Source: Fragilariopsis cylindrus CCMP1102
Lineage: Eukaryota; Bacillariophyta; Bacillariophyceae; Bacillariales; Bacillariaceae
DNA: 64,000 bases
Direction of reading: 5' to 3'
NCBI GenBank assembly: GCA_900095095.1
Contig: FMBT01000289.1
Location: 310,001 to 374,000 of the forward strand
The notes below the pieces were generated by a model. The model was given only the letters and a program-made list of their open reading frames with translations. It made no database searches and was not told the DNA's origin. How positions within the stretch are numbered: position 1 is the stretch's first letter; each line of letters starts with the position of its first letter. The position numbers and the translations under genes were made by a program. This document shows positions 1 to 64,000 of this stretch, in pieces.

Positions 1-1334
1 TTCATACTTTTAAATTTAATCAATTCATAGATAAAATCATTAAAACTTGATTTATTCAATGATAATTTACTATTTGAACTTGAATAGGATGATGTATTAT
101 TATTATCACTAGAAATATCTCCGGTATTATTATTATAATCAATAGCAGATGTAGATGCAAATGCAGCTGTAATACTATTACAGGTGTTAGAAACTGCCGC
201 CCCCGAAGCTGGATATGACTGCTGCTGAGTTTTACTACTACCGCTATTCGACCTTGTACTTGCTCCTCGTCTCTTTTTATTATTATTGTTGTTATTATTG
301 TTATCATTATTACCTCCTCGGTGTTGTTTTTGTTTTTGTTTTTGTTGCTGGTTTTGATTTTGATTTTGTTGTTGCTGTTGCTGCTGCTGTTGTTGTTGCC
401 GTTGATACAATACCAATTGATTTTCATATCGTTTTTTACCTTCAATTTCTGCCTTTTTCCATTCCTGTTTTTCACGAAGTGGTATCTGATCGTATGCTGC
501 TAACGCTTCTTCAAGTATATTTGTATTTGTACTGCTATTACTTTCAATAGTTTTATATCTTTCAGAATATAATTCAAATGCTGTCCGTGGTTGTACCGGT
601 GGTGCTTTGATCTTTGGTCCCGTCTCCTTAATATTACTATTATGTCTTTGCTGTTGTTGCTGCTGTTGGGATGATATCGTCGTCGATCCCTGTTTACTAT
701 TGTTAGTTCCATTTCCTAAACGTTTCCTTTTCTTCTTACTCGTATCATTACTATTGTTATTGGATATGTTAGTAGTAGTAGTAGTAGTAGTAGTATCAGC
801 ATCAGGATTCACAACAGCTGCTGGGACATTATTTCTTCCTATTCCTATTCCCATCATAGCAGCGTTAGCAAAATAGTCATTTCTGTTATAATTATTATTA
901 TTATTGGTGGCTTCTTCTGCCGTAGTTGCTGTAAGATTTGCAGTTTTTCTTGATATTACTGTTGTTCCTAAACCACCCATTGCAGCTTTTACAAATTGAT
1001 CTTCATTATTGATAATCATCGTCGCCGTCGTCGTAGCCATCGTCGTAGCCATCGTCGTTGATGGAAGGTGAGCAGCTGCTGCTGCTGATGTTCCCATTGT
1101 AATCGGCGGCGGCGGCGGCGGTAGTGACGGCGTTGTCCTGCTTGATGATCCAACTACGCCTGCCATTGCGGAATTTAGAAATTCTTCATTAGCGTTAGCG
1201 TTAGTAGTAGTAGTAGCGCCGCCGCCAGCATCAACGACACCCTCACCGTCACCGTCACGGGGAGGAGGAGGATTATCTCCGTCTGCTTCTTGAGGATATG
1301 CAGCTTTGAAAAATTCTTCATTGATATCCTCCAT
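1..1334 (-). CDS. HMG-box protein, 3' end beyond window
   Basis: The frame opens at the ATG whose first base is 1334 and I find no stop down to base 1, so at least 444 residues are encoded and the C-terminus lies outside. Residues about 244-312 match an HMG box: a KAPP.QPRTAFELYSE start, a helix with EEALAAYDQIP, and the closing EKQEWKKAEIEGKKRYENQL. A basic KKKRKR (about 200-205) just before it is a likely nuclear signal. HMG boxes bind and bend DNA, so a nuclear architectural or transcription role is inferred. The rest is low-complexity (Gln, Asn, Thr, Ser, Pro runs), except for four short repeated acidic-F-x-[KN]-[AS]-A motifs in the N-terminal half. The domain call is firm; the specific role is not. 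Confidence 0.75.
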   Translation of the reverse strand, partial: MEDINEEFFKAAYPQEADGDNPPPPRDGDGEGVVDAGGGATTTTNANANEEFLNSAMAGVVGSSSRTTPSLPPPPPPITMGTSAAAAAHLPSTTMATTMATTTATMIINNEDQFVKAAMGGLGTTVISRKTANLTATTAEEATNNNNNYNRNDYFANAAMMGIGIGRNNVPAAVVNPDADTTTTTTTTNISNNNSNDTSKKKRKRLGNGTNNSKQGSTTISSQQQQQQQRHNSNIKETGPKIKAPPVQPRTAFELYSERYKTIESNSSTNTNILEEALAAYDQIPLREKQEWKKAEIEGKKRYENQLVLYQRQQQQQQQQQQQNQNQNQQQKQKQKQHRGGNNDNNNNNNNNKKRRGASTRSNSGSSKTQQQSYPASGAAVSNTCNSITAAFASTSAIDYNNNTGDISSDNNNTSSYSSSNSKLSLNKSSFNDFIYELIKFKSM

Positions 1335-2856
1335 TTTGTTTCTGCTTAGTTTATCTGTTTGTTTGAACAGTATATCTTTAAATCTGATTTAATTTAATTT
1401 AATTCTTGATTTGATTCTTGATTTGATTCTTGAGTTGATTTGATTGTTACTAGCTAGTATGTAGATCGGTATCCACAGTAAATAATAGATATCTGCACGG
1501 TGCACGGCAACTTCTTGTACTAGTAGCTACTGTAGCTGTGAATTGGGAAAAGATGAGGAAACGATGCTGTTGGGGAAATCTACCACTACTGTAGTAGATA
1601 GAATAGAATAGAATAGAAAAGAATAGAAAAGATTAGTATGCAGCAAGTGTCTTTGAACAATTAGGATTGATACAGTACTGTAGCAGATGAGATATGATAT
1701 GATATGATGTTGTTACAGTAGAAGAATCTTTTGCGACACAATGATGTGACTAATGTGTATGTGACTACTGTTTGTTATGTTACTGTTTGAACTGAGCGAG
1801 GGTAGTCGTGAGGTTTGATATGTCTGAAGGAGTAGGATGGCGTGTTGCGTGCGTTGCATTTTAGATTTTCAACTCCAATCATGATCGACAACACACAAAA
1901 ATGCAAAAAAATCTTCGGCACCCCCAAGGCTTCAAGAATGCGAATAGAATCTTCAGAACATAGAGCGCGAAGGATTCAGATCGAGTCCCGAGTCAGTTGT
2001 TAGAGGAAATTAGTTAATTTTGTTCAATTTTTTTAATATGTTCAACCTAAAATAAAACTACACAACGAGGACGAAAGTAAAAATAAATGATCCACACAAC
2101 AACAACAACAACAAAAAAACCAACGATGTAATACTACGGTACTAGTAGCATTGTAATTGTGATTTGTGATTCTGAATCTTCGAATCAAATCGAATCTGCC
2201 CATGATCAAGAAGTAGTCTTGCCCTTCCCTACAGTAGACAAGAGCCAGCCACGATCAATCCGAATGTTTTTCTGAAATCTATTTATAACTGAATGGCGTA
2301 TGTTTTATTTGCTTTCTTACCTGCCCGGATACAAAAAAAAATCATTCAACAAAAACAAACAAGTAAGAGAGAGAGAGAGAAAAGGGGTTGGAAGGGACCA
2401 CCTAAAAAGTCCTCTTCACATTTTGTGGTTCACACAAAAACTTGAAAATAGGGTGGATTGGATGTACCTTCTACTCGTCTCGATTAGCCTGCCAGGCTAC
2501 ATTACATTACGTCGTTATTTCCATCCTTTTTTTGTGAGAATTTAAAATTTAAACTTGTGCAAGATACGTGTGCTTCCCGTCTCATTGATTCAAAGCCGTG
2601 TTTGCTCTTTGAATGGAAAACTGTTACAAATGTGAGATATACTCACTCACAAAAAGAACAACGCTCGTGTCACCTTCATATGAATATCCTGTGATTGGCA
2701 GTTTACTGGAGTTTACTGACCTGTCTTCGAACTATCATAGACTATACAAAAGTTTAAAAAGCACCAACCAATTCAAGTCAATCGTACTCGATAATCCCAC
2801 CACCAAATAATAATTGTAGAGAATTGCTTGATTACTTAAATCCAATTGATATTACC
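1335..2856. other. Intergenic, divergent upstream region
   Basis: This lies between the divergent starts of the HMG-box gene and the EGF-like gene, so it must hold both promoters. I see short simple repeats (GAATA around 1600-1635, GATAT around 1690, a GA run near 2366-2385) but no convincing gene; the ORFs here are short and of simple composition. Confidence 0.5.
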
Positions 2857-4084
2857 ATGGAGAGATCAAAAAGGAATGTTGATAGAATTGAAGGATCGTC
2901 TCTATCAACTTTTGCTACATTGATGTGGTTGGTTCTATTATTATGTTCCAAAAAGAATAACCACCAAACCTCTTTCTTCCTAGTCGAAGCTGTTGGGGCG
3001 GCAATGGAAAATGACAAAGATGACAGATGTCCAATGGAATGCATCACTAAACGCAACGGTGTTTGCAAGGGTTTTGCCGGTGCCGACTGTTCGTTTCCAT
3101 ACGAAATTTGTCCAGATTTGGTGACACAGTGTTTCGGAACGCTGGCGGTCTGCAGTAGTCCGAGGACGACTATGGTGACGACGTCAACGACAACGAGCGC
3201 TATCGAAGACGAAGACAATGTCGGCAATGACGTTAGTACAACGAAGGCAGCACATGAATTGTACAACGATCATGAATTGTACAACGATGGTAATCAGAAA
3301 TCGGTGCAGTACAGTTGTTCATGTACGGTCCATGTAACAGCATCTTCCTCATCATCAACAACGGCAATCATTAGAACAGCTCAAATCCAGGACTGCGTAG
3401 ATCGCGAAACAGAAGTGTGCGAGGAAGACCAAGCGGTATCAACTTACGCTTTCTGTAGCAATGGAGGAAAATGCATGGCAAAGATACCAAAGGGTAATCC
3501 GCATCCTGGATGCACGTGTCCCGGTGAGTGAATACATATTATAGTCGATGGATAAAGTAATGAGTGATGTCGATAAGAGAGGATAGCACGCTCGTGCTTG
3601 TAATGGACAAATGGAATAACTTTAACTTCGTAGTCTTATTTTCCTTGTTTTCCCTTTGCATTTCGTTTCGCTTTCTGCAGGGTATTTCGAAGGACAATTC
3701 TGTGAATACCGTAAGGGTGGGACTCCTGGCGATCCGGTCAGTGACACTGGTTTGTCGAAAGAATCCGACACCCTGCAGCAAGATGACGTACCTACTGCGC
3801 AACTATGGATCATAGTCGTGATCTTCATGATCCTTACTGGTGTCGTGGTTGTTGTTCTTGTGTGCGGATCTTTTAATATAATGTGTATGGGTACAAGATC
3901 GGGCACAGGTGGTCCAAAGGAAGTACATTCAGTGGGATTGCCTGTCGAAAACTCTCCATGGGATTTATCCGCAGCACGGTTTTCAAATATCGAGGCCGCA
4001 TCTTCAACTACATTAGTCGATATGTTTGACACAACTTCATGGGTTGCTGGTACGGATGCTGAATTCTCTGATGATTTTGATTAA
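2857..4084 (+). CDS. Single-pass membrane protein with EGF-like domain
   Basis: Two exons, 2857-3523 and 3681-4084, joined by a 157-bp intron with gtgagt donor and ctttctgcag acceptor, give about 356 residues. The start is the ATG in ACCATGG context at 2857. A hydrophobic stretch near residues 18-42 acts as signal peptide or anchor. The Cys-rich ectodomain ends in an EGF-like module (about residues 197-237) with the CTCPG-YFEGQFCEY tail; the intron cuts this module exactly between CPG and YFEG, and splicing rebuilds it, which supports the model. A membrane segment (about 264-287, LWIIVVIFMILTGVVVVV) is followed by a short acidic cytosolic tail. A six-residue HELYND unit is tandemly duplicated. 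Likely a cell-surface or endomembrane protein; the ligand is unknown. Confidence 0.75.
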
Positions 4085-4369
4085 AAGATTAATGTTATTG
4101 AACGAGAAGAACAACGTGCAAAGTAGGAACAGTGAAGCAAGCACATTGAAAGAAGTACCTGGAGAAAAGACCTAAGAAAATATACAGACGAACGACAGAC
4201 ATGTATAGATAAAATCAACATAAAGACGATTTAACGACAAATTAGTAGGTCAAATATATAAATAAAATTAGTTAATCTTGCTTCCTGTCTTTTAACGTAT
4301 ACGGTACTAGTATAGATCTTTCCGATTCAATACCTAATACCCACTATAATTGATTTTACTAGCCAACAA

Positions 4370-7029
4370 CTAGACGTTAGCCGCTTCAGGGGATTGCGTT
4401 GAAGTGACAAGATTACTTTCTTCTTCTTCGGTAACAGGGCTGAAGAAGCCGTTGCGTTCTCCTCCTTCTACACCTAAAGAGTTGGTAGCAGCGGCGGTAG
4501 ACTGTTGTGCATTCTTGTCGTTGTATTCATTTTCTCCTTCTTCTTCTTGTTCATCACTGTTACTCATTTCTTTTGATGCTGCGTTGCTATCAGAAAAATC
4601 GAAACTATCCTTCTCCATGCATTCTCTTATTTCTTTGTCATCTCCATCAAGTAGAATCAATTCGTCGGGTGTAAACAATTTTGGAAGAATGTAGAGACGA
4701 ATTGGAATGCAAAGAGCAATGATTATGGGAAATGCAATAGCAATAGTTTTGATTCCCTTGACGATGTAGAGAGCGATAAAGAGAAATAGTTGAATGGCAG
4801 TGAAGAGATGAATACGCCAAGGTTTTACATGCGTAAACGATTCTCCTGTGTCTCCATATCTGGATGGCTGCTTGAAGAAAAATAAGAATCGGGTCCAGAA
4901 CTGGTTCGTTCCTAAGCTGACTATACCCATAAATAGAAAAACTCCGTAGAGGACAGGCATCGGAATTAGTTTCAAAAGTCCAAGAGCAAAAATAGTGATA
5001 AGGCACAAAACATGGATCCCAAGACCAGAAAGACGTGTCTCTCGGACCTTCGTGAATTTTCCGGTGGATGTCTTGGTTGCCATGGCGTGGATGTGATTCA
5101 GAGATCTGACGGTAGCAGCAACAAGCCAGGGTAGGCCCAGCATCGAATTGACAGCGATCATTATGGCGATTATAATCGTATCGTAGTTGTACGCATCGCC
5201 GTGTTTCAATTTATGGGACGGATGGTTGATAAGATGCCTAAATTGAAAATAACGTGTGCATGTTTTTGAGAGGAAAAGATTATGAGAGAGCCAGTCGAGT
5301 AATGTAAAATACGTCATCGATAGATAGATAGATAGATAGACAAACAAATATATATATAACTTACCAAGTAATACCATCATCCAGGAATACTAAAATAAAT
5401 GCAAGAACAGCAGGTCCTGCGGCCATGATTGGTACCCATGTCTTTCCATTCAAATCAAGTAGATTGACAATCCATGGTCGTTGTCGATATGGTTCCGCTT
5501 CCTCCTCACAGTCTAGAGGCCAGTTACTGGTACATTCCGCGGTACAGCAACTGTAGGTTGGAGCGAATGTATCGGGTACGTTTAAGGTTTCAGTTTTCAC
5601 GTTACTAAATAAAACGTTACCAATTACGGACATGGTAATGATCGATGCGACCACTGCAAAGTCATGGACAATATTACGTGTGATTTGATTAGGAGCAAAG
5701 GGACTGAATTTAATCTGCTTCAAGAAGAATGCCAATGCCACGGTACCAATACATAAGATTAGCGATAGTAACGCCGTGGCCGTATACGAATAATCGATTT
5801 GATCCTCGTATTTGTCATGTGATTTATGATCTTCCTCGAAGTAGTAGTATATACCGACGGGTGCAAAGGGATTACCGAGTGCATTAATGATAAAAATCAT
5901 AGATATGAGTAGAGCAAACACTTCGTCGGTGAATCGTGTGGCATAACTAATAATTTTGTTCAGGTCAATAAAGGCTGCAATGCATAGATACGCTGCTACC
6001 CATAAACCAACCCACGCATTAAAGGTTAAGAAAGGAACGTCCAAGCTTTCTGCCATGGAATATAAAACGGCTGAAAATGCAAGAACGGGACCCGTTCCAC
6101 CATTAATCATCTATACGCGGGATTTGGATGAGAAAGAAGAAGAAGAGAAGTAATTAATTAGTTTTATTAAAATACATAGAATAAAATAAAATAAGGTAAA
6201 TAGCTTGAAAAGAAAGAAAAAAAAAGCAACGTACCATTGGTTGACCTCCAACAAGAGCGTAAAAGATCCCACACCATGCTGTGGCTGCGATCATTTCAAT
6301 CGCACCAATCCAATTCCCGGTGGCCTTAGCGTAGATTGCACCTACAAAAGTAAATTGATGTATAGATGAATGGATGGACAAGTAAGTTAAAAAATTATTA
6401 TATGAAAACAAAGCATAGGTAAATTTGATAAAGTTAGTCGTTGTGAATACCGGCAGTTATGTATAAACTGATAGAAATAAACAAAGAGAATGGAAAGCAA
6501 ATTCGCTATTTCTTAACTTACCAAATGTAATAGCAGGAGCAATACAGGCAAAAAATAGAAAGAAGGTGGTAGCGATAACAGTTTGATTTAAATTTGTCAT
6601 TTCCTTTACCCAATGGGTCAGAACAGTCCGTCGAAAGTCCGACACGATACCTCTACCCCACGTCTTCTTCTTGTTGTTACCATGTTCGTCGTGATCGTTG
6701 TTATTGCCATCCTGTTGTTTTTGTTGATGTGTATCATTATTATCGGCATCACAAACGCCGCCGCCAATTTTATTATTATCTGGTGATTCATTATCATTAT
6801 TATTGTTGTTGTTGTTTTCGCTGTTGTCGTCATCATCATCGTCATCATCATCCTTATCTTTACCAAATGATATACCCAAACCGAATGAAGTTTGACGGAG
6901 ACGTCTTGGTCCTTCAAATGGCAAACCAAATGACATTTGCTTTTTGTTGCGAGATCGTTGACTGTTGTTGCCAGTATATCTCTCCACCAGACGCGGCTGT
7001 TGCCGATTTGATGATGATTCTTCGTTCAT
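4370..7029 (-). CDS. SLC4-family bicarbonate/anion transporter
   Basis: Four exons (7029-6522, 6341-6235, 6110-5365, 5237-4370) separated by introns of 180, 124 and 127 bp, all GT-AG and frame-preserving, give 742 residues. The N-terminal 130 or so residues are disordered with an Asp/Asn run. The membrane domain then shows SLC4 landmarks: FFLFFACIAPAITFG, FYALVGGQPMM-INGGTGPVLAF, DEVFALLISMIFI, GLPWLVAATVRSLNHIHA, the IPMPVLYGVFLFMGIVSL segment and FTPDEL..LD near the C-terminus. The family moves HCO3- or exchanges it for anions, often with Na+. In diatoms SLC4 proteins supply bicarbonate to the carbon-concentrating mechanism; whether this copy sits in the plasma or a plastid membrane cannot be read here. 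Length and motif order are normal for the membrane core; the long N-terminal cytosolic domain of animal members is absent. Confidence 0.93.
5319..5340. repeat. GATA microsatellite in an SLC4 intron
   Basis: About five tandem GATA units lie in the third intron of the SLC4 gene, close to the donor site on the minus strand. Confidence 0.8.
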
Positions 7030-7493
7030 TTTATTTATTTTATCTGGGTTTTCGTATCGTATCGTATCGTATTGTATTTGATTGTACAAACTTCACTATA
7101 TGTGCATTGTTGTCATTTCAAATTAATATTTGTAAAGCTTACCCACTTGTCAAACTCGCAGGATATTATTGATTGGTGCTTGTTCTTTTCTTTTGGCGTC
7201 TACAGTAATACGGTACACGTTCTGTACCGTATCATCAATCATATTTTATTCAAAAAGGACAACAAACTGTCGGAAGATAGTGTGATGATGGTGCATGAAG
7301 CAAGTCAAAAGCTCCGGACTTTTTGTGCTTTATTTCGTCTGACGTTCTTCTTCAAGTCACGACTAACATGACTGGCCTAAAGTGTGAACCTTTGCTTATT
7401 TATAGTTTAGGTTTGTTTGGGGCAATCTCAACAAACAAACAGGGATGGTGATAATGAGGGTAATAATATGCACTTATATCATTGCTTGCTTTA
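7030..7493. other. Intergenic, upstream of SLC4
   Basis: 5' flank of the SLC4 gene. It has a short CGTAT repeat near 7052-7072. From about 7366 it holds a segment (GGCCTaAAGTGTGAACC and onward) that recurs imperfectly at about 8247-8400. No gene seen. Confidence 0.4.
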
Positions 7494-9005
7494 TTTTGTG
7501 AAGTAACATATAATTTATTCACTTACTTGTATCATCTAGCAGTTAGTTGGTGGTATTGCTATGCTGTTGCCATTCAATGGTTGAGCGGTATCTAATCTAC
7601 ATCCAAGACAAACTTGTCCATACGAGCTTGAATATCAATGGGTCAAGTGCTTATTGAACTTGCCCTCAGGATGGATTTGGATTGCTCAAACCAAATGCTG
7701 GTAACAATTGTAGTTCCTTTATTTGGATCAGCCCAAATAGATGCATTGAATGTAATATCTTTGATTGGCATCACTATAATGACTACTTGTCACCATTATT
7801 TAATACTAGTAAGAATACATTAGCTTTTTGCTCATGCAATATTCTTTCAATCCCTCTTTCCTTGTTAGTCCAATCATTGTCCAAAAATGAATTGGCCTGG
7901 ATTGGGGAAAGTTGGAATTACTAGAATAGTTGTGTCTGTTGGTAGTTACTATACCATAATAATTTGTTTGTTGTGCTGCTGTAGTAATTGCTGCATTTCT
8001 ATTTTCTTCGCAGTTTACTTTCTCAGCATGATACTGTTTCAAATCGCCGGTTTATTTGCACAGTAGAACTGCATATCCAAATTCATCACATTCGTTTTCA
8101 AAACAAGGTACTCTCAGTGCATTTTCTTCTAATTTATATGGAATGTTTCCTGTAATTCAATTTTAGAAGGGTATTGCTTAGCTTGTCTACCTAGAAATCC
8201 GTTGTTTTGTCCGCAAGACCAGCTTTGATATCATCAATTGTGTCACAATTGGCCTGAAGTGTGAACCTTTATTACTTTATTAGTTTGCTTTGTTTGGAAA
8301 CTATAACAAAGGAAAATTACTTCTTTATATATACAGTACTACAACAACGGGGAGTATTGATTTTATGCTATATTTTGTGAAGTAACATATATGACTTATT
8401 GGATAGGTATGAGTAGAACTTGCACCCTATGCAAGCAAATTGTTGTTGCATATTCACATGATGGGTATTCTACCACAGTATTTAGCAGGTGATGTTTGAA
8501 TTCCCATATTTTCATTATAGTCTTGGCATACCATTATTTTACTCCTTATCATACTCTTTATTGCCCATTTCAAAGTGTTGATACCATAAATTGGGGAACA
8601 CATGTGCCTTCATTCTATTACGCCAGCACACTTTTTTCAATCAAACCTTGTCTTCCACATAATTGTTGTACTTTGAAAGGAAAACAACAAACAACAATAG
8701 TTATGTTCTTTTTTGGGTATTTGTTCAAGTATCTTCACCCTTTTGCAACAATCAATCAGGGGGACTGTGTGAGCACTATCTAGGAACATAAGGGGAAGAT
8801 AACACCAATCATTAAAATAGAAAAAATTGAGGTATGACAGATAGGACTCTTCTCTCCTATCTGAATCCTGTTCAGCAATAAGAGATGGAAAAAATATTAT
8901 GTGCTGATTGCTGAATGCGGATTACAAACTGGTTCTATTTTTCCTAGACTAGGTTTTGCTAAGTAATGTTGTTAGAAAGTCACACATCATGGCATCATGG
9001 ATGCA
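7494..9005. repeat. Dispersed repeat, copy A
   Basis: Segments 7494-8070 and 8690-9005 match 10524-11395 in the same orientation at high but imperfect identity, for example TAACATATAATTTATTCACT and CAACAATCAATCAGGGGG in both. Copy A carries about 600 extra bases (8071-8690) that copy B lacks; part of this (8247-8400) is a diverged duplicate of 7366-7515. The ORFs inside are short, and I see no transposase, terminal repeat or target duplication. It is probably an old non-autonomous element or a segmental duplication. Confidence 0.7.
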
Positions 9006-9690
9006 CGTGGAATTTTGTACCATGAGCGCTTACAAAATATTTCTATCACACTTTCAAATTATAAAAATCAAGAAGACAATTTTGACAATGGGAATCCTAT
9101 TCCTACAGCATTAATATACAATACAAGCAAATCATATTGCATGCCGCAGTAGCGCTGATTACGGTGATGGAAAATGCCAAAAATAAAATATGAGAAGGGT
9201 AGGCTGAGGCAGAGTCTATAACATTACCAGTCAGGATACAAATACAAACTCTCGTATGTAGACCAAGGTTGCTGTGGTATGGCACAGCACCCATTCCCCA
9301 ACAGGGGCACAATGATGATGGAACAGATCTTGACAGAATAACTAGACATAGTAATTATCCATGGTGTTTCTTAATGTAGGAATCATTCCATATTTCTCAA
9401 TCCGTCTATATCTATGTCTTGTTGATGTTGATGATTCACATAAACTTAATTATGTCTCCAAAGTGTTAAGTAGAGATGAGCGAGAGCTCTTACATTAGAA
9501 GCGCCTAAGTAATAATGCGAACCAAAACAAATGAAACATAATCGGCGCCGTAATTCAAAGAAATAATGGACGACGACATAGATAATAGGTATTTTACTAT
9601 TTAATTTTTGACCTCTCATCACATAAAATCAAATCATCGATAAGTCAGTAATTATCGGCACTCTAATAAGATCTCGTCATCATCATTGTT
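9006..9690. other. Intergenic
   Basis: AT-rich DNA between repeat copy A and the small gene at 9691. A 69-codon minus-strand ORF (9103-9312) has no recognisable content. Nothing else seen. Confidence 0.4.
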
Positions 9691-10170
9691 ATGGAGTACG
9701 TTCAACCCTTGAAAAAATGGGAAGACCTTTACATGGACACCGAAGAGGGGCGTTTTACTTGGTTCCCCTCGACGTGTTGTATGTTGAGGGGTAATTGGGC
9801 GAACGGTTACTGCCACCCTCTTTCACTCTACTCTAACGAGGAGATCAAAGCGTACTTTGAAAGTATCAACAACAAGTCTTCCCGCTATCCTGTAGACTAC
9901 GACAACCGCGACTGGCGATATGATCTGCGGAAGAGATGGTGGCATAAATATGTATGCTCAGGAAATTGTCACGCCATGGCGAAGCTTAGTCTCTACATAA
10001 TGTCCCGAGTGGAACCCGATGTCGATTGGCAAATCGTCTCGAGTGACGAACACTCGACGTGTTGGGACGGTGGCCATCGTATCTTCGACATGAACTACAT
10101 GGCAATCACGCGCTACAGTGCCTTTAAGACATTCACCGTTGCCGGTGGCGTGCTACCAGTGAGTGAATGA
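9691..10170 (+). CDS. Small unknown protein, C-terminus possibly spliced
   Basis: The ORF begins at an ATG and encodes 159 residues of varied, non-repetitive composition (GC-richer than its surroundings), rich in Trp, Tyr and Cys. The best-structured part reads GNCHAMAKLSLYI, then VDWQIVSSDEHSTCWDGG and IFDMNYMAI, with Cys/His/Asp spacing that could form an enzyme or metal site. I do not recognise the family. A strong donor (gtgagt) at 10159 suggests the last codons are intronic; acceptors at about 10216 or 10249 would give short alternative tails, and an open stretch at 10324-10542 could also belong. It sits between two direct copies of a dispersed repeat, and the downstream copy begins inside that last open stretch. 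Confidence 0.6.
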   Translation: MEYVQPLKKWEDLYMDTEEGRFTWFPSTCCMLRGNWANGYCHPLSLYSNEEIKAYFESINNKSSRYPVDYDNRDWRYDLRKRWWHKYVCSGNCHAMAKLSLYIMSRVEPDVDWQIVSSDEHSTCWDGGHRIFDMNYMAITRYSAFKTFTVAGGVLPVSE

Positions 10171-10523
10171 ATGAATGAGTGAAAAACAACAACAAGAAAA
10201 AGAAGAAGAAGGACAGGACTGGATATATGTCGTCCACGATAATGCAGTTGTATTTGGTAGACATTAATCTGCTAAGTCGCCCTTAATTATCATCTACATT
10301 CTTGTGCAACGATTACAAAAGACGTTGTGTTAACATTTGAAGAGGAGAAAAAAATGATACGATATCGATGTTGGAAGGAAAAACCGAATATGGTGTATAA
10401 TACTACGGGATTAGTGTTCAGTAATGAATCTTATTCGACAATAGTAGGTGGACGAGATGATTGGCTAGGTGTTATTTATCCACAATTCTATAACTTGTTT
10501 ATTAATTATATTATAAAATATAT
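10171..10523. other. Possible downstream exon or gene remnant
   Basis: Between the small gene and repeat copy B lies an open stretch (10324-10542) with protein-like content (RYRCWKEKPNMVY, GGRDDWLGVIYPQFY). I could not find a splice pair that both uses the strong donor at 10159 and keeps frame into it, so it may be a separate exon by another donor or a remnant truncated by the repeat. Confidence 0.3.
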
Positions 10524-11395
10524 TTTGTGGAGTAACATATAATTTATTCACTTACTTGTATCATCTAGCAGTTAGTTGTTGGTATTGCTATGCTGTTGCC
10601 ATTCAATGGTTGAGCGGTACATAATCTACATCCAAGACAAACTTGTCCATGATAGCTTGAATATCAAAGAGTCGAATGCTTGTTGCACTTGCCCTAGAGA
10701 TGGATTCGGATTGGTTGAACCAAACGATGGTTTCTATGTGAAATACTACTGATTGTAGTTCCTTTATTTAGATCAGTCCAAATAGATTCATTGAATATCT
10801 CTTTTATTCGCATCACTGTAATGCCTTGTTGACCAACATTATTTGATGCTAGTAAGAATGCATTAGCAATATTTTTTTAAACTCCTCTTTCCTTGTCAGT
10901 CCAATCATTGTCCAAAAATGAATCGGCCTGGATTGGGAAAAGTTGGAGTTACTGGGATAGTTATTTGTTTGTTGTGCTGCTGTAATTGCTGCATTCCTAT
11001 TTCCTTCAGTTTTCTTCTCAGCACAGCATGATACTGCTTCCAATTGGTTTCTTTGCACAGTACAACAACAATAGTTATGTTCCTCTTGTGGTTTGGGGGT
11101 ATTTGTTCAAGTATTTCCCCTTTTGCAACAATCAATCAGGGGGGACTGTGTGAGCGCTATCTAGAAATATTACACCAATCTTGAAAAATAAAAGTAAATG
11201 AGGTATGACAGCGAGTACTCTTCACTCCTATTTGACTCCTGTTCAGCAATAAGAGATATAAATAATATTATGTGCAGATTGCTGAATGCGGATTACAAAC
11301 TGGTTCTGTTTTTCTGGGCCTGTAGTATAAAGTTTTGCTAAGTACTGTTGTTAGAAAGTAGTACACACACACACATTATGGCATCGTCGATGACA
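10524..11395. repeat. Dispersed repeat, copy B
   Basis: Direct, diverged copy of 7494-8070 plus 8690-9005, without the 600-base middle segment of copy A. It starts with TTTTGTGGAGTAACATATAA and ends near the GTTAGAAAGTA / ATGGCATCGTCGATG region. No coding content recognised. Confidence 0.7.
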
Positions 11396-11843
11396 TTTTT
11401 CTATGTGGAAAAACGCATCTCTCAGCTGACAATAGGATTCCTTCTAATAATTCTCTAAGTCAGAAAATAAGAACTAAACCATCTAGTATTAATATAAGTT
11501 GAAGAGACAAGATACTGTTATCGCATTATCTTGGTTTCTGCTACTCAATTATTTGACTTAGATTTGTACAGTACTTCTCTCTCTCTCTTTCTTAAGCAAC
11601 GAAGGGCGCAAACGAAAGAAGAAGGAAAAAAAAAGATTTATTTATTCATTATTAGAACTAACCTAAAAGAAGAATTGATTGATATTGATTCGATCGTATA
11701 CGGTAGCGTAATTTTTGAATTACCACATCGGGTCGAAACGCTTGCTATATCACATTCACATCACCCCCATTTGTCTCCTGATCTGTTGTTATCAACTTTC
11801 TTTGTCCTTCTTATCAATCATGTTTTATTCTATTATATCCTCG
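11396..11843. other. Intergenic
   Basis: Downstream flank of the DUF1289-like gene. The plus-strand ORF that starts here (11531) runs on as the antisense of that gene and is of simple composition, so I treat it as a shadow. Short CT run near 11577-11590. Confidence 0.4.
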
Positions 11844-12623
11844 TTATAACTGTCCCCACATCTTTGCTTGTTTTCGTAATTCATTTTCGGATATACTACC
11901 TTCGTAATAGTGCGTTCCTGATTCTGATTCTGAAGATGACGACGATGGTGATAGTAATGATTCTGATGACGATGACGATGACGATAACGATAATTCCATT
12001 TGTTGATCTTGATCTTGTTGTAGTTGTTGTTGTTGATCATGACAACGATCTGCTGCATCTTCTAATGAAAATTGTTTTTCTTTTGATGAGAAACAACTCC
12101 AATGAGAAATATCATGTGTATCACGAAAACATCCAATACAAACATTACCATCATAACAATTTATATTATATCGGCATATACGTGTACATGGTGTTGCGGG
12201 TGTTGGGGGTTGTGGGATTGGTATTGGAAATTTGTCTGTTGATTTTATTGGTGGTGGTATATTCATGTTGGGATTATTATTATTATTATCTTCATTTTGT
12301 TGTTGGTTTATACGAGTCGATGATGTCGATGTCGATAACGTCGTTGATGAAGATGACGGAAATGATGGTGGTAGTAGAGATAGTGACGTCGTGATATGAG
12401 ATGGGAATATATGTACCAAGAAGATCATCACCGTAGTAGCAATTTGAACTTGTACTTGAGCTTGAGCAGCTTGAACTTGTACTTGTACTTGTACTTGAAC
12501 TGCCAATATTGATATAAGAAGAAGAAGAGTGGCAAGAGAAAGATACGACGATGGCACTTGAAACAACAATCGAATTCTTCTTTTTCCTCCTCCTATCCTT
12601 GAACGCCGTGGTTGTTGTATCAT
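11844..12623 (-). CDS. Membrane-anchored DUF1289-like Cys protein
   Basis: Starting at the ATG at 12623 (a further in-frame ATG lies at 12695) the frame encodes about 259 residues. After a basic N-terminus there is a hydrophobic segment (YLSLATLLLLISILAVQ) running into alternating Val-Gln repeats, then a Ser/Thr/Asn linker. The conserved core, about residues 144-195, reads PCTRICRY...VCIGCFRD...ISHW...EDAADR. This fits DUF1289: C-x3-C, then C-x2-C followed by R, an I-x-x-W and a terminal R. The four Cys (about 146, 150, 162, 165) probably bind metal. Its biochemical role is not established. The tail is Gln/Ser-rich. The anchor suggests secretory-route or plastid targeting, by inference only. 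Confidence 0.65.
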   Translation of the reverse strand: MIQQPRRSRIGGGKRRIRLLFQVPSSYLSLATLLLLISILAVQVQVQVQVQAAQAQVQVQIATTVMIFLVHIFPSHITTSLSLLPPSFPSSSSTTLSTSTSSTRINQQQNEDNNNNNPNMNIPPPIKSTDKFPIPIPQPPTPATPCTRICRYNINCYDGNVCIGCFRDTHDISHWSCFSSKEKQFSLEDAADRCHDQQQQLQQDQDQQMELSLSSSSSSSESLLSPSSSSSESESGTHYYEGSISENELRKQAKMWGQL

Positions 12624-12725
12624 ATTAGATTTCGGATGTACTGTAAATGATTTTGAGTCCAAAATGAAATAAAATCCAATTTGATTTGATTTCATTACCT
12701 CGAACCGAACCGAACAGAATCGCAC

Positions 12726-12983
12726 CTATCTGCCAATTGCTTTTTCTTGAACTTGCTCTTGTTCTTGTTGTTTTAATAATTCTTTTCTTAATTTTATGGA
12801 TATATCATTCCTAATATCTAATCTTGGTTTTGTTACTAAGAATGCACAAGAACCATTCGATAGTCTGGAATAAACTTTACCAGATGAATTACCAATATAA
12901 TTTAATTCTGTACCACATACACGTAATTCTTTTATTTTATCTTGATTATTTGTATTTGTACTCGTACTTGTTGGGGTTGCCAT
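12726..12983 (-). CDS. Small 85-residue protein, unknown
   Basis: An ATG-initiated ORF in the same frame as the DUF1289-like gene ends in TAG just upstream of it. After a Thr/Ser/Asn-rich start the body (KIKELRVCGTELNYIGNSSG and SNGSCAFLVTKPRLDIRNDI) looks like a folded small protein, ending in a Gln/Glu-rich charged tail. I do not recognise it. It could be a separate gene or a 5' exon of the DUF1289-like gene, but I found no donor before the TAG that joins them convincingly. Confidence 0.4.
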   Translation of the reverse strand: MATPTSTSTNTNNQDKIKELRVCGTELNYIGNSSGKVYSRLSNGSCAFLVTKPRLDIRNDISIKLRKELLKQQEQEQVQEKAIGR

Positions 12984-13738
12984 AACGTCTCTCTTTACTC
13001 TTTTTGGTGTGTGTGTGTGTGTGTGAAGCTACTGTTTCTAACCTTTTACTGTGGTGTCGTGTTGTATATAAATGGTATATTATCTGGTATGGTATCTATT
13101 CGTATTCAGGTACTACTGTAGTATGATTTGGGATGTGTTCTCTTGTTTCATGTCATCGTCAATGCATGCTATTCAATCAAATAAATAATTTTTTCAGATT
13201 TCTTGCTAACTAAAGAAATAAATGGGCGGGGACGGACGGTAGCTAGCTATTGAAATTTAACACTCGTGATTCATTCATTCGTGGTCCAATTATTTTTGGG
13301 CAAAGGAAGGACGTACCGACTGTACGTCAACAGCGCCAGCCAGCCAGGCGAAACTTTTGAAAAAAATTAATATATATATTATTTGCGATCATCGCATGAC
13401 ATCAAACATCAACATCAGCCTGTCATTTTTTTTAATGATGGGCATCTATGAGATCAATCACAAATTCACAAAGTCAAACAACCAAAGTTATTACTAGAGC
13501 AAACCACACTCTTCGTCTTACCGATTCCCGCACATAAAAATCGAGTCAAGACAACAACAAACTACGTACAACTAAAGTACAAAGAGAGGCTCAATCACAC
13601 TGATATACATTACCGTCCTCAGAGCATCCCATCCCATCCCATCCCATCACATTCTATTTCATCCCATCCCATCCCATCCCATTCCGTCCGACACGAGAAG
13701 AACGAAACCAAACGAAACGGAAACGAGAAACAACTAGA
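12984..13738. other. Intergenic, divergent promoter region
   Basis: Lies between the minus-strand small ORF and the plus-strand phosphotransferase. Contains a GT run (13007-13024) and, at 13625-13683, an imperfect CATCC pentamer array directly upstream of the phosphotransferase 5' UTR. Confidence 0.5.
13625..13683 (+). repeat. CATCC pentamer array
   Basis: About ten imperfect tandem CATCC units, interrupted by ACATTCTATTTC, 56-114 bp before the phosphotransferase start codon. Its position in a probable promoter or 5' UTR is notable; function unknown. Confidence 0.75.
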
Positions 13739-15034
13739 ATGAGTCCTAATACTAATACAAGCGATGTTAATATTGATGGAACAATCCATCATACATGGTT
13801 AATAGAACCAACACCATCCTCCAAAAACAACAAACACTCAAACTCAGGTGTATTAACAGATCAAGGGATTGAAAATATAGCAAATCATCAATATAAACCA
13901 GGACAATATACCTATTTAGATAATGTCTTAAATCCAATCTGGACGGCATTGACAGAATTATTACCAATTTGGTTAGCACCAAATATGGTGACATTTATTG
14001 GTGCATTGCATTGTGGTGTCGCATATGGTGTAACATGGTATTATTCTTCGAACTTTGATCAAACAGTCCCAAATTGGGTGGTGTTTTTAAATGGATATTG
14101 TACTATTGCCTATTATACCTTCGATTGTATGGATGGAAAACAAGCTCGACGGACCAAACAATCTAGTCCATTAGGACAATTATTTGATCATGGATTTGAT
14201 TGTCTCTGTAACTTAGCACATATTTCCTGTCAAGCGGGTGGATATTTATTATTAGGTGGTACATATTATTTTATGGCCTTTCAAGGATCCTTGTTCTTTG
14301 CCTTCTTTATGGCCCAATGGGAAGAATATTATACTGGTGAACTACCACATGCGATGGGTAATTTTGGCGTCACGGAAACAAATTATGGATTAGGTCTCTT
14401 TGCAATCTATAATTCATTTTTAGGGAAACATGGTCGTGAACAATTATGGACCAGTTTGATTGGTGATATAAATCCAATCCAATCAATATTACAACAAATA
14501 TCCATTCATTATACAATTCCAACATATATCTTATCTATGGAATTAAAACAATTTGGTATATCGTGTTGGTTTATAGCATCCATTGTCTTAGTACTTGGTT
14601 CATTATATAGAGTATTAACTCATGAGAAGGTCACCACAAATAAATTATGGTATAGTGCCATATCGAAATTAATTACACCATTCTTAATTGCCTGTGGTCC
14701 ATTTATACTACCATGGCATGTAATTCAAACTGAAACACGTTCTATATCTATTTGTATGGGTTTATTAATGTCGTATTTAACTATGAAAATGATTTGTTTT
14801 TCGATGGCCAAACAAACATATGCCTCTATACAAATAGAGGCAATCCCCTATTGGTTTGTTTTAGTATGGATACGATATGATACAAATATAACGAATCGTG
14901 GTGCAACGATTCTATTAAGTGTCTTATGTTTCTTTTATACATACAAATTAATATCTTGGTCTAAATCTGCTATACATCAAATAACAACAAGATTAGATAT
15001 TAATTGTTTTACAATTAAACATAAAAAAGTATAA
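13739..15034 (+). CDS. CDP-alcohol phosphotransferase (choline/ethanolamine type)
   Basis: Intronless, 431 residues. The family signature DGx2ARx8Gx3Dx3D is complete: D132-G133, A136-R137, G146, D150, D154, within FDCMDGKQARRTKQ..LGQLFDHGFD. These Asp residues bind the metal ions that activate the CDP-alcohol. About eight to ten hydrophobic segments follow, and the length matches eukaryotic ethanolamine- and cholinephosphotransferases (about 390-430 residues). The expected reaction is transfer of phosphoethanolamine or phosphocholine from the CDP form to diacylglycerol in the ER, the last Kennedy-pathway step. Which headgroup it prefers cannot be read. The first 40 residues are a Ser/Asn-rich cytosolic extension. 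Confidence 0.92.
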   Translation: MSPNTNTSDVNIDGTIHHTWLIEPTPSSKNNKHSNSGVLTDQGIENIANHQYKPGQYTYLDNVLNPIWTALTELLPIWLAPNMVTFIGALHCGVAYGVTWYYSSNFDQTVPNWVVFLNGYCTIAYYTFDCMDGKQARRTKQSSPLGQLFDHGFDCLCNLAHISCQAGGYLLLGGTYYFMAFQGSLFFAFFMAQWEEYYTGELPHAMGNFGVTETNYGLGLFAIYNSFLGKHGREQLWTSLIGDINPIQSILQQISIHYTIPTYILSMELKQFGISCWFIASIVLVLGSLYRVLTHEKVTTNKLWYSAISKLITPFLIACGPFILPWHVIQTETRSISICMGLLMSYLTMKMICFSMAKQTYASIQIEAIPYWFVLVWIRYDTNITNRGATILLSVLCFFYTYKLISWSKSAIHQITTRLDINCFTIKHKKV

Positions 15035-15326
15035 AAGAGAAAGAGGAAGGAAAAAGGAAAAAGAAATGAATGAAAGAGAGAAAGATAGAAAAAAATAAAT
15101 ATTTGTGAATTAAAAAAAATAACGTTACCGGGAGGGATAATTATTGTGAATAGTGAAATGACGTTGACGTGACGACGTGTGTGATCATCACGATAGCGAC
15201 AATGATGCATTTCGTATGAAGAAGAGATTACAGTTAAAAGACCAAAAAATAAAGATAAATCAAAAAACCTAAAAATATATATATATAAGATCTAGTTTAT
15301 GTAATATTCTATATATCAGTAGTGTT

Positions 15327-17303
15327 TTACTCTAAAACTTTTTCTACAGTAGTAGGAGTAGAAACGGTCGTCTGTACTTCCTCATCTGCAAGTAGATCTT
15401 CTGCGACAATACTCAGAACTTCTCGCAATAATGCTGCAGCAGGAGCACCCATATCCCGTGGAACAGATAATCGTGTCGCAACTGTCTTTAATGCTACCGC
15501 TCCTTGTGTTCGACGATTAGAACTATCCTGTACTACTACATCTGCTACGTTGTCAATAATTGGTTTCAATGACAATGATGCAGTTTGTAACAACACTGAT
15601 GCAACGTGTCGAAGAAGTAAATCTGCCGTATCTTTATCGGTCCCACGTGGAATATGTTTTTGAGAAATAGGTTCATCACGAACACAATCCGAAACGACAG
15701 CTTCATGATTTGAAATCAATTTGGTGACAGCCTCTAAGGCAAATAAACGTTCATCGCTGATTTGATCGTTTTTGGTTTTATTGATGTTTTTAATGATGGA
15801 TTCATTACTTAATTCCTTTTCATTACTAGAAGTCTTAGCGTCTGCAGCAGCCTTTATTAGTATTTCCATTAAACGATCATCCTCCTCGTCCTTGTCCTCG
15901 TCTTCGACGTAGTTCATTTGATAATTGACGTTAATGAATTCTTTTTCTAATTCCTTAGCGGCTGCATCGCAACGTTTAATCTTAGCAGCAACTTCTGGTT
16001 TATCTTCACCACCACCAAAGTAACGAAGAAATTGTGACGCTGTTGCGGTCCATGAATACTTATCACCTGCAACACGATCCGAATAGGGTGAAAATGAATC
16101 TAAATGTTCAAAGTATTTTGTAAGATGAATTCGATTTTCAAGTATGTCTAAATTTTCTGTTAAAGGCAATTGATACCTCCATCGTTCTAATGTAGGAATC
16201 ATCATAGCATCTATACCAGAAAATTCACTCCCCAATCGAAAACATCCATCATTACTATTAGGATTCTTTAATTTTTGTCGTTGTTCACCAAATGCTGTAT
16301 CGAGTTCATCTAAAGCAGATTCAAAATCATTTCGTACTTTTTGTTTTTCCTCTTCGGTGGAAGTTTCATTCCGTCCAGCGTACGCAAATTTAAATCCAGC
16401 TGATTGGAGTCGATTTTGCATGTCCATAGCAGCATCGAATTCCTCATCGACGTCTTGTTTATTCTTTTTCATTAAACGAGGTGTATCAGGAAACATCTCA
16501 TCGAGTGCATATAAAATAGCATCTGATTCCCATACTAAATTCCGACTGGTGATATTGCTATCATCACCATGAAACAACACGGCTGGTACTAATCCGGATG
16601 GAACCATTTGTTTATACCTTAAGGACGGGTGGGTGACATAAACATAAAAAATAGGATGAGCACGCTAGCATACAAACGGTATAAAACACAAACATACAAC
16701 GAGTAGATTGGTTGTTATCATTATTTCAAAGATTAAAAGAGTAAAACGTCTTGAACATACCATTCAGGTTTATTTTGAAGTGATACTGTGGTCTCTTGGT
16801 ACGGTATTCCTTTGGCGCGTATAGCAACCCAAACGCGTTCACAAAAGGGACACCAACCATTAGTGTCTCTAATAAGATATGCATTTAAGAAGTTAAAACA
16901 AGACAAGACAGAGAGCAAATTGTTAGAACTAGTCGTCATTGTTTTATTTATTCCACTATTTGTTGAAAACATTCACTTACCGATACAATGTCAATAGGGG
17001 TGGTTTCTCTTTTTCCACAACATTGCTACGAAAATGTTCCAATTCAGATTCTAGACTTTCCCACGAAGGTATGCCGGAGGTGTCAATAATAGTGGCTTCT
17101 GATGTTGTTGACGACGACGACGACGACGACGATAATACCAATCCGTCAACAGTGCCAGTGTCACCACCACGAACCGATGATACAAATGCTGCTTTCGTTT
17201 TTCTCAACGACGACGACGACAATGTTGAAGGAACGACAGCAAACCCTTGTGCATTCACGGCGAATATAAGCAGCAATGTTACCGAAAACATCGCCAATTT
17301 CAT
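15327..17303 (-). CDS. Plastid-type glutathione S-transferase-like protein
   Basis: Three exons (17303-16981, 16868-16761, 16617-15327; introns 112 and 143 bp) splice in frame to 573 residues. The N-terminus has a signal peptide (MKLAMFSVTLLLIFAVNAQG) followed by F-A-V-V-P, resembling the Phe-containing cleavage region of diatom plastid presequences. The thioredoxin-fold GST N-domain carries YRDTNGWCPFCERVWVAI (C114-P-F-C117), then the cis-Pro segment SGLVPAVLF and the glutathione-binding WESDAILYALDE. The CPFC dithiol resembles omega- or DHAR-like GSTs and glutaredoxins, suggesting thiol transfer rather than simple conjugation. An all-helical C-domain follows, then about 250 extra residues, acidic and helical, beyond normal GST length; their role is unknown. 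Confidence 0.85.
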
Positions 17304-18483
17304 GATTATAATATTATCTTGTTATTTACTGAGGCTTAGATGCGTTTCTCTTGTTCCTACTACTTGATGAGGAAGACAAATAGAAGTAGAGTAGTATTCA
17401 TTGTGTACTGTACTGTAGATTTTCAATTTTTCTTAACACGAGCGAAGAAAGCGTACTATTATTAGTTTGTTAGATGAAAAATACATGAGTGAGTGAGTCA
17501 TGCATGAGTCGTCGAGGCGATCAATTTTTGATTCACTCGACTCAAGGAACAAGAAGAATAGATCCGTTCATTTTCAATACTGTAATGTCCTACTACTTCA
17601 AGTAGTAGCTAATGTGAATCCCAACTTCTGAAACTGGCCTGATTTATCTTGTGATCAGGTCCGGTTGCTTTGTAAGAGAGGAAATGAATATACATACTAC
17701 CCTCCTCTTCCGACAACGACGACAGCAACAAAATTGGCAAAGGCTAAAAATACCGCGGCTCGGTCTCACGATACTATGATGTATAATCAATCCTATTCCA
17801 TCATGGATTTCTGAAGAGAAAGATACATCATGGTGGAGACGGTATATTAGAATTGAAGCAATATCGGATATAAGCTGCGAACGAGGTTCCGTTCTTTATT
17901 CACGTGCATTACAATAAAAAAAAGGTAATACTTCATATATATAGATAGTTGATGGAAGGTTTATCTTTTTTCTTACATTATTCGTTTATTTATATAACTT
18001 TTTAGTTCTGAATTATAATATTATAAATAGGCACGGTGCAGTGCCGGGTTAATAGTTACGCAGCGCAGCGCAGGTTGTTGTTCGTTTGCGAATACCGTAT
18101 GATGTTGAGATTTGTTTCTATTTTATATACAAAAAAGTTTCTTTGATTTTGATGGTATATTTTCACATCACACATCACATAGAGTATCTTCTTTTTTCCC
18201 GGACAGTTAAGAATACCATTTTCGTTTCATTTCCTTCACTAGTTGATCCTCAGCACAGAGCTAATGGTACTCCTGTCTTTTCTCGTTTACATGTGTTATG
18301 AATACAACGCGCTATTCGGCTACTTTTGCATGAGGTGTTCCTTCTGTTTTCGTTTTTTTTTCTTCTATTTGTACATAATATATTTTTTTTCTGTTGGCGA
18401 GCCGTTTCGTTATGATGTAAGCATAGATGCCGCAGTGACATCTTCATTTTATTTTTTAGAATCATCATCATCCTCATCATCCA
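17304..18483. other. Intergenic
   Basis: Between the 5' end of the GST-like gene and the 3' end of the A20 gene (both minus strand). The ORFs present (18086-18536) are AT-rich, Phe/Ser-rich and lack features. No gene supported. Confidence 0.45.
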
Positions 18484-19581
18484 TCAGATTTTCGTCACTT
18501 TCGAAAAAGCACCACCACCCGTTACTTTACGAATAGCATCATCCTTTTCTTTCTCATCATCTCTTGATAAACTTTGTTGTGTAATACTTGCCATCATATT
18601 CTTATAACTAGCTTTTTTCTTTTTCTTCTTCTTTATAGGTGCAGCAGCAGCAGCGGCAGCGTTTGCGTTTTCAGTTGTAAGTGCCGGTGTCTCTGTCAAC
18701 GCCGCCGCCGTTGCAGAAGAAGATTTGGGTGTATTTGTGGTATCCTCCAGAGTTTCTTCTAGTGATCCTTCTGCGTTTGACGTCGCATCTATGACTAACG
18801 AAGGTACCTTATCTGGTGACGACGACGACGTCGTAGCTTTTTCCTTTGATGAAACTTCTTCGTTACTACCTGGTGATGATGGTGCAACGACCTGCGCTTC
18901 TGCTACAGCTGATTTAGTCTTTTGAGTTTCATTCCAACATTTTGAACAAAATCCTCCCGTGGTTGCATTTCCCTGAGAAAGAAAGTTTTTTGGAAGATGA
19001 ATGAATGAATGAATGCATCGAGTAAAAATGTTAGTAAACGGTATAAGTATTAAAAAGTTCTCTAGACAGTTACGGTAGTTTGGACAATCAATCATACTGA
19101 CTGTGACAAATTAATGTCTCTCTTTATTCAAAACAAGACGTTGTGCTGTCATGTCAACTGCGCGAAGATGCGCGGTTTATTAGCAATTGACAAACGGAAG
19201 AACAACTAACAACGGAATTAAAAAAAACTAAATTACAGTAAATCGCCAACGAAGTCTTTTTCTTCACCATGGTGGTGAACTTCGATATGCTGCTTGTTTC
19301 TTTGACTAACGAATGAATCAATGACTTGAAAGAGAATACAACGAATGGAATGAATACATGCATGAACAAGGTCAAGGAAATGAAAACAAAAGTTCATCTT
19401 AAAAGGAAGTCACGTGCGTGCGGGGCGTCCTTTTTATCTTTCCTTTCTTCCTTCCATCGTTCAGCTAAGTTATTATTTCCATATATAAATTACTTACAAA
19501 AAATCCACATCCATGTTTACAAAGGACTGGTGCCGATTGTGTATTACTGGTTGTTGTTGTTTGTTGGTCGGTCATGGTCAT
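18484..19581 (-). CDS. A20-type zinc-finger protein
   Basis: Two exons, 19581-19498 and 18972-18484, flank a 525-bp intron (gtaagt donor, ctcag acceptor). Together they encode about 190 residues. The splice joins KHGCGFF to GNATTGGFCSKC and completes an A20 zinc finger (C-x3-C-x11-C-x2-C), which neither exon has alone. The middle is Ser/Thr/Ala-rich. The C-terminus KKASYKNMMASI...KVTGGGAFSKVTKI is a compact basic-then-Gly block I take to be conserved. A20 fingers bind ubiquitin and occur in stress-associated proteins, usually with an AN1 finger; none is present here. An upstream in-frame ATG at 19650 would add 23 residues; I prefer 19581 for its ACCATGACC context. Confidence 0.8.
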
Positions 19582-20423
19582 GGTTGTTGTATTGCTTTCT
19601 ACTTCTTCTTTTAAATATAGAGTGAAACGCGGCAGTAAGTTAGTTGTCATCAAATAAAAATAATGGGAAGACTATCAATTGAAGTTTGGCGTGCGAAAAA
19701 TCATCTTCAATTCAGCTGTCGTGTGACTGCTCTCTTTCCAACCAAGACACAAGAACGCACGTGGCGTTGCGTGTGGCACAGCCAGGTTTTAACAGGGTTT
19801 TTTTAATAAGCAAGGGATAGGGATAATAAAAATTTGACCCAGTCGTGGGCTTTCAAAGTTGTTTAATCTTTGCACGTAACCGTATCATTGAACAGAAGGA
19901 ATCCATGTCCAACATGTCGACGAAGTTTTTGTTCAATTACATTAGATGATTTTAACAACGCCATTATAACTACTCGTACTCCATTATTCCATAATATGTC
20001 AGATGATGGAGCTGAGTTTGCTAGCAGCAAATTCGTGAATGCACCTACAAGCACTGCTCATTGGTATTAGTATAGTAGGTACTACTGATACGTTCATCGA
20101 AAGGGAAATAATTTCAAAAAAGGGCTTATGTCAAATCAAATCATGGTCTTTGATCGTGGAATATATTTTGATGATAGTACTTTGATTATCTCTACTTGTA
20201 TCATGAAACAATTGGAGGCATCTTCCTCTTCTCTTTCTTGGCATGTTGTTTTGAGGTAATTTTTCGTCTACATTTGGAAATTTGTTTTCTGTTCGATTTG
20301 CTTACTTCGAGTATGAAATGAAATCTCACAAAGAATGAAAAGGAGAAAAGACACAACAAAGGCATAGAACAAAGAATATAGAAAACAAAGAACAAATCAT
20401 ACCGTAAGATTATCAACGAGACC
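19582..20423. other. Intergenic with a RING-like fragment
   Basis: Divergent flank between the A20 gene and the ARM-like gene. At 19863-20070 (+) an open stretch reads NRRNPCPTCRRSFCSITLDD, which resembles only the last Cys pair of a RING finger; the preceding zinc ligands are missing upstream. It is either a decayed fragment or chance. Confidence 0.3.
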
Positions 20424-21647
20424 ATGATTTTTATGACCACTCGAAAAGGTAGCAATAGGAGTAATAGGACAACAAGGAGCAATAGTGATTGTGTTGTTGT
20501 CAAAGGGGGGCGAGAAAATAATCGCAATAAACGTCGGCGCACCACTGCTTCTAAATCTACCGTAGATGAAGAAAGCAACTCAACTATCGACGCCACCGTC
20601 GTCGGCGCACAAAATCCTTACATCGAAAAGGAAAGTAACGAACTACCAACACCTCTCGAATTATCGAAAGAGTTATGTAAGATTGTTGATACGGATCGAT
20701 ATTCTCGTCAAGAGTGTTTATGTGCACTGGAAAATCTTAATAATTGGACCCTAACGGAAGATCCTGATTTTTTTAAATGGTTTGATATACATGCTGGAGC
20801 TGTAAAGGTATTGGATTTTCTTACGGAGACTATGAAGGATCCTGAATGTGTTGGAGTAGTCCGGTTCAAATGTATCGAAAATGCAGCCTATGTTATTACT
20901 GGTTTTTGTTATCAAGGAGAAAAGGGAGTTAACAAGGATATTACTACGAAGATTGCAACAACTTTAGTAAATTATGATGGCATAAACACCCTCATCAAAG
21001 CGAGTGAAGAATACACTGGTGAAGACGTTCGACAGCTGGAGGCCGTGCATTCTGTTTGGTTAGCATTGAGGAACATCGCCGCTAAAAAGGATGTGATGGT
21101 AGATGTAATCAATACAGATCAAGCAATCGCGTTATTCGATGCGGGTATCGATGTCATCTCCCAACTCAAATCTGTTGATGGTTCTACAGCTGCAAAGATT
21201 CTCCTACAAGTATTTAGTGTTTTGAAGTATATTATCCTTGATAATTATATTTCAAAGGAATACTTTCAAGATGAACAGATTTTTTCAAAATGTTTAGAAG
21301 TTTTCAAAAACGGCGAAACGAGGACTTGTGGATATGAAATTCTACTGGAATATGCAACTAGATTCTTCCGTAGTTGCCACCAGAAAGATCTACTGGATCA
21401 GAGTTCCGATTACGAAATGCTTCTTCCATTGCTTGTCATATGTCTGAAAACATTCTCATCGAATCATAGAATTCAACGTATTTCAATAACGCTACTCTGC
21501 GGTGCATGTGATATGGTTCATGGTAGAAAGATTGTTGAAAGATCGGGTGTGATGGAACCCCTTGCAGCACTATTAGCATCCAGTAATATTAGAGAAACTG
21601 TAAAAAATAGAGTTCGTGCTACGATTCACTATATTTCAGCACCATGA
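20424..21647 (+). CDS. Armadillo/HEAT-like repeat protein
   Basis: Intronless, 407 residues from the ATG at 20424. The first 75 residues are basic, Arg/Asn/Ser-rich and probably disordered, with a cluster NKRRRT that could be a nuclear signal. The rest is all-helical, built of roughly 40-residue units with patterns such as RQECLCALENLNNW, FKCIENAAYVITGF, VHSVWLALRNIAA and ISITLLCGACDM, typical of ARM/HEAT solenoids. These are protein-binding scaffolds without catalysis. The partner is unknown. Related ARM-like proteins are numerous in diatoms, to my knowledge without assigned function. Confidence 0.75.
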   Translation: MIFMTTRKGSNRSNRTTRSNSDCVVVKGGRENNRNKRRRTTASKSTVDEESNSTIDATVVGAQNPYIEKESNELPTPLELSKELCKIVDTDRYSRQECLCALENLNNWTLTEDPDFFKWFDIHAGAVKVLDFLTETMKDPECVGVVRFKCIENAAYVITGFCYQGEKGVNKDITTKIATTLVNYDGINTLIKASEEYTGEDVRQLEAVHSVWLALRNIAAKKDVMVDVINTDQAIALFDAGIDVISQLKSVDGSTAAKILLQVFSVLKYIILDNYISKEYFQDEQIFSKCLEVFKNGETRTCGYEILLEYATRFFRSCHQKDLLDQSSDYEMLLPLLVICLKTFSSNHRIQRISITLLCGACDMVHGRKIVERSGVMEPLAALLASSNIRETVKNRVRATIHYISAP

Positions 21648-22114
21648 AAAGGTCAGTAATAATAATATATTAGATATGTGACAAAAACCACCAAAGTTAG
21701 ATTATCTTGTCTATCTTTTTGAGAAGGAAACAAATCGTTCCTTATTGGCTCCGAATAAAGAACAAAGAAATACGATAAACAGAAACTTTATCACGTTTAT
21801 GTAATAAATAAAAATAGTTATAGTATACATTATAATAATAATAAACGCATACATACACACACAGAAGTTCATTCGTCACACATATTAGATCTGAATCGTA
21901 GTTACTGGTAAGGAAAGTAAATTCCATTTTTCTAACTTTCTATCGTATACCACATATTCCGTTATTCACGAAATGCATAAAATGAAATAGATAGATAATA
22001 TGCAGATAAAATTGGAAATGTAGCAGGACTATAGTAGTCTAATTCTAGTTCATCTTATTTCTTGGTCTGCTTCAGGATATCCCTGTCACCACCCCCAAGA
22101 GACGACAAAGACTG
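21648..22114. other. Convergent intergenic region
   Basis: Lies between the converging 3' ends of the ARM-like gene (+) and rsgA (-). AT-rich; presumably holds both polyadenylation regions. No gene seen. Confidence 0.5.
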
Positions 22115-24193
22115 CTAATCTATATCTACTACTACTTTGTTATTGTTTCGTCCTCCTCGTACTGCATTCGACTTCTTTTTCGTTTTTTGGTCCAATGATT
22201 TCTTTCGTTCGCGTTCTTTTTTGCCCTCAGCCACCTCACTCGAATTTAACCGATTCTCCGCTACCAGTTTCTCCCAACGGGCTACTCGGTCCCCATCGAC
22301 GGCCCCATTTTCGACTGCTTCGGTAATGGCACAGCCCGGATCCCCCTCGTGACGACAATCTCGAAATTTGCATTCCCGAGTAAGATCGACTATATCGGAA
22401 AATACAATATCTATACCCTGTGTGGCATCGACAAGTTGGAGTTCCCGTAATCCGGGTGTGTCCAGAATAGCACCATTATTGTACATGTATCTGTTTTGTT
22501 GTCGTCCATCATCGTTTGCAGTAGCGGAGTCGGTATCATCCTCATCTCCTTGAATGAAATGCAGCTGCCGTCGAGTCGTCGTATGTCGGCCCTGTCCACT
22601 ATCGGTGTGGATGTCGCCCACGGGGGCCACAACGGTACCACACAAGGTATTGGCCAGAGTAGACTTGCCCACGCCAGAGGATCCAACAAAGGCCACTGTT
22701 TGGCCAGGACCCAGCCATGGAGCCAACAAGGAGGTGGCATCTTCTCTGTCGCAAGCATTGAGACAAACGACGGGAACGGAACCACCGGCAATGGCGGTTG
22801 CCTCGTCTACATAGTAGTCGAGTAGCCAGGAGGGATCATAGTCGTCATCCTCTTCTTCCGATTCTTTGTCATCATCATCATCATCATCATCATCATCGTT
22901 ATCCATGTCATCGTCATCCATATCATCTTCACTATCATCATTGTCGTCGTCGTCGTCGTCGTCCTCCTCCTCAGCATCAGCATCAGCATCATCATTATCA
23001 TCCATTACTACCAAATCTTTCTTGGTCAACACAATGACCGGATTGACATTCTCCGTTTCCATCACCATCGCCACAAAACGTTCCAAACGAGCCACATTAA
23101 AATCTTGATTACAACTCGACACTATAAATACCGTATCAAGATTGGCGGCAATTAATTGCGTCTTACGAATATTCCGTCCCGGTGCTCTTCGTTTCAGGAC
23201 CGAATGTCGTGTCAATATTTGTCGTATACGAGGTGGGGATTTAGTATTGTTGTTGTTGTGGTTGTTGCTGCTGCTGTTTTCTTCGTCTTCACTACTACTA
23301 CTACTACTTTTATCATCAGCAGCATCGTTGTTGTTGTCGTCGTCATATATTTGTTCTTCTTCTTCTTCTACTTCTTCTACGAGAATCCAGTCCCCCGCTA
23401 CAACGACGGTTTCGTCGTTGCGATTGATAATTTTCTGACCGGAGGTGATCGGTATCACTCGTTCGTGATAGCGATTATTATCACCGTAACACCCAGCACC
23501 CATCGCACGAATACTCTTTTTACGGACCTCCGTCACTCGTAGTGGAATGAGAGAAAGACTATTACGGTTCTCGCTTTCGCTTTCGTCATTGTTATTATCA
23601 TCATTATTATCATTATCATCATTGACGACAATTTCGTCAATTATTTGTTCTGCGAAATGTTGCTGCCATCCCAGTGCTTGTTGTAGTAATTGATCATCAT
23701 CATCATCATCAGCTACTACTTTTCTACTTGTACTGCTTTTTCTTTCTTCATTCATATTCATCGCAGAAGAAGAAGCAACGGCGGTCAATATTGAGGATGG
23801 TCTTGTGGTTGTTATTCTTTGATGTCTTTGAGAACGTATTATTTGTTGTTGTTGGTGGTGGTGATACTGTTGCTGCTGAAGACGATTGCTTATTTGTCTT
23901 TCATTTTTCTGTTTCTGTCCCTGTGATGCTGCGAAATCATTATTATTGTTGTTGTTGTTGCTGCTGCTGATTTTGGCGTTGTTGTACGTAACAACAAAGC
24001 ACGATACATAATATTTAGAAGAAGCAGTTGATAACGTCACTCCTACTACTACAACTAGGATGAGTATAAGTAGACGACTACTAAAATTATTGTTGGCAGG
24101 TGGTTGTTGCAACAACCGCAACTGCCGTCGTCGACGTCGTCGTTGTTGTTGTTGTTGTTGTTGTTGCTGTTGTTGCTGTCGTAAGATCATCAT
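22115..24193 (-). CDS. rsgA: RsgA/YjeQ-type circularly permuted GTPase
   Basis: Intronless, 692 residues. An OB-fold (about 218-340) precedes a GTPase domain with the permuted motif order of RsgA: G4 TKKD at 390-393, then G1 GSSGVGKST at 504-512, then G3 DTPG at 578-581. A zinc site follows, C608, C613, H615, C621 (ECKFRDCRHEGDPGCAI). RsgA is a late assembly GTPase of the bacterial-type small ribosomal subunit, so an organelle role is expected. The N-terminus is a Gln/Arg run and a hydrophobic segment (LLILILVVVVGVTL), plausible as a targeting signal but not decisive between plastid and mitochondrion. Unusual: a 55-residue almost purely acidic insert (about 398-452) sits right after G4, and another lies inside the OB region. 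Confidence 0.93.
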   Translation of the reverse strand: MMILRQQQQQQQQQQQQRRRRRRQLRLLQQPPANNNFSSRLLILILVVVVGVTLSTASSKYYVSCFVVTYNNAKISSSNNNNNNNDFAASQGQKQKNERQISNRLQQQQYHHHQQQQIIRSQRHQRITTTRPSSILTAVASSSAMNMNEERKSSTSRKVVADDDDDDQLLQQALGWQQHFAEQIIDEIVVNDDNDNNDDNNNDESESENRNSLSLIPLRVTEVRKKSIRAMGAGCYGDNNRYHERVIPITSGQKIINRNDETVVVAGDWILVEEVEEEEEQIYDDDNNNDAADDKSSSSSSEDEENSSSNNHNNNNTKSPPRIRQILTRHSVLKRRAPGRNIRKTQLIAANLDTVFIVSSCNQDFNVARLERFVAMVMETENVNPVIVLTKKDLVVMDDNDDADADAEEEDDDDDDDNDDSEDDMDDDDMDNDDDDDDDDDDKESEEEDDDYDPSWLLDYYVDEATAIAGGSVPVVCLNACDREDATSLLAPWLGPGQTVAFVGSSGVGKSTLANTLCGTVVAPVGDIHTDSGQGRHTTTRRQLHFIQGDEDDTDSATANDDGRQQNRYMYNNGAILDTPGLRELQLVDATQGIDIVFSDIVDLTRECKFRDCRHEGDPGCAITEAVENGAVDGDRVARWEKLVAENRLNSSEVAEGKKERERKKSLDQKTKKKSNAVRGGRNNNKVVVDID

Positions 24194-24666
24194 AAGTTGG
24201 TGAAAAAGAAGACGCTGACACTCAACACTTGTTGAAACGATGCTTGTAGATATACTATGGGCTCATGCAGTAATATATATGTATATGAAGTACATAGATT
24301 GAGATGATTGTGGAAGTGTGGTGGTGGTTGGCGATGTGTAAATTTGAAACATTCTTCACAAATAATAAACATCAACAACGCATAAAATATGCATTTTGCG
24401 TAAACTGTCGTAGTGAAGGACGGACAGAATATTCAGTCGTGCATTGAACGAAAAGCATGCTTGTGACGTCATCGGCGATCTTGAATCTTCACAAAAATCT
24501 TTCGTAACACCATGCCTTGTAAGGTACACCTTATGCCGTAAATAATCAATTGGCAGACCATAACCTACTTTTACCGTAACTGCTTGCTCCTTTCTGTCAA
24601 TCAATTACTTTTACTAGTAGTAGCACAATCCGTACCGTGTCGTTCGTCAAAAAGTAAAGGACAAAG
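24194..24666. other. Divergent promoter region
   Basis: Separates rsgA (-) from the Rossmann gene (+). The minus-strand ORFs here show no recognisable content; nothing further seen. Confidence 0.5.
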
Positions 24667-25728
24667 ATGGGTAGTAGTAATAATAATAATAGCAATAATA
24701 GAACAAGTATGAGAAGTATATTCCTTTTCAGTGTCATCCTACAGGCGATATCAGGATCGCACGGCTGGTTATCGCCGTCATCAATGTCGACGTCGACGTC
24801 GACGTCATTTCCGTTATTATCGAGCACATCCACAGTAGCCATGACGACAACGACAACGACGATGACAGCGACGACGAAAACAGTTCTTAAAATGACAGGT
24901 GAAGGAGGAGAAGGAGAAATTGATAATGAAACAACAGAAGTAGTAGATGTGGTACCATTTGCAACAATTGTTGGTAATGGTCGTATTGGGGATGCATTAG
25001 CGAAAGCAGGGAATTGTATTGTATTAGGTCGGAATGATAAAATTGATCCAAATGGTGACGGTCCTATCTATTTAGCCACACGAAATGATGCATTAGAAGT
25101 AATCATTGACGAATGTCCTACCAATCGTCAAAAGGATTTAGTTTTTTTACAAAATGGTTATTTAAATTCTTTGTTAGAAACAAAAAATCTGACTACCAAT
25201 ACACAAGTCTTATTATATTTAAGTGTCGCCTCGAAAGGAATCACACCCACCGATGGTGTCACCACGTACAATCCCGAAGGATTAACCACAGCCTGTGGTG
25301 AATGGGCAACAAATTTTCAACAACGATTAGCTGCATTAGACTTAAAATGCAATGTTGTATCCTCCATCGAATATAGACCATCTATGTATGAAAAATTAAT
25401 TTGGATTTCCACTTATATGTTAGTCGGTGCTGCCAATGACTGTAGGTCAGTGGGTGAGGCCTCTAAAAATCATTCACAACAAATTGAAAATATCGTCAAT
25501 GAATTAGTGTTAGGTGTATCTGTAAAGGAAGGTATTACATTTGCAGATGGTACCATGAATCGATTACAATCCTATACCGATGTGGTAGCTGATTTTCCAT
25601 GTGGTGTCAAAGAATTTGAATGGCGAAATCAATATTTTTATGATTTAGGCGATGACACTGTACCAATCCATAATACTTTATTAAAAGAATGTTCGAAGAA
25701 GGGTCTGTTATCCTTTGATCTGCCATAA
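24667..25728 (+). CDS. Rossmann protein, ketopantoate-reductase-like
   Basis: Intronless, 353 residues. A hydrophobic signal (about 15-33, MRSIFLFSVILQAISG) and a Thr/Ser-rich stretch lead to a nucleotide-binding start FATIVGNGRIGDALAKAG (G-x-G-R-x-G, about residues 98-115), then LATRNDALEVIIDECP and DLVFLQNGYL. This is the pattern of an ApbA/PanE-type dehydrogenase N-domain. The C-half (PSMYEKLIWISTYMLVGA) resembles the helical C-domain of that family, where the Lys helps catalysis. NAD(P)-dependent reduction is a reasonable guess but the substrate is unknown. The leader suggests ER or plastid routing. Confidence 0.7.
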   Translation: MGSSNNNNSNNRTSMRSIFLFSVILQAISGSHGWLSPSSMSTSTSTSFPLLSSTSTVAMTTTTTTMTATTKTVLKMTGEGGEGEIDNETTEVVDVVPFATIVGNGRIGDALAKAGNCIVLGRNDKIDPNGDGPIYLATRNDALEVIIDECPTNRQKDLVFLQNGYLNSLLETKNLTTNTQVLLYLSVASKGITPTDGVTTYNPEGLTTACGEWATNFQQRLAALDLKCNVVSSIEYRPSMYEKLIWISTYMLVGAANDCRSVGEASKNHSQQIENIVNELVLGVSVKEGITFADGTMNRLQSYTDVVADFPCGVKEFEWRNQYFYDLGDDTVPIHNTLLKECSKKGLLSFDLP

Positions 25729-26408
25729 AAAAATGCTAGATATATAAGTCATCAATCATAAAATAATGGAAAAAGAGAAACATAATACTGGGCAGCAAAG
25801 CAAATCACAAGAATACTACAATAATTAGTTAAGATCGTGGACTATTCAAAACTAACATTATATATTTTAAGAAGGTAACTACTGGAGAGAGAGAGAGAGA
25901 GTAGAAAAATGCACCTCGTACATCATTGTATCGTATTTCATTTCACGTCAAATAATTTCTCGTTCGTTTGGGGTACGGGCTCGCGTCGTTGCTGTTGTTT
26001 GTACCATCCCCGTCATTATTTCCTTTTTAACATCAACTATATTTCATTATTCGCTTCCGTTTGACAAATTTAGCTTTTGTTTGCGCTCTACCTTTAGTGA
26101 TGGGACGTTGACTATTGACTATCGACACCGAACTATCGACTTCGCTTGCTTCGTTATCATTTTCATTGCCACTTTCGATTGCCGCGTGACGCGCGTGATA
26201 ACGATAACGGAAAAAAGAACCTCAAACACATTGAACATCAACACACGCACGACGTGAAAAGAAATTCAAAAATACTGTACAACTTCAAACTAAACTCTGT
26301 AGACACTCGGTACATGAACATCCTCGAACACACACTATCAACATAAATATTGTAGTTCCCACAATACTAGTACATTACCACACATTCAAATAGAATTTTC
26401 GAGGCGTC
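25729..26408. other. Intergenic
   Basis: Between two plus-strand genes. Contains a GA run (25884-25901). A 66-codon ORF (26146-26346) has no features. No gene supported. Confidence 0.45.
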
Positions 26409-28106
26409 ATGATGAAGACAGAATTAGTCTGCAATTCCGACAGCTCTGTCGACAACAACAACAACAACAACACAGTGTCTACGAGAAGAAGAGTACCACC
26501 ATCGTCATCATTGTCACTACCCTCGCCCGTGAAATCAGAAGAAGCGGCCAACACCATCATTCGTCGCCAGGTGGTGAAGAAAGAAGAAGAAGGAGTGGAG
26601 GAGAAGGGAGCTTACAACAATCACGACGACGACGACGACAATAATAGTAAGATGAATGGTACTACAAATTGTGATGATTTAAATCGCGGACAAGTTCAAG
26701 CAGTCAAAAAGGAGGAGGAAGAAGAAAATGACGACGATCACTACGACGACGAAAACAAGGAAACCCAAATACCCTCCAGAAGTATTGACGACAATTATGA
26801 TGATTGGAAGAATGGAAATTGGTGTTGGTTGTTATCTGCTAATGATAAGTCTAATGCTAATGCTATGAACAAGACTCGACATAGTAAAAGCGTTAGTAAT
26901 ACTGCAAATCATTCCGGCGCGTCAGAAAATGGTGATACAAAAAATACTAATAGTAATAATATCGCTGCTACCACCACCACCACCGGTATTCTCGTTGCTG
27001 CAACTTCCACAACGAGACATCGATCCTATGATGACGATGGCAAAAACAACGATGACGAAAGAATTAAGCCACCACCGAAAAAGAAGATGAGACGCTGTCG
27101 TCAACCTATAAATTATAATGGTAGGGAAGACGAAGAAGAAGTAGAAGTAGAGGATAGCATATACGAGTACAATGCAAACGATCCCATAACTAACGACAAC
27201 AACGATAGTAGCAATAGCAGCAGTAGTAACGAAGGTGATGATGAAGAAGGGTATGAATCGTGGACGAAAGGTAACTGGTGCTGGTTGTTACCTTTTCCTA
27301 CTACAGTAGATGAGATTGAAACTGGACGACCATCAACTAGACGTATCCGTGTGGGAGTTAATATTGGTAGTGGTGATCCATACGAGGATGGTGACAGTGG
27401 CAATGAAGATTATAATGCTGATAATGATGTATCGTCCGCGAAATCAAAGACGGGAAAAGACAAAATAAAATACACAACGTGGCAGAATGAGAGATGGGAT
27501 GAAATGTTCCGACGTCTTGTTGCTTACAAAAAGGAAAACAAGTCCATTATCGTTCCTTTTAGTTATAAAGTAGATCCAAAACTCGGAAATTGGGTCTGTC
27601 ATCAACGGACCCTAGTAGTTGGCACGTACAAAAAACACATCTCCGAAGACCGAATAAGGCGTTTGAATTCTATCGGATTTGTTTGGAAAATATGTGTCCC
27701 ATGGATGGAAATGTATCAAAAACTTGTTGCATACAAAAAGAAACACAAATCTACCATTGTTCCTACGGAATATCAAGCAGATCCAAGTCTTGGAATTTGG
27801 GTCCATTCACAACGGACAAATTATATTAAAAAAGAACTTCATATTGACCGGATCAATCATCTTGAGTCGATTGGTTTTGTTTGGAACGCATATGATATGA
27901 ATTGGAGGGAGATTTACTACCGGCTTGTTGCGTATAAGATGCAGCACGATTCAACAGCAGTTCCATACCGTTGCACCGAAGATCCTTCCCTTGGATTATG
28001 GGTCTCTACTCAACGAGTAGCTTATAACAACGGCAAGTTATCGGGAAAGCGCTTGGAACTACTGAATTCCATCAATTTTGTCTGGTCCGCAAAGAAGGCT
28101 TCCTAA
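26409..28106 (+). CDS. Three-repeat helicase-associated (HA) domain protein
   Basis: Intronless, 565 residues. The first 350 residues are disordered, rich in Asp, Asn, Ser and Glu, with a basic PPPKKKMRRCRQ segment. The C-terminal 200 residues are three tandem helicase-associated domains (about 363-432, 433-498, 499-565), each with the W-x-x-M/I-x-x-x-L-V-A-Y-K start, a VP, an LG-x-WV-x-x-QR centre and an L-x-S-I-x-FVW end. HA domains flank bacterial helicases but in diatoms they often occur alone in large families; a DNA-binding role is suspected. There is no helicase core here. Two separate copies of W-x2-G-N-W-C-W-L-L occur in the disordered part. Confidence 0.85.
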   Translation: MMKTELVCNSDSSVDNNNNNNTVSTRRRVPPSSSLSLPSPVKSEEAANTIIRRQVVKKEEEGVEEKGAYNNHDDDDDNNSKMNGTTNCDDLNRGQVQAVKKEEEEENDDDHYDDENKETQIPSRSIDDNYDDWKNGNWCWLLSANDKSNANAMNKTRHSKSVSNTANHSGASENGDTKNTNSNNIAATTTTTGILVAATSTTRHRSYDDDGKNNDDERIKPPPKKKMRRCRQPINYNGREDEEEVEVEDSIYEYNANDPITNDNNDSSNSSSSNEGDDEEGYESWTKGNWCWLLPFPTTVDEIETGRPSTRRIRVGVNIGSGDPYEDGDSGNEDYNADNDVSSAKSKTGKDKIKYTTWQNERWDEMFRRLVAYKKENKSIIVPFSYKVDPKLGNWVCHQRTLVVGTYKKHISEDRIRRLNSIGFVWKICVPWMEMYQKLVAYKKKHKSTIVPTEYQADPSLGIWVHSQRTNYIKKELHIDRINHLESIGFVWNAYDMNWREIYYRLVAYKMQHDSTAVPYRCTEDPSLGLWVSTQRVAYNNGKLSGKRLELLNSINFVWSAKKAS

Positions 28107-28269
28107 CAGCGTCGTATATGAGTAAATTCGCCAAATACTAATGATATATGTGCATCCGACATTTCAAGACAAAACGCTACAACGATTCTATGAGAGAGAG
28201 AGAGAATAAGTGATGAGTCTCGATCATAAATTACTATTACTTAATGAAAATTTATATATTTATTTATCT

Positions 28270-29800
28270 TTATAATTGTAATTCAAGATTAGCTGCAATC
28301 AATATATGATCACTTGGTTCATTATGATCTAAATTAGGGAATGGACCACCACAATCATCACGATGTGGTAATGTTTTAACTTTGGATACTTTCCATTCAT
28401 CACTTATAAAGAAATAATCTAATGTATCAATGAATGGTTCATCTTCTTTGACACGTGCATAATTCGTAAAATCTGGTTCTGTTTTACCATCCAATGATGC
28501 AACAGCATACGCACTACGCATCGGTTTTGATGTTGGGTTCCATTCCATTCCATATTTTGGTGTCGGCCATTCTGGTGCACCTGATTTTTTATAATTACAT
28601 TACATTGGTGTGTTTGTATCGTTTTAGTTTTGAAGAAAATAGAACAAGTAGAGACGTTAGATACATTATTTGTTTGTTTGTTTATTTTCAAATACAAATA
28701 CAAAAGCAAAAGCAAAAGCAACACATCCGTGTACGATACTGCAATGAATTAATCAATCACGAACGAACGAACTTACCCTTATCCATCATTCCTGTCGTCA
28801 ACAAATTATATGAAGCATCCCCTGGTTTGATATTCCAATCTCCAGCTAAAATGTATGGCATACTACTACTCGTTGTTGGTGTATCACCATTACTTTTTTC
28901 ATTTTCGTCGTTGTTGTCATTGTCATTGTCATCATTCATCACTACTGCTCCTCCAGATCCATCAGATGTAGATGATGATGATGATGATGATGATGCTAAT
29001 CGTTGTACATGCCGTGCTGCTAAATCAGTATGGATTGTCATCACCTGTGGTGCAAAAAACGCACATGGCATATGATAATTACCAACAGCAAAGGATTGTT
29101 TCGTTTTCTTATCTTGTAATTTAATAGTCACCAATTGATTAAATCTATTTTGTGACATAACCCATGGATCAGTAATTCTTTTAGGTTTTGTTCCTGTTAC
29201 AGAAAAATAAATTGATTTAATTGTGGATGATACACTTTTATAAATACTCTTATATATATTCTTAATAAAATTTGATTTTTCCTTTGGTTTTCTTGGCCAA
29301 CCATTTTCACGCTTATCAGCTAATCTGGATATATCCACATCTAATATTGTATAATCGGATAATTTAAATGCAGTAGCAACACCCATATAACCATTAAAAT
29401 GTCTACCATACAAACCAGTGACCATATGATACCCCTTATTGGCAAAATACGTATGTAAGGCACCCGCCCAATCATGTGATACTTCCTGTAAACAAATAAT
29501 GGAGGAATTCTGATTTTCAATTTCATCATCTAATTTATTTAATACTACCGGTAAACGATTTATTGGATTTAAATGATCCGGATTTAATGTTGCATAATAA
29601 GCAGGTTCCGATAAGTGGGATGATAATACATTATAACTTGTAATATGTATATTCAATGATGATGGTTTGGATTTGGATTGAGAAGAAGATAATGGCGACA
29701 TATTTGTTGTTGACATTGCCATTGCAGATGATGATGATGAGCGAAGTGCAAGAAAGGATGAAATCGATAACAATTTACGACTTGCTAGTCCTATCTTCAT
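28270..29800 (-). CDS. Endonuclease/exonuclease/phosphatase (EEP) family protein
   Basis: Two exons, 29800-28777 and 28580-28270, with a 196-bp intron, give 444 residues. EEP-fold landmarks appear in order: ITSYNVLS (about 53), the metal-binding Glu in IICLQEVSHDW (about 103), the GDWNIKPGD motif (about 322; Asp and Asn catalytic) and the terminal SDH before the last strand (about 432). The fold covers DNase I, CCR4-type deadenylases, AP endonucleases and lipid phosphatases; the substrate cannot be fixed. A Ser-rich N-terminus with a hydrophobic start (LLSISSFLAL) may target it. An Asp/Asn insert and a basic KPKEKSNFIKNIYKSIYK loop interrupt the core. Confidence 0.88.
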
Positions 29801-30227
29801 TGGGCCGTCGTAATAGGTAGATACAGTACTAGTATGTAGTTTTAAGCTTGTTTATTGCTTTAATGAGAAAGGGAAGTTGGTACTTGTAGTCGACGATGTT
29901 GCTTCGTTAGAACGTAATTTGCCAGTGCTGTTACGTTTTATTTTATTCGTTTTTTTATCGAGAGCAAAGTTTTTGAGGGTTAAAATAATCCTGAAAACCC
30001 AAAAGGAGCGACAGACGGACGGACACGTCCATCGTGATCAAAAGATTGTTTCATACCGGTATCTTTTCAATTTTTTATTGTTCAAAAATACTGGAGGCTG
30101 TCTAGCACGTACTAGTAGACAGATACTGTACATAGCTAGCTACGGTAGACTTTTACTAGGAACTACTAGCTTGTAGCTGGCTACATATTACACATCCAGG
30201 TACATTACATTTTAAACAGTGTCCAGC
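29801..30227. other. Divergent promoter region
   Basis: Separates the EEP gene (-) and the lumen-type gene (+). Several short CTAGTA/TAGCTA palindromes lie at 30108-30182. No gene seen. Confidence 0.45.
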
Positions 30228-30685
30228 ATGATGTACACAGTAGTAAGAGGTAGCAGAGCCGCCATTACCATGCTTCTGATTCTTGTCAGCATGTTTATAT
30301 ACATGTCCGTCAATCAGGAGTCATCCGTTTTAGCGTTCTCCTCGACGAAGACGCCGAGGAAGACGATGACAAATAATGATAGTAGCAGTGGTACTATCAA
30401 AAATCGACGCGAAGTTCTTGCTCGTATTATTGGTGGTACCGGTATTGCGGCACTCGAAGTAGCATGGGTCGCCGCACCACCGGCGGAGGCGAAAGCAAAA
30501 AAGAAGACACGGTCACAACCATGACGCCACCAGTACCAGCAGTATCAGCAGTACCAGCATCGGAAACGGAACAAGAGAAACAAGCACGGATGACGAAAGA
30601 AAAAATTGCGGCATCTAAAATTAATTATCGAAAAGCTGAAAGTACAGATAAATCACCATTCCGTCTCTTGGAGAAGAACAAATAA
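30228..30685 (+). CDS. Thylakoid-lumen-type small protein with frame break
   Basis: The first frame (ATG 30228 to TGA 30524) encodes a signal peptide, a Ser/Thr-rich stretch and a twin-Arg thylakoid-type signal: RREVLARIIGGTGIAALE then APPAEAKA, an A-x-A cleavage site. Only nine codons later it stops. The -1 frame continues without a stop from there to TAA at 30685 with protein-like content (KEKIAASKINYRKAESTDK, FRLLEKNK). The frames meet at an A AAA AAG heptamer (30497-30503). Joined through -1 slippage the product would have about 152 residues. A one-base deletion in the A-run, a sequencing error or true frameshifting all fit. The mature domain is not recognised. Confidence 0.55.
30497..30503 (+). 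promoter_or_regulatory. Candidate -1 frameshift heptamer
   Basis: A AAA AAG in the zero frame (gcA AAA AAG) is the X XXY YYZ slippery form used, for example, in bacterial dnaX. Slippage here moves the ribosome from the frame ending at 30524 to the one ending at 30685. No stimulatory pseudoknot was identified by eye. Confidence 0.35.
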
Positions 30686-31590
30686 ATAAAGGAACAATTA
30701 CGATACGATATTGAAATTAAAATGAAAAGTAAGAGCCATGTCGCCAGTGTCGAGTCAATCAGTTCACACGCCACACGTGTCATGTTCCGTGCGTTTATTC
30801 ATTCTTTTCCTTTATATGTATTAGACTACAGACGAAAGTAGTCTCTACCTTGACTGATCAATAGTCGCAAGCTACAGTACGTATTTACTACGTATATTTA
30901 AATTGCACTGAATCAATTAGATCTAGTATGCTGGTATCTACACGAATACACACCTTGACTATAAGAATAAAAGATTCGACGTAACTCTTACTATTGATAG
31001 TGTGTTCATTCATATTACGTTCATATGTTCGTTCTCTACTTTAGATTTAACGGCGGCCGCTACAGCTTGTGCTTCTACCATTTTGATATTGTCATTATTA
31101 AGTATATGTATTATGTGCTTTTAATTCGTTAATAATCCTAAAACCGGCTTCAAATCTTCAAAAAAATTACTAATATTATTATCTCAAATTTCTTCAACAA
31201 AGATAACATAATACTGTAGTAGTTTCATCATTTAATACAGCAATCTTTGTTTTGGTTCCAACCTAGCTATTTCTCCACATTTTTAGGTATAAAATCATCA
31301 GTTAGTATAATGTACGGAACTGCATCGTGCATCAATTCATATTATGTTCTGCAATCATTCTTTATTATGAAGAACTAAGAAAGGTCTTCCCACGATAAAA
31401 TAAGTCGTAGGAGTCGATGGCACGCGTAATTATTTTCCAAGGCAAATTTTTAGCCAAGATCCAAACACAAACAAATCAGAGGAATAATAAGTCAGAGGCG
31501 TGAACAAAGAACAGAAATAATTCGATTCCCAACACAACACACACAACAGCACATCATTATATTATATCTTGAACCACCTTTGACTTGACA
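30686..31590. other. Intergenic
   Basis: AT-rich DNA between two plus-strand genes, holding the terminator of the lumen-type gene and the promoter of the glutaredoxin gene. No ORF, repeat or RNA gene stood out. Confidence 0.5.
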
Positions 31591-32296
31591 ATGAAGCTTT
31601 CCTCAAGTACCCTTGCGGTAGCTCTAATAGCTGTGGCACTATCTAGCACTGCCGCTGACGCCTTTGTTCCGGCAGCATCCACAGTTGGCAATTCCATCAT
31701 CAGCAATAAGGTTTCGTCGCCCACTGAACTGCACATGGTCGGTGGTATCAAGGATCTCTTCAACGATGGCAAGAAGAAGGTCGTAAAGGTTATTGCTGGT
31801 GATTACGATAAGGTTGCCATCAAAGCTCGAGTAGATGGACTCATTGCGGACAGCCCTGTCTTGATGTTTTCCTTCACCACTTGACCCTTTTGCATTAAGT
31901 AAGTTAATCATCCTATCTACTCTGTCTTGTGAACAGATCTTGCCTCGATTACAATTGCGCCATTCTCATTCTTCTTGTCTTCCCCAACTCTCTCCTTTTT
32001 GCCCAATCTCTTCGCCCATCTTGCGTGTATTTCTTCTATTATATTATTTGCGCAGGGCTAAAGACCTCCTTGATGGTATGAATGCCAAGTATACCGTCGT
32101 GGAACTCGACACCGACCCGGATGGAAAGGCCATTCGTGCGGAAATGGGGGACTTTCTCGGTCGCACTTCGGTTCCGGCCATTTGGATCGATGGACAGTTC
32201 GTTGGTGGTTGCAATGATGGACCAATGGGTGGAATTATGAAGTTGAACGAAAGTGGAGAACTGACTGGCCTCTTGAAAAAGGCTCGTGCCTTGTAA
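31591..32296 (+). CDS. Glutaredoxin, candidate selenoprotein (UPFC)
   Basis: Two exons, 31591-31898 and 32056-32296, with a 157-bp intron (gtaagt / gcgcag), make 182 codons if one internal TGA (31882-31884, codon 98) is read through. That TGA occupies the first Cys of the active site: VLMFSFTT-[TGA]-PFCIK-AKDLLD, where dithiol glutaredoxins have CPFC or CPYC. The rest is an intact glutaredoxin: VVELDTD, GRTSVPAIWIDG with the cis-Pro, and FVGGCNDG for glutathione. The N-terminus is a signal peptide ending ADAFVPAA, a diatom plastid-type cleavage region. I read TGA as selenocysteine because the frame stays open, the gene is undamaged, and a SECIS-like hairpin lies 150 bp past the TAA. A nonsense allele is the alternative. 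Confidence 0.8.
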
Positions 32297-32439
32297 ATAA
32301 TGAATATAAGGTACTCGTACGTACCATGCAAGATTGATGAATGAATTCGTTCTGAATTAAGAACAATACCATACCACATCATTCATCTACACCTAACATA
32401 TGAAGTCAGAGAATGTCCGCAAGTGAGATCAGATGTAAG

Positions 32440-32506
32440 CGCGAATGACGAGAATGGGAACAACTAGTTTGGTCGTTTGACATGGATTTCCCGTCTCTGA
32501 AATGCG
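32440..32506 (+). promoter_or_regulatory. Candidate SECIS element in 3' UTR
   Basis: ATGA (32445-32448) and TGA (32498-32500) can form the SECIS core. Helix II pairs GAGA (32450-32453) with TCTC (32494-32497) and GGGAA (32456-32460) with TTCCC (32488-32492), about 9 bp plus a small internal loop. The apical loop has an AA at 32462-32463 and a mini-stem GTC/GAC. Below the core CGCG (32440-32443) pairs with TGCG (32503-32506). The order and distances match a type-2 eukaryotic SECIS. Confidence 0.6.
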
Positions 32507-33031
32507 AAACAAGTGAAGGCTAAGGATATTATATTATAGAAGAATATATCAATCAGTTCGATGAACACTTTATTTCATGAATTACATTTATATTGTATAT
32601 ATTATGATATGAATCGGCAAAATAGCCTTCTTTCGTCGTTTGCAACATTGTATTTTCTCGCTCTCCTCACCACAAGCGGAGGGGTGTGTTACTGCCATTT
32701 TTGTCTAGTTCCATCGATTCCATCCAGCAGTCGCGTTGGATGGAACGATGGCTTTCGTTACACCAGCTGGAGCAGTATTTGCTTCCAGCCAGCTTTTGAA
32801 GCCACATAAACCAATCGTTGACAAACATAGTACATGCCATCATGCGGACATCCGATGAGAGGTATTCATACCCCGAGCCACCAACACGAGGGAGGACAGC
32901 CCAGCAAATTAACAACCGATAATCAATTTTATGGCGTTCGCTGCCACAGACCGAGTAAACCTTTCCATTTCGCGGAAAAGAGCATTGCGTTTCCCCCAAT
33001 GAGCTACTGTCGGAACACGGGAAATTAGAAA
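32507..33031. other. Intergenic or decayed gene
   Basis: GC content rises around 32670-33020, and both strands have ORFs of 65-110 codons in this stretch, none of which I recognise. It may be the decayed 5' part of the MYND-type gene that follows. Confidence 0.3.
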
Positions 33032-33175
33032 ATGTGTACTCGGTGTAAAGTAGCCCTATATTGTAGTTCTGAATGTCAACGCCTTCATTGGCCCAAACAT
33101 AAAAAGGATTGTGTCAAATTTGCAACCGAACGCAAGGATAAGGAAAAGATTGTCGAAATGGCATCAAAACGGTAG
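33032..33175 (+). pseudogene. MYND zinc-finger fragment
   Basis: A 47-residue ORF encodes the second half of a MYND finger, [20 protein letters not shown] then PKHKKDC, with correct Cys/His spacing, followed by a charged helix. The first Cys pair expected upstream is not intact: the same frame before a TAG at 33026-33028 reads SYCRNTGN, with Thr where Cys is expected. It is either a truncated gene or a last exon joined at the TTAG acceptor-like site just before AAAATG. MYND fingers bind proline-rich peptides. Confidence 0.5.
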
Positions 33176-34113
33176 GAAACTACTTGAGCATAAGATAGTT
33201 CGGTAAGATGTGAGGACGTAAAAGAAAGAAGAGAAAGAGTCAAAAAATTATCATCTTGATCATGAAGAAACGAGGAGTGGATAAAATACTTTATTCTTGT
33301 TGCAATTTGGATAGCAATTGTAAATCATCCTTAATTTCGAAATCGAAACATAGTATATCTTTCTTCTGCTAGGAAAAACTACTTCTTCACCTATACAGTA
33401 GCCAATTTAAGTTCTCTGTTATTCTGAGGATGTTAAAATCCCAAAATTGTTGATTCATTTGCAAAGCTCGCTATTATTTCTATCGTTATTTGGCGGATTT
33501 ACTCTCTTCTGTATATAGCTAATTCAAAACTCCTTATTGCTTGGGTATGTCGCTACAAATTGCTTTACAGTATCGCAAGCACTGCAAATGAATTGAATGA
33601 TCTACTATAGTACTAGTTATTTATTTTCATAGTATGGGATTTTTAATTTATAGAAGGTCTTGCTGGCTAGCTACCAACTGATCCTGAATTACGACAACAT
33701 ATTCAAAGGATATGGAGGGTTCTAGTTCTACTGCAATGTAAAGACACTATACCATGAGAAATTGTCAGGAGATAAGGCTCCAATTTCACACTATGAATTG
33801 AAGAACCAGTATATTCCAAACGATCGCAACCGCCCCAGCCGATTTCCCTTCCTTCTTTTCCTCCATTTTTCCGCTATCATTTTAATTTTGCGTTGCCGTA
33901 ACGATGTAAATGCACTGTACGATATTCATTTCCGTTATTCGCCTGTTGAAGAAAAGTAAACGATTGCGACAGCAACAACAGCAGAAATTTTGTCCTGTAT
34001 CTCGAATTTATTTTGATCCGAGTAAAATTAAACTTTAGATTTAGAAAAGCATCCGAGATTTTATCATTTTTTAAGACAGGCACACAAAAACAGAGTCCCA
34101 ATCATTCTTATCT
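33176..34113. other. Intergenic
   Basis: AT-rich, without a supported gene. A 65-codon ORF (33762-33959) lacks recognisable content. Downstream flank of the ankyrin-type gene. Confidence 0.5.
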
Positions 34114-35643
34114 TTATGTTCTTCTTGATTTTTTGTTGCCATAATCATGATCGTGTCCGCTAATGTTGTTACTGTCATCCCTGATGCGTTTTCTGTTGTC
34201 GTCATCGTACTGTGCGTACCAATAGTCATCGTGGGATGTAATGTATATGTCAATGTGTTTTTCTAAATCTAATATTTCTTGGAATTCCTTTTCTTCTTTG
34301 ATGACAATATCAATAGTATCAATAATATCAACATCCCGTTCTTCAATATAGATGGCAATGTTGCTTCGTGACAATTTCTGAACCACATCAGGCGTTCTTC
34401 GCAATAGGAAATAAATTCCATCTATAGAAATATCTTCGTTCGTTGCAGCTATAAATAAAACTTCTGCAGTATCATACGGATTAGCTGAGCATTTAATTAA
34501 AGTGCTCTCAATAACTTTCAATACCTTTTCCCGTCCATACCTCCAACAAGCACGATCGAAAGGGGTGTATCTCCATCTCCTTTTTTGGAAGAGAATGTAT
34601 ATCCCCATCTTTCTGGGAAAGTAACGAAGCCCGGCCTCAAATACTGCTTGAAAATAATCAAGACTGCAATGATACGCAGCATGGTGAAGAGGTAGTTGCC
34701 TCGTATGATCATCGTTAGCAGTGATCAACTGAACCGGATCCCAGGTGACCAAGAATTGGAAAACTTCACTGCTGAAGGAATTCGCATCGTCTCCTACACA
34801 AATTGCAAAAAAATGCAACAACTGTTGGTTTTCGATATCACCCTTTTTAAAGAGTCCCATTACTTTTAATCTTTTCATGGTAGTAGCAATACGATGGTCC
34901 AAGAGTTGATGATCATCTTGTTTCCCCGGTCGTCTCGAAACCAAACTTATCAAAGCCCTAGGAAAACCTAAATATTCTACTCGACGGTCTAAATTTTTGG
35001 AAAATTCCATTCGTAATTGTGCGACCATTGGAATGAAAGTTGCATATTTTATCGAATGACAACCGAAAATTTCGGGAGAATATTTTAAAACATCGGGATA
35101 GATTCTTAAGACATTTTCTAACTCATGTTCAGTATCACGATCACAATCAAGACCACGATAATCGTCCCAGTCGTCATAAAGCTGATGATTCAGTAGGTCC
35201 AATAGAAAGTGTTTAATTTTTCTGGAAAATTTGGATGGTGTGATCTTTTCTTCGTCTTCTTCTTCTTCTTCTACTGCTACAGCATCCTCCAATAATAATT
35301 CATTACTTTTTTCTCTAACGAGTACCGGTATAGGAATATTCTGATCGATGATTGGTTTACAGTGCTTGATGAACATATCCATTTCTTCTTCTAAATCTTT
35401 TGCGATAGAATTAATTTTATTTTGTATTAAAATATTGTGTTTGTATTTGATATCATCATTACATTCCAAAAGGATTGTAAAAAGTTTTTTCATGCTTGTC
35501 GTATTATTATTATTATTACTACTATCAGTCATAATTCTCGCGATACGCCTTGCTACGGATAGCAGAACAGGATCATTGTCGCCATCGTCATCATGGCTGC
35601 TATAGCTGCTATTGATGCTGATGATGTCGTCAATGTCGTCCAT
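34114..35643 (-). CDS. Ankyrin-type repeat protein
   Basis: Intronless, 509 residues. The N-terminal third is acidic with Asn/Ser runs. The C-terminal half is helical with degenerate ankyrin units: RQLPLHHAAYHCSLDYFQAVFEAG, then RYTPFDRACWRYGREKVLKVIEST, and earlier NQQLLHFFAICVGDD. The LPLHHAA and TPFDRA elements are the turn-helix starts of the repeat. Such proteins form large, poorly known families in pennate diatoms and presumably bind other proteins. A basic, Asp-rich tail (NRKRIRDDSNN, KKSRRT) could carry a nuclear signal. No catalytic domain seen. Confidence 0.75.
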   Translation of the reverse strand: MDDIDDIISINSSYSSHDDDGDNDPVLLSVARRIARIMTDSSNNNNNTTSMKKLFTILLECNDDIKYKHNILIQNKINSIAKDLEEEMDMFIKHCKPIIDQNIPIPVLVREKSNELLLEDAVAVEEEEEDEEKITPSKFSRKIKHFLLDLLNHQLYDDWDDYRGLDCDRDTEHELENVLRIYPDVLKYSPEIFGCHSIKYATFIPMVAQLRMEFSKNLDRRVEYLGFPRALISLVSRRPGKQDDHQLLDHRIATTMKRLKVMGLFKKGDIENQQLLHFFAICVGDDANSFSSEVFQFLVTWDPVQLITANDDHTRQLPLHHAAYHCSLDYFQAVFEAGLRYFPRKMGIYILFQKRRWRYTPFDRACWRYGREKVLKVIESTLIKCSANPYDTAEVLFIAATNEDISIDGIYFLLRRTPDVVQKLSRSNIAIYIEERDVDIIDTIDIVIKEEKEFQEILDLEKHIDIYITSHDDYWYAQYDDDNRKRIRDDSNNISGHDHDYGNKKSRRT

Positions 35644-36112
35644 ATTTGTTTGTTTGTTTTTTTGTTTATGGGTTACTGCCTGTTGCTTTTTTTGTTACGA
35701 AAGTTGCTGCAAAGGACGAAATGCCCAAATAATTTCATGCAAAGGTCGTAAGGCGAAATTGATACGACGATATTCTATTCCTTGTGCCAGTGGTATGAAT
35801 CCGTGGTTACAATAAAGCATACTCTTGCCTTGCTTTTTCTTTTGTGACTTCACATTAAACGAATAATCAAGAATAAGAAATCAAGATCGATATCTTCGTC
35901 GAACATCTAAATCACGAGTTGTCATACTCGTGATTGCATTTGTTTCACATCTGACATCGAACCTAAACCTTTTTTAAGAGAAAACTACTATGGACTGAAT
36001 CAATCACGGACGGAATGAATCGAACTAAACTCAAATTTTAATCCATTTTCATATACAGTATCAACAACGCACAAAAAAGTAGAAGAGGAAGAAGAAGAAA
36101 CGGAAGAAAAAT
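35644..36112. other. Divergent promoter region
   Basis: Separates the ankyrin-type gene (-) from the unknown gene at 36113 (+). A direct repeat AAAGGACGAAATGCCC / AAAGGTCGTAAGGCGA lies near 35710-35756. No gene supported. Confidence 0.4.
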
Positions 36113-37078
36113 ATGCATCTCTTTCGTAATAGGAATCGACCAAGAACATCATTCGAGCTTAAAGTTGGTAATTGTCATTTGTTAGAAGTTACGGTTCATC
36201 TTCGTCGTCGGAATCGTAATCGTAATCGTAGTGTTGGAACAACAGAGAAGACTGAGATTGAGACTAATGAGACTATTGTTGATAATGATGATTGGGATTG
36301 GTATAATACAAATAAAGAGGAAGTAAATGATGAATTATTAGAATTATTAGAACGATCAATTATATCACGAATGTATGGTATTGAAATTGAAGAATATTAT
36401 CAAAAATTTCATCCAACAGTATTGCCACCTAAAAATAATGATATCAATCAAATTGGATCAAAAAATAAAAATAAGAAACGAAAAGCAGGAGGCAGTAATA
36501 AAACCACAAAAACGAGCAAAATGAAAAGTAGTAATGCAAAGACGACGACGAAAAAGAAGAAAAATTATGCGTCGTTTGGTAAAAACAACAGCAACAATAA
36601 TAGTGGTGACGACGACGATGATGGAGATGAAAAACCTGAAAAGGATATTTATTTTGCATTTGGTGAATTGATAGAACTTGCCTTTAAAAAACAACCCATA
36701 GATAAGGATGATAGTTATTCACAAACAATTTTATATAAAAAGAAATCTAATACTGATAATGATGATAATGATAATGATGAAATACGACATGATGCGACAG
36801 GTCCTGTAAATAATCAAGAAGAAACAAAAACAGCAACGTCAACAACAAACTTCTATGATCGTCAAAAATTATCATCACGTTTATTAGTATGGATTAGTCC
36901 TACTAGTATTGCTGGTAGCAACGATGTAGTATCAACAGCAACAGCAACAGCAACAAATAAGTTAGATACTATATATGAATATAGACAAGAAATGATACCT
37001 ATATCAAATTTATTTCGTAAACCAGCAGAAGTAATTGAAAATGAAATATTATCATTATCATCAGATGATGACGAATGA
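36113..37078 (+). CDS. Unknown basic/acidic protein, 321 residues
   Basis: Intronless ORF starting at ATG 36113. The beginning (SFELKVGNCHLLEVTVHLRR) looks like a beta-rich fold and is followed by Arg/Asn repeats. A helix (EELLELLERSIISRMYGIEIEEYYQ), a Lys/Asn-rich stretch with KKKRKAGG-like basic clusters, and an acidic run come next. Residues about 190-210 (DIYFAFGELIELAFKKQP) and 270-315 (SRLLVWISPTS, IYEYRQEMIPISNLFRKP) return to folded-looking sequence, and the end is acidic (LSLSSDDDE). I do not recognise the family. Basic clusters suggest a nuclear protein. The long uninterrupted frame and folded segments separated by low complexity support a real gene. Confidence 0.65.
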   Translation: MHLFRNRNRPRTSFELKVGNCHLLEVTVHLRRRNRNRNRSVGTTEKTEIETNETIVDNDDWDWYNTNKEEVNDELLELLERSIISRMYGIEIEEYYQKFHPTVLPPKNNDINQIGSKNKNKKRKAGGSNKTTKTSKMKSSNAKTTTKKKKNYASFGKNNSNNNSGDDDDDGDEKPEKDIYFAFGELIELAFKKQPIDKDDSYSQTILYKKKSNTDNDDNDNDEIRHDATGPVNNQEETKTATSTTNFYDRQKLSSRLLVWISPTSIAGSNDVVSTATATATNKLDTIYEYRQEMIPISNLFRKPAEVIENEILSLSSDDDE

Positions 37079-37456
37079 ATGAATGCATGAATGAATGAAT
37101 GATTGATACTATACTATACTATGCGGCAGCGATGGTTTTTTATTTCACTTTCGGTATGGCTAAACGGGAATTAATCGTATACGCACGACTACAAATAATT
37201 CAAAAGTTCTTCACAGTAAAAATACAACTTGTCTCGTTATTTAAATTAATAATAGTACATTTTTACATATAAAGATCCTCTCTTTCATTTTACTGGAACA
37301 GATGAAAAGCGAACCGCAAAAAGAGAAGAAAAAATAACAGACACCGTAGACAACTTTTGATTTAGTATATGAAGAACAAGCAACGAATCGATTCATTCGA
37401 TCGTTATTCGTTTCACTCTTTCAATAGTAAAAGTAAAAACTGTCTGAAGCAATTTA
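37079..37456. other. Convergent intergenic region
   Basis: Between converging 3' ends. It starts with GAATGAAT tetramer repeats (37075-37105) just after the stop codon. No gene seen. Confidence 0.5.
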
Positions 37457-40400
37457 TTATATTGCAGTGCTATTGTTTGGACGACCTCCATCTCTTTCTC
37501 TACTAGCACGAGAACCTTGTTTGTTGTCTTTTCTTCTGAAACTGTTAGGTTTAATTACTGAACCAAACTTAAAACCTTCTCGTTTACTCCGGCTTTTTGC
37601 TCTGATATTCGTGTTCGTGCCATTATTATCCGTCGACCTTCTCGGCGATGCCGATCTCAGCCCTTTGTCGATGTTGCTACTGTTATAATTGCCAACGCTA
37701 CGATTACGACGTTGAGAGTGGTTCATATGCAACACACCCGATTCGTCACCAGGAGACTTGCCACATTCGACCGTTGCCACAAGGAAACGCAACTCATTAT
37801 CGACTTTTTGAAGTCGCAATTCGAAGTCCGTTTTCTTATAGGCATCCTCAATCGTTTCATTTCTCGCACCCCATGTTTTTCGAGCAACAGCCAGCTCATC
37901 TCGAGCTTCCTGTAGTCTATCCAAGGCGTAATATACCTCAATCTTAACGGTCCATGCTGTGAGATTGTCTTGTTTCAAAGATATCGCTTCAGCACAATCT
38001 GCTAACGCCGCTTCATATTGGTCCGACAATAAATTCGCCTCGGCTCGTTCTGTTAGTATATTCCCATAGAGTGGTGCCTGATGTGGAATTCTTTCCCTAT
38101 CCTTCATAACGATCGAAAATAAATCAACGGCTTCCTTGTATCGACCACGTTTGACTCTCGCTTGTCCCTTGTGGAAGGCATTCAATTTCTGTTGACAACC
38201 CTGTAAGATATCAGAAGCTTTGCGATTCACCGTTTCATCGATGTCACCCTCGAGTGATTCCTTCAGTATACTGATACCATGATCCATTTTACCCGACAAA
38301 AAGGTTGCGTATCCCTGAACACGCAATGCCTCAGCATGTTTAGAGTTAAACACCAATACTTTCTCAACACGGTCAAGAGCCGATTCAGTTAGTCCCAAGC
38401 ATGAATCTACTCTAGCAGCCGCAAGCCACAACGCTACGTTATCGGATGTCTTTACGATTGATTTCAATATGTCATGTGCTTCTTGGTATTCTCTACTGGC
38501 AATTAATTGGTTCACTGTATGTAACAGATCCTTTTCTTCTGAGGCATTAGCGAGTTCTTCATTTAACCTTTCTGAGTCGGGTAGTTCCTTCACAGCGCTT
38601 TCGAGGCATCTAAATGCATCTTCAAATGTGCCAAGGGCCATAAGTGCCCGCCATTTTCGAATATAAGACTTTTCGTGTTTCGGATCGTATTCGACGGCCT
38701 TGTTACAGTCATTAACAGTTTCGCGGAATTTCTTCTCTCTGAAAAATGTAACGGATCTATTTGCATAGAGATTGGCGGCCAATTCACGGCCCTCCGGTGT
38801 TTCTTCACAGCCAGGAGGCATACATGCCAGACCTTCCCCATAAAGTACCCTCGCACCTGCAACATCTCCTTTGTTTAATTTTGCATTCGCTTGCTTTCTC
38901 AATTTTTCGGCACGGTCAAATTCCTCGGCATTAATCTGTGTTGGTAAAGTAAACTCTCTACTTTTTCCCTCTGGTACTGAAGCCATCGCAGCTCCACCAG
39001 GCGGGACGAAAAAGTTTGCATCATTATTATCTATAGAGGCGGCTGCTGATGCATGTGGATCTTCATCATCTTTCTTGTTATCAGCTTGTGCTTCGGAAGG
39101 TGATGGTGCGGGTGCTGCTGCTGCTGCTGCACCTTCCTGTTGTTCTTGTTTAATTTTTACAAGTTCTTCCTCTAACTTGTTCGATCCTGGTACTTGACGT
39201 TTTCCTTCTTCCAAACATTGTATTGCTTCGTCGTATCGTTCCAATGATGCTAAGGATCTAGCCTTCCGACTATACGGCTTTTCGCCTTTAGGATCTAATT
39301 CAATCGCCATATCACAATCTCTCATACTATGTGCATATTCTTGTTCTCGGTAATATGTAACTGCACGATTTGCATATAATGATGCTAAACAAACACGAAT
39401 ATTTTCATTATCTCGATCATTCGGTAAACAATTTAATGCTTCAGTGTACAGTGACCGTGCACCAGTAATATCACCACGATTAAATTTAGCATTCGCATTT
39501 CGTTTCAATTTATCGGAAAGTTCGATATCATCTGCGTGTGTCAACTCTTCTCGTCCTGTTGATAATGTTTGTGCTGCCATACTCTTTGAAAAATTAGATA
39601 GACTACCAACCGATGCACCAAAGTCGACAGAATCATTCGATCCACCACCACTAGTACCGACACTACCACCTTTACCAAGTCCGAATGCATCACGCTGGTC
39701 GATCATTTTCGATAATTCTTCTTTAATTTTTTTAGATGTTGGGAAACGTTTATACGCATCCTGTAAACATTTCGATGCATCCGTATGACGTTCCAGGCCG
39801 ACTAATGCACGTGCCTTACGTATATATGATTTTTCTGCTTCAGGATTTTTTGTGATAGCATGATCACAATCATCTAAACTTTCTTGGTATTGCTTATCTC
39901 TGTAATATGTAACAGCACGATTGGAATACAATTCAGATAATAATTCCTTCACACCCCGACTGTACAATCCAGCTTGTGGGATACAACCAAGTGCGTCGGA
40001 ATATAACGACCGTGCAGCTTCGATGTCACCCTTATTAAATTTAGCATTCGCTTGCTTCTTTAAACGTTCTGCACGATCCAATACAGTATGATTTGGATCA
40101 CCAGCAACAGAAATATCCATTTCATGTTTACCAAATTTCCCACTTGCAACAGTTTCCTTGTCATTGCCACCACCAAACATACTAACAATCGATCGATCCG
40201 ATCCACGTAAATAACTACTACTACCACTACCCACCATCATCATATTCGACGTTGATTGTGGTAGTAAACTTTTACGGAGTTGATCTTGTAATTTGTTTGA
40301 ATTTGGTAATTCTTTCACCCCATCCTCCAGACACGTAATAGCCTTATCTCTTTCTCCCATCGCATCTAATGCTCTCCATTTTCTTATGTATGTCTTTTCT

Positions 40401-41599
40401 GATTTAGGATCTAATTCTAATGATTTGTTACAATCTTCAACACTTGGTGATAATATCCTTTCTCTGTAGAATGTAACAGCACGATTGGAATACAATGATG
40501 CGACCATGATACGTATCTCTTGAATGATATCATTTTGAATTTTATTATTATTTTGTTCTTCTTCGTTGTCGTCATTATTAGGATCTAATGGAAAATCTGA
40601 TAATAATGCTAATCCTTCACTATACAATACTCGAGCACCATCCACATCAGCACGATTAAATTTAGCATTCGCCTGTTTCTTTAATTTATCACAACGTTCC
40701 ATTGCATGTTGTAAATCAGCTGGATCATAATCATAATCAGCAGCAGGAATAATGTCAATAGTAGCAGCAGCAGGTGATTGTGATTGTGATTTAGTAGTAG
40801 GAGGTAAAAAGGATGATGATCGATGATTTACTACAACCGCTGAATCGACCATACGTTTATGATGTGCACCGGTCCCTCGTGTCGTGACACCAACATTAGC
40901 ACGTTCACCAACATCTACACCATCATACAATGTAGGCTTATTCAGATGAACTTCTTCTTCTTCATCATCATCTTCATCATTATCATCACGTAGATCTGTT
41001 CTCGTCGGTGGAAGAGGTAGAGCTGCTTTCGTTATTATTGATAATGATTGAACTTTTGCTTTTGCTGCTGCTGTCAACGACGCTGATTGTTGCGTTTGGG
41101 TAGCAATAGTACTTGTATGATTGTTTTCTTCAAGTAAATGAGATGGTAGATCACAATAATTTCCTATCCAATATTTTTCAGATTCACCAGATTCAGATGG
41201 TAGTAAAAATATTAGTTTACATTTTACTTGTACCATTTGAAGACATTGATATGCAAGAGGTTGTACATCTTCTATTAATCCAACTGATATCCATGAATTA
41301 TCCTTTATTTGTAATATATTATTATGTTTATCGTCGTTTCGTGTTGTTGTTGTTGTTAAATCATGTTGACAAACTGGACATTGACAAGATGATTTTGATT
41401 TCTTATTATTATTATTATCGAATGAATGTTGTTGTTGTTTACTGGCGTATTCTTTTATACATGATTTACAAAATACATGATTGCATGGTATTGTTACAAC
41501 AACTCCAGAATTTATATTACCAAGATTATTACATATCCGACATATAAAATTTCCATAATGATTCGAATCTGACGTGACTTGTGATAAATCGAACCCCAT
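37457..41599 (-). CDS. RING finger plus multi-TPR co-chaperone-like protein
   Basis: Intronless, 1380 residues. A C3HC4 RING opens the protein: C20, C23, C39, H41, C44, C47, C74, C77. Four long repeats follow at about 303-445, 508-632, 692-815 and 894-1018. Each starts LKKQANAKFN, continues with GARVLY, then LYSNRAVTYYR, DCD.AIELDP, KSYIRKARAL and ends in a CLE/CLQ helix: three TPR motifs as in DnaJC7 and STI1-type proteins. More TPRs fill 1019-1280, and the end is basic and Ser-rich. TPR sets of this kind bind Hsp70/Hsp90 tails, so with the RING an E3 ligase working on chaperone clients (like CHIP, which uses a U-box) is a reasonable inference. Linkers between repeats are Gly/Ser- or Ala/Pro-rich. 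Confidence 0.85.
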   Translation of the reverse strand: MGFDLSQVTSDSNHYGNFICRICNNLGNINSGVVVTIPCNHVFCKSCIKEYASKQQQHSFDNNNNKKSKSSCQCPVCQHDLTTTTTRNDDKHNNILQIKDNSWISVGLIEDVQPLAYQCLQMVQVKCKLIFLLPSESGESEKYWIGNYCDLPSHLLEENNHTSTIATQTQQSASLTAAAKAKVQSLSIITKAALPLPPTRTDLRDDNDEDDDEEEEVHLNKPTLYDGVDVGERANVGVTTRGTGAHHKRMVDSAVVVNHRSSSFLPPTTKSQSQSPAAATIDIIPAADYDYDPADLQHAMERCDKLKKQANAKFNRADVDGARVLYSEGLALLSDFPLDPNNDDNEEEQNNNKIQNDIIQEIRIMVASLYSNRAVTFYRERILSPSVEDCNKSLELDPKSEKTYIRKWRALDAMGERDKAITCLEDGVKELPNSNKLQDQLRKSLLPQSTSNMMMVGSGSSSYLRGSDRSIVSMFGGGNDKETVASGKFGKHEMDISVAGDPNHTVLDRAERLKKQANAKFNKGDIEAARSLYSDALGCIPQAGLYSRGVKELLSELYSNRAVTYYRDKQYQESLDDCDHAITKNPEAEKSYIRKARALVGLERHTDASKCLQDAYKRFPTSKKIKEELSKMIDQRDAFGLGKGGSVGTSGGGSNDSVDFGASVGSLSNFSKSMAAQTLSTGREELTHADDIELSDKLKRNANAKFNRGDITGARSLYTEALNCLPNDRDNENIRVCLASLYANRAVTYYREQEYAHSMRDCDMAIELDPKGEKPYSRKARSLASLERYDEAIQCLEEGKRQVPGSNKLEEELVKIKQEQQEGAAAAAAPAPSPSEAQADNKKDDEDPHASAAASIDNNDANFFVPPGGAAMASVPEGKSREFTLPTQINAEEFDRAEKLRKQANAKLNKGDVAGARVLYGEGLACMPPGCEETPEGRELAANLYANRSVTFFREKKFRETVNDCNKAVEYDPKHEKSYIRKWRALMALGTFEDAFRCLESAVKELPDSERLNEELANASEEKDLLHTVNQLIASREYQEAHDILKSIVKTSDNVALWLAAARVDSCLGLTESALDRVEKVLVFNSKHAEALRVQGYATFLSGKMDHGISILKESLEGDIDETVNRKASDILQGCQQKLNAFHKGQARVKRGRYKEAVDLFSIVMKDRERIPHQAPLYGNILTERAEANLLSDQYEAALADCAEAISLKQDNLTAWTVKIEVYYALDRLQEARDELAVARKTWGARNETIEDAYKKTDFELRLQKVDNELRFLVATVECGKSPGDESGVLHMNHSQRRNRSVGNYNSSNIDKGLRSASPRRSTDNNGTNTNIRAKSRSKREGFKFGSVIKPNSFRRKDNKQGSRASRERDGGRPNNSTAI

Positions 41600-42073
41600 T
41601 ATTATTTATTTATTTATTCTTTTTCGTTCGTTCGTCAACGAAATGGATTGATTGATTGATTTATTGATTAATTTGAAACCGATAATCTCCATCCAAAAAA
41701 ACAAACACACGTTCAACGACTTTGGCTGTACTTTCTTTTTTTTTTCCTTATTTTTTGTCGTCTGATTTCTTCTTTTTTAATTCTAATCGGAAGCGAACCT
41801 ATGTATCTTCTTAAGTCTCCAAGACTGTTGCTTTCTGTAATCGGACGACCAAGAAAATTGTTACGTTGACTATATGTTGATTGTGAAGATTCGAACTTTG
41901 CTTGCTTGTCGTCGCTTCGCATTCATTATTTATTTTACGAGTAAATAGCAGCAATAAAAATGCAATGAAGCCTTTTATTTTTTAAATCGGTATGTAATTC
42001 TCTCTTACACATATTTTAGCCGTTGTTTTTGAATGTACTACGAGCAAGCGAGGTTTTCTTTTTGCAGCCATAG

Positions 42074-42186
42074 GAAAGTATTCGTGTTTCAAGTCCGTTC
42101 AATCCCGTTTGTAAAAAAGGTATCCATATAGAAAAGTATTCGTGTTTCAAGTCAGTTCAATCCCGGTTGTAGAGAAGGTATCCATG
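42074..42186 (+). repeat. Tandem duplication, about 58-bp unit
   Basis: Two near-identical copies of a unit starting GAAAGTATTCGTGTTTCAAG and ending GGTATCCAT lie head to tail with a few substitutions. Confidence 0.8.
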
Positions 42187-43031
42187 ATACAGGCATGGCA
42201 ACACAGGTCAACTTCTAGTTTGGGGCAATTCACTAGAAAGGCTATTTTTAATTAACTAAATTTCAAATCCCTACTGTATCATTTGAAAAGGTCCCCCAAG
42301 AATGCTAGACACAAAAATCAAGCCAAAATCACAAGATAAAGCCCAAAATCTATGTTGAGGAATTGAATGTGTCATGGGAGTGTGTTTAACCTCCACCACC
42401 TACAGTAAATGCAATTATAATCTGGATTCTCTTAAAGATGAAAGAGAAACTACAATGTAGGAAGAATGAACAGAAAGTAAGCGTGTGTGTGTTTTGTGTG
42501 GTATTGGTTAAATGTCTTTGCTTGTGTTTGTTGCCCACCATTTTTTTTCTAATGACCTGGGCAATGTTGTATGCACAGGATAAGAGTGTATGGTATTTAC
42601 TTCTCCATCCACTTCAGGCATGTTCTCACCAGATGTGAAGTTTTATCTGACTACCCATGATACCTTGCTTTCTGAATTTAAATGGAAAACCATTCAACTA
42701 ACTGCATAAACAAGAGAGGAGGATAACAAATTGAATAGTAGGTAGGGTATGAAAACTGTTTTAGTCAGTTTTACTACTAGTAGAGAGCCTTAAAAAATAT
42801 GACCCATTATCAATGAGTATACTTGGTATATTTACTGGTGATATGAATGAATATCATCAGCCAGAGCTTAACGATCAGCAGCAACAAGAAATAAAATATC
42901 AGTATTTATATGTATATTTTAGACAAAGTGAGGGTGAAACTGGATTGTATACCTTCAAGTAGGTTATTCTACAGGTTAGTAGTACCTGTCTTGTACATGT
43001 AGAATAACATGACAAGATGTTCTGCAAACAA

Positions 43032-43102
43032 ATGTCAGCTTCAGTTGGTCATTTGCTATAGCATCAATGTCAGCTTCAGTTGATCATTTGCTATAGTATC
43101 AG
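43032..43102 (+). repeat. Tandem duplication, about 36-bp unit
   Basis: Two copies of ATGTCAGCTTCAGTTG followed by TCATTTGCTATAG lie in tandem with two substitutions. Confidence 0.8.
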
Positions 43103-44088
43103 TTGCTTCAAGCAATTAGCATGTAGATCATCACCTCTTTATATCATTGCTCATTTGTCATCACCAGTTGGTGTGCACTTTTTATACCCCTGGTAATACC
43201 CCCCATCCCCACCACCCTAGTACTAAACACACACAAGAAGCATGTTGCACATTTACCCAGTGCATTTGATACTGTATTTCAAGCACTCTGGATGGGAAGA
43301 TAATAAATAAGTAAGTTGGGATTATTGTACAACAAATTATTGTACGACAAATTGATTTCTGGCATAATTGTAACTTGCTCCACTGATATACAGACAAACA
43401 AAAACCCTCAGCTGTGTTATTCTACTAGGCATAAACTATTACTCAGAATAAGGCATTGGATCCAGAATTTTTGAATCCATTGTCCTGAGTTGAAGCACAG
43501 TAACTAGATATACACTACTTGTCCAACAGGCAGGTCCTGGATGGATCCGTGCACCTATTTTTACTGTGTAACCAGAGCCCACCCACGCACTACTGGTGTA
43601 GTGACACGGACTGTTTCTGTGGGAAAGCTAGTAAAGTGCCCCCTGTTGTGGAATCGATAACTTTGAGGAACTTGTTGGTCCACTAACCAACTAGTCCCTA
43701 GTAATAGTGCTAATCAAGGGCTTCTACATGGTGTAGGAAGTGCAGTTAGGTATGAGATCTCCATTGAGCTAATAGCACCAATCACCAAACACCAATCACC
43801 CATCAAATCAAGAGGACAAACCATGAAACAATGCGCACCAATCAGTTCAAAGGAAAATTCCGTTGGAAAATTCCGTTGATACATGTACCACTCAGGCCAA
43901 ATTGTCTCACAGATTGGTCAAAAAGTAACTAGTGTAAGCAATGGAACCCATACCACAGACATCACATCAACTTCTGGTCTGAAGCAGCTGTGATAAATTG
44001 AAGGAATTTTAAGTGTATAAACTTGCTTTTACAGAAAGAGATACATCCTAACATCTATATCTAACACTATAATAATAAAACTGACTAG

Positions 44089-44298
44089 TGATGAGATCCT
44101 CAAATCACTAGCACGCGGGACTAAACCAGTTACCCCGTTACTAGCTAAAACAGCGCAGCGACAACACCTCAACCACTTAATCAAGCAGATTGCCTATCCA
44201 GTGGAATAAGAGTTGCAATAGGAATGGCTAAGATAGATAGCTCATAATAACTTTAGACATTAGTTAATAACCAAAGTATACTATATCGTAGCTCAACA
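44089..44298 (+). repeat. 5' LTR
   Basis: 210 bp, begins TGATGAGATCCTC and ends GTAGCTCAACA. It is the same as 51090-51299 at every position I compared. Confidence 0.93.
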
Positions 44299-44578
44299 GT
44301 CTAAAGTTATATTGTCGCTTAAGCAACAACAAGAGACATTAAACAAGACAAAGACAACACGGTAGGCAAACAGCTAAAACAACACCGTACCGTAAAAAGA
44401 AACAGACAAAATCATTAACACCAGTTCAAATTGTGAAGACAAAAACACACAAGACAACAGACAGAACAAAGAAGCACCTCACGTGACATCGTATCAGTTA
44501 ACAAAAAGAACAAAAGAACAAGCGAAACGACGAAACAAGCACAGTACTTACGAGCACCTCACGTGACGTAAGCAATAG
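44299..44578. other. Retrotransposon 5' leader
   Basis: Untranslated leader between the 5' LTR and the open gag frame. It contains two copies of CGAGCACCTCACGTGAC-like sequence (44473-44488 and 44551-44567), a short direct repeat that might serve in expression or packaging. Confidence 0.5.
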
Positions 44579-45922
44579 TGGAAAGAGAAAACTCATCCAT
44601 CACAATATAAACAGACGCAAACAGATAAGACAAAAATCAAATCAACGACAACGACCACCATATTAAATTTAAATGAAGAAGAAGCAATTGATCTAACCGA
44701 CATTACTCGTAATAATGACAGTCAACCAACGCTAACCAGCATCACTCAAGCAAGAAGAGAGATTAGCAGACAATTACAAACAAGAGTATGTGCAGATCCA
44801 CAAACACAGGACCATGGACATTCCTACATCGTATGGAATAACAGTGACCGGCTGAAAAAGAAAGGAGTTTCCTCCCAAATCATACCACCGACCAATCCAG
44901 GAGTATACGGTGGCAACACACATCAGTTACTGGAGATCCACAAGACAGCGCAAATTGCATGGCGCCGGTACAAGTTAGCGCAAGCAGCAACCAAGAAAAT
45001 GATCATGCATGCATTCAAAGACTATCACTTCCTGGAACTTCAGGATGATAATGGAGACATTGTAGGGTATACTGCAATTGAACTATTCGACCACCTCTTG
45101 GACCAATACGTCCAGCCGGAGGATGTCGCGGACCAAGTTACAGCCTTACACAAGGTACTGGAACAAGAATATGATCCGAATGAAGCGCCACAAGTGTACT
45201 ACAAGACAGTACAAGATGCAAGGAATGCGCTAGATTCCTTAAATCAAACTATTGATGATGAAACACTCATCCGACATGGACTCAATCAGTTCAAGGAGCA
45301 CATTGATCTGAAACTAGACGTCAGGTCATGGAAACTACTCACACGAGCAGAAAAGACTTGGATTCGATTCAAGATGCATTTCACAAAGGCTATCAACGAT
45401 AACAAGAATGATACTGGTACACTTAAAGCAATTGGAATGGCCAATGCAGTGAAGCACCAAATTGAACAAGGCAAATTGAATCAGAAACTCCTAGCCCAAG
45501 CTACGTTCGAAGCAAATGCACGGATTGATGAGCTAGAAAATCATAATGCAGCCCTCATGGCATCGAAACAGCAAACAACACCACCACCTGCAACTGCAAC
45601 TGCAAACGACACAATCAGGGCATTAACTGAACGTCTCAACCTACTTGAGAGCAGCAAGAGTGAAGGTAATGGAGATGGAGGTGGAAATGGTGGCTACAGA
45701 GCACTAGGAAGCAACAACTTTCCCAAAAATGGAAAAGATGGAACCAGATCGCGTCGTCGATGGGACAATGATGAATACTGTTGGACGTGTGGATTTGATA
45801 TCAAACACAACAGTATGACCTGCAAGTACATCAAGGACGAAGCAGCCCATAAGAAGGAGGCGACAGCAACCAACACCATGGGTGGATCAACTCGAAACTT
45901 GCATTTACGATCTAACTTGTGA
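44579..45922 (+). CDS. Retrotransposon Gag
   Basis: The frame is open from just after a TAG at 44576 to TGA at 45922, but its first ATG is at 44999 (MIMHAFKDYHFLEL). Clear coding sequence precedes that ATG (EEEAIDLTDITRNNDS, then RREISRQLQTRV), so translation probably starts upstream in a way the sequence does not show: a lost ATG, a non-AUG start or splicing. The protein is helical and ends with a zinc knuckle YCWTCGFDIKHNSMTC (C-x2-C-x5-H-x4-C), one residue longer than the usual CCHC, and a basic tail. The pol frame follows directly after the TGA in the same phase. Confidence 0.8.
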   Translation, partial: WKEKTHPSQYKQTQTDKTKIKSTTTTTILNLNEEEAIDLTDITRNNDSQPTLTSITQARREISRQLQTRVCADPQTQDHGHSYIVWNNSDRLKKKGVSSQIIPPTNPGVYGGNTHQLLEIHKTAQIAWRRYKLAQAATKKMIMHAFKDYHFLELQDDNGDIVGYTAIELFDHLLDQYVQPEDVADQVTALHKVLEQEYDPNEAPQVYYKTVQDARNALDSLNQTIDDETLIRHGLNQFKEHIDLKLDVRSWKLLTRAEKTWIRFKMHFTKAINDNKNDTGTLKAIGMANAVKHQIEQGKLNQKLLAQATFEANARIDELENHNAALMASKQQTTPPPATATANDTIRALTERLNLLESSKSEGNGDGGGNGGYRALGSNNFPKNGKDGTRSRRRWDNDEYCWTCGFDIKHNSMTCKYIKDEAAHKKEATATNTMGGSTRNLHLRSNL

Positions 45923-47230
45923 TGGGGTTGGAGGAATAACAGTACAATTGAAATAGCACCAAATAAAAATAATAAAAATGAACCTATTAAACCAATTAAA
46001 CACTGTTATTCTTCGCGAACCAATACTAGTAAATATACTAAATCACTTGCAGCAATTATAGAAGATGTGGAATACATCAATGCAACAGCAGACTCCGGAG
46101 CGACCGGCCATTTCCTTCCAAATGATGATGACAAAGAAACCATTCATGACAAAATAAAAGTGATTTGTGCTAATAAACATACAATGGAATCAGTAGCAAC
46201 AACAAAATTAGATATCCCAGAAGTGTCAGAAGAAGCAAAAACAGCGCACCACTTCAACGAAATGGACACACCACTACTATCACTACCAGTATTGGCAGAT
46301 GATGGGTGTAAAATCGAATTAACAGAGGATAATATTGTGGTCAAGAAAAATAATAAAATAATATTAAAGGGAATTAGAGACAAAGTCTCAACACTTTGGA
46401 TGATACCAATCAAACACAGGAACAAAGCAAACATATTAGCACAACAACTCCCACCACTACCAACACACGCGGCCAACAGCGCATATCATCAACCAACAAT
46501 AGCAAAACTAATGGCATATCACAATGCGACCATCGGATCACTACCAGTAAAAACACTATGCAATGCCATAGACAATGATTGGTTAACGTCGTTCCCAGGC
46601 CTAACTAGTGCAGCCATTAGAAGACACCTGCCAAAATCAATATCAACAACAATGGGCCATCTGCACATGATTAGAAAAGGAATTAGGTCTACTACAAAGC
46701 CAACAATCAGTGAAATAATGAATGAAGAATTAGATCCAGAACCAGTGTTACCACCACCCATACGCATCATCAACAGACAGCATACTGTGGCAGTGGATAC
46801 AATACCATTTGAAGATTTAAAAGGAATAATAGCAACAGATCTCCCTGGAAGATTTCCAACGACTTCAGCTCAAGGCAATGCTTATGTCCTTGTGATGTAT
46901 GATTATGATTCAAACACCATCAATGCAGTAGCAATCAAAAACAGAAAAACAGCATCATTAGTCAAAGGTTACAATGAATTATTTGAAGATCTGAAGAAAG
47001 CTGGAATCAATCCAGTACTCCACCGATTAGATAATGAAACTTCAAAGGAATTGATATTGGAAATCGAAAAGAAAGGATTAGACTACCAAATAGCATCTCC
47101 AGGCGATCATAGATTAAACCATGCAGAAAGAGCAATCCAGACATTCAAAAACCACTTCATTGCAGTTCTATATGGATGTGACAGTACGTTCCCAGCAAAG
47201 CAATGGGATCGTATCATTAAGCAAGCAGTA

Positions 47231-48225
47231 GGCGTGTTCCGGCTCAACGCGGTTCTGTTTTGTGCAATAAAGGACAATCTGCGGACAGACGCCTGCCACA
47301 CGGGATTGGTTAACACGCGCTATGCAGTGAAGTACCATCAATCGGGCGGATTTTTAACTGTATGGTATCTCCTCAAACCATCTACAGTACCTAATCCTGT
47401 CGATTCTACACATTCCAAATTGTCGACAGGTCTAGGTCTTGTAGCACGATCTTGAGTACATCATACAGTTAAAAATTCGCCCAATCAACGTCGATTCAAA
47501 TTTTAAAAAATTATTATTCACCGCGCACCTATGCAGTAATAAGTGGAATATTCCTTTATATCAACATGAAAATGGGAATGTATTGAATCGAACCTCCATG
47601 GATATCGATCGAATTAACATACTCTTATGAGACGAAATATAGATATATGTACTGTTAATAGACACGAGAAAGTGCGGTTTATTTAGTGGAATCTTAAGTA
47701 CCTAAACTCTCTCTTAGTGAAGACACGAATAATATTTATTTTTCGAAAAAACACGTCCAATATGCCCGTTGATAATGGATCCTCTCTTAATATAACAATA
47801 ACAATAAAAATTATCTAATTAACTAATATATCACTAATAGAGACATCTGTAATATTCGATTAGGTCATACTCTATTATTTGATTTTTAATTTCCCTCTCT
47901 TATGCACCTCTTCCTGGCGATTCGAAATTTGCCTTCCAGTCATATATAACCTCATAGAATTTTCTCCAAACAACCAAATCACACCCAAACTTTTTTCCTC
48001 TCTTAACAGGACAAATATCTATATTTCTTCTTATAAGCGTATGTTAAATAGAGCGATATCCATGGAGGTTCGATTCAATACATTCCCATTTTCATGTTGA
48101 TATAAAGGAATTTTCCATTTCAATTCTTAATAATTTAAGAATTTTCCTGTCGCGAGCCTATCGCGCATTAGAAATTTTAGTCCCGAGTGTCCCTCAAAAG
48201 GCCACGTTGAGCTGGAACACGCCGC
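47231..48225. mobile_element. Nested inverted-repeat element in integrase
   Basis: 995 bp flanked by CAGTA at 47226-47230 and 48226-48230. Its ends are inverted: GGCGTGTTCCGGCTCAACG at the left and, read from the right, GGCGTGTTCCAGCTCAACG. Inside are further inverted arms: 47552-47607 with 48054-48109 (about 56 bp, starting TCCTTTATATCAACATGAAA), and a smaller pair at about 47343-47366 and 47464-47486 (GGATTTTTAACTGTATG and its complement). No transposase is encoded, so it is non-autonomous, and it looks like elements nested within elements. Confidence 0.8.
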
Positions 48226-48839
48226 CAGTAATGACATTGAATATGTGCAGGCCTTCCAGAATCAACCCAAAATTATCTGCCTATCAACAGGTATGGGGAA
48301 ACTTTGATTTCAACAAGACGCCACTAGCTCCACCTGGATGCAAAGTAGTGGTACATGAAAGAGCAATGGAAAGAGGAGCATGGGCATGTCACGGAGTAGT
48401 TGGTTACTACATAGGCCCGGCAATGAAGCACTACAGGAACTACATCAGTTACATCCCTGAAACAAAAGGCATCCGTACGACCAATACCATTGAATTCTTT
48501 CCAGAAAAAGTAGATATGCCAACAACAGCAACAACAGATCGCTTAGCAAGAGCAGCTGAAGATCTGGCTGAGATACTACAAGCACCACACCCAGCAACTC
48601 CATTCCTACAACAAGGCACAGTCGTCAACGACGCAATGGAGCAATTAAAAAAGATATTTACACCACCAACTAGAATTGAAACAGCAATGGCTGCACCAAC
48701 TCCAAGGGTGTTAGAAACTGCTGTAGCAGCTCCAAGGGTGGATGTAAACAACAACAACAACAACAACAACTGTAATCGTTCTCCAAGGGTGGTCAATAGA
48801 CCATCAACAGCACTGGATCGACTGCGAAACAGATTAGCC

Positions 48840-48912
48840 ACTAAATCAGTCCTTAATAGAGAAATAAACACTAAATCAGTGCGAAACAGTGGAATAAACA
48901 CTAAATCAGTGC
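48840..48912 (+). repeat. 30-bp minisatellite in Pol linker
   Basis: Unit AATAAACACTAAATCAGTGC recurs about three times in frame, giving TKSVLNREIN, TKSVRNSGIN, TKSVRFQPNS. It lies directly before the 58-bp duplication and may have promoted it. Confidence 0.75.
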
Positions 48913-49006
48913 GTTTTCAGCCAAATAGTGAAGGACCTAGCCAATTAAGGAATAAACACTAAATCAGTGCGTTTTCAGCCAAATAGTGAAGGACCTAGCC
49001 AATTAA
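48891..49006 (+). repeat. 58-bp tandem duplication causing frameshift
   Basis: 48891-48948 is repeated exactly at 48949-49006 (both start GGAATAAACACTAAATCAG). 58 is not a multiple of three; the first copy ends the frame at 48962 and the RT frame continues in the second. Confidence 0.9.
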
Positions 49007-51089
49007 GGACTAAACTATCGCGAATTGCAGAAAAAATATTACCACATTCGATTGGAACCAAGATTAGAAGATCATTCAAAAATAACAATCATATATCTAA
49101 AAAGAACAATCTAAATGGGGTTATCTCGTCATATGACAGCGACCGGAAGTACTACATGATAGAGTATGAAGATGGTGATTCAGAGGAACTACGACACAAG
49201 ACAGTAGAAAAATATATAGTTACAGCAAATACAGAAATGGACCATATGCAACGTCTTACAAGAAAAAGCCTACAAGCTAAAGCTGCAATCCACAAGACAA
49301 AAAGAGATGCAATGAAGATGGCATTCGACGCGTTCACTGATTCAAACCTACCCCTACATCACGCAATGCCGGTATTTGATGAAGTAACAGCCAAAATGTT
49401 AGAATACAGGCATCTAATCAATCACTCTGATCCAGAAATAAGAGCACAGTGGCAACTATCAGGGGCAAATGAATTCGGAAGGACCATGCAGGGAGTAGGA
49501 AAAACAAGGAAGAAAGAAGATAGAGTAGAAGGAACTGATACAATGCACTTAATTCACAAGAAAGACATCCCCAAGAACAAGAAAATCACCTATGCAAGAT
49601 TTGTCAGTGAAATCAGGTTACAGAAAGCAGAGATCCATCGTACACGAATGACAGCAGGAGGTGATCGACTAGACTATGAAGGAAAAACAAGTACTGATAC
49701 AGCAGGAATAGAAACAATCAAGATCCACCTAAACAGCACAATCTCAAGAGCAAAACTAGGAGCAAAATACTTATGCATTGATATTGGAAATATGTACTTG
49801 AATACAAAACTCCTATCACCAGAATACATGAAAATTCACAAAGATCTAATTCCAGAAGAAATCAAACAAGAATATAACACTGAAGCCTACACCGATGAAA
49901 ATGGATATGTCTATATGGAAATAACAGGAGCAATTTACGGGCTATCCCAATCTGGGTACCTTGCGAACCAAGATCTAATCAAAAACCTAGCACCATACGG
50001 ATACCATCCAGTGAAAAGAACTCCAGGTCTGTGGGAACACGAAACAAGAAAGACTACATTCACATTAGTAGTGGATGATTTTGGTGTACAATACTTCAAC
50101 AAAGATGATGCAGACCACTTAATCAACGCAATAAAAGCCAATTATCCAGTAAAAGTGGATTGGACTGGATCAAAATATATTGGAATAGATTTGGCTTGGA
50201 ATTATGAAAAAGGAGAAGTAATATTATCAATGAAAGGTTATGTAATCAAAGCACTGAAAGAATTTCAACACAAGAAACCAACCAAACCATTTGATGCACC
50301 AGCCAAGTTTCACCAACCAGAATTTGGACAAAAAATACAGTATGAAAGACAAGATATATCAGAAAAATTATCACCAAAACAAATAAAAACAATACAAGAA
50401 GTGTGTGGAAAGTTCCTGTACACAAGCAGAGCAATTGATGGGACCATGCATCATACACTGAATGAATTATGCATTGCAGCAACAAAAGGAACACAAGAAA
50501 CACAAGATGCATTAGAATACTTCCTAAATTACTGTGCAACTCATCCTGAAGCAGAGATCATCTACAGAGCAAGTGACATGATATTAACAGTCGACAGTGA
50601 TGCAGCCTATCAAGTAGCACCAAAATCAAGAAGCAGAGCATCAGGATACCACTATCTAGGAGATATGGATGGATTACTGTTCAATGGAGCAGTTTTCATT
50701 TTAGCAAAAGTAATAAAAGCAGTCATGCAATCAGCAGCAGAGGCAGAATGTGGTGCCCTGTACATGAATGCAAAAGAAGTAATGCCAATGAGAACAACAT
50801 TAGAAGAATTAAAACATCCACAGCCACCAACACCAATGAGAACAGACAACAGCACAGCCGATGGAATAATGAACAAGACAGTTAAACAGAAAGCATCAAA
50901 GTCAATGGACATGAGATTTTACTTTGTACAAGACAGAGTAGAACAGAAACAACTCAAAGTGTTCTGGGCACCAGGAGAAATCAATCTAGCAGACTACCAA
51001 TCAAAAGTACAACCAACATCAGTACACAGAGCACTAAGACCAATATACCTATATGAAAAAGGCAAAAGCCCAGCTACACTGCAAGGGTG

Positions 51090-51299
51090 TGATGAGATCC
51101 TCAAATCACTAGCACGCGGGACTAAACCAGTTACCCCGTTACTAGCTAAAACAGCGCAGCGACAACACCTCAACCACTTAATCAAGCAGATTGCCTATCC
51201 AGTGGAATAAGAGTTGCAATAGGAATGGCTAAGATAGATAGCTCATAATAACTTTAGACATTAGTTAATAACCAAAGTATACTATATCGTAGCTCAACA
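51090..51299 (+). repeat. 3' LTR
   Basis: 210 bp, same sequence as the 5' LTR. Its first 121 bases are the C-terminal 39 codons and stop of Pol. Confidence 0.93.
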
Positions 51300-51304
51300 A
51301 CTAG

Positions 51305-52484
51305 ATATTTTATTAATATAACAATACTAGACTATACTGTACTATTCATTTAGCTCATACTCTATTTTTTGCTTTGTAATCCTCATCTCTTATGCACCTC
51401 TTGTGGCGATTCGAAATTTGCCTGCTATTCCTAATATACAACCTCATTGAATTTTCAATATCTGTACTTTGTCTTACAAGTTTGTAGGTTCAATTAATAA
51501 CATTCCCATTGTCATGGTGATGGGATAATTTCTTATTTAGATTCTTCAATGGTTTTTTTCAAGAGGTATCATCGTGTGAGGTTCAAGAAAATAACATGTC
51601 AACAAAAGGTGCTTTTTTCAGTATATATGCTTCCTCTTCTTGCCGTGCAGTAGACAAGAATAGTAGACATACTTACTTGTGTATAAATTCTGAATCAAGT
51701 GATGCTTTTCACAGGAAAATTTCCAGTGCACTCTGATGTTTTTCTTCTATTCTCTACTACACTGTATAGAAACATCATAGTGTTGTTTATGTCACCAATT
51801 GGGTACCCCCAGCAGTCATGTACATGGAATGTCTAAAGCACACATTTGCATGTGACTTTTTAATATAGCGTACTAGGCATGGCTCATATTAAATGCATAG
51901 AGAAGGCTGATTATCAGCCTGATGTACTAGACCTTTAAAACTGATTGTTGATATGCAATAATTGCGAACCCTACCTGGTATGGTGTCATGCGTACAAAAA
52001 TAAACGATTCAATACCTGAATTGGGAGAATATCAATATCATCTCATGTCCCTAATATGTTTGGAAGACTCAGAATGCAATATCTTATAACTGCACTAGTG
52101 CAAGGTGGATACAGTTGCTGCACAACTCTTAGCAATACACCTTTCTTCCTAAAATAATGTCGCTCCATCTAAAATTGACTAGTTCGACTCTTCTAAAATG
52201 TATTGCTCTCATACCGTTTTTGAACTACAGTAGTACATGTACTTCGACATCACAAGAAAGCAAATAAAGAGTAAAGAAGCTATTATTCCAAGGACGATGA
52301 TTATGATTCTACCGAGGAGCGAAAGAAAAACGACGACGACGACGTATGAAAGCGAAGGCAGTTACTACTATTAGTCAAGCGGGGAATGCAAGTGCGTGTG
52401 CATTTGGTATTATTTGATTATAGTATTATAGTCGATACTTTTTATAATTATATTATTTAAGAGCTGGGTTACTTCGTTCATTCA
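51305..52484. other. Intergenic with element remnant
   Basis: At about 51350-51535 sequence resembles the right half of the nested element in the retrotransposon (CTCATACTCTATT, CTCTTATGCACCTCTT, GGCGATTCGAAATTTGCC, AACATTCCCATT), so it is a diverged copy of the same family. The remainder is AT-rich without genes up to the giant gene's stop codon. Confidence 0.55.
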
Positions 52485-55400
52485 TTATCCCAAGTATTCC
52501 GCCGATAGTCGGTTTGTGACAGCTTCCGATATTCGTTTACCAATTTCAGCTTCCAGAACCTTGGCAACATCATCCCCACCAGTGGCGATCTGAACGAACA
52601 CCTTTGAAAGACTACCGATATCGGACGCTGTATGAACTTTTCCGTTCGCTGACGCCCTTGCAATCTGCTGCAGCTGGGACGTGTCAGTTCCTCCACCAAA
52701 TCCAATCACATGGAGTTCTACATTATTAAGTGCGGCAAATGTATTTGCTGCAGCAATCGAATCACCTGCACAACCATCACTCATAAAGATAATCACAGGC
52801 GTGTGCGATGATGGTGTCTTTTGGGTAAGATCGCATGCGAGTAAGGCCGCAGGTAAAAAGCAGGTACTACAGCCTCCGCTATATCCCAATTCTGCGGGTG
52901 CATTGACGATGTTCTGCAGTTGACATGTTACTCTTGCGCCACCGTCGAATTGAACAACTGAGACCAAGTCAGAATCACGTTGCCTCTGTCGACGGCTTTG
53001 CATGAACTTGTTATAGACAGAGACGACACCCGCCCACTCATATTGCATCGATCCGGATTCATCCAGTACGAAGATGTTATGTTTATTGGCATCACTAGTT
53101 ATACCATTGGCTGAACGAACTTGTGTTGCACTTTTAGGAACCAATGGGACCAATGTAACTTCCCGTTCATCAACGTTTGAGGGATGTGCATTGTAGGTTT
53201 TGCTGAGATTTTCCTCGAATTGTTCTGTAGAGATAGGATCAAAAGAACAAACAAATAAATCAATGTCTTTCTTCAGAACTTTTTCTACCACAGAATCGAC
53301 CGTCAGGCCCAACGGATGCCGAACCGCATAGCTATCAAGATTTTGTGTTAATGTACTTTTGGCTGCAAAACCATGAGCCGGTGCATCTGTGAGCAGCAAA
53401 ATAGCTTTAATCTTTCCTTCCCAGTCGCCAGTAGAATTCCATTCTACACAATGTTGAATAGCACCAAGATGATCCTCTGCCAAGTCCGCACCACCAGAAG
53501 TTGATGCTGTGAGAGTATTGACAAACTGAAGTACGTCGTGCGTGTTTTCACTAAAATGTGAATTCCCATCGAAACACTTTGAAACAAATTGCCCATCGCC
53601 ATCATCGATATCTTTAAAACCTAAAATACCAACTCGAAGCTTGAATACTGTATCTGGGAATCGTACTCCAAGCTTTGCAAGTATTGAGTTCGACCCAGTC
53701 AGTAGGGACTGTATTGTAGAAGCTATACTGGGCCCATACGCAGTCATGCTTCCGGTCACATCGATCGCAAATGCAAGATCAAGATCCATTTCTCCAACGA
53801 TCGTCTTCTTCATATTTAGGTACAATTCTTTCAGTAATTCCTTCGCATGCCGATCATTTGAATCAAGCAAAGCATCAAAATACCGATGCGTTGCTTTATC
53901 TTGTTCTTTTGCTGTCGAAAGATTCATCTCGATAGACGCATACTTATCTTCGAGGGATTTCTTTCGAGCATCGCATAGTCTTGCGTAGAATTCTTTTCTT
54001 GGCCAATTATCACTTAAACCACAATTAATTCCGAAATCATTTTCCAAATCTTTGTCCAAGAGAATGATATCATAAGATCCCTTTTTACCCTGACGCGCTG
54101 TTCGCCCTTGAATCTGAATCTCTTCACTCATGTCAGACGAGAGGAAGGTTTGGATAACATGAACCCCGCCACTTTTTTCTAAGGCCTCATCCTTGCAGAA
54201 GAAATCAGTCCCACGCCCAAAGACGGCTGTACATATAGTAACTTGGCCTGTTGTAGCAGCCTTACTGATAACGAATTCCTTTTCGTTTGCACTCTTGTCT
54301 TCAGTAAGTATTTCCTTCTTTCGTCCAAGCTTTCGATAGAAGGCACTAGAAGTATATTCTTTGAGCCTTTTCGAATCCTTGAAGAAGACGATAACAGCAC
54401 GTTTGTGCTTTGTAGAAACGTTCGAAATTTCCTCTGTGATCTTCCGAAAATAATCACTTGCTCCTTTTTCGATCGATACACCTTCCCCGGCCTTGTCAAA
54501 ACTAAAATTTGCTTTCCCGTACACAGAGGGGATGTATAGATATTGATTCACACCATATTTCTGAAGCACGTCCTTCTCATAGTCGCTCATCACTTCCAGC
54601 GTGCCACTGACTCCTAGAATTCTCGTCGGCTTGATATTAGCGTAAGAAAATTGCCCACATGAGATTGGCATCGTCAGCACTTGTGACAGCGTAGAATTTT
54701 TGTCCTTCAAATTCCCGTTGTCGGCTTCCTTCATATATGCAAAGACTGTTCTATACCCGTAGGTGACATTGTAACAAATAGTATCCTGCACTTTGTATCC
54801 AATCTGATCGGAATTGGGATCCAAGTGGTAAAATGGTTCATCGTCAACACGCCGAACTTGATCTAGCATTAGAGCAATCTCATTTTCTAACAAGAAGTCG
54901 TATCCGGAAACCTTCGCCTTAAGAGATTTGTATTCAGGCATCGCCTTGATATCACCCAAGCGTAGCCTTTTCTTGCCTAACTTGTACGATTCCCAAATTC
55001 GTTTCAATATTGATGCAATTTCTGGTTCCTTTAATTGTACAACTTGGTTGTACGTTTCTGTGAATTGATTTTGCAACCAAAAGAACAGAGAATTTTGAAG
55101 AAAGTTTTGTGAGATTTCGTGCCACGATAGAGGTTGAGCAATTACAAATTACAGACAATATGGATATACTTACGACCGTAAAATTCTGCTCCAAAAAATA
55201 CGTCGACTTCGTCAACTAGCAAAATTTCTTCCTTGGATTCTTTCTTCGATCGTTGATTTGTGGATACTGCGCCCTTTCGTTTGGGGCCCTTTCGTTTATC
55301 GGGTGACGTTCTCCTGGTCCTGGTCCTGCTACTAACAGTATCGGGTGCTTCGTACGTTGAGATGCTGGTATCCATGGGATCACCTTCCTGGCGATCACGC

Positions 55401-58400
55401 CGGTCAATTACACGACTACGGCTACGCGTAGCGTGCCTACCCGATGGCAATCTATCGTGCATGAGGGAAAGTGATAATCCTCGTATGTCACCCTTCTTAG
55501 CTGTTGTTACCTCTGAAAGAGTAGTGATCTTACTGTAATTAATTGAACCTATAAGACCAAAGCAATCAAATACATCCTCAAAGAGCTTGTAGTCGCGGCT
55601 GGAAAGATATTCACTATAACAAACGCACCGAACGTCAAAACCGAGTAGTCCTAAGATAGCAGCAGCAGCTCCTAAAATCATCGATTTCCCCTCACCTGTT
55701 CGAATCTGCAGTAATTGGCTTTTTAAGGAGCTTGTACTTGACGCCCCACAACCAAACATGCATAGTAAAGTCAATACTTGGATATTGTGGGGTTTCATCA
55801 GCAGATTTTTGGCGTCGATTCCACAATCATTCGAATCTCCTTCAAGACGGTTGTAACTCTCGCCAGATTTGAGAACAGTGAACAAGGCAAAGACTCCAGC
55901 CATGATTGTCGGTAACGCACGCTTTGTTTCATCACCAAATCCATGGTCACACGAGACTGGTTTGAGCTTTTTACATAGACTGAGTATTTTTTGGACAAGA
56001 GCATTGCGGTCTGCATCAGGGTTCAGATATTCCCCAAGGAACGACGTGTATTGCGAGTCGAATTCAAAGTACTGATCGAGCAACTTATCTGGCTTTATAT
56101 CCACGAGAGTTGCATTCGTTGTCTGACTACCCATACAGTGGCCTCGAATATCCCGAACAGTATCTTCGGGCGGTTTTTGAATTGTCTCTTCATTCCAGAC
56201 CATTGTGAGCACCTCTTTGAAGTGCCCGAACTCGGTTACTAGGTTTTGAGCGATACGAATCTCATCTTCGTCCTCTGTTTCGCCGCCTTTTTGCAGACTT
56301 AAACCTAACTCAAAAACAAAGCCGTAACCCCATTGCGAATTCAGGCATGACTCAAGAATATCTGACATCACTTTCTTGGTATAATCCTTAAACAATGGCA
56401 ATTCGACTAGTACTGCGCCCATTCTCATGAAGCATCGACGAAATTCGTCGCGACTCGTATTTGCTACTGTCTTATCCTTTAGAAACACACGGCAGTCCTT
56501 CCCGAGGTTTTCGATTTCGAATTCAACTTTCTCCACGATTCCATCGTTCCACGAAGACGGAAATACATCTGGGTACGACTTAAAGTTATCTTCCATCATC
56601 CTTAAATCCTTTATGTTATGGTTAAGTTCCTGGTACTTTCGTTGCGACCAGTTACTATCAACTTCAGTCCGGACTTTTTCTACGTGATTCTTAACAAGGG
56701 TCACAACATCATCATTTATTTTTTCTGTATCCAGCTTGGGGTTCACAAGAAACTCCATAATCTCGATACCCTGGAGTTTGAAGAGTAAGATTTTTAAAGG
56801 TTCGTAGTGCTGCTCCTTCAGCGCATCTTTCGTTACTTCTCTTAGTCTTTCTCCCAGACCACGTACTTGATCGTCAAACGGTTTTGACAAGCGATCCCTG
56901 CCTGGTATGTCCTTTTCTAATTCGTCACACGCGTTCTTGATCATCCGAAATTCGTCAGCGTATTCTTTCAGTTTTGTTTGATCTTTGCATTTGTCCGGGT
57001 GGCACTTCAAACTCTTTCTCTTAAATGCAGTCTTCATATCTTTCTTTGAAGCAGACGGAAGCACCTCTAGGATTGCATAGAATTTGATTCGCTGCAAATC
57101 CCGTCCATTCTGGAATTTGTTCCATATCAAGCTTTTGAGGTCGTCGAGCCACTTATCACTCTTTATATGGTTGCATCCCTTCAATTCCTCATGAAGTAAC
57201 GCATATCTATCCGCAATAAAGCCCCCAAAGTTTCTCACTTCTTCGATCTTCATCTTCATGGCAGAAAATTCAAAGCTATCAAGCGTCTTCTCCAGCAACG
57301 ACAATTCCTTGCACATTCGTTCATAGACTAGCTGATTAATAAGATGATAAGACTTCATCGCGTTGGAATCTTTTGTAAGGCAGGCTACGTTGAGCACAAA
57401 CCCTCGAAAATCGGCAAATAATGGTTCAAATTCTCTACAGTTTTCAGACTGTAGAGCGTCTTGAGAGTGTTTACAGATCAAAAGGAAAGAGTCTGTAGCT
57501 TGTTTCTCGAAGCCTTTGAGCTTAGAGGAAGCTGAAGGTACGTGTTTTCCGACTATCGCATCCACTCGGCTCAGAAAATCAAGACTTTCATTCACGGTTA
57601 CAAATTCACCTCTTCTCAATGCTTCGATTCCTCGACGGTTTCTCTCTACCACCTTGTCGTTCAATCGTTTCTTGAGTTTAGTGTAACTCCATGATGTTGT
57701 TTGTCCTGTAATCCATCGACTTGCAGATTGAGATGCAGCTTTCCACCAGGGAGAAGACGGATCCAAATTATCTAGTAAGCTTGCCCATTCTCGTAATTTT
57801 TCTTCTACAGAGGAACCTTCAAAGTCCATATCAGATTCTTGTTTTTGACGAGCTTCGGTCAATTCTTCCAGAACAACATTGCAATTACTATGGAATTCCT
57901 GCGGTAGATGCCTACCAAGCCCCTTGCCAAAAGATCGTATCAAATTCTGGATGATAACGATAGAATCGTCGTAGCAATGAGCTTCCGCTGCAGATTCCTT
58001 GACTTTTTGCAACACGTCATTCACTTGAACAACGAGAGCAGCCGTACTCTGAGCATAAAGTTGCGTGAGGTCATTGAAGATCGGATCATTAAAACCTGTA
58101 GTATGCTTCAATCCTGTAAGTATCTTATCAACCTCCCATGATTTAGTGAATGAGGAATCAATGAATTTCTCGATATGAGAAGGAACGGAACGCTTGAGAT
58201 CGGAGAAATCCGTCAATGCTTCTTTCATTTTTTTCTCGGAGCCTTTTGATAAGTAGTGTCCTAAATAGCTAGAATAAATAGCTGCCTGTTCATGCAACTT
58301 CGCCAATGTTACAAAGTCTGCTCGTTTGATCGCATCACTCGCATTTTTTAGTAACGAACAATACCTCGTATTTACTTTGTCTCTGCGAGTTTTTAACCGC

Positions 58401-61400
58401 GCTCCTAGGCTTGGAGTACGATTCTTTTTCGGTATGTATTCACCAGCTTCATCATTTGCTTGTTCAAGAATCTTGACGTAGGATGCAATCTTTTGCCCGT
58501 TCTCTTTGGTTATCTTCGCATTTAGAGCATGGCATAATTTTTCGTCTATCACTTTCAACGACTTTGAAATCTTCTCCATGCATTTTTTGAGCTTGAGCTT
58601 TTTGATCTGATCCTTCGACTTGGCCAAAGGTGAAAGTAACTCCCCGAGACCACTAAAATCGTTCTTCCCAATCATTTCGGTGATAAATCCATCAGCATCG
58701 ACTTCTTTTTCTATACGAAGGCGTTTTAATGGACGAAGACGACTGCTGACTTCTTGGGAGACGAATTCGTCTAACACAGCCGCTTTTTCGAAATCTTCAA
58801 GAAGATCATCGATCGAATCGAATTCAGATGTCTGTTCGACCATGTCTTCAATATTCTTGGCATCGCTCGAAATACGTTGCCGAGCAGCTTCTTTGAGGTC
58901 TTCAACTCTTGGGAGGTGTGGTGCGGTGCTGGGAAAGTCTCCTAGAGCTTGGACTCGAGCGAGTAAGATTGCGAATTCTTCATAACTCACCTTAGAATCG
59001 AGAAATACCTGTACTTGCTGGTTGAAGTTTGAAAATGCTGCCATAGTTTCATCCTTGAAAGATTTACATAGTGCCTTGATGCTCTCACCACACGGCATCT
59101 CGATAACTGCAGTCATCTCGCTAATCGCAACATCCAGAATTTTGGTTGATACTGTCAGTTTCTCCCAATCCTTGTCTTCACTCAAGACTGCTTCAACCCA
59201 CGCATTTAAAGTGTCTTGCCAATAGCTTACTCGACTGCGTATGTGCGAACGTACTTTGTCAAAGAGCTGGGCTACATGATCAGAGAATTCTCGGTCTCCA
59301 ATGGTCGAACTGAATGTTGTGCATTCCACGATCTCTAGTAGGACTTTTTTCAGTTCTTTAGTGGCCTCGATCGATTCTCCTAAGAATTCAGGATTCCCGA
59401 TATGGTTCGAAATCCAAGAAAGCTTGACCGTAACAGATTTTTCGGATGCTAAAAATATACGCCAGTAATCATTCCGGATCTTGGTCGTGCAGTTTTTTAC
59501 AAAACGTTCCACCTGCGGAAGAAAGTTGTCGAACCATTGATATGCTGCAAAGCTGCATACCGCTTTTCCATCTCGTGCACCATCACCAACACCATGGTCC
59601 AGTGCATTATTCGACATCTCATCGAGTTCCCCAGATTTTGCTTTAAGGATAGACTTGGTTCCATCGACCAGTTTTTTGTAAGAAAATTCCATCTCCTTCC
59701 ATTGTGAACCTTCAAAATCTGAAAACGTCGACATAATATCGCGAAGAATGGCTAATCGTTCTGACCACTGTGCCGCATCAAGTTCGTGATAACTTTGTTT
59801 CGATTCCAAACACGCTCCTGTGAATCTTCCAACTACTTGAGACTCGATTTTATTTTGGATAGATCCGACAAGAACAACAATATCATCTTCTACACCAGTC
59901 TCTATTATCACTCCTGACGCCATCTGAAGAGTTCGGATTTGAGTTGTGAGATATTCGACGGCCTGCTTATTCCCGAAATCAACTTCCATTACTAAAGGAG
60001 AATGATAATTTTCCCATACTTGAATATCGGTTTTCAATCTTAGCACAAAATCGTTGAATGCATTAGATGCGCCTGATACTTCTGGTATATATAGAGATAA
60101 ACCTTGTGTATTTTCGTGAACCGACTTCAATACCTTCAGATAGTAGAAGAAACTTTTCAACGCGCTCTCAGAAGAGGAGCAAATCTGACTTGTATTGAAC
60201 TTTGACAACTCATCTAAAACGTGTTTCACGGTGGTACTGGTATGAGCGATGACGGGATCGTATAACTCTTGATAATCGGGATCAAAAATACACCAAGCTT
60301 GTAACTTCTGCAAATCTTGAGAGAATCCATTGAAGCTATTATTAGCAACATCGATGAAAAGTCCCTTTTGGTACTTGGTCACCTCGTGAGTGATTCTGTT
60401 CATCTCTGTTTGCAAATTGAATGACAAATCGATGGCTTGCAGTTTCAAAATGGCATCCCTGAGGTCATCGACGTTTACCTTATTGAAGGAAGCACCACTA
60501 CCGGTAGTGGAGTTTGCTGTTCCGTTCCCCAATTCGCACTCCACAACTCCACGAAGACGCTTTACGTGATCCCCAATGATATCATTACAATCTGTTACAC
60601 TTCCTCTCATTTCTTCAAAATGAATGTATTTGTCAAAGAATTGGAACGTAGTTTGGATGTTGCGAACCTCCTCAATATTAACAGCTTCCTGTTTCAGTAA
60701 TAGTCTTAGGTCGAACAGCATTTTACGAACCGCCCCACTCAATCTCATCTTCGATGAACCTGTTAGGTCACAAGAAGTTCCATTTTTACTACCGACCTTT
60801 ACTGCTTTCAATTTTTCCTCAATAAATTTAGTCATAGATTTAAAGTCTGTTCTGAGTGGATGTAAAATATCAACAAAGGGGAATTTCTTTTTCAATGAAA
60901 TTTGAATAAAATTTAATAATTCGATAACATCAACATCCTTTTTTTCGGTACCATCAATTGTACGAAAAATTTCTTTCAGTAGACTTTGTTTTGCACCATC
61001 CAATGATTCCGGTACGTCTTTAATTTCATCGGCATGAGAAAAAAGAAACATAAAACTTTGTTTGTTCTTATCGAAATCGCTAACAAATTTCCGCATAAAT
61101 TTTAATATCGATCGTAAGGATCCACCACGATCTTCAAGTAAGGAAACATAATTGATTATAATAACGAAACGTAAAGTCTTACATTTCTTTGCAACACAAT
61201 TTAATACTGACGACGTTGCTATATCGATCTCCTCACCACTAGTATCAGCGAATCCAGGTGTATCGAGATAATATATGCGACGATTTTGATCCTTCTCCTC
61301 TTTTTTGTTTTTGCTGTTGTCGTTGTCGTTTTCGTTTTCGTTAGTATTATTATTACTACTTGTATTATCTTCGATTTTGTTTTCATTTTCACGCAAGAAA

Positions 61401-62146
61401 AATTTAATATGTTTTGTCATGGACGATTTAGCATGACCAATTTCAAATCCAGGAATAGGATTATCCGCTTCAAATACATCCTTTGCTGTTATATTTTTAT
61501 CATCACAGGAAAATGAAGATTTCTTGAAAGTTTTTCCAGCAATACCTTGAATGAATGTACTTTTGCCAGTCCCCGTCTTACCAACAACGAGTACCACATC
61601 CTTCCCCTCGATGTGTTTTAAAGTTTCTTCACTCCTTTCAATGCAATCACGTAATAGATCAACATCAAAAGACTTCCCAATCAATGACAGATCACCATTG
61701 CTACGTAAACCGTCCTTCTTATTTTCTTCATCATCATCACCATCTTCATCCATATCAAAATTAAATTCCTCATCACCATCATCACTATCGTTACTTTCCT
61801 CGTCGTCGTCCTCGTCGTCCTTAGATTCTGATTCATCGTCGCACGACATAGAAGAATCATTATCATTATTATTACTACCAATTTTGGCGACGTCGCCACC
61901 GCTACTAGCACTGTTGCCAACAACCTGCCATCCTTCCGACGAAGACGAAGACGACGAACGCGAAGTAGAAGCATTGTTGTTGCTTGCGTTGGCGTTGTTG
62001 GTTGTTGTAGACGCCATCGCCATCGTCGCGCCTTCCCCTACCTTTTCACGACCTTCGGCGACAACATCCGTACCGGCATCTTCCATGACATAATCATCAT
62101 CATCATCGTCGTCCAACTTATTATTACTGTTATTAGGGTCCTGCAT
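52485..62146 (-). CDS. Giant GTPase / J-domain / SecA-like / double-vWA protein
   Basis: Two exons, 62146-55174 and 55057-52485, with a 116-bp intron (gtaagt / ttcacag), splice in frame to 3181 residues. After an acidic disordered start, a GTPase has G1 GKTGTGKST (about 187), G3 DTPGFADT (about 295) and a G4-like FSHAD (about 365). Some 1250 helical, partly coiled-coil residues follow, then a J domain with HPD (about 1700). Next is a SecA-type DEAD motor: Walker A RTGEGKS (about 2150), Walker B LLVDEVDVFF (about 2310), the splice junction inside the next conserved FYG-QTYN, then GRGTDFF (about 2600) and QIQGRTARQGKKG (about 2640). Two vWA domains end it: DVTGSM (about 2755) with LLLTDAPAHG, and DESGSM (about 2990). 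A mechanochemical chaperone or remodeller is inferred; there is no targeting peptide, so it is not plastid SecA. Confidence 0.9.
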
Positions 62147-62948
62147 GACCTATAATTTTATAACTAAAGAATACTATTAAAATTCTTCCTTTTTTTTAGG
62201 ATGAAGATATAAAATTGAACAGAGCAGATCCTCTCTTTCTTCTGCTTTCGTTCCAACAAGAACAACAAAAACGATATTCAAAAACACCACGATAAATAAG
62301 ACTGTTCACAACAAATGGGTGCCACGATCCAGGACCTGTGCTTTTTCAATCGAACTATACTGATGTTGATTCCGCTCCGTGTTTTTCTGCCCAAGTGTTA
62401 CTACTAGCGAGAATAGAGCGGTTTTTGAAGTTGTCGGTTGTCATTGCAAAACAAGGACAACAAAAATCCGCATTTTTTTTTTCTGCCTGTCCGTGTTCGA
62501 TCAATTCTGTCCTACGCACTTCTATCTCTACTAGCATCTCTACGTATCCTAGTCTACTGGTCGTGAGATGAAAAATACCTGTGGAAGGTATGTTCAATGG
62601 GTATGTATTATATATAAGAACGGGAGACAGACAGAGGATTCGATTAATTCATTCATTTTTAGTCAAATCACAAGAACAAAAATCTACTACGTACAGTAAA
62701 TGAAAGAAATCACTGCTCTCAGATCAATAATTGGTTGTCTATCATTAGGTAAGTCGTCCAAGTACTTGAAGCACTCCAAGTTCGGCAGGTTCCAGGTGAA
62801 AACTGGGCGTGTGTTTCTTGAGATTGCTATGTGTATATACTAGTAGAGCTTGTTTTTCTAGTATTTGTGACTATCTAGAATTAAAATGAGGGCTGACGTG
62901 GAAATCTAAGAACTACTAATAATAATTTGATTGATAAGCATCATTTAT
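62147..62948. other. Intergenic between tandem paralogues
   Basis: 5' flank of the giant gene and 3' flank of its partial paralogue. ORFs at 62338-62597 show no recognisable domain. Nothing else seen. Confidence 0.5.
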
Positions 62949-64000
62949 CTATCTGATACATTCTGCCGTAAGACGATCAACAACGGCATCAGAAATTCGT
63001 TGACTGATCGCATCTTCCAAAAGAGTACTAACTTTGTCACCATCCGCGATATCAATAAACACATTCAAAAGACTATCGATGTTCGCTGCGGAGTGTACCT
63101 TTCCTCTGTTCGATGCGCCCGCAATATCCTGTAACTGGTTTAAAGACGTATCGTCTCCAAATCCAATTACATGGAGCTCTATCTCATCCAAAGAAGAAAC
63201 CCGACTTTTCCATTCTCGATTGAGATCTGCAAAAATTCTCGCTGCATCTTGTGAATCACTAGCCGCGCCATCACTCATAAAGATAATCACAGGCACATGA
63301 GATGCCGGGGTATGGTTAACAACCTCACACGCCAATAAAGCCGCAGGTAAAAAGGAGGTAGAACCACCCTCGAAGTCCAAGTCTGTGGGCGCATCTATGA
63401 TAGATTGTAGTGTACATGTTATTCTTGCACCACAATCGAATTGAATAATCGATATCAAATCATGCTCAAACTGGTGTTGTCGACGATGCTGAATATAATC
63501 TTTGTATGCCACCACCACTCCAGGCCAACTTTCAACCATGGATCCGGATTCATCCAAAACAAATAGTATATGCTTATTATAGGATTTCTGAATCGCAGTG
63601 TCTTTTTCGTGATCATGACGAATGGGGATCAAAGGGATTGACAAAATTTCATTTTCTTCTTCATTCTTAGCATGCTCCACGTAAGCAGTAGCCAATTCAT
63701 CGCGAAGAAGATGCATATCAAAGGTATTGTCAACCGATACGATTTCTGTACGATGAATGATCTCTCTACCTCCCTCAACATCTTCTTCATCTGACCCAAA
63801 ATCATACTCTTCTTCGCTGTCTTCGAAATTGGAGACATTGGAATTATCGTCGTTAATGCTAGGATTGATTTCATCCAATCCTTCAACCTCTTTCAACTCG
63901 TCTACATCGAGATTACTTTCGACAACGCCTGTGTCTTCCTTCTTGATGTTACGAGAATCGAAGTAAGCATCGCTCTTCCTTTCTGAATCTACTACAGTAC
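62949..64000 (-). CDS. vWA-domain C-terminus of a giant-protein paralogue, 5' end beyond window
   Basis: The frame is open from the right edge to the stop at 62949 (about 349 codons seen). After an acidic stretch (FEDSEEEYDFGSDEED) comes a vWA domain with the full MIDAS motif DESGSM, then DLISIIQFDCGARITC, FLPAALLACE, PVIIFMSDGAASDS and ELHVIGFGDD. These align over their whole length with the last vWA domain of the giant protein downstream (for instance FLPAALLAC, VPVIIFMSDG, ELHVIGFG, the RISDAVV.RL tail). Similarity extends upstream of the vWA into LIPIRH / LVPLVP. It is therefore the end of a second member of the same family, in the same orientation, about 800 bp upstream. Whether it also has SecA, J or GTPase domains lies outside the window. 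Confidence 0.85.
   Translation of the reverse strand, partial: TVVDSERKSDAYFDSRNIKKEDTGVVESNLDVDELKEVEGLDEINPSINDDNSNVSNFEDSEEEYDFGSDEEDVEGGREIIHRTEIVSVDNTFDMHLLRDELATAYVEHAKNEEENEILSIPLIPIRHDHEKDTAIQKSYNKHILFVLDESGSMVESWPGVVVAYKDYIQHRRQHQFEHDLISIIQFDCGARITCTLQSIIDAPTDLDFEGGSTSFLPAALLACEVVNHTPASHVPVIIFMSDGAASDSQDAARIFADLNREWKSRVSSLDEIELHVIGFGDDTSLNQLQDIAGASNRGKVHSAANIDSLLNVFIDIADGDKVSTLLEDAISQRISDAVVDRLTAECIR

What the first reader, a model, noticed from the sequence alone, without database searches (positions are those of the whole stretch)
52485..62146. 3181-residue fusion of GTPase, J domain, SecA-like motor and two vWA domains
Seen directly: Walker A/DTPG of a GTPase, HPD of a J domain, both halves of a SecA-type motor (RTGEGKS, DEVD, GRGTD, QGRTARQG) and two MIDAS motifs in one spliced frame. 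SecA motors normally export proteins in bacteria and plastids; here there is no presequence and the SecA part is preceded by a J domain (Hsp70 recruitment) and followed by vWA adhesion domains. Inference: a cytosolic protein-remodelling or defence-type machine that couples Hsp70, GTP and ATP. I know of no described function for this architecture.
Basis: partly seen in the sequence, partly recalled or inferred. Interest (0 to 1): 0.88.

Follow-up and report, generated by a model that had tools for sequence, protein, structure and literature searches.

The report
Giant GTPase-J-SecA-vWA protein machine
A diatom gene encodes a very large protein that fuses a GTP switch, an Hsp70-recruiting domain, a motor related to the bacterial export motor SecA, and metal-binding vWA domains; it belongs to a large, barely described family of SecA-like proteins in many protists and some animals, and probably pulls on or unfolds other proteins.

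Summary
The minus-strand gene 62146-52485, with one 116-bp GTAAGT...CAG intron, encodes an uninterrupted 3181-aa protein: acidic leader, TRAFAC-type GTPase, about 1200 aa without a Pfam match, J domain (HPD), SecA-like NBD1 and NBD2, two vWA domains. Homologues that read straight across the junction support the splice. Three overlapping searches found 116, 646 and 259 relatives: diatoms, other algae, dinoflagellates, Hexamita, Reticulomyxa, Tetrahymena, Arcella, rotifers, Hydra; few bacteria. The motor is SecA-derived: profile comparison E 2e-27; the 22 best of 50 listed structural matches are SecA or SecA2. But it is not SecA: own clade (100/100), and no sequence match to the crosslinking or wing/scaffold domains. 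An ordinary, presumably plastid, SecA is a separate gene. Motor plus vWA1 at near-fixed spacing is the recurrent unit; the J domain is an addition in an algal clade. A 2013 Wolbachia paper noted a eukaryotic secA clade; the passages read gave no such architecture or function. Best mechanism (inferred, 0.42): a GTP-gated cytosolic polypeptide-pulling machine, fed by Hsp70 in the algal branch.

The parts
52485..62146 (-). whole gene, two exons, 3181-aa protein
   Evidence: joined translation; homologues
55058..55173 (-). intron, 116 bp, GTAAGT...CAG
   Evidence: homologues read across the junction
61682..62146 (-). acidic low-complexity leader, residues 1-155
   Evidence: sequence
60782..61669 (-). 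TRAFAC-type GTPase domain, residues about 160-455 (GKTGTGKS 189, DTPG 295)
   Evidence: model pLDDT 85.1, pTM 0.83; fold matches; invariant G1 and DxxG residues
57092..60739 (-). long middle region, residues about 470-1685, no Pfam match over cut-off; helical nature is an inference by eye, not folded
   Evidence: inference
56915..57082 (-). J domain, residues 1689-1744, HPD 1716
   Evidence: PF00226 E 1.2e-10; PDB J domains
55174..55807 (-). SecA-like NBD1, first part: Walker A RTGEGKS, low-complexity basic insert, DEVD
   Evidence: PF07517 E 1.3e-9; profile comparison; model of relative P0249
54603..55057 (-). helical insert in the place of the SecA preprotein-crosslinking domain, then end of NBD1 (GVSGT)
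   Evidence: model of relative P0249; PF01043 not found
54021..54458 (-). SecA-like NBD2 (FGRGTD, QGRTARQG)
   Evidence: PF21090 E 2e-7, PF00271 E 2.1e-6; PDB SecA hits
53781..54023 (-). helix pair like the SecA helical scaffold, leading into vWA1
   Evidence: model of P0249: helices 555-599 and 603-618; full-length SecA alignments mostly run to model residue about 617-623
53181..53783 (-). vWA1, DVTGSM ... GGADLAED ... LTDAPA
   Evidence: motifs; PF25106 E 7.7e-6, 26.0 bits against cut-off 27
52596..53075 (-). vWA2, DESGSM, seen mainly in the algal relatives
   Evidence: PF00092 E 8.1e-16 for the protein, best stretch here
62949..64000 (-). tandem mini-paralogue (runs to about 65219, past the window): acidic leader and a GTPase-start-like stretch joined directly to a vWA2
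   Evidence: 53% identity to vWA2; full frame

Best explanation
A cytosolic (or nuclear) protein-remodelling machine built on a SecA-derived motor. Shown: a SecA-type two-domain ATPase core with its motifs is joined through a helix pair to a MIDAS-type vWA domain at near-constant spacing; a TRAFAC GTPase sits about 1,900-2,000 residues before the Walker A motif; in the algal clade a J domain sits about 430 residues before it. Inferred: vWA1 grips a substrate or adaptor through a metal ion; ATP hydrolysis by the SecA clamp pulls or threads the polypeptide, as SecA does but without a SecYEG channel; GTP binding switches assembly or access; the J domain recruits Hsp70 to hand over unfolded clients. 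The confidence given is for this mechanism; that it is a SecA-like motor fused to GTPase, J and vWA I hold at about 0.97.
Confidence: 0.42

Rival explanations
1. Cell-autonomous immunity or parasite-host conflict machine: a dimerising GTPase like GIMAP or GBP senses or coats intruders, and the SecA motor with vWA strips their surface proteins or assembles a complex.
For: Fold matches of the GTPase include GIMAP, Toc34 and GBP1; relative P0190 has precomputed PF02263 (recalled as the GBP GTPase model). Many paralogues listed for Hexamita and bdelloid rotifers. Relatives in a Chlamydiota and a Gammaproteobacteria MAG and in P0178, a Gammaproteobacteria MAG protein with a U-box. Wolbachia wBol1 carries eukaryote-like secA genes (PMC3639933).
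Against: No defence-library match above weak P-loop and helicase hits; in this diatom genome exon 2 finds only itself and the mini-paralogue (a lower bound); the lifestyle of the Gammaproteobacteria is not known here.
Confidence: 0.25
2. RNA or DNA remodeller: a superfamily-2 helicase that only looks like SecA.
Against: Ranks 1-22 of 50 are SecA/SecA2; twenty of them align 385-492 residues, the two truncated constructs 322 and 384, the helicases 304-329. Pfam, NCBIfam and PDB sequence hits of the motor are mainly SecA. vWA and J fusions suit protein clients.
Confidence: 0.12
3. A second Sec-type translocase that pushes proteins across a membrane (plastid, ER or secondary plastid envelopes).
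For: SecA ancestry; Toc34-like GTPase fold.
Against: No membrane segment by hydropathy and no presequence by eye; present in rotifers, Hydra and Hexamita, which have no plastid; no wing/scaffold match; an ordinary SecA is a separate gene and groups with bacterial SecA.
Confidence: 0.08
4. Gene-model or assembly artefact joining unrelated genes.
For: No RNA from this species was seen; low-complexity leader.
Against: The same order recurs in other species and datasets: 35 of the 116 rows carry SecA_DEAD, DnaJ and VWA together by precomputed Pfam (hand count); transcript-named relatives span the junction.
Confidence: 0.02

Closest known systems
SecA / SecA2 preprotein translocase ATPase
   Same: NBD1-NBD2 motor, motif set, long scaffold-like helix; best structural and profile match
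   Different: Separate clade; no PF01043 or PF07516 match; DEVDVFF where SecA has DEVDSILIDEARTPL (0 of 287 relatives with DEVD carry IDEA[RK]TPL; SecA consensus); fused to GTPase, J, vWA
Eukaryotic secA-like clade noted with Wolbachia wBol1_1091/1092 (PMC3639933)
   Same: Very long secA-domain genes with eukaryotic relatives, Tetrahymena among them, apart from bacterial SecA
   Different: The passages read give no GTPase, vWA or J architecture, no algae, no mechanism; that it is the same family was not tested by sequence
Secondary SecA_DEAD proteins of Planctomycetes and others (PMC4452313)
   Same: Extra SecA-type motor without the wing/scaffold domain, or with a fragment of it
   Different: Bacterial, tied by that title to type I secretion; two Chlamydiota secondary SecA proteins fetched here fall on the SecA side and L029 keeps the crosslinking domain
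Midasin (Mdn1/Rea1) and MoxR-vWA pairs
   Same: Motor ATPase tied to a MIDAS vWA in one machine
   Different: Motor is AAA+, not SecA type
GAP1-N2 GTPase systems with Hsp70, GrpE and DnaJ (PMC7159879)
   Same: GTPase together with a J domain and Hsp70
   Different: Bacterial multi-gene systems; the word SecA does not occur in that main text

Membership tests
SecA translocase | NBD1 and NBD2 with SecA-type motifs | tested here: met
SecA translocase | preprotein-crosslinking domain PF01043 | tested here: inconclusive
   No sequence match in window, P0249, P0178, P0106 but found in controls L010 and L029; a helical insert sits at that place in the model
SecA translocase | wing and scaffold domain PF07516 (sequence model) | tested here: not met
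   no match in window, P0249, P0178, P0106; control L010 E 4.6e-68; a scaffold-like helix pair alone is present in the model
SecA translocase | groups inside SecA in a tree | tested here: not met
   27 family rows against 9 SecA rows, 100/100; the program warns that the groups meet over long branches
SecA translocase | binds SecYEG and signal peptides | not testable with these tools
   needs biochemistry
J-domain protein | J domain over Pfam cut-off with HPD | tested here: met
   41.8 bits against 27.8; HPD 1716
TRAFAC GTPase (Era/AIG1/Toc34 side) | G-domain fold with G1 and DxxG | tested here: met
TRAFAC GTPase (Era/AIG1/Toc34 side) | G4 motif for guanine specificity | not tested
   by eye LFSHADE / FTKY stand near the expected place; no test made
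AIG1/GIMAP or Dynamin_N family | Pfam model over cut-off | tested here: not met
   AIG1 18.0 of 27, Dynamin_N 19.6 of 27
vWA proteins | vWA domain with MIDAS | tested here: met
   PF00092 59.2 bits against 23.8, best stretch vWA2; vWA1 alone is weaker and has GG[x]D.AED where the usual Thr motif stands (usual motif recalled)
midasin / MoxR-vWA | AAA+ motor | tested here: not met
   motor is SecA type; AAA models only under their cut-offs, over the GTPase P-loop

The most novel reading that the evidence does not exclude
A broad eukaryotic class of cytosolic SecA-derived protein unfoldases or extractors, GTP-gated and MIDAS-coupled, in which the channel-docking parts of SecA were lost and a vWA domain took over the working end; in algae it has been wired to Hsp70 by a built-in J domain.
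Probability: 0.35. Interest if true: 0.92.

Novelty: new variant of a known kind. Interest (0 to 1): 0.72.

Why it matters
SecA is a textbook bacterial and plastid export motor. A large eukaryotic family that uses the same motor apparently away from any Sec channel, with its own GTP switch and a substrate-gripping domain, would be a separate type of protein-pulling machine beside AAA+ unfoldases, present from Hexamita to Hydra. It gives a testable object for how a translocation motor can be turned into a free unfoldase.

Tried and rejected
Phage records: no match with exon 2. IMG/VR viral contigs: 12 stretches matched a pattern, none a relative. Bacterial spread: 2 loci in the genome collection, found by two exact peptide patterns, so a lower bound; 3 of 369 genomes of the class of G002, one of them the starting genome G002 itself; 1 of 50 genomes of the phylum of G001, that one being the starting genome itself, by SecA_DEAD. 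So rare in bacteria; direction of transfer not resolved. Gene neighbours of L009 (questin-oxidase-like, Na+/H+ antiporter, methyltransferase, one without match) give no clue. Papers: ten searches, seven papers opened (passages, or outline and abstract for PMC8837202); PMC8195603 mentions SecA-like ATPase only in giant actinobacterial secreted toxins; PMC7159879 holds no SecA; PMC5037449 has one table entry for a Daphnia SecA DEAD-like transcript. Considered and rejected: that the upstream frame is a second full copy (it is a mini-paralogue). The middle region was not folded; the spliced window protein's motor was not predicted itself, the relative P0249 was used. No plastid or cyanobacterial reference SecA was in the tree, so 'plastid' for the genome's ordinary SecA is a presumption. 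In the tree input L009 and L022 were not trimmed at motif VI, because the pattern missed them.

Full report

THE SPLICE. Of the 343 fetched relatives, 253 carry the string DEVDVFF. Many read on as FYGQTYNQV, exactly what the spliced window gene reads, among them P0257 (86% identical over 55% of exon 2) and the MMETSP entries P0034, P0248 and P0249, named as transcripts. P0001, P0002, P0004, P0005 and P0007 read FYGRK and then unrelated residues at the same codon, as a translated intron would. This supports the intron by comparison; no RNA of this species was seen.

THE FAMILY. A search with exon 1 residues 1650-2324 found 116 proteins, with Hexamita P0106 residues 1370-2177 646 proteins, best 120 listed, and with exon 2 259 proteins, best 120 listed; the sets overlap, and only about 8000 candidates were scored. 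Named sources include Pseudo-nitzschia, Cylindrotheca, Seminavis, Nitzschia, Thalassiosira, Epithemia, Chrysophaeum, Cymbomonas, Durusdinium, Polarella, Alexandrium, Hexamita, Reticulomyxa, Tetrahymena, Arcella, Adineta, Rotaria, Didymodactylos and Hydra. By precomputed Pfam (hand count of the listings) 72 of the 116 rows have DnaJ, 35 of 116 have SecA_DEAD, DnaJ and VWA together, and 0 of the 120 listed rows have DnaJ. In bacteria it is rare: two loci by exact peptide patterns in the genome collection; 3 of 369 genomes in one class, the starting genome included; of 50 genomes in one phylum only the starting genome. No match in phages or viral contigs.

WHAT IS CONSTANT. From the start of GRTARQG to the end of the first MIDAS motif there are 114-142 residues, median 122, in 229 proteins. 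From HPD to the Walker A motif there are 420-465 in 71 proteins, and from the GTPase Walker A to HPD 1432-1643 in 38. HPD is present in 72 of 80 aligned J regions. So motor plus vWA1 looks like one structural unit, with J domain and GTPase at set distances. vWA1 mostly has GG[x]D.AED or similar at its second motif. In distant members the first vWA is seen by motif more than by Pfam (P0106 under cut-off, P0178 and L009 no match). The algal and dinoflagellate rows form one clade of 13 (99/99).

MECHANISM. Committed view, probability 0.42: a cytosolic, GTP-switched polypeptide-pulling machine. Intact ATPase motifs and the SecA fold are shown; threading of polypeptide, gripping by MIDAS, GTP gating and Hsp70 hand-over are inferred from SecA, from midasin (PMC8837202, abstract) and from MoxR-vWA pairs (PMC8195603, passages). 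Rivals are an immunity-type GTPase machine (0.25), a nucleic-acid remodeller (0.12), a membrane translocase (0.08) and an artefact (0.02).

LITERATURE. Ten searches found no paper on this architecture in the held library, which lacks most subscription papers. PMC3639933 (passages) reports eukaryote-like secA genes in Wolbachia wBol1 with relatives in insects, Daphnia, Tetrahymena, Polysphondylium and Salpingoeca, forming a eukaryotic clade apart from bacterial secA. PMC4256840 lists one Legionella protein as SecA DEAD-like among proteins of likely eukaryotic origin (passage). PMC4452313 describes secondary bacterial SecA_DEAD proteins without the wing/scaffold domain or with a fragment of it (passages). 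So part of such a family had probably been seen, but I found neither its fused architecture nor a function in print.

HOST. The nearest named row in the tree is Pseudo-nitzschia multistriata, 72% identical over 608 columns; the assembly is 67.9 Mb in 818 contigs. I infer a raphid pennate diatom.

Noticed in passing
window 62949-64000, continuing to about 65219 in L006: Tandem same-strand frame: acidic leader and a GTPase-start-like FDMHLLRD joined directly to a vWA2 53% identical to that of the big protein; it looks like an internally deleted copy.
   Followed up: partly
window 48967-51210 (+): Long frame that reads like a Ty1/copia-type reverse transcriptase and RNase H (recognised from memory, no search run).
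   Followed up: no
L006, about 65936-67795 in extended window coordinates (-): Two frames that read like a non-LTR-type reverse transcriptase, interrupted (recognised from memory). Observed only.
   Followed up: no
P0178 (also P0195, P0214): A Gammaproteobacteria MAG relative of 3046 aa that begins with a U-box (PF04564 E 4.8e-10), a eukaryote-type ubiquitin-ligase domain; unnamed P0195 and P0214 have the same precomputed domain.
   Followed up: partly
P0190: A relative of 2649 aa with precomputed PF02263 and PF01419 (recalled as GBP GTPase and jacalin models), so other GTPases or lectin parts may be swapped in.
   Followed up: no
L029, L030 (Chlamydiota-phylum genomes G033, G048): Secondary SecA-type proteins with TGEGKS and no wing/scaffold match in L029; they pair with each other (96/92) on the SecA side, not with this family.
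   Followed up: partly
P0003 and P0006 (Pseudo-nitzschia multistriata): A J-containing and a J-less paralogue both listed with longest contig 60350, possibly neighbours; pairs with equal contig length also in Cylindrotheca (P0036, P0081) and Epithemia (P0026, P0060).
   Followed up: no
residue 2285, window 55274-55294: Basic patch RKGPKRK in the low-complexity insert before DEVD; P0002 and P0003 have basic patches at similar places; could be a nuclear signal.
   Followed up: no
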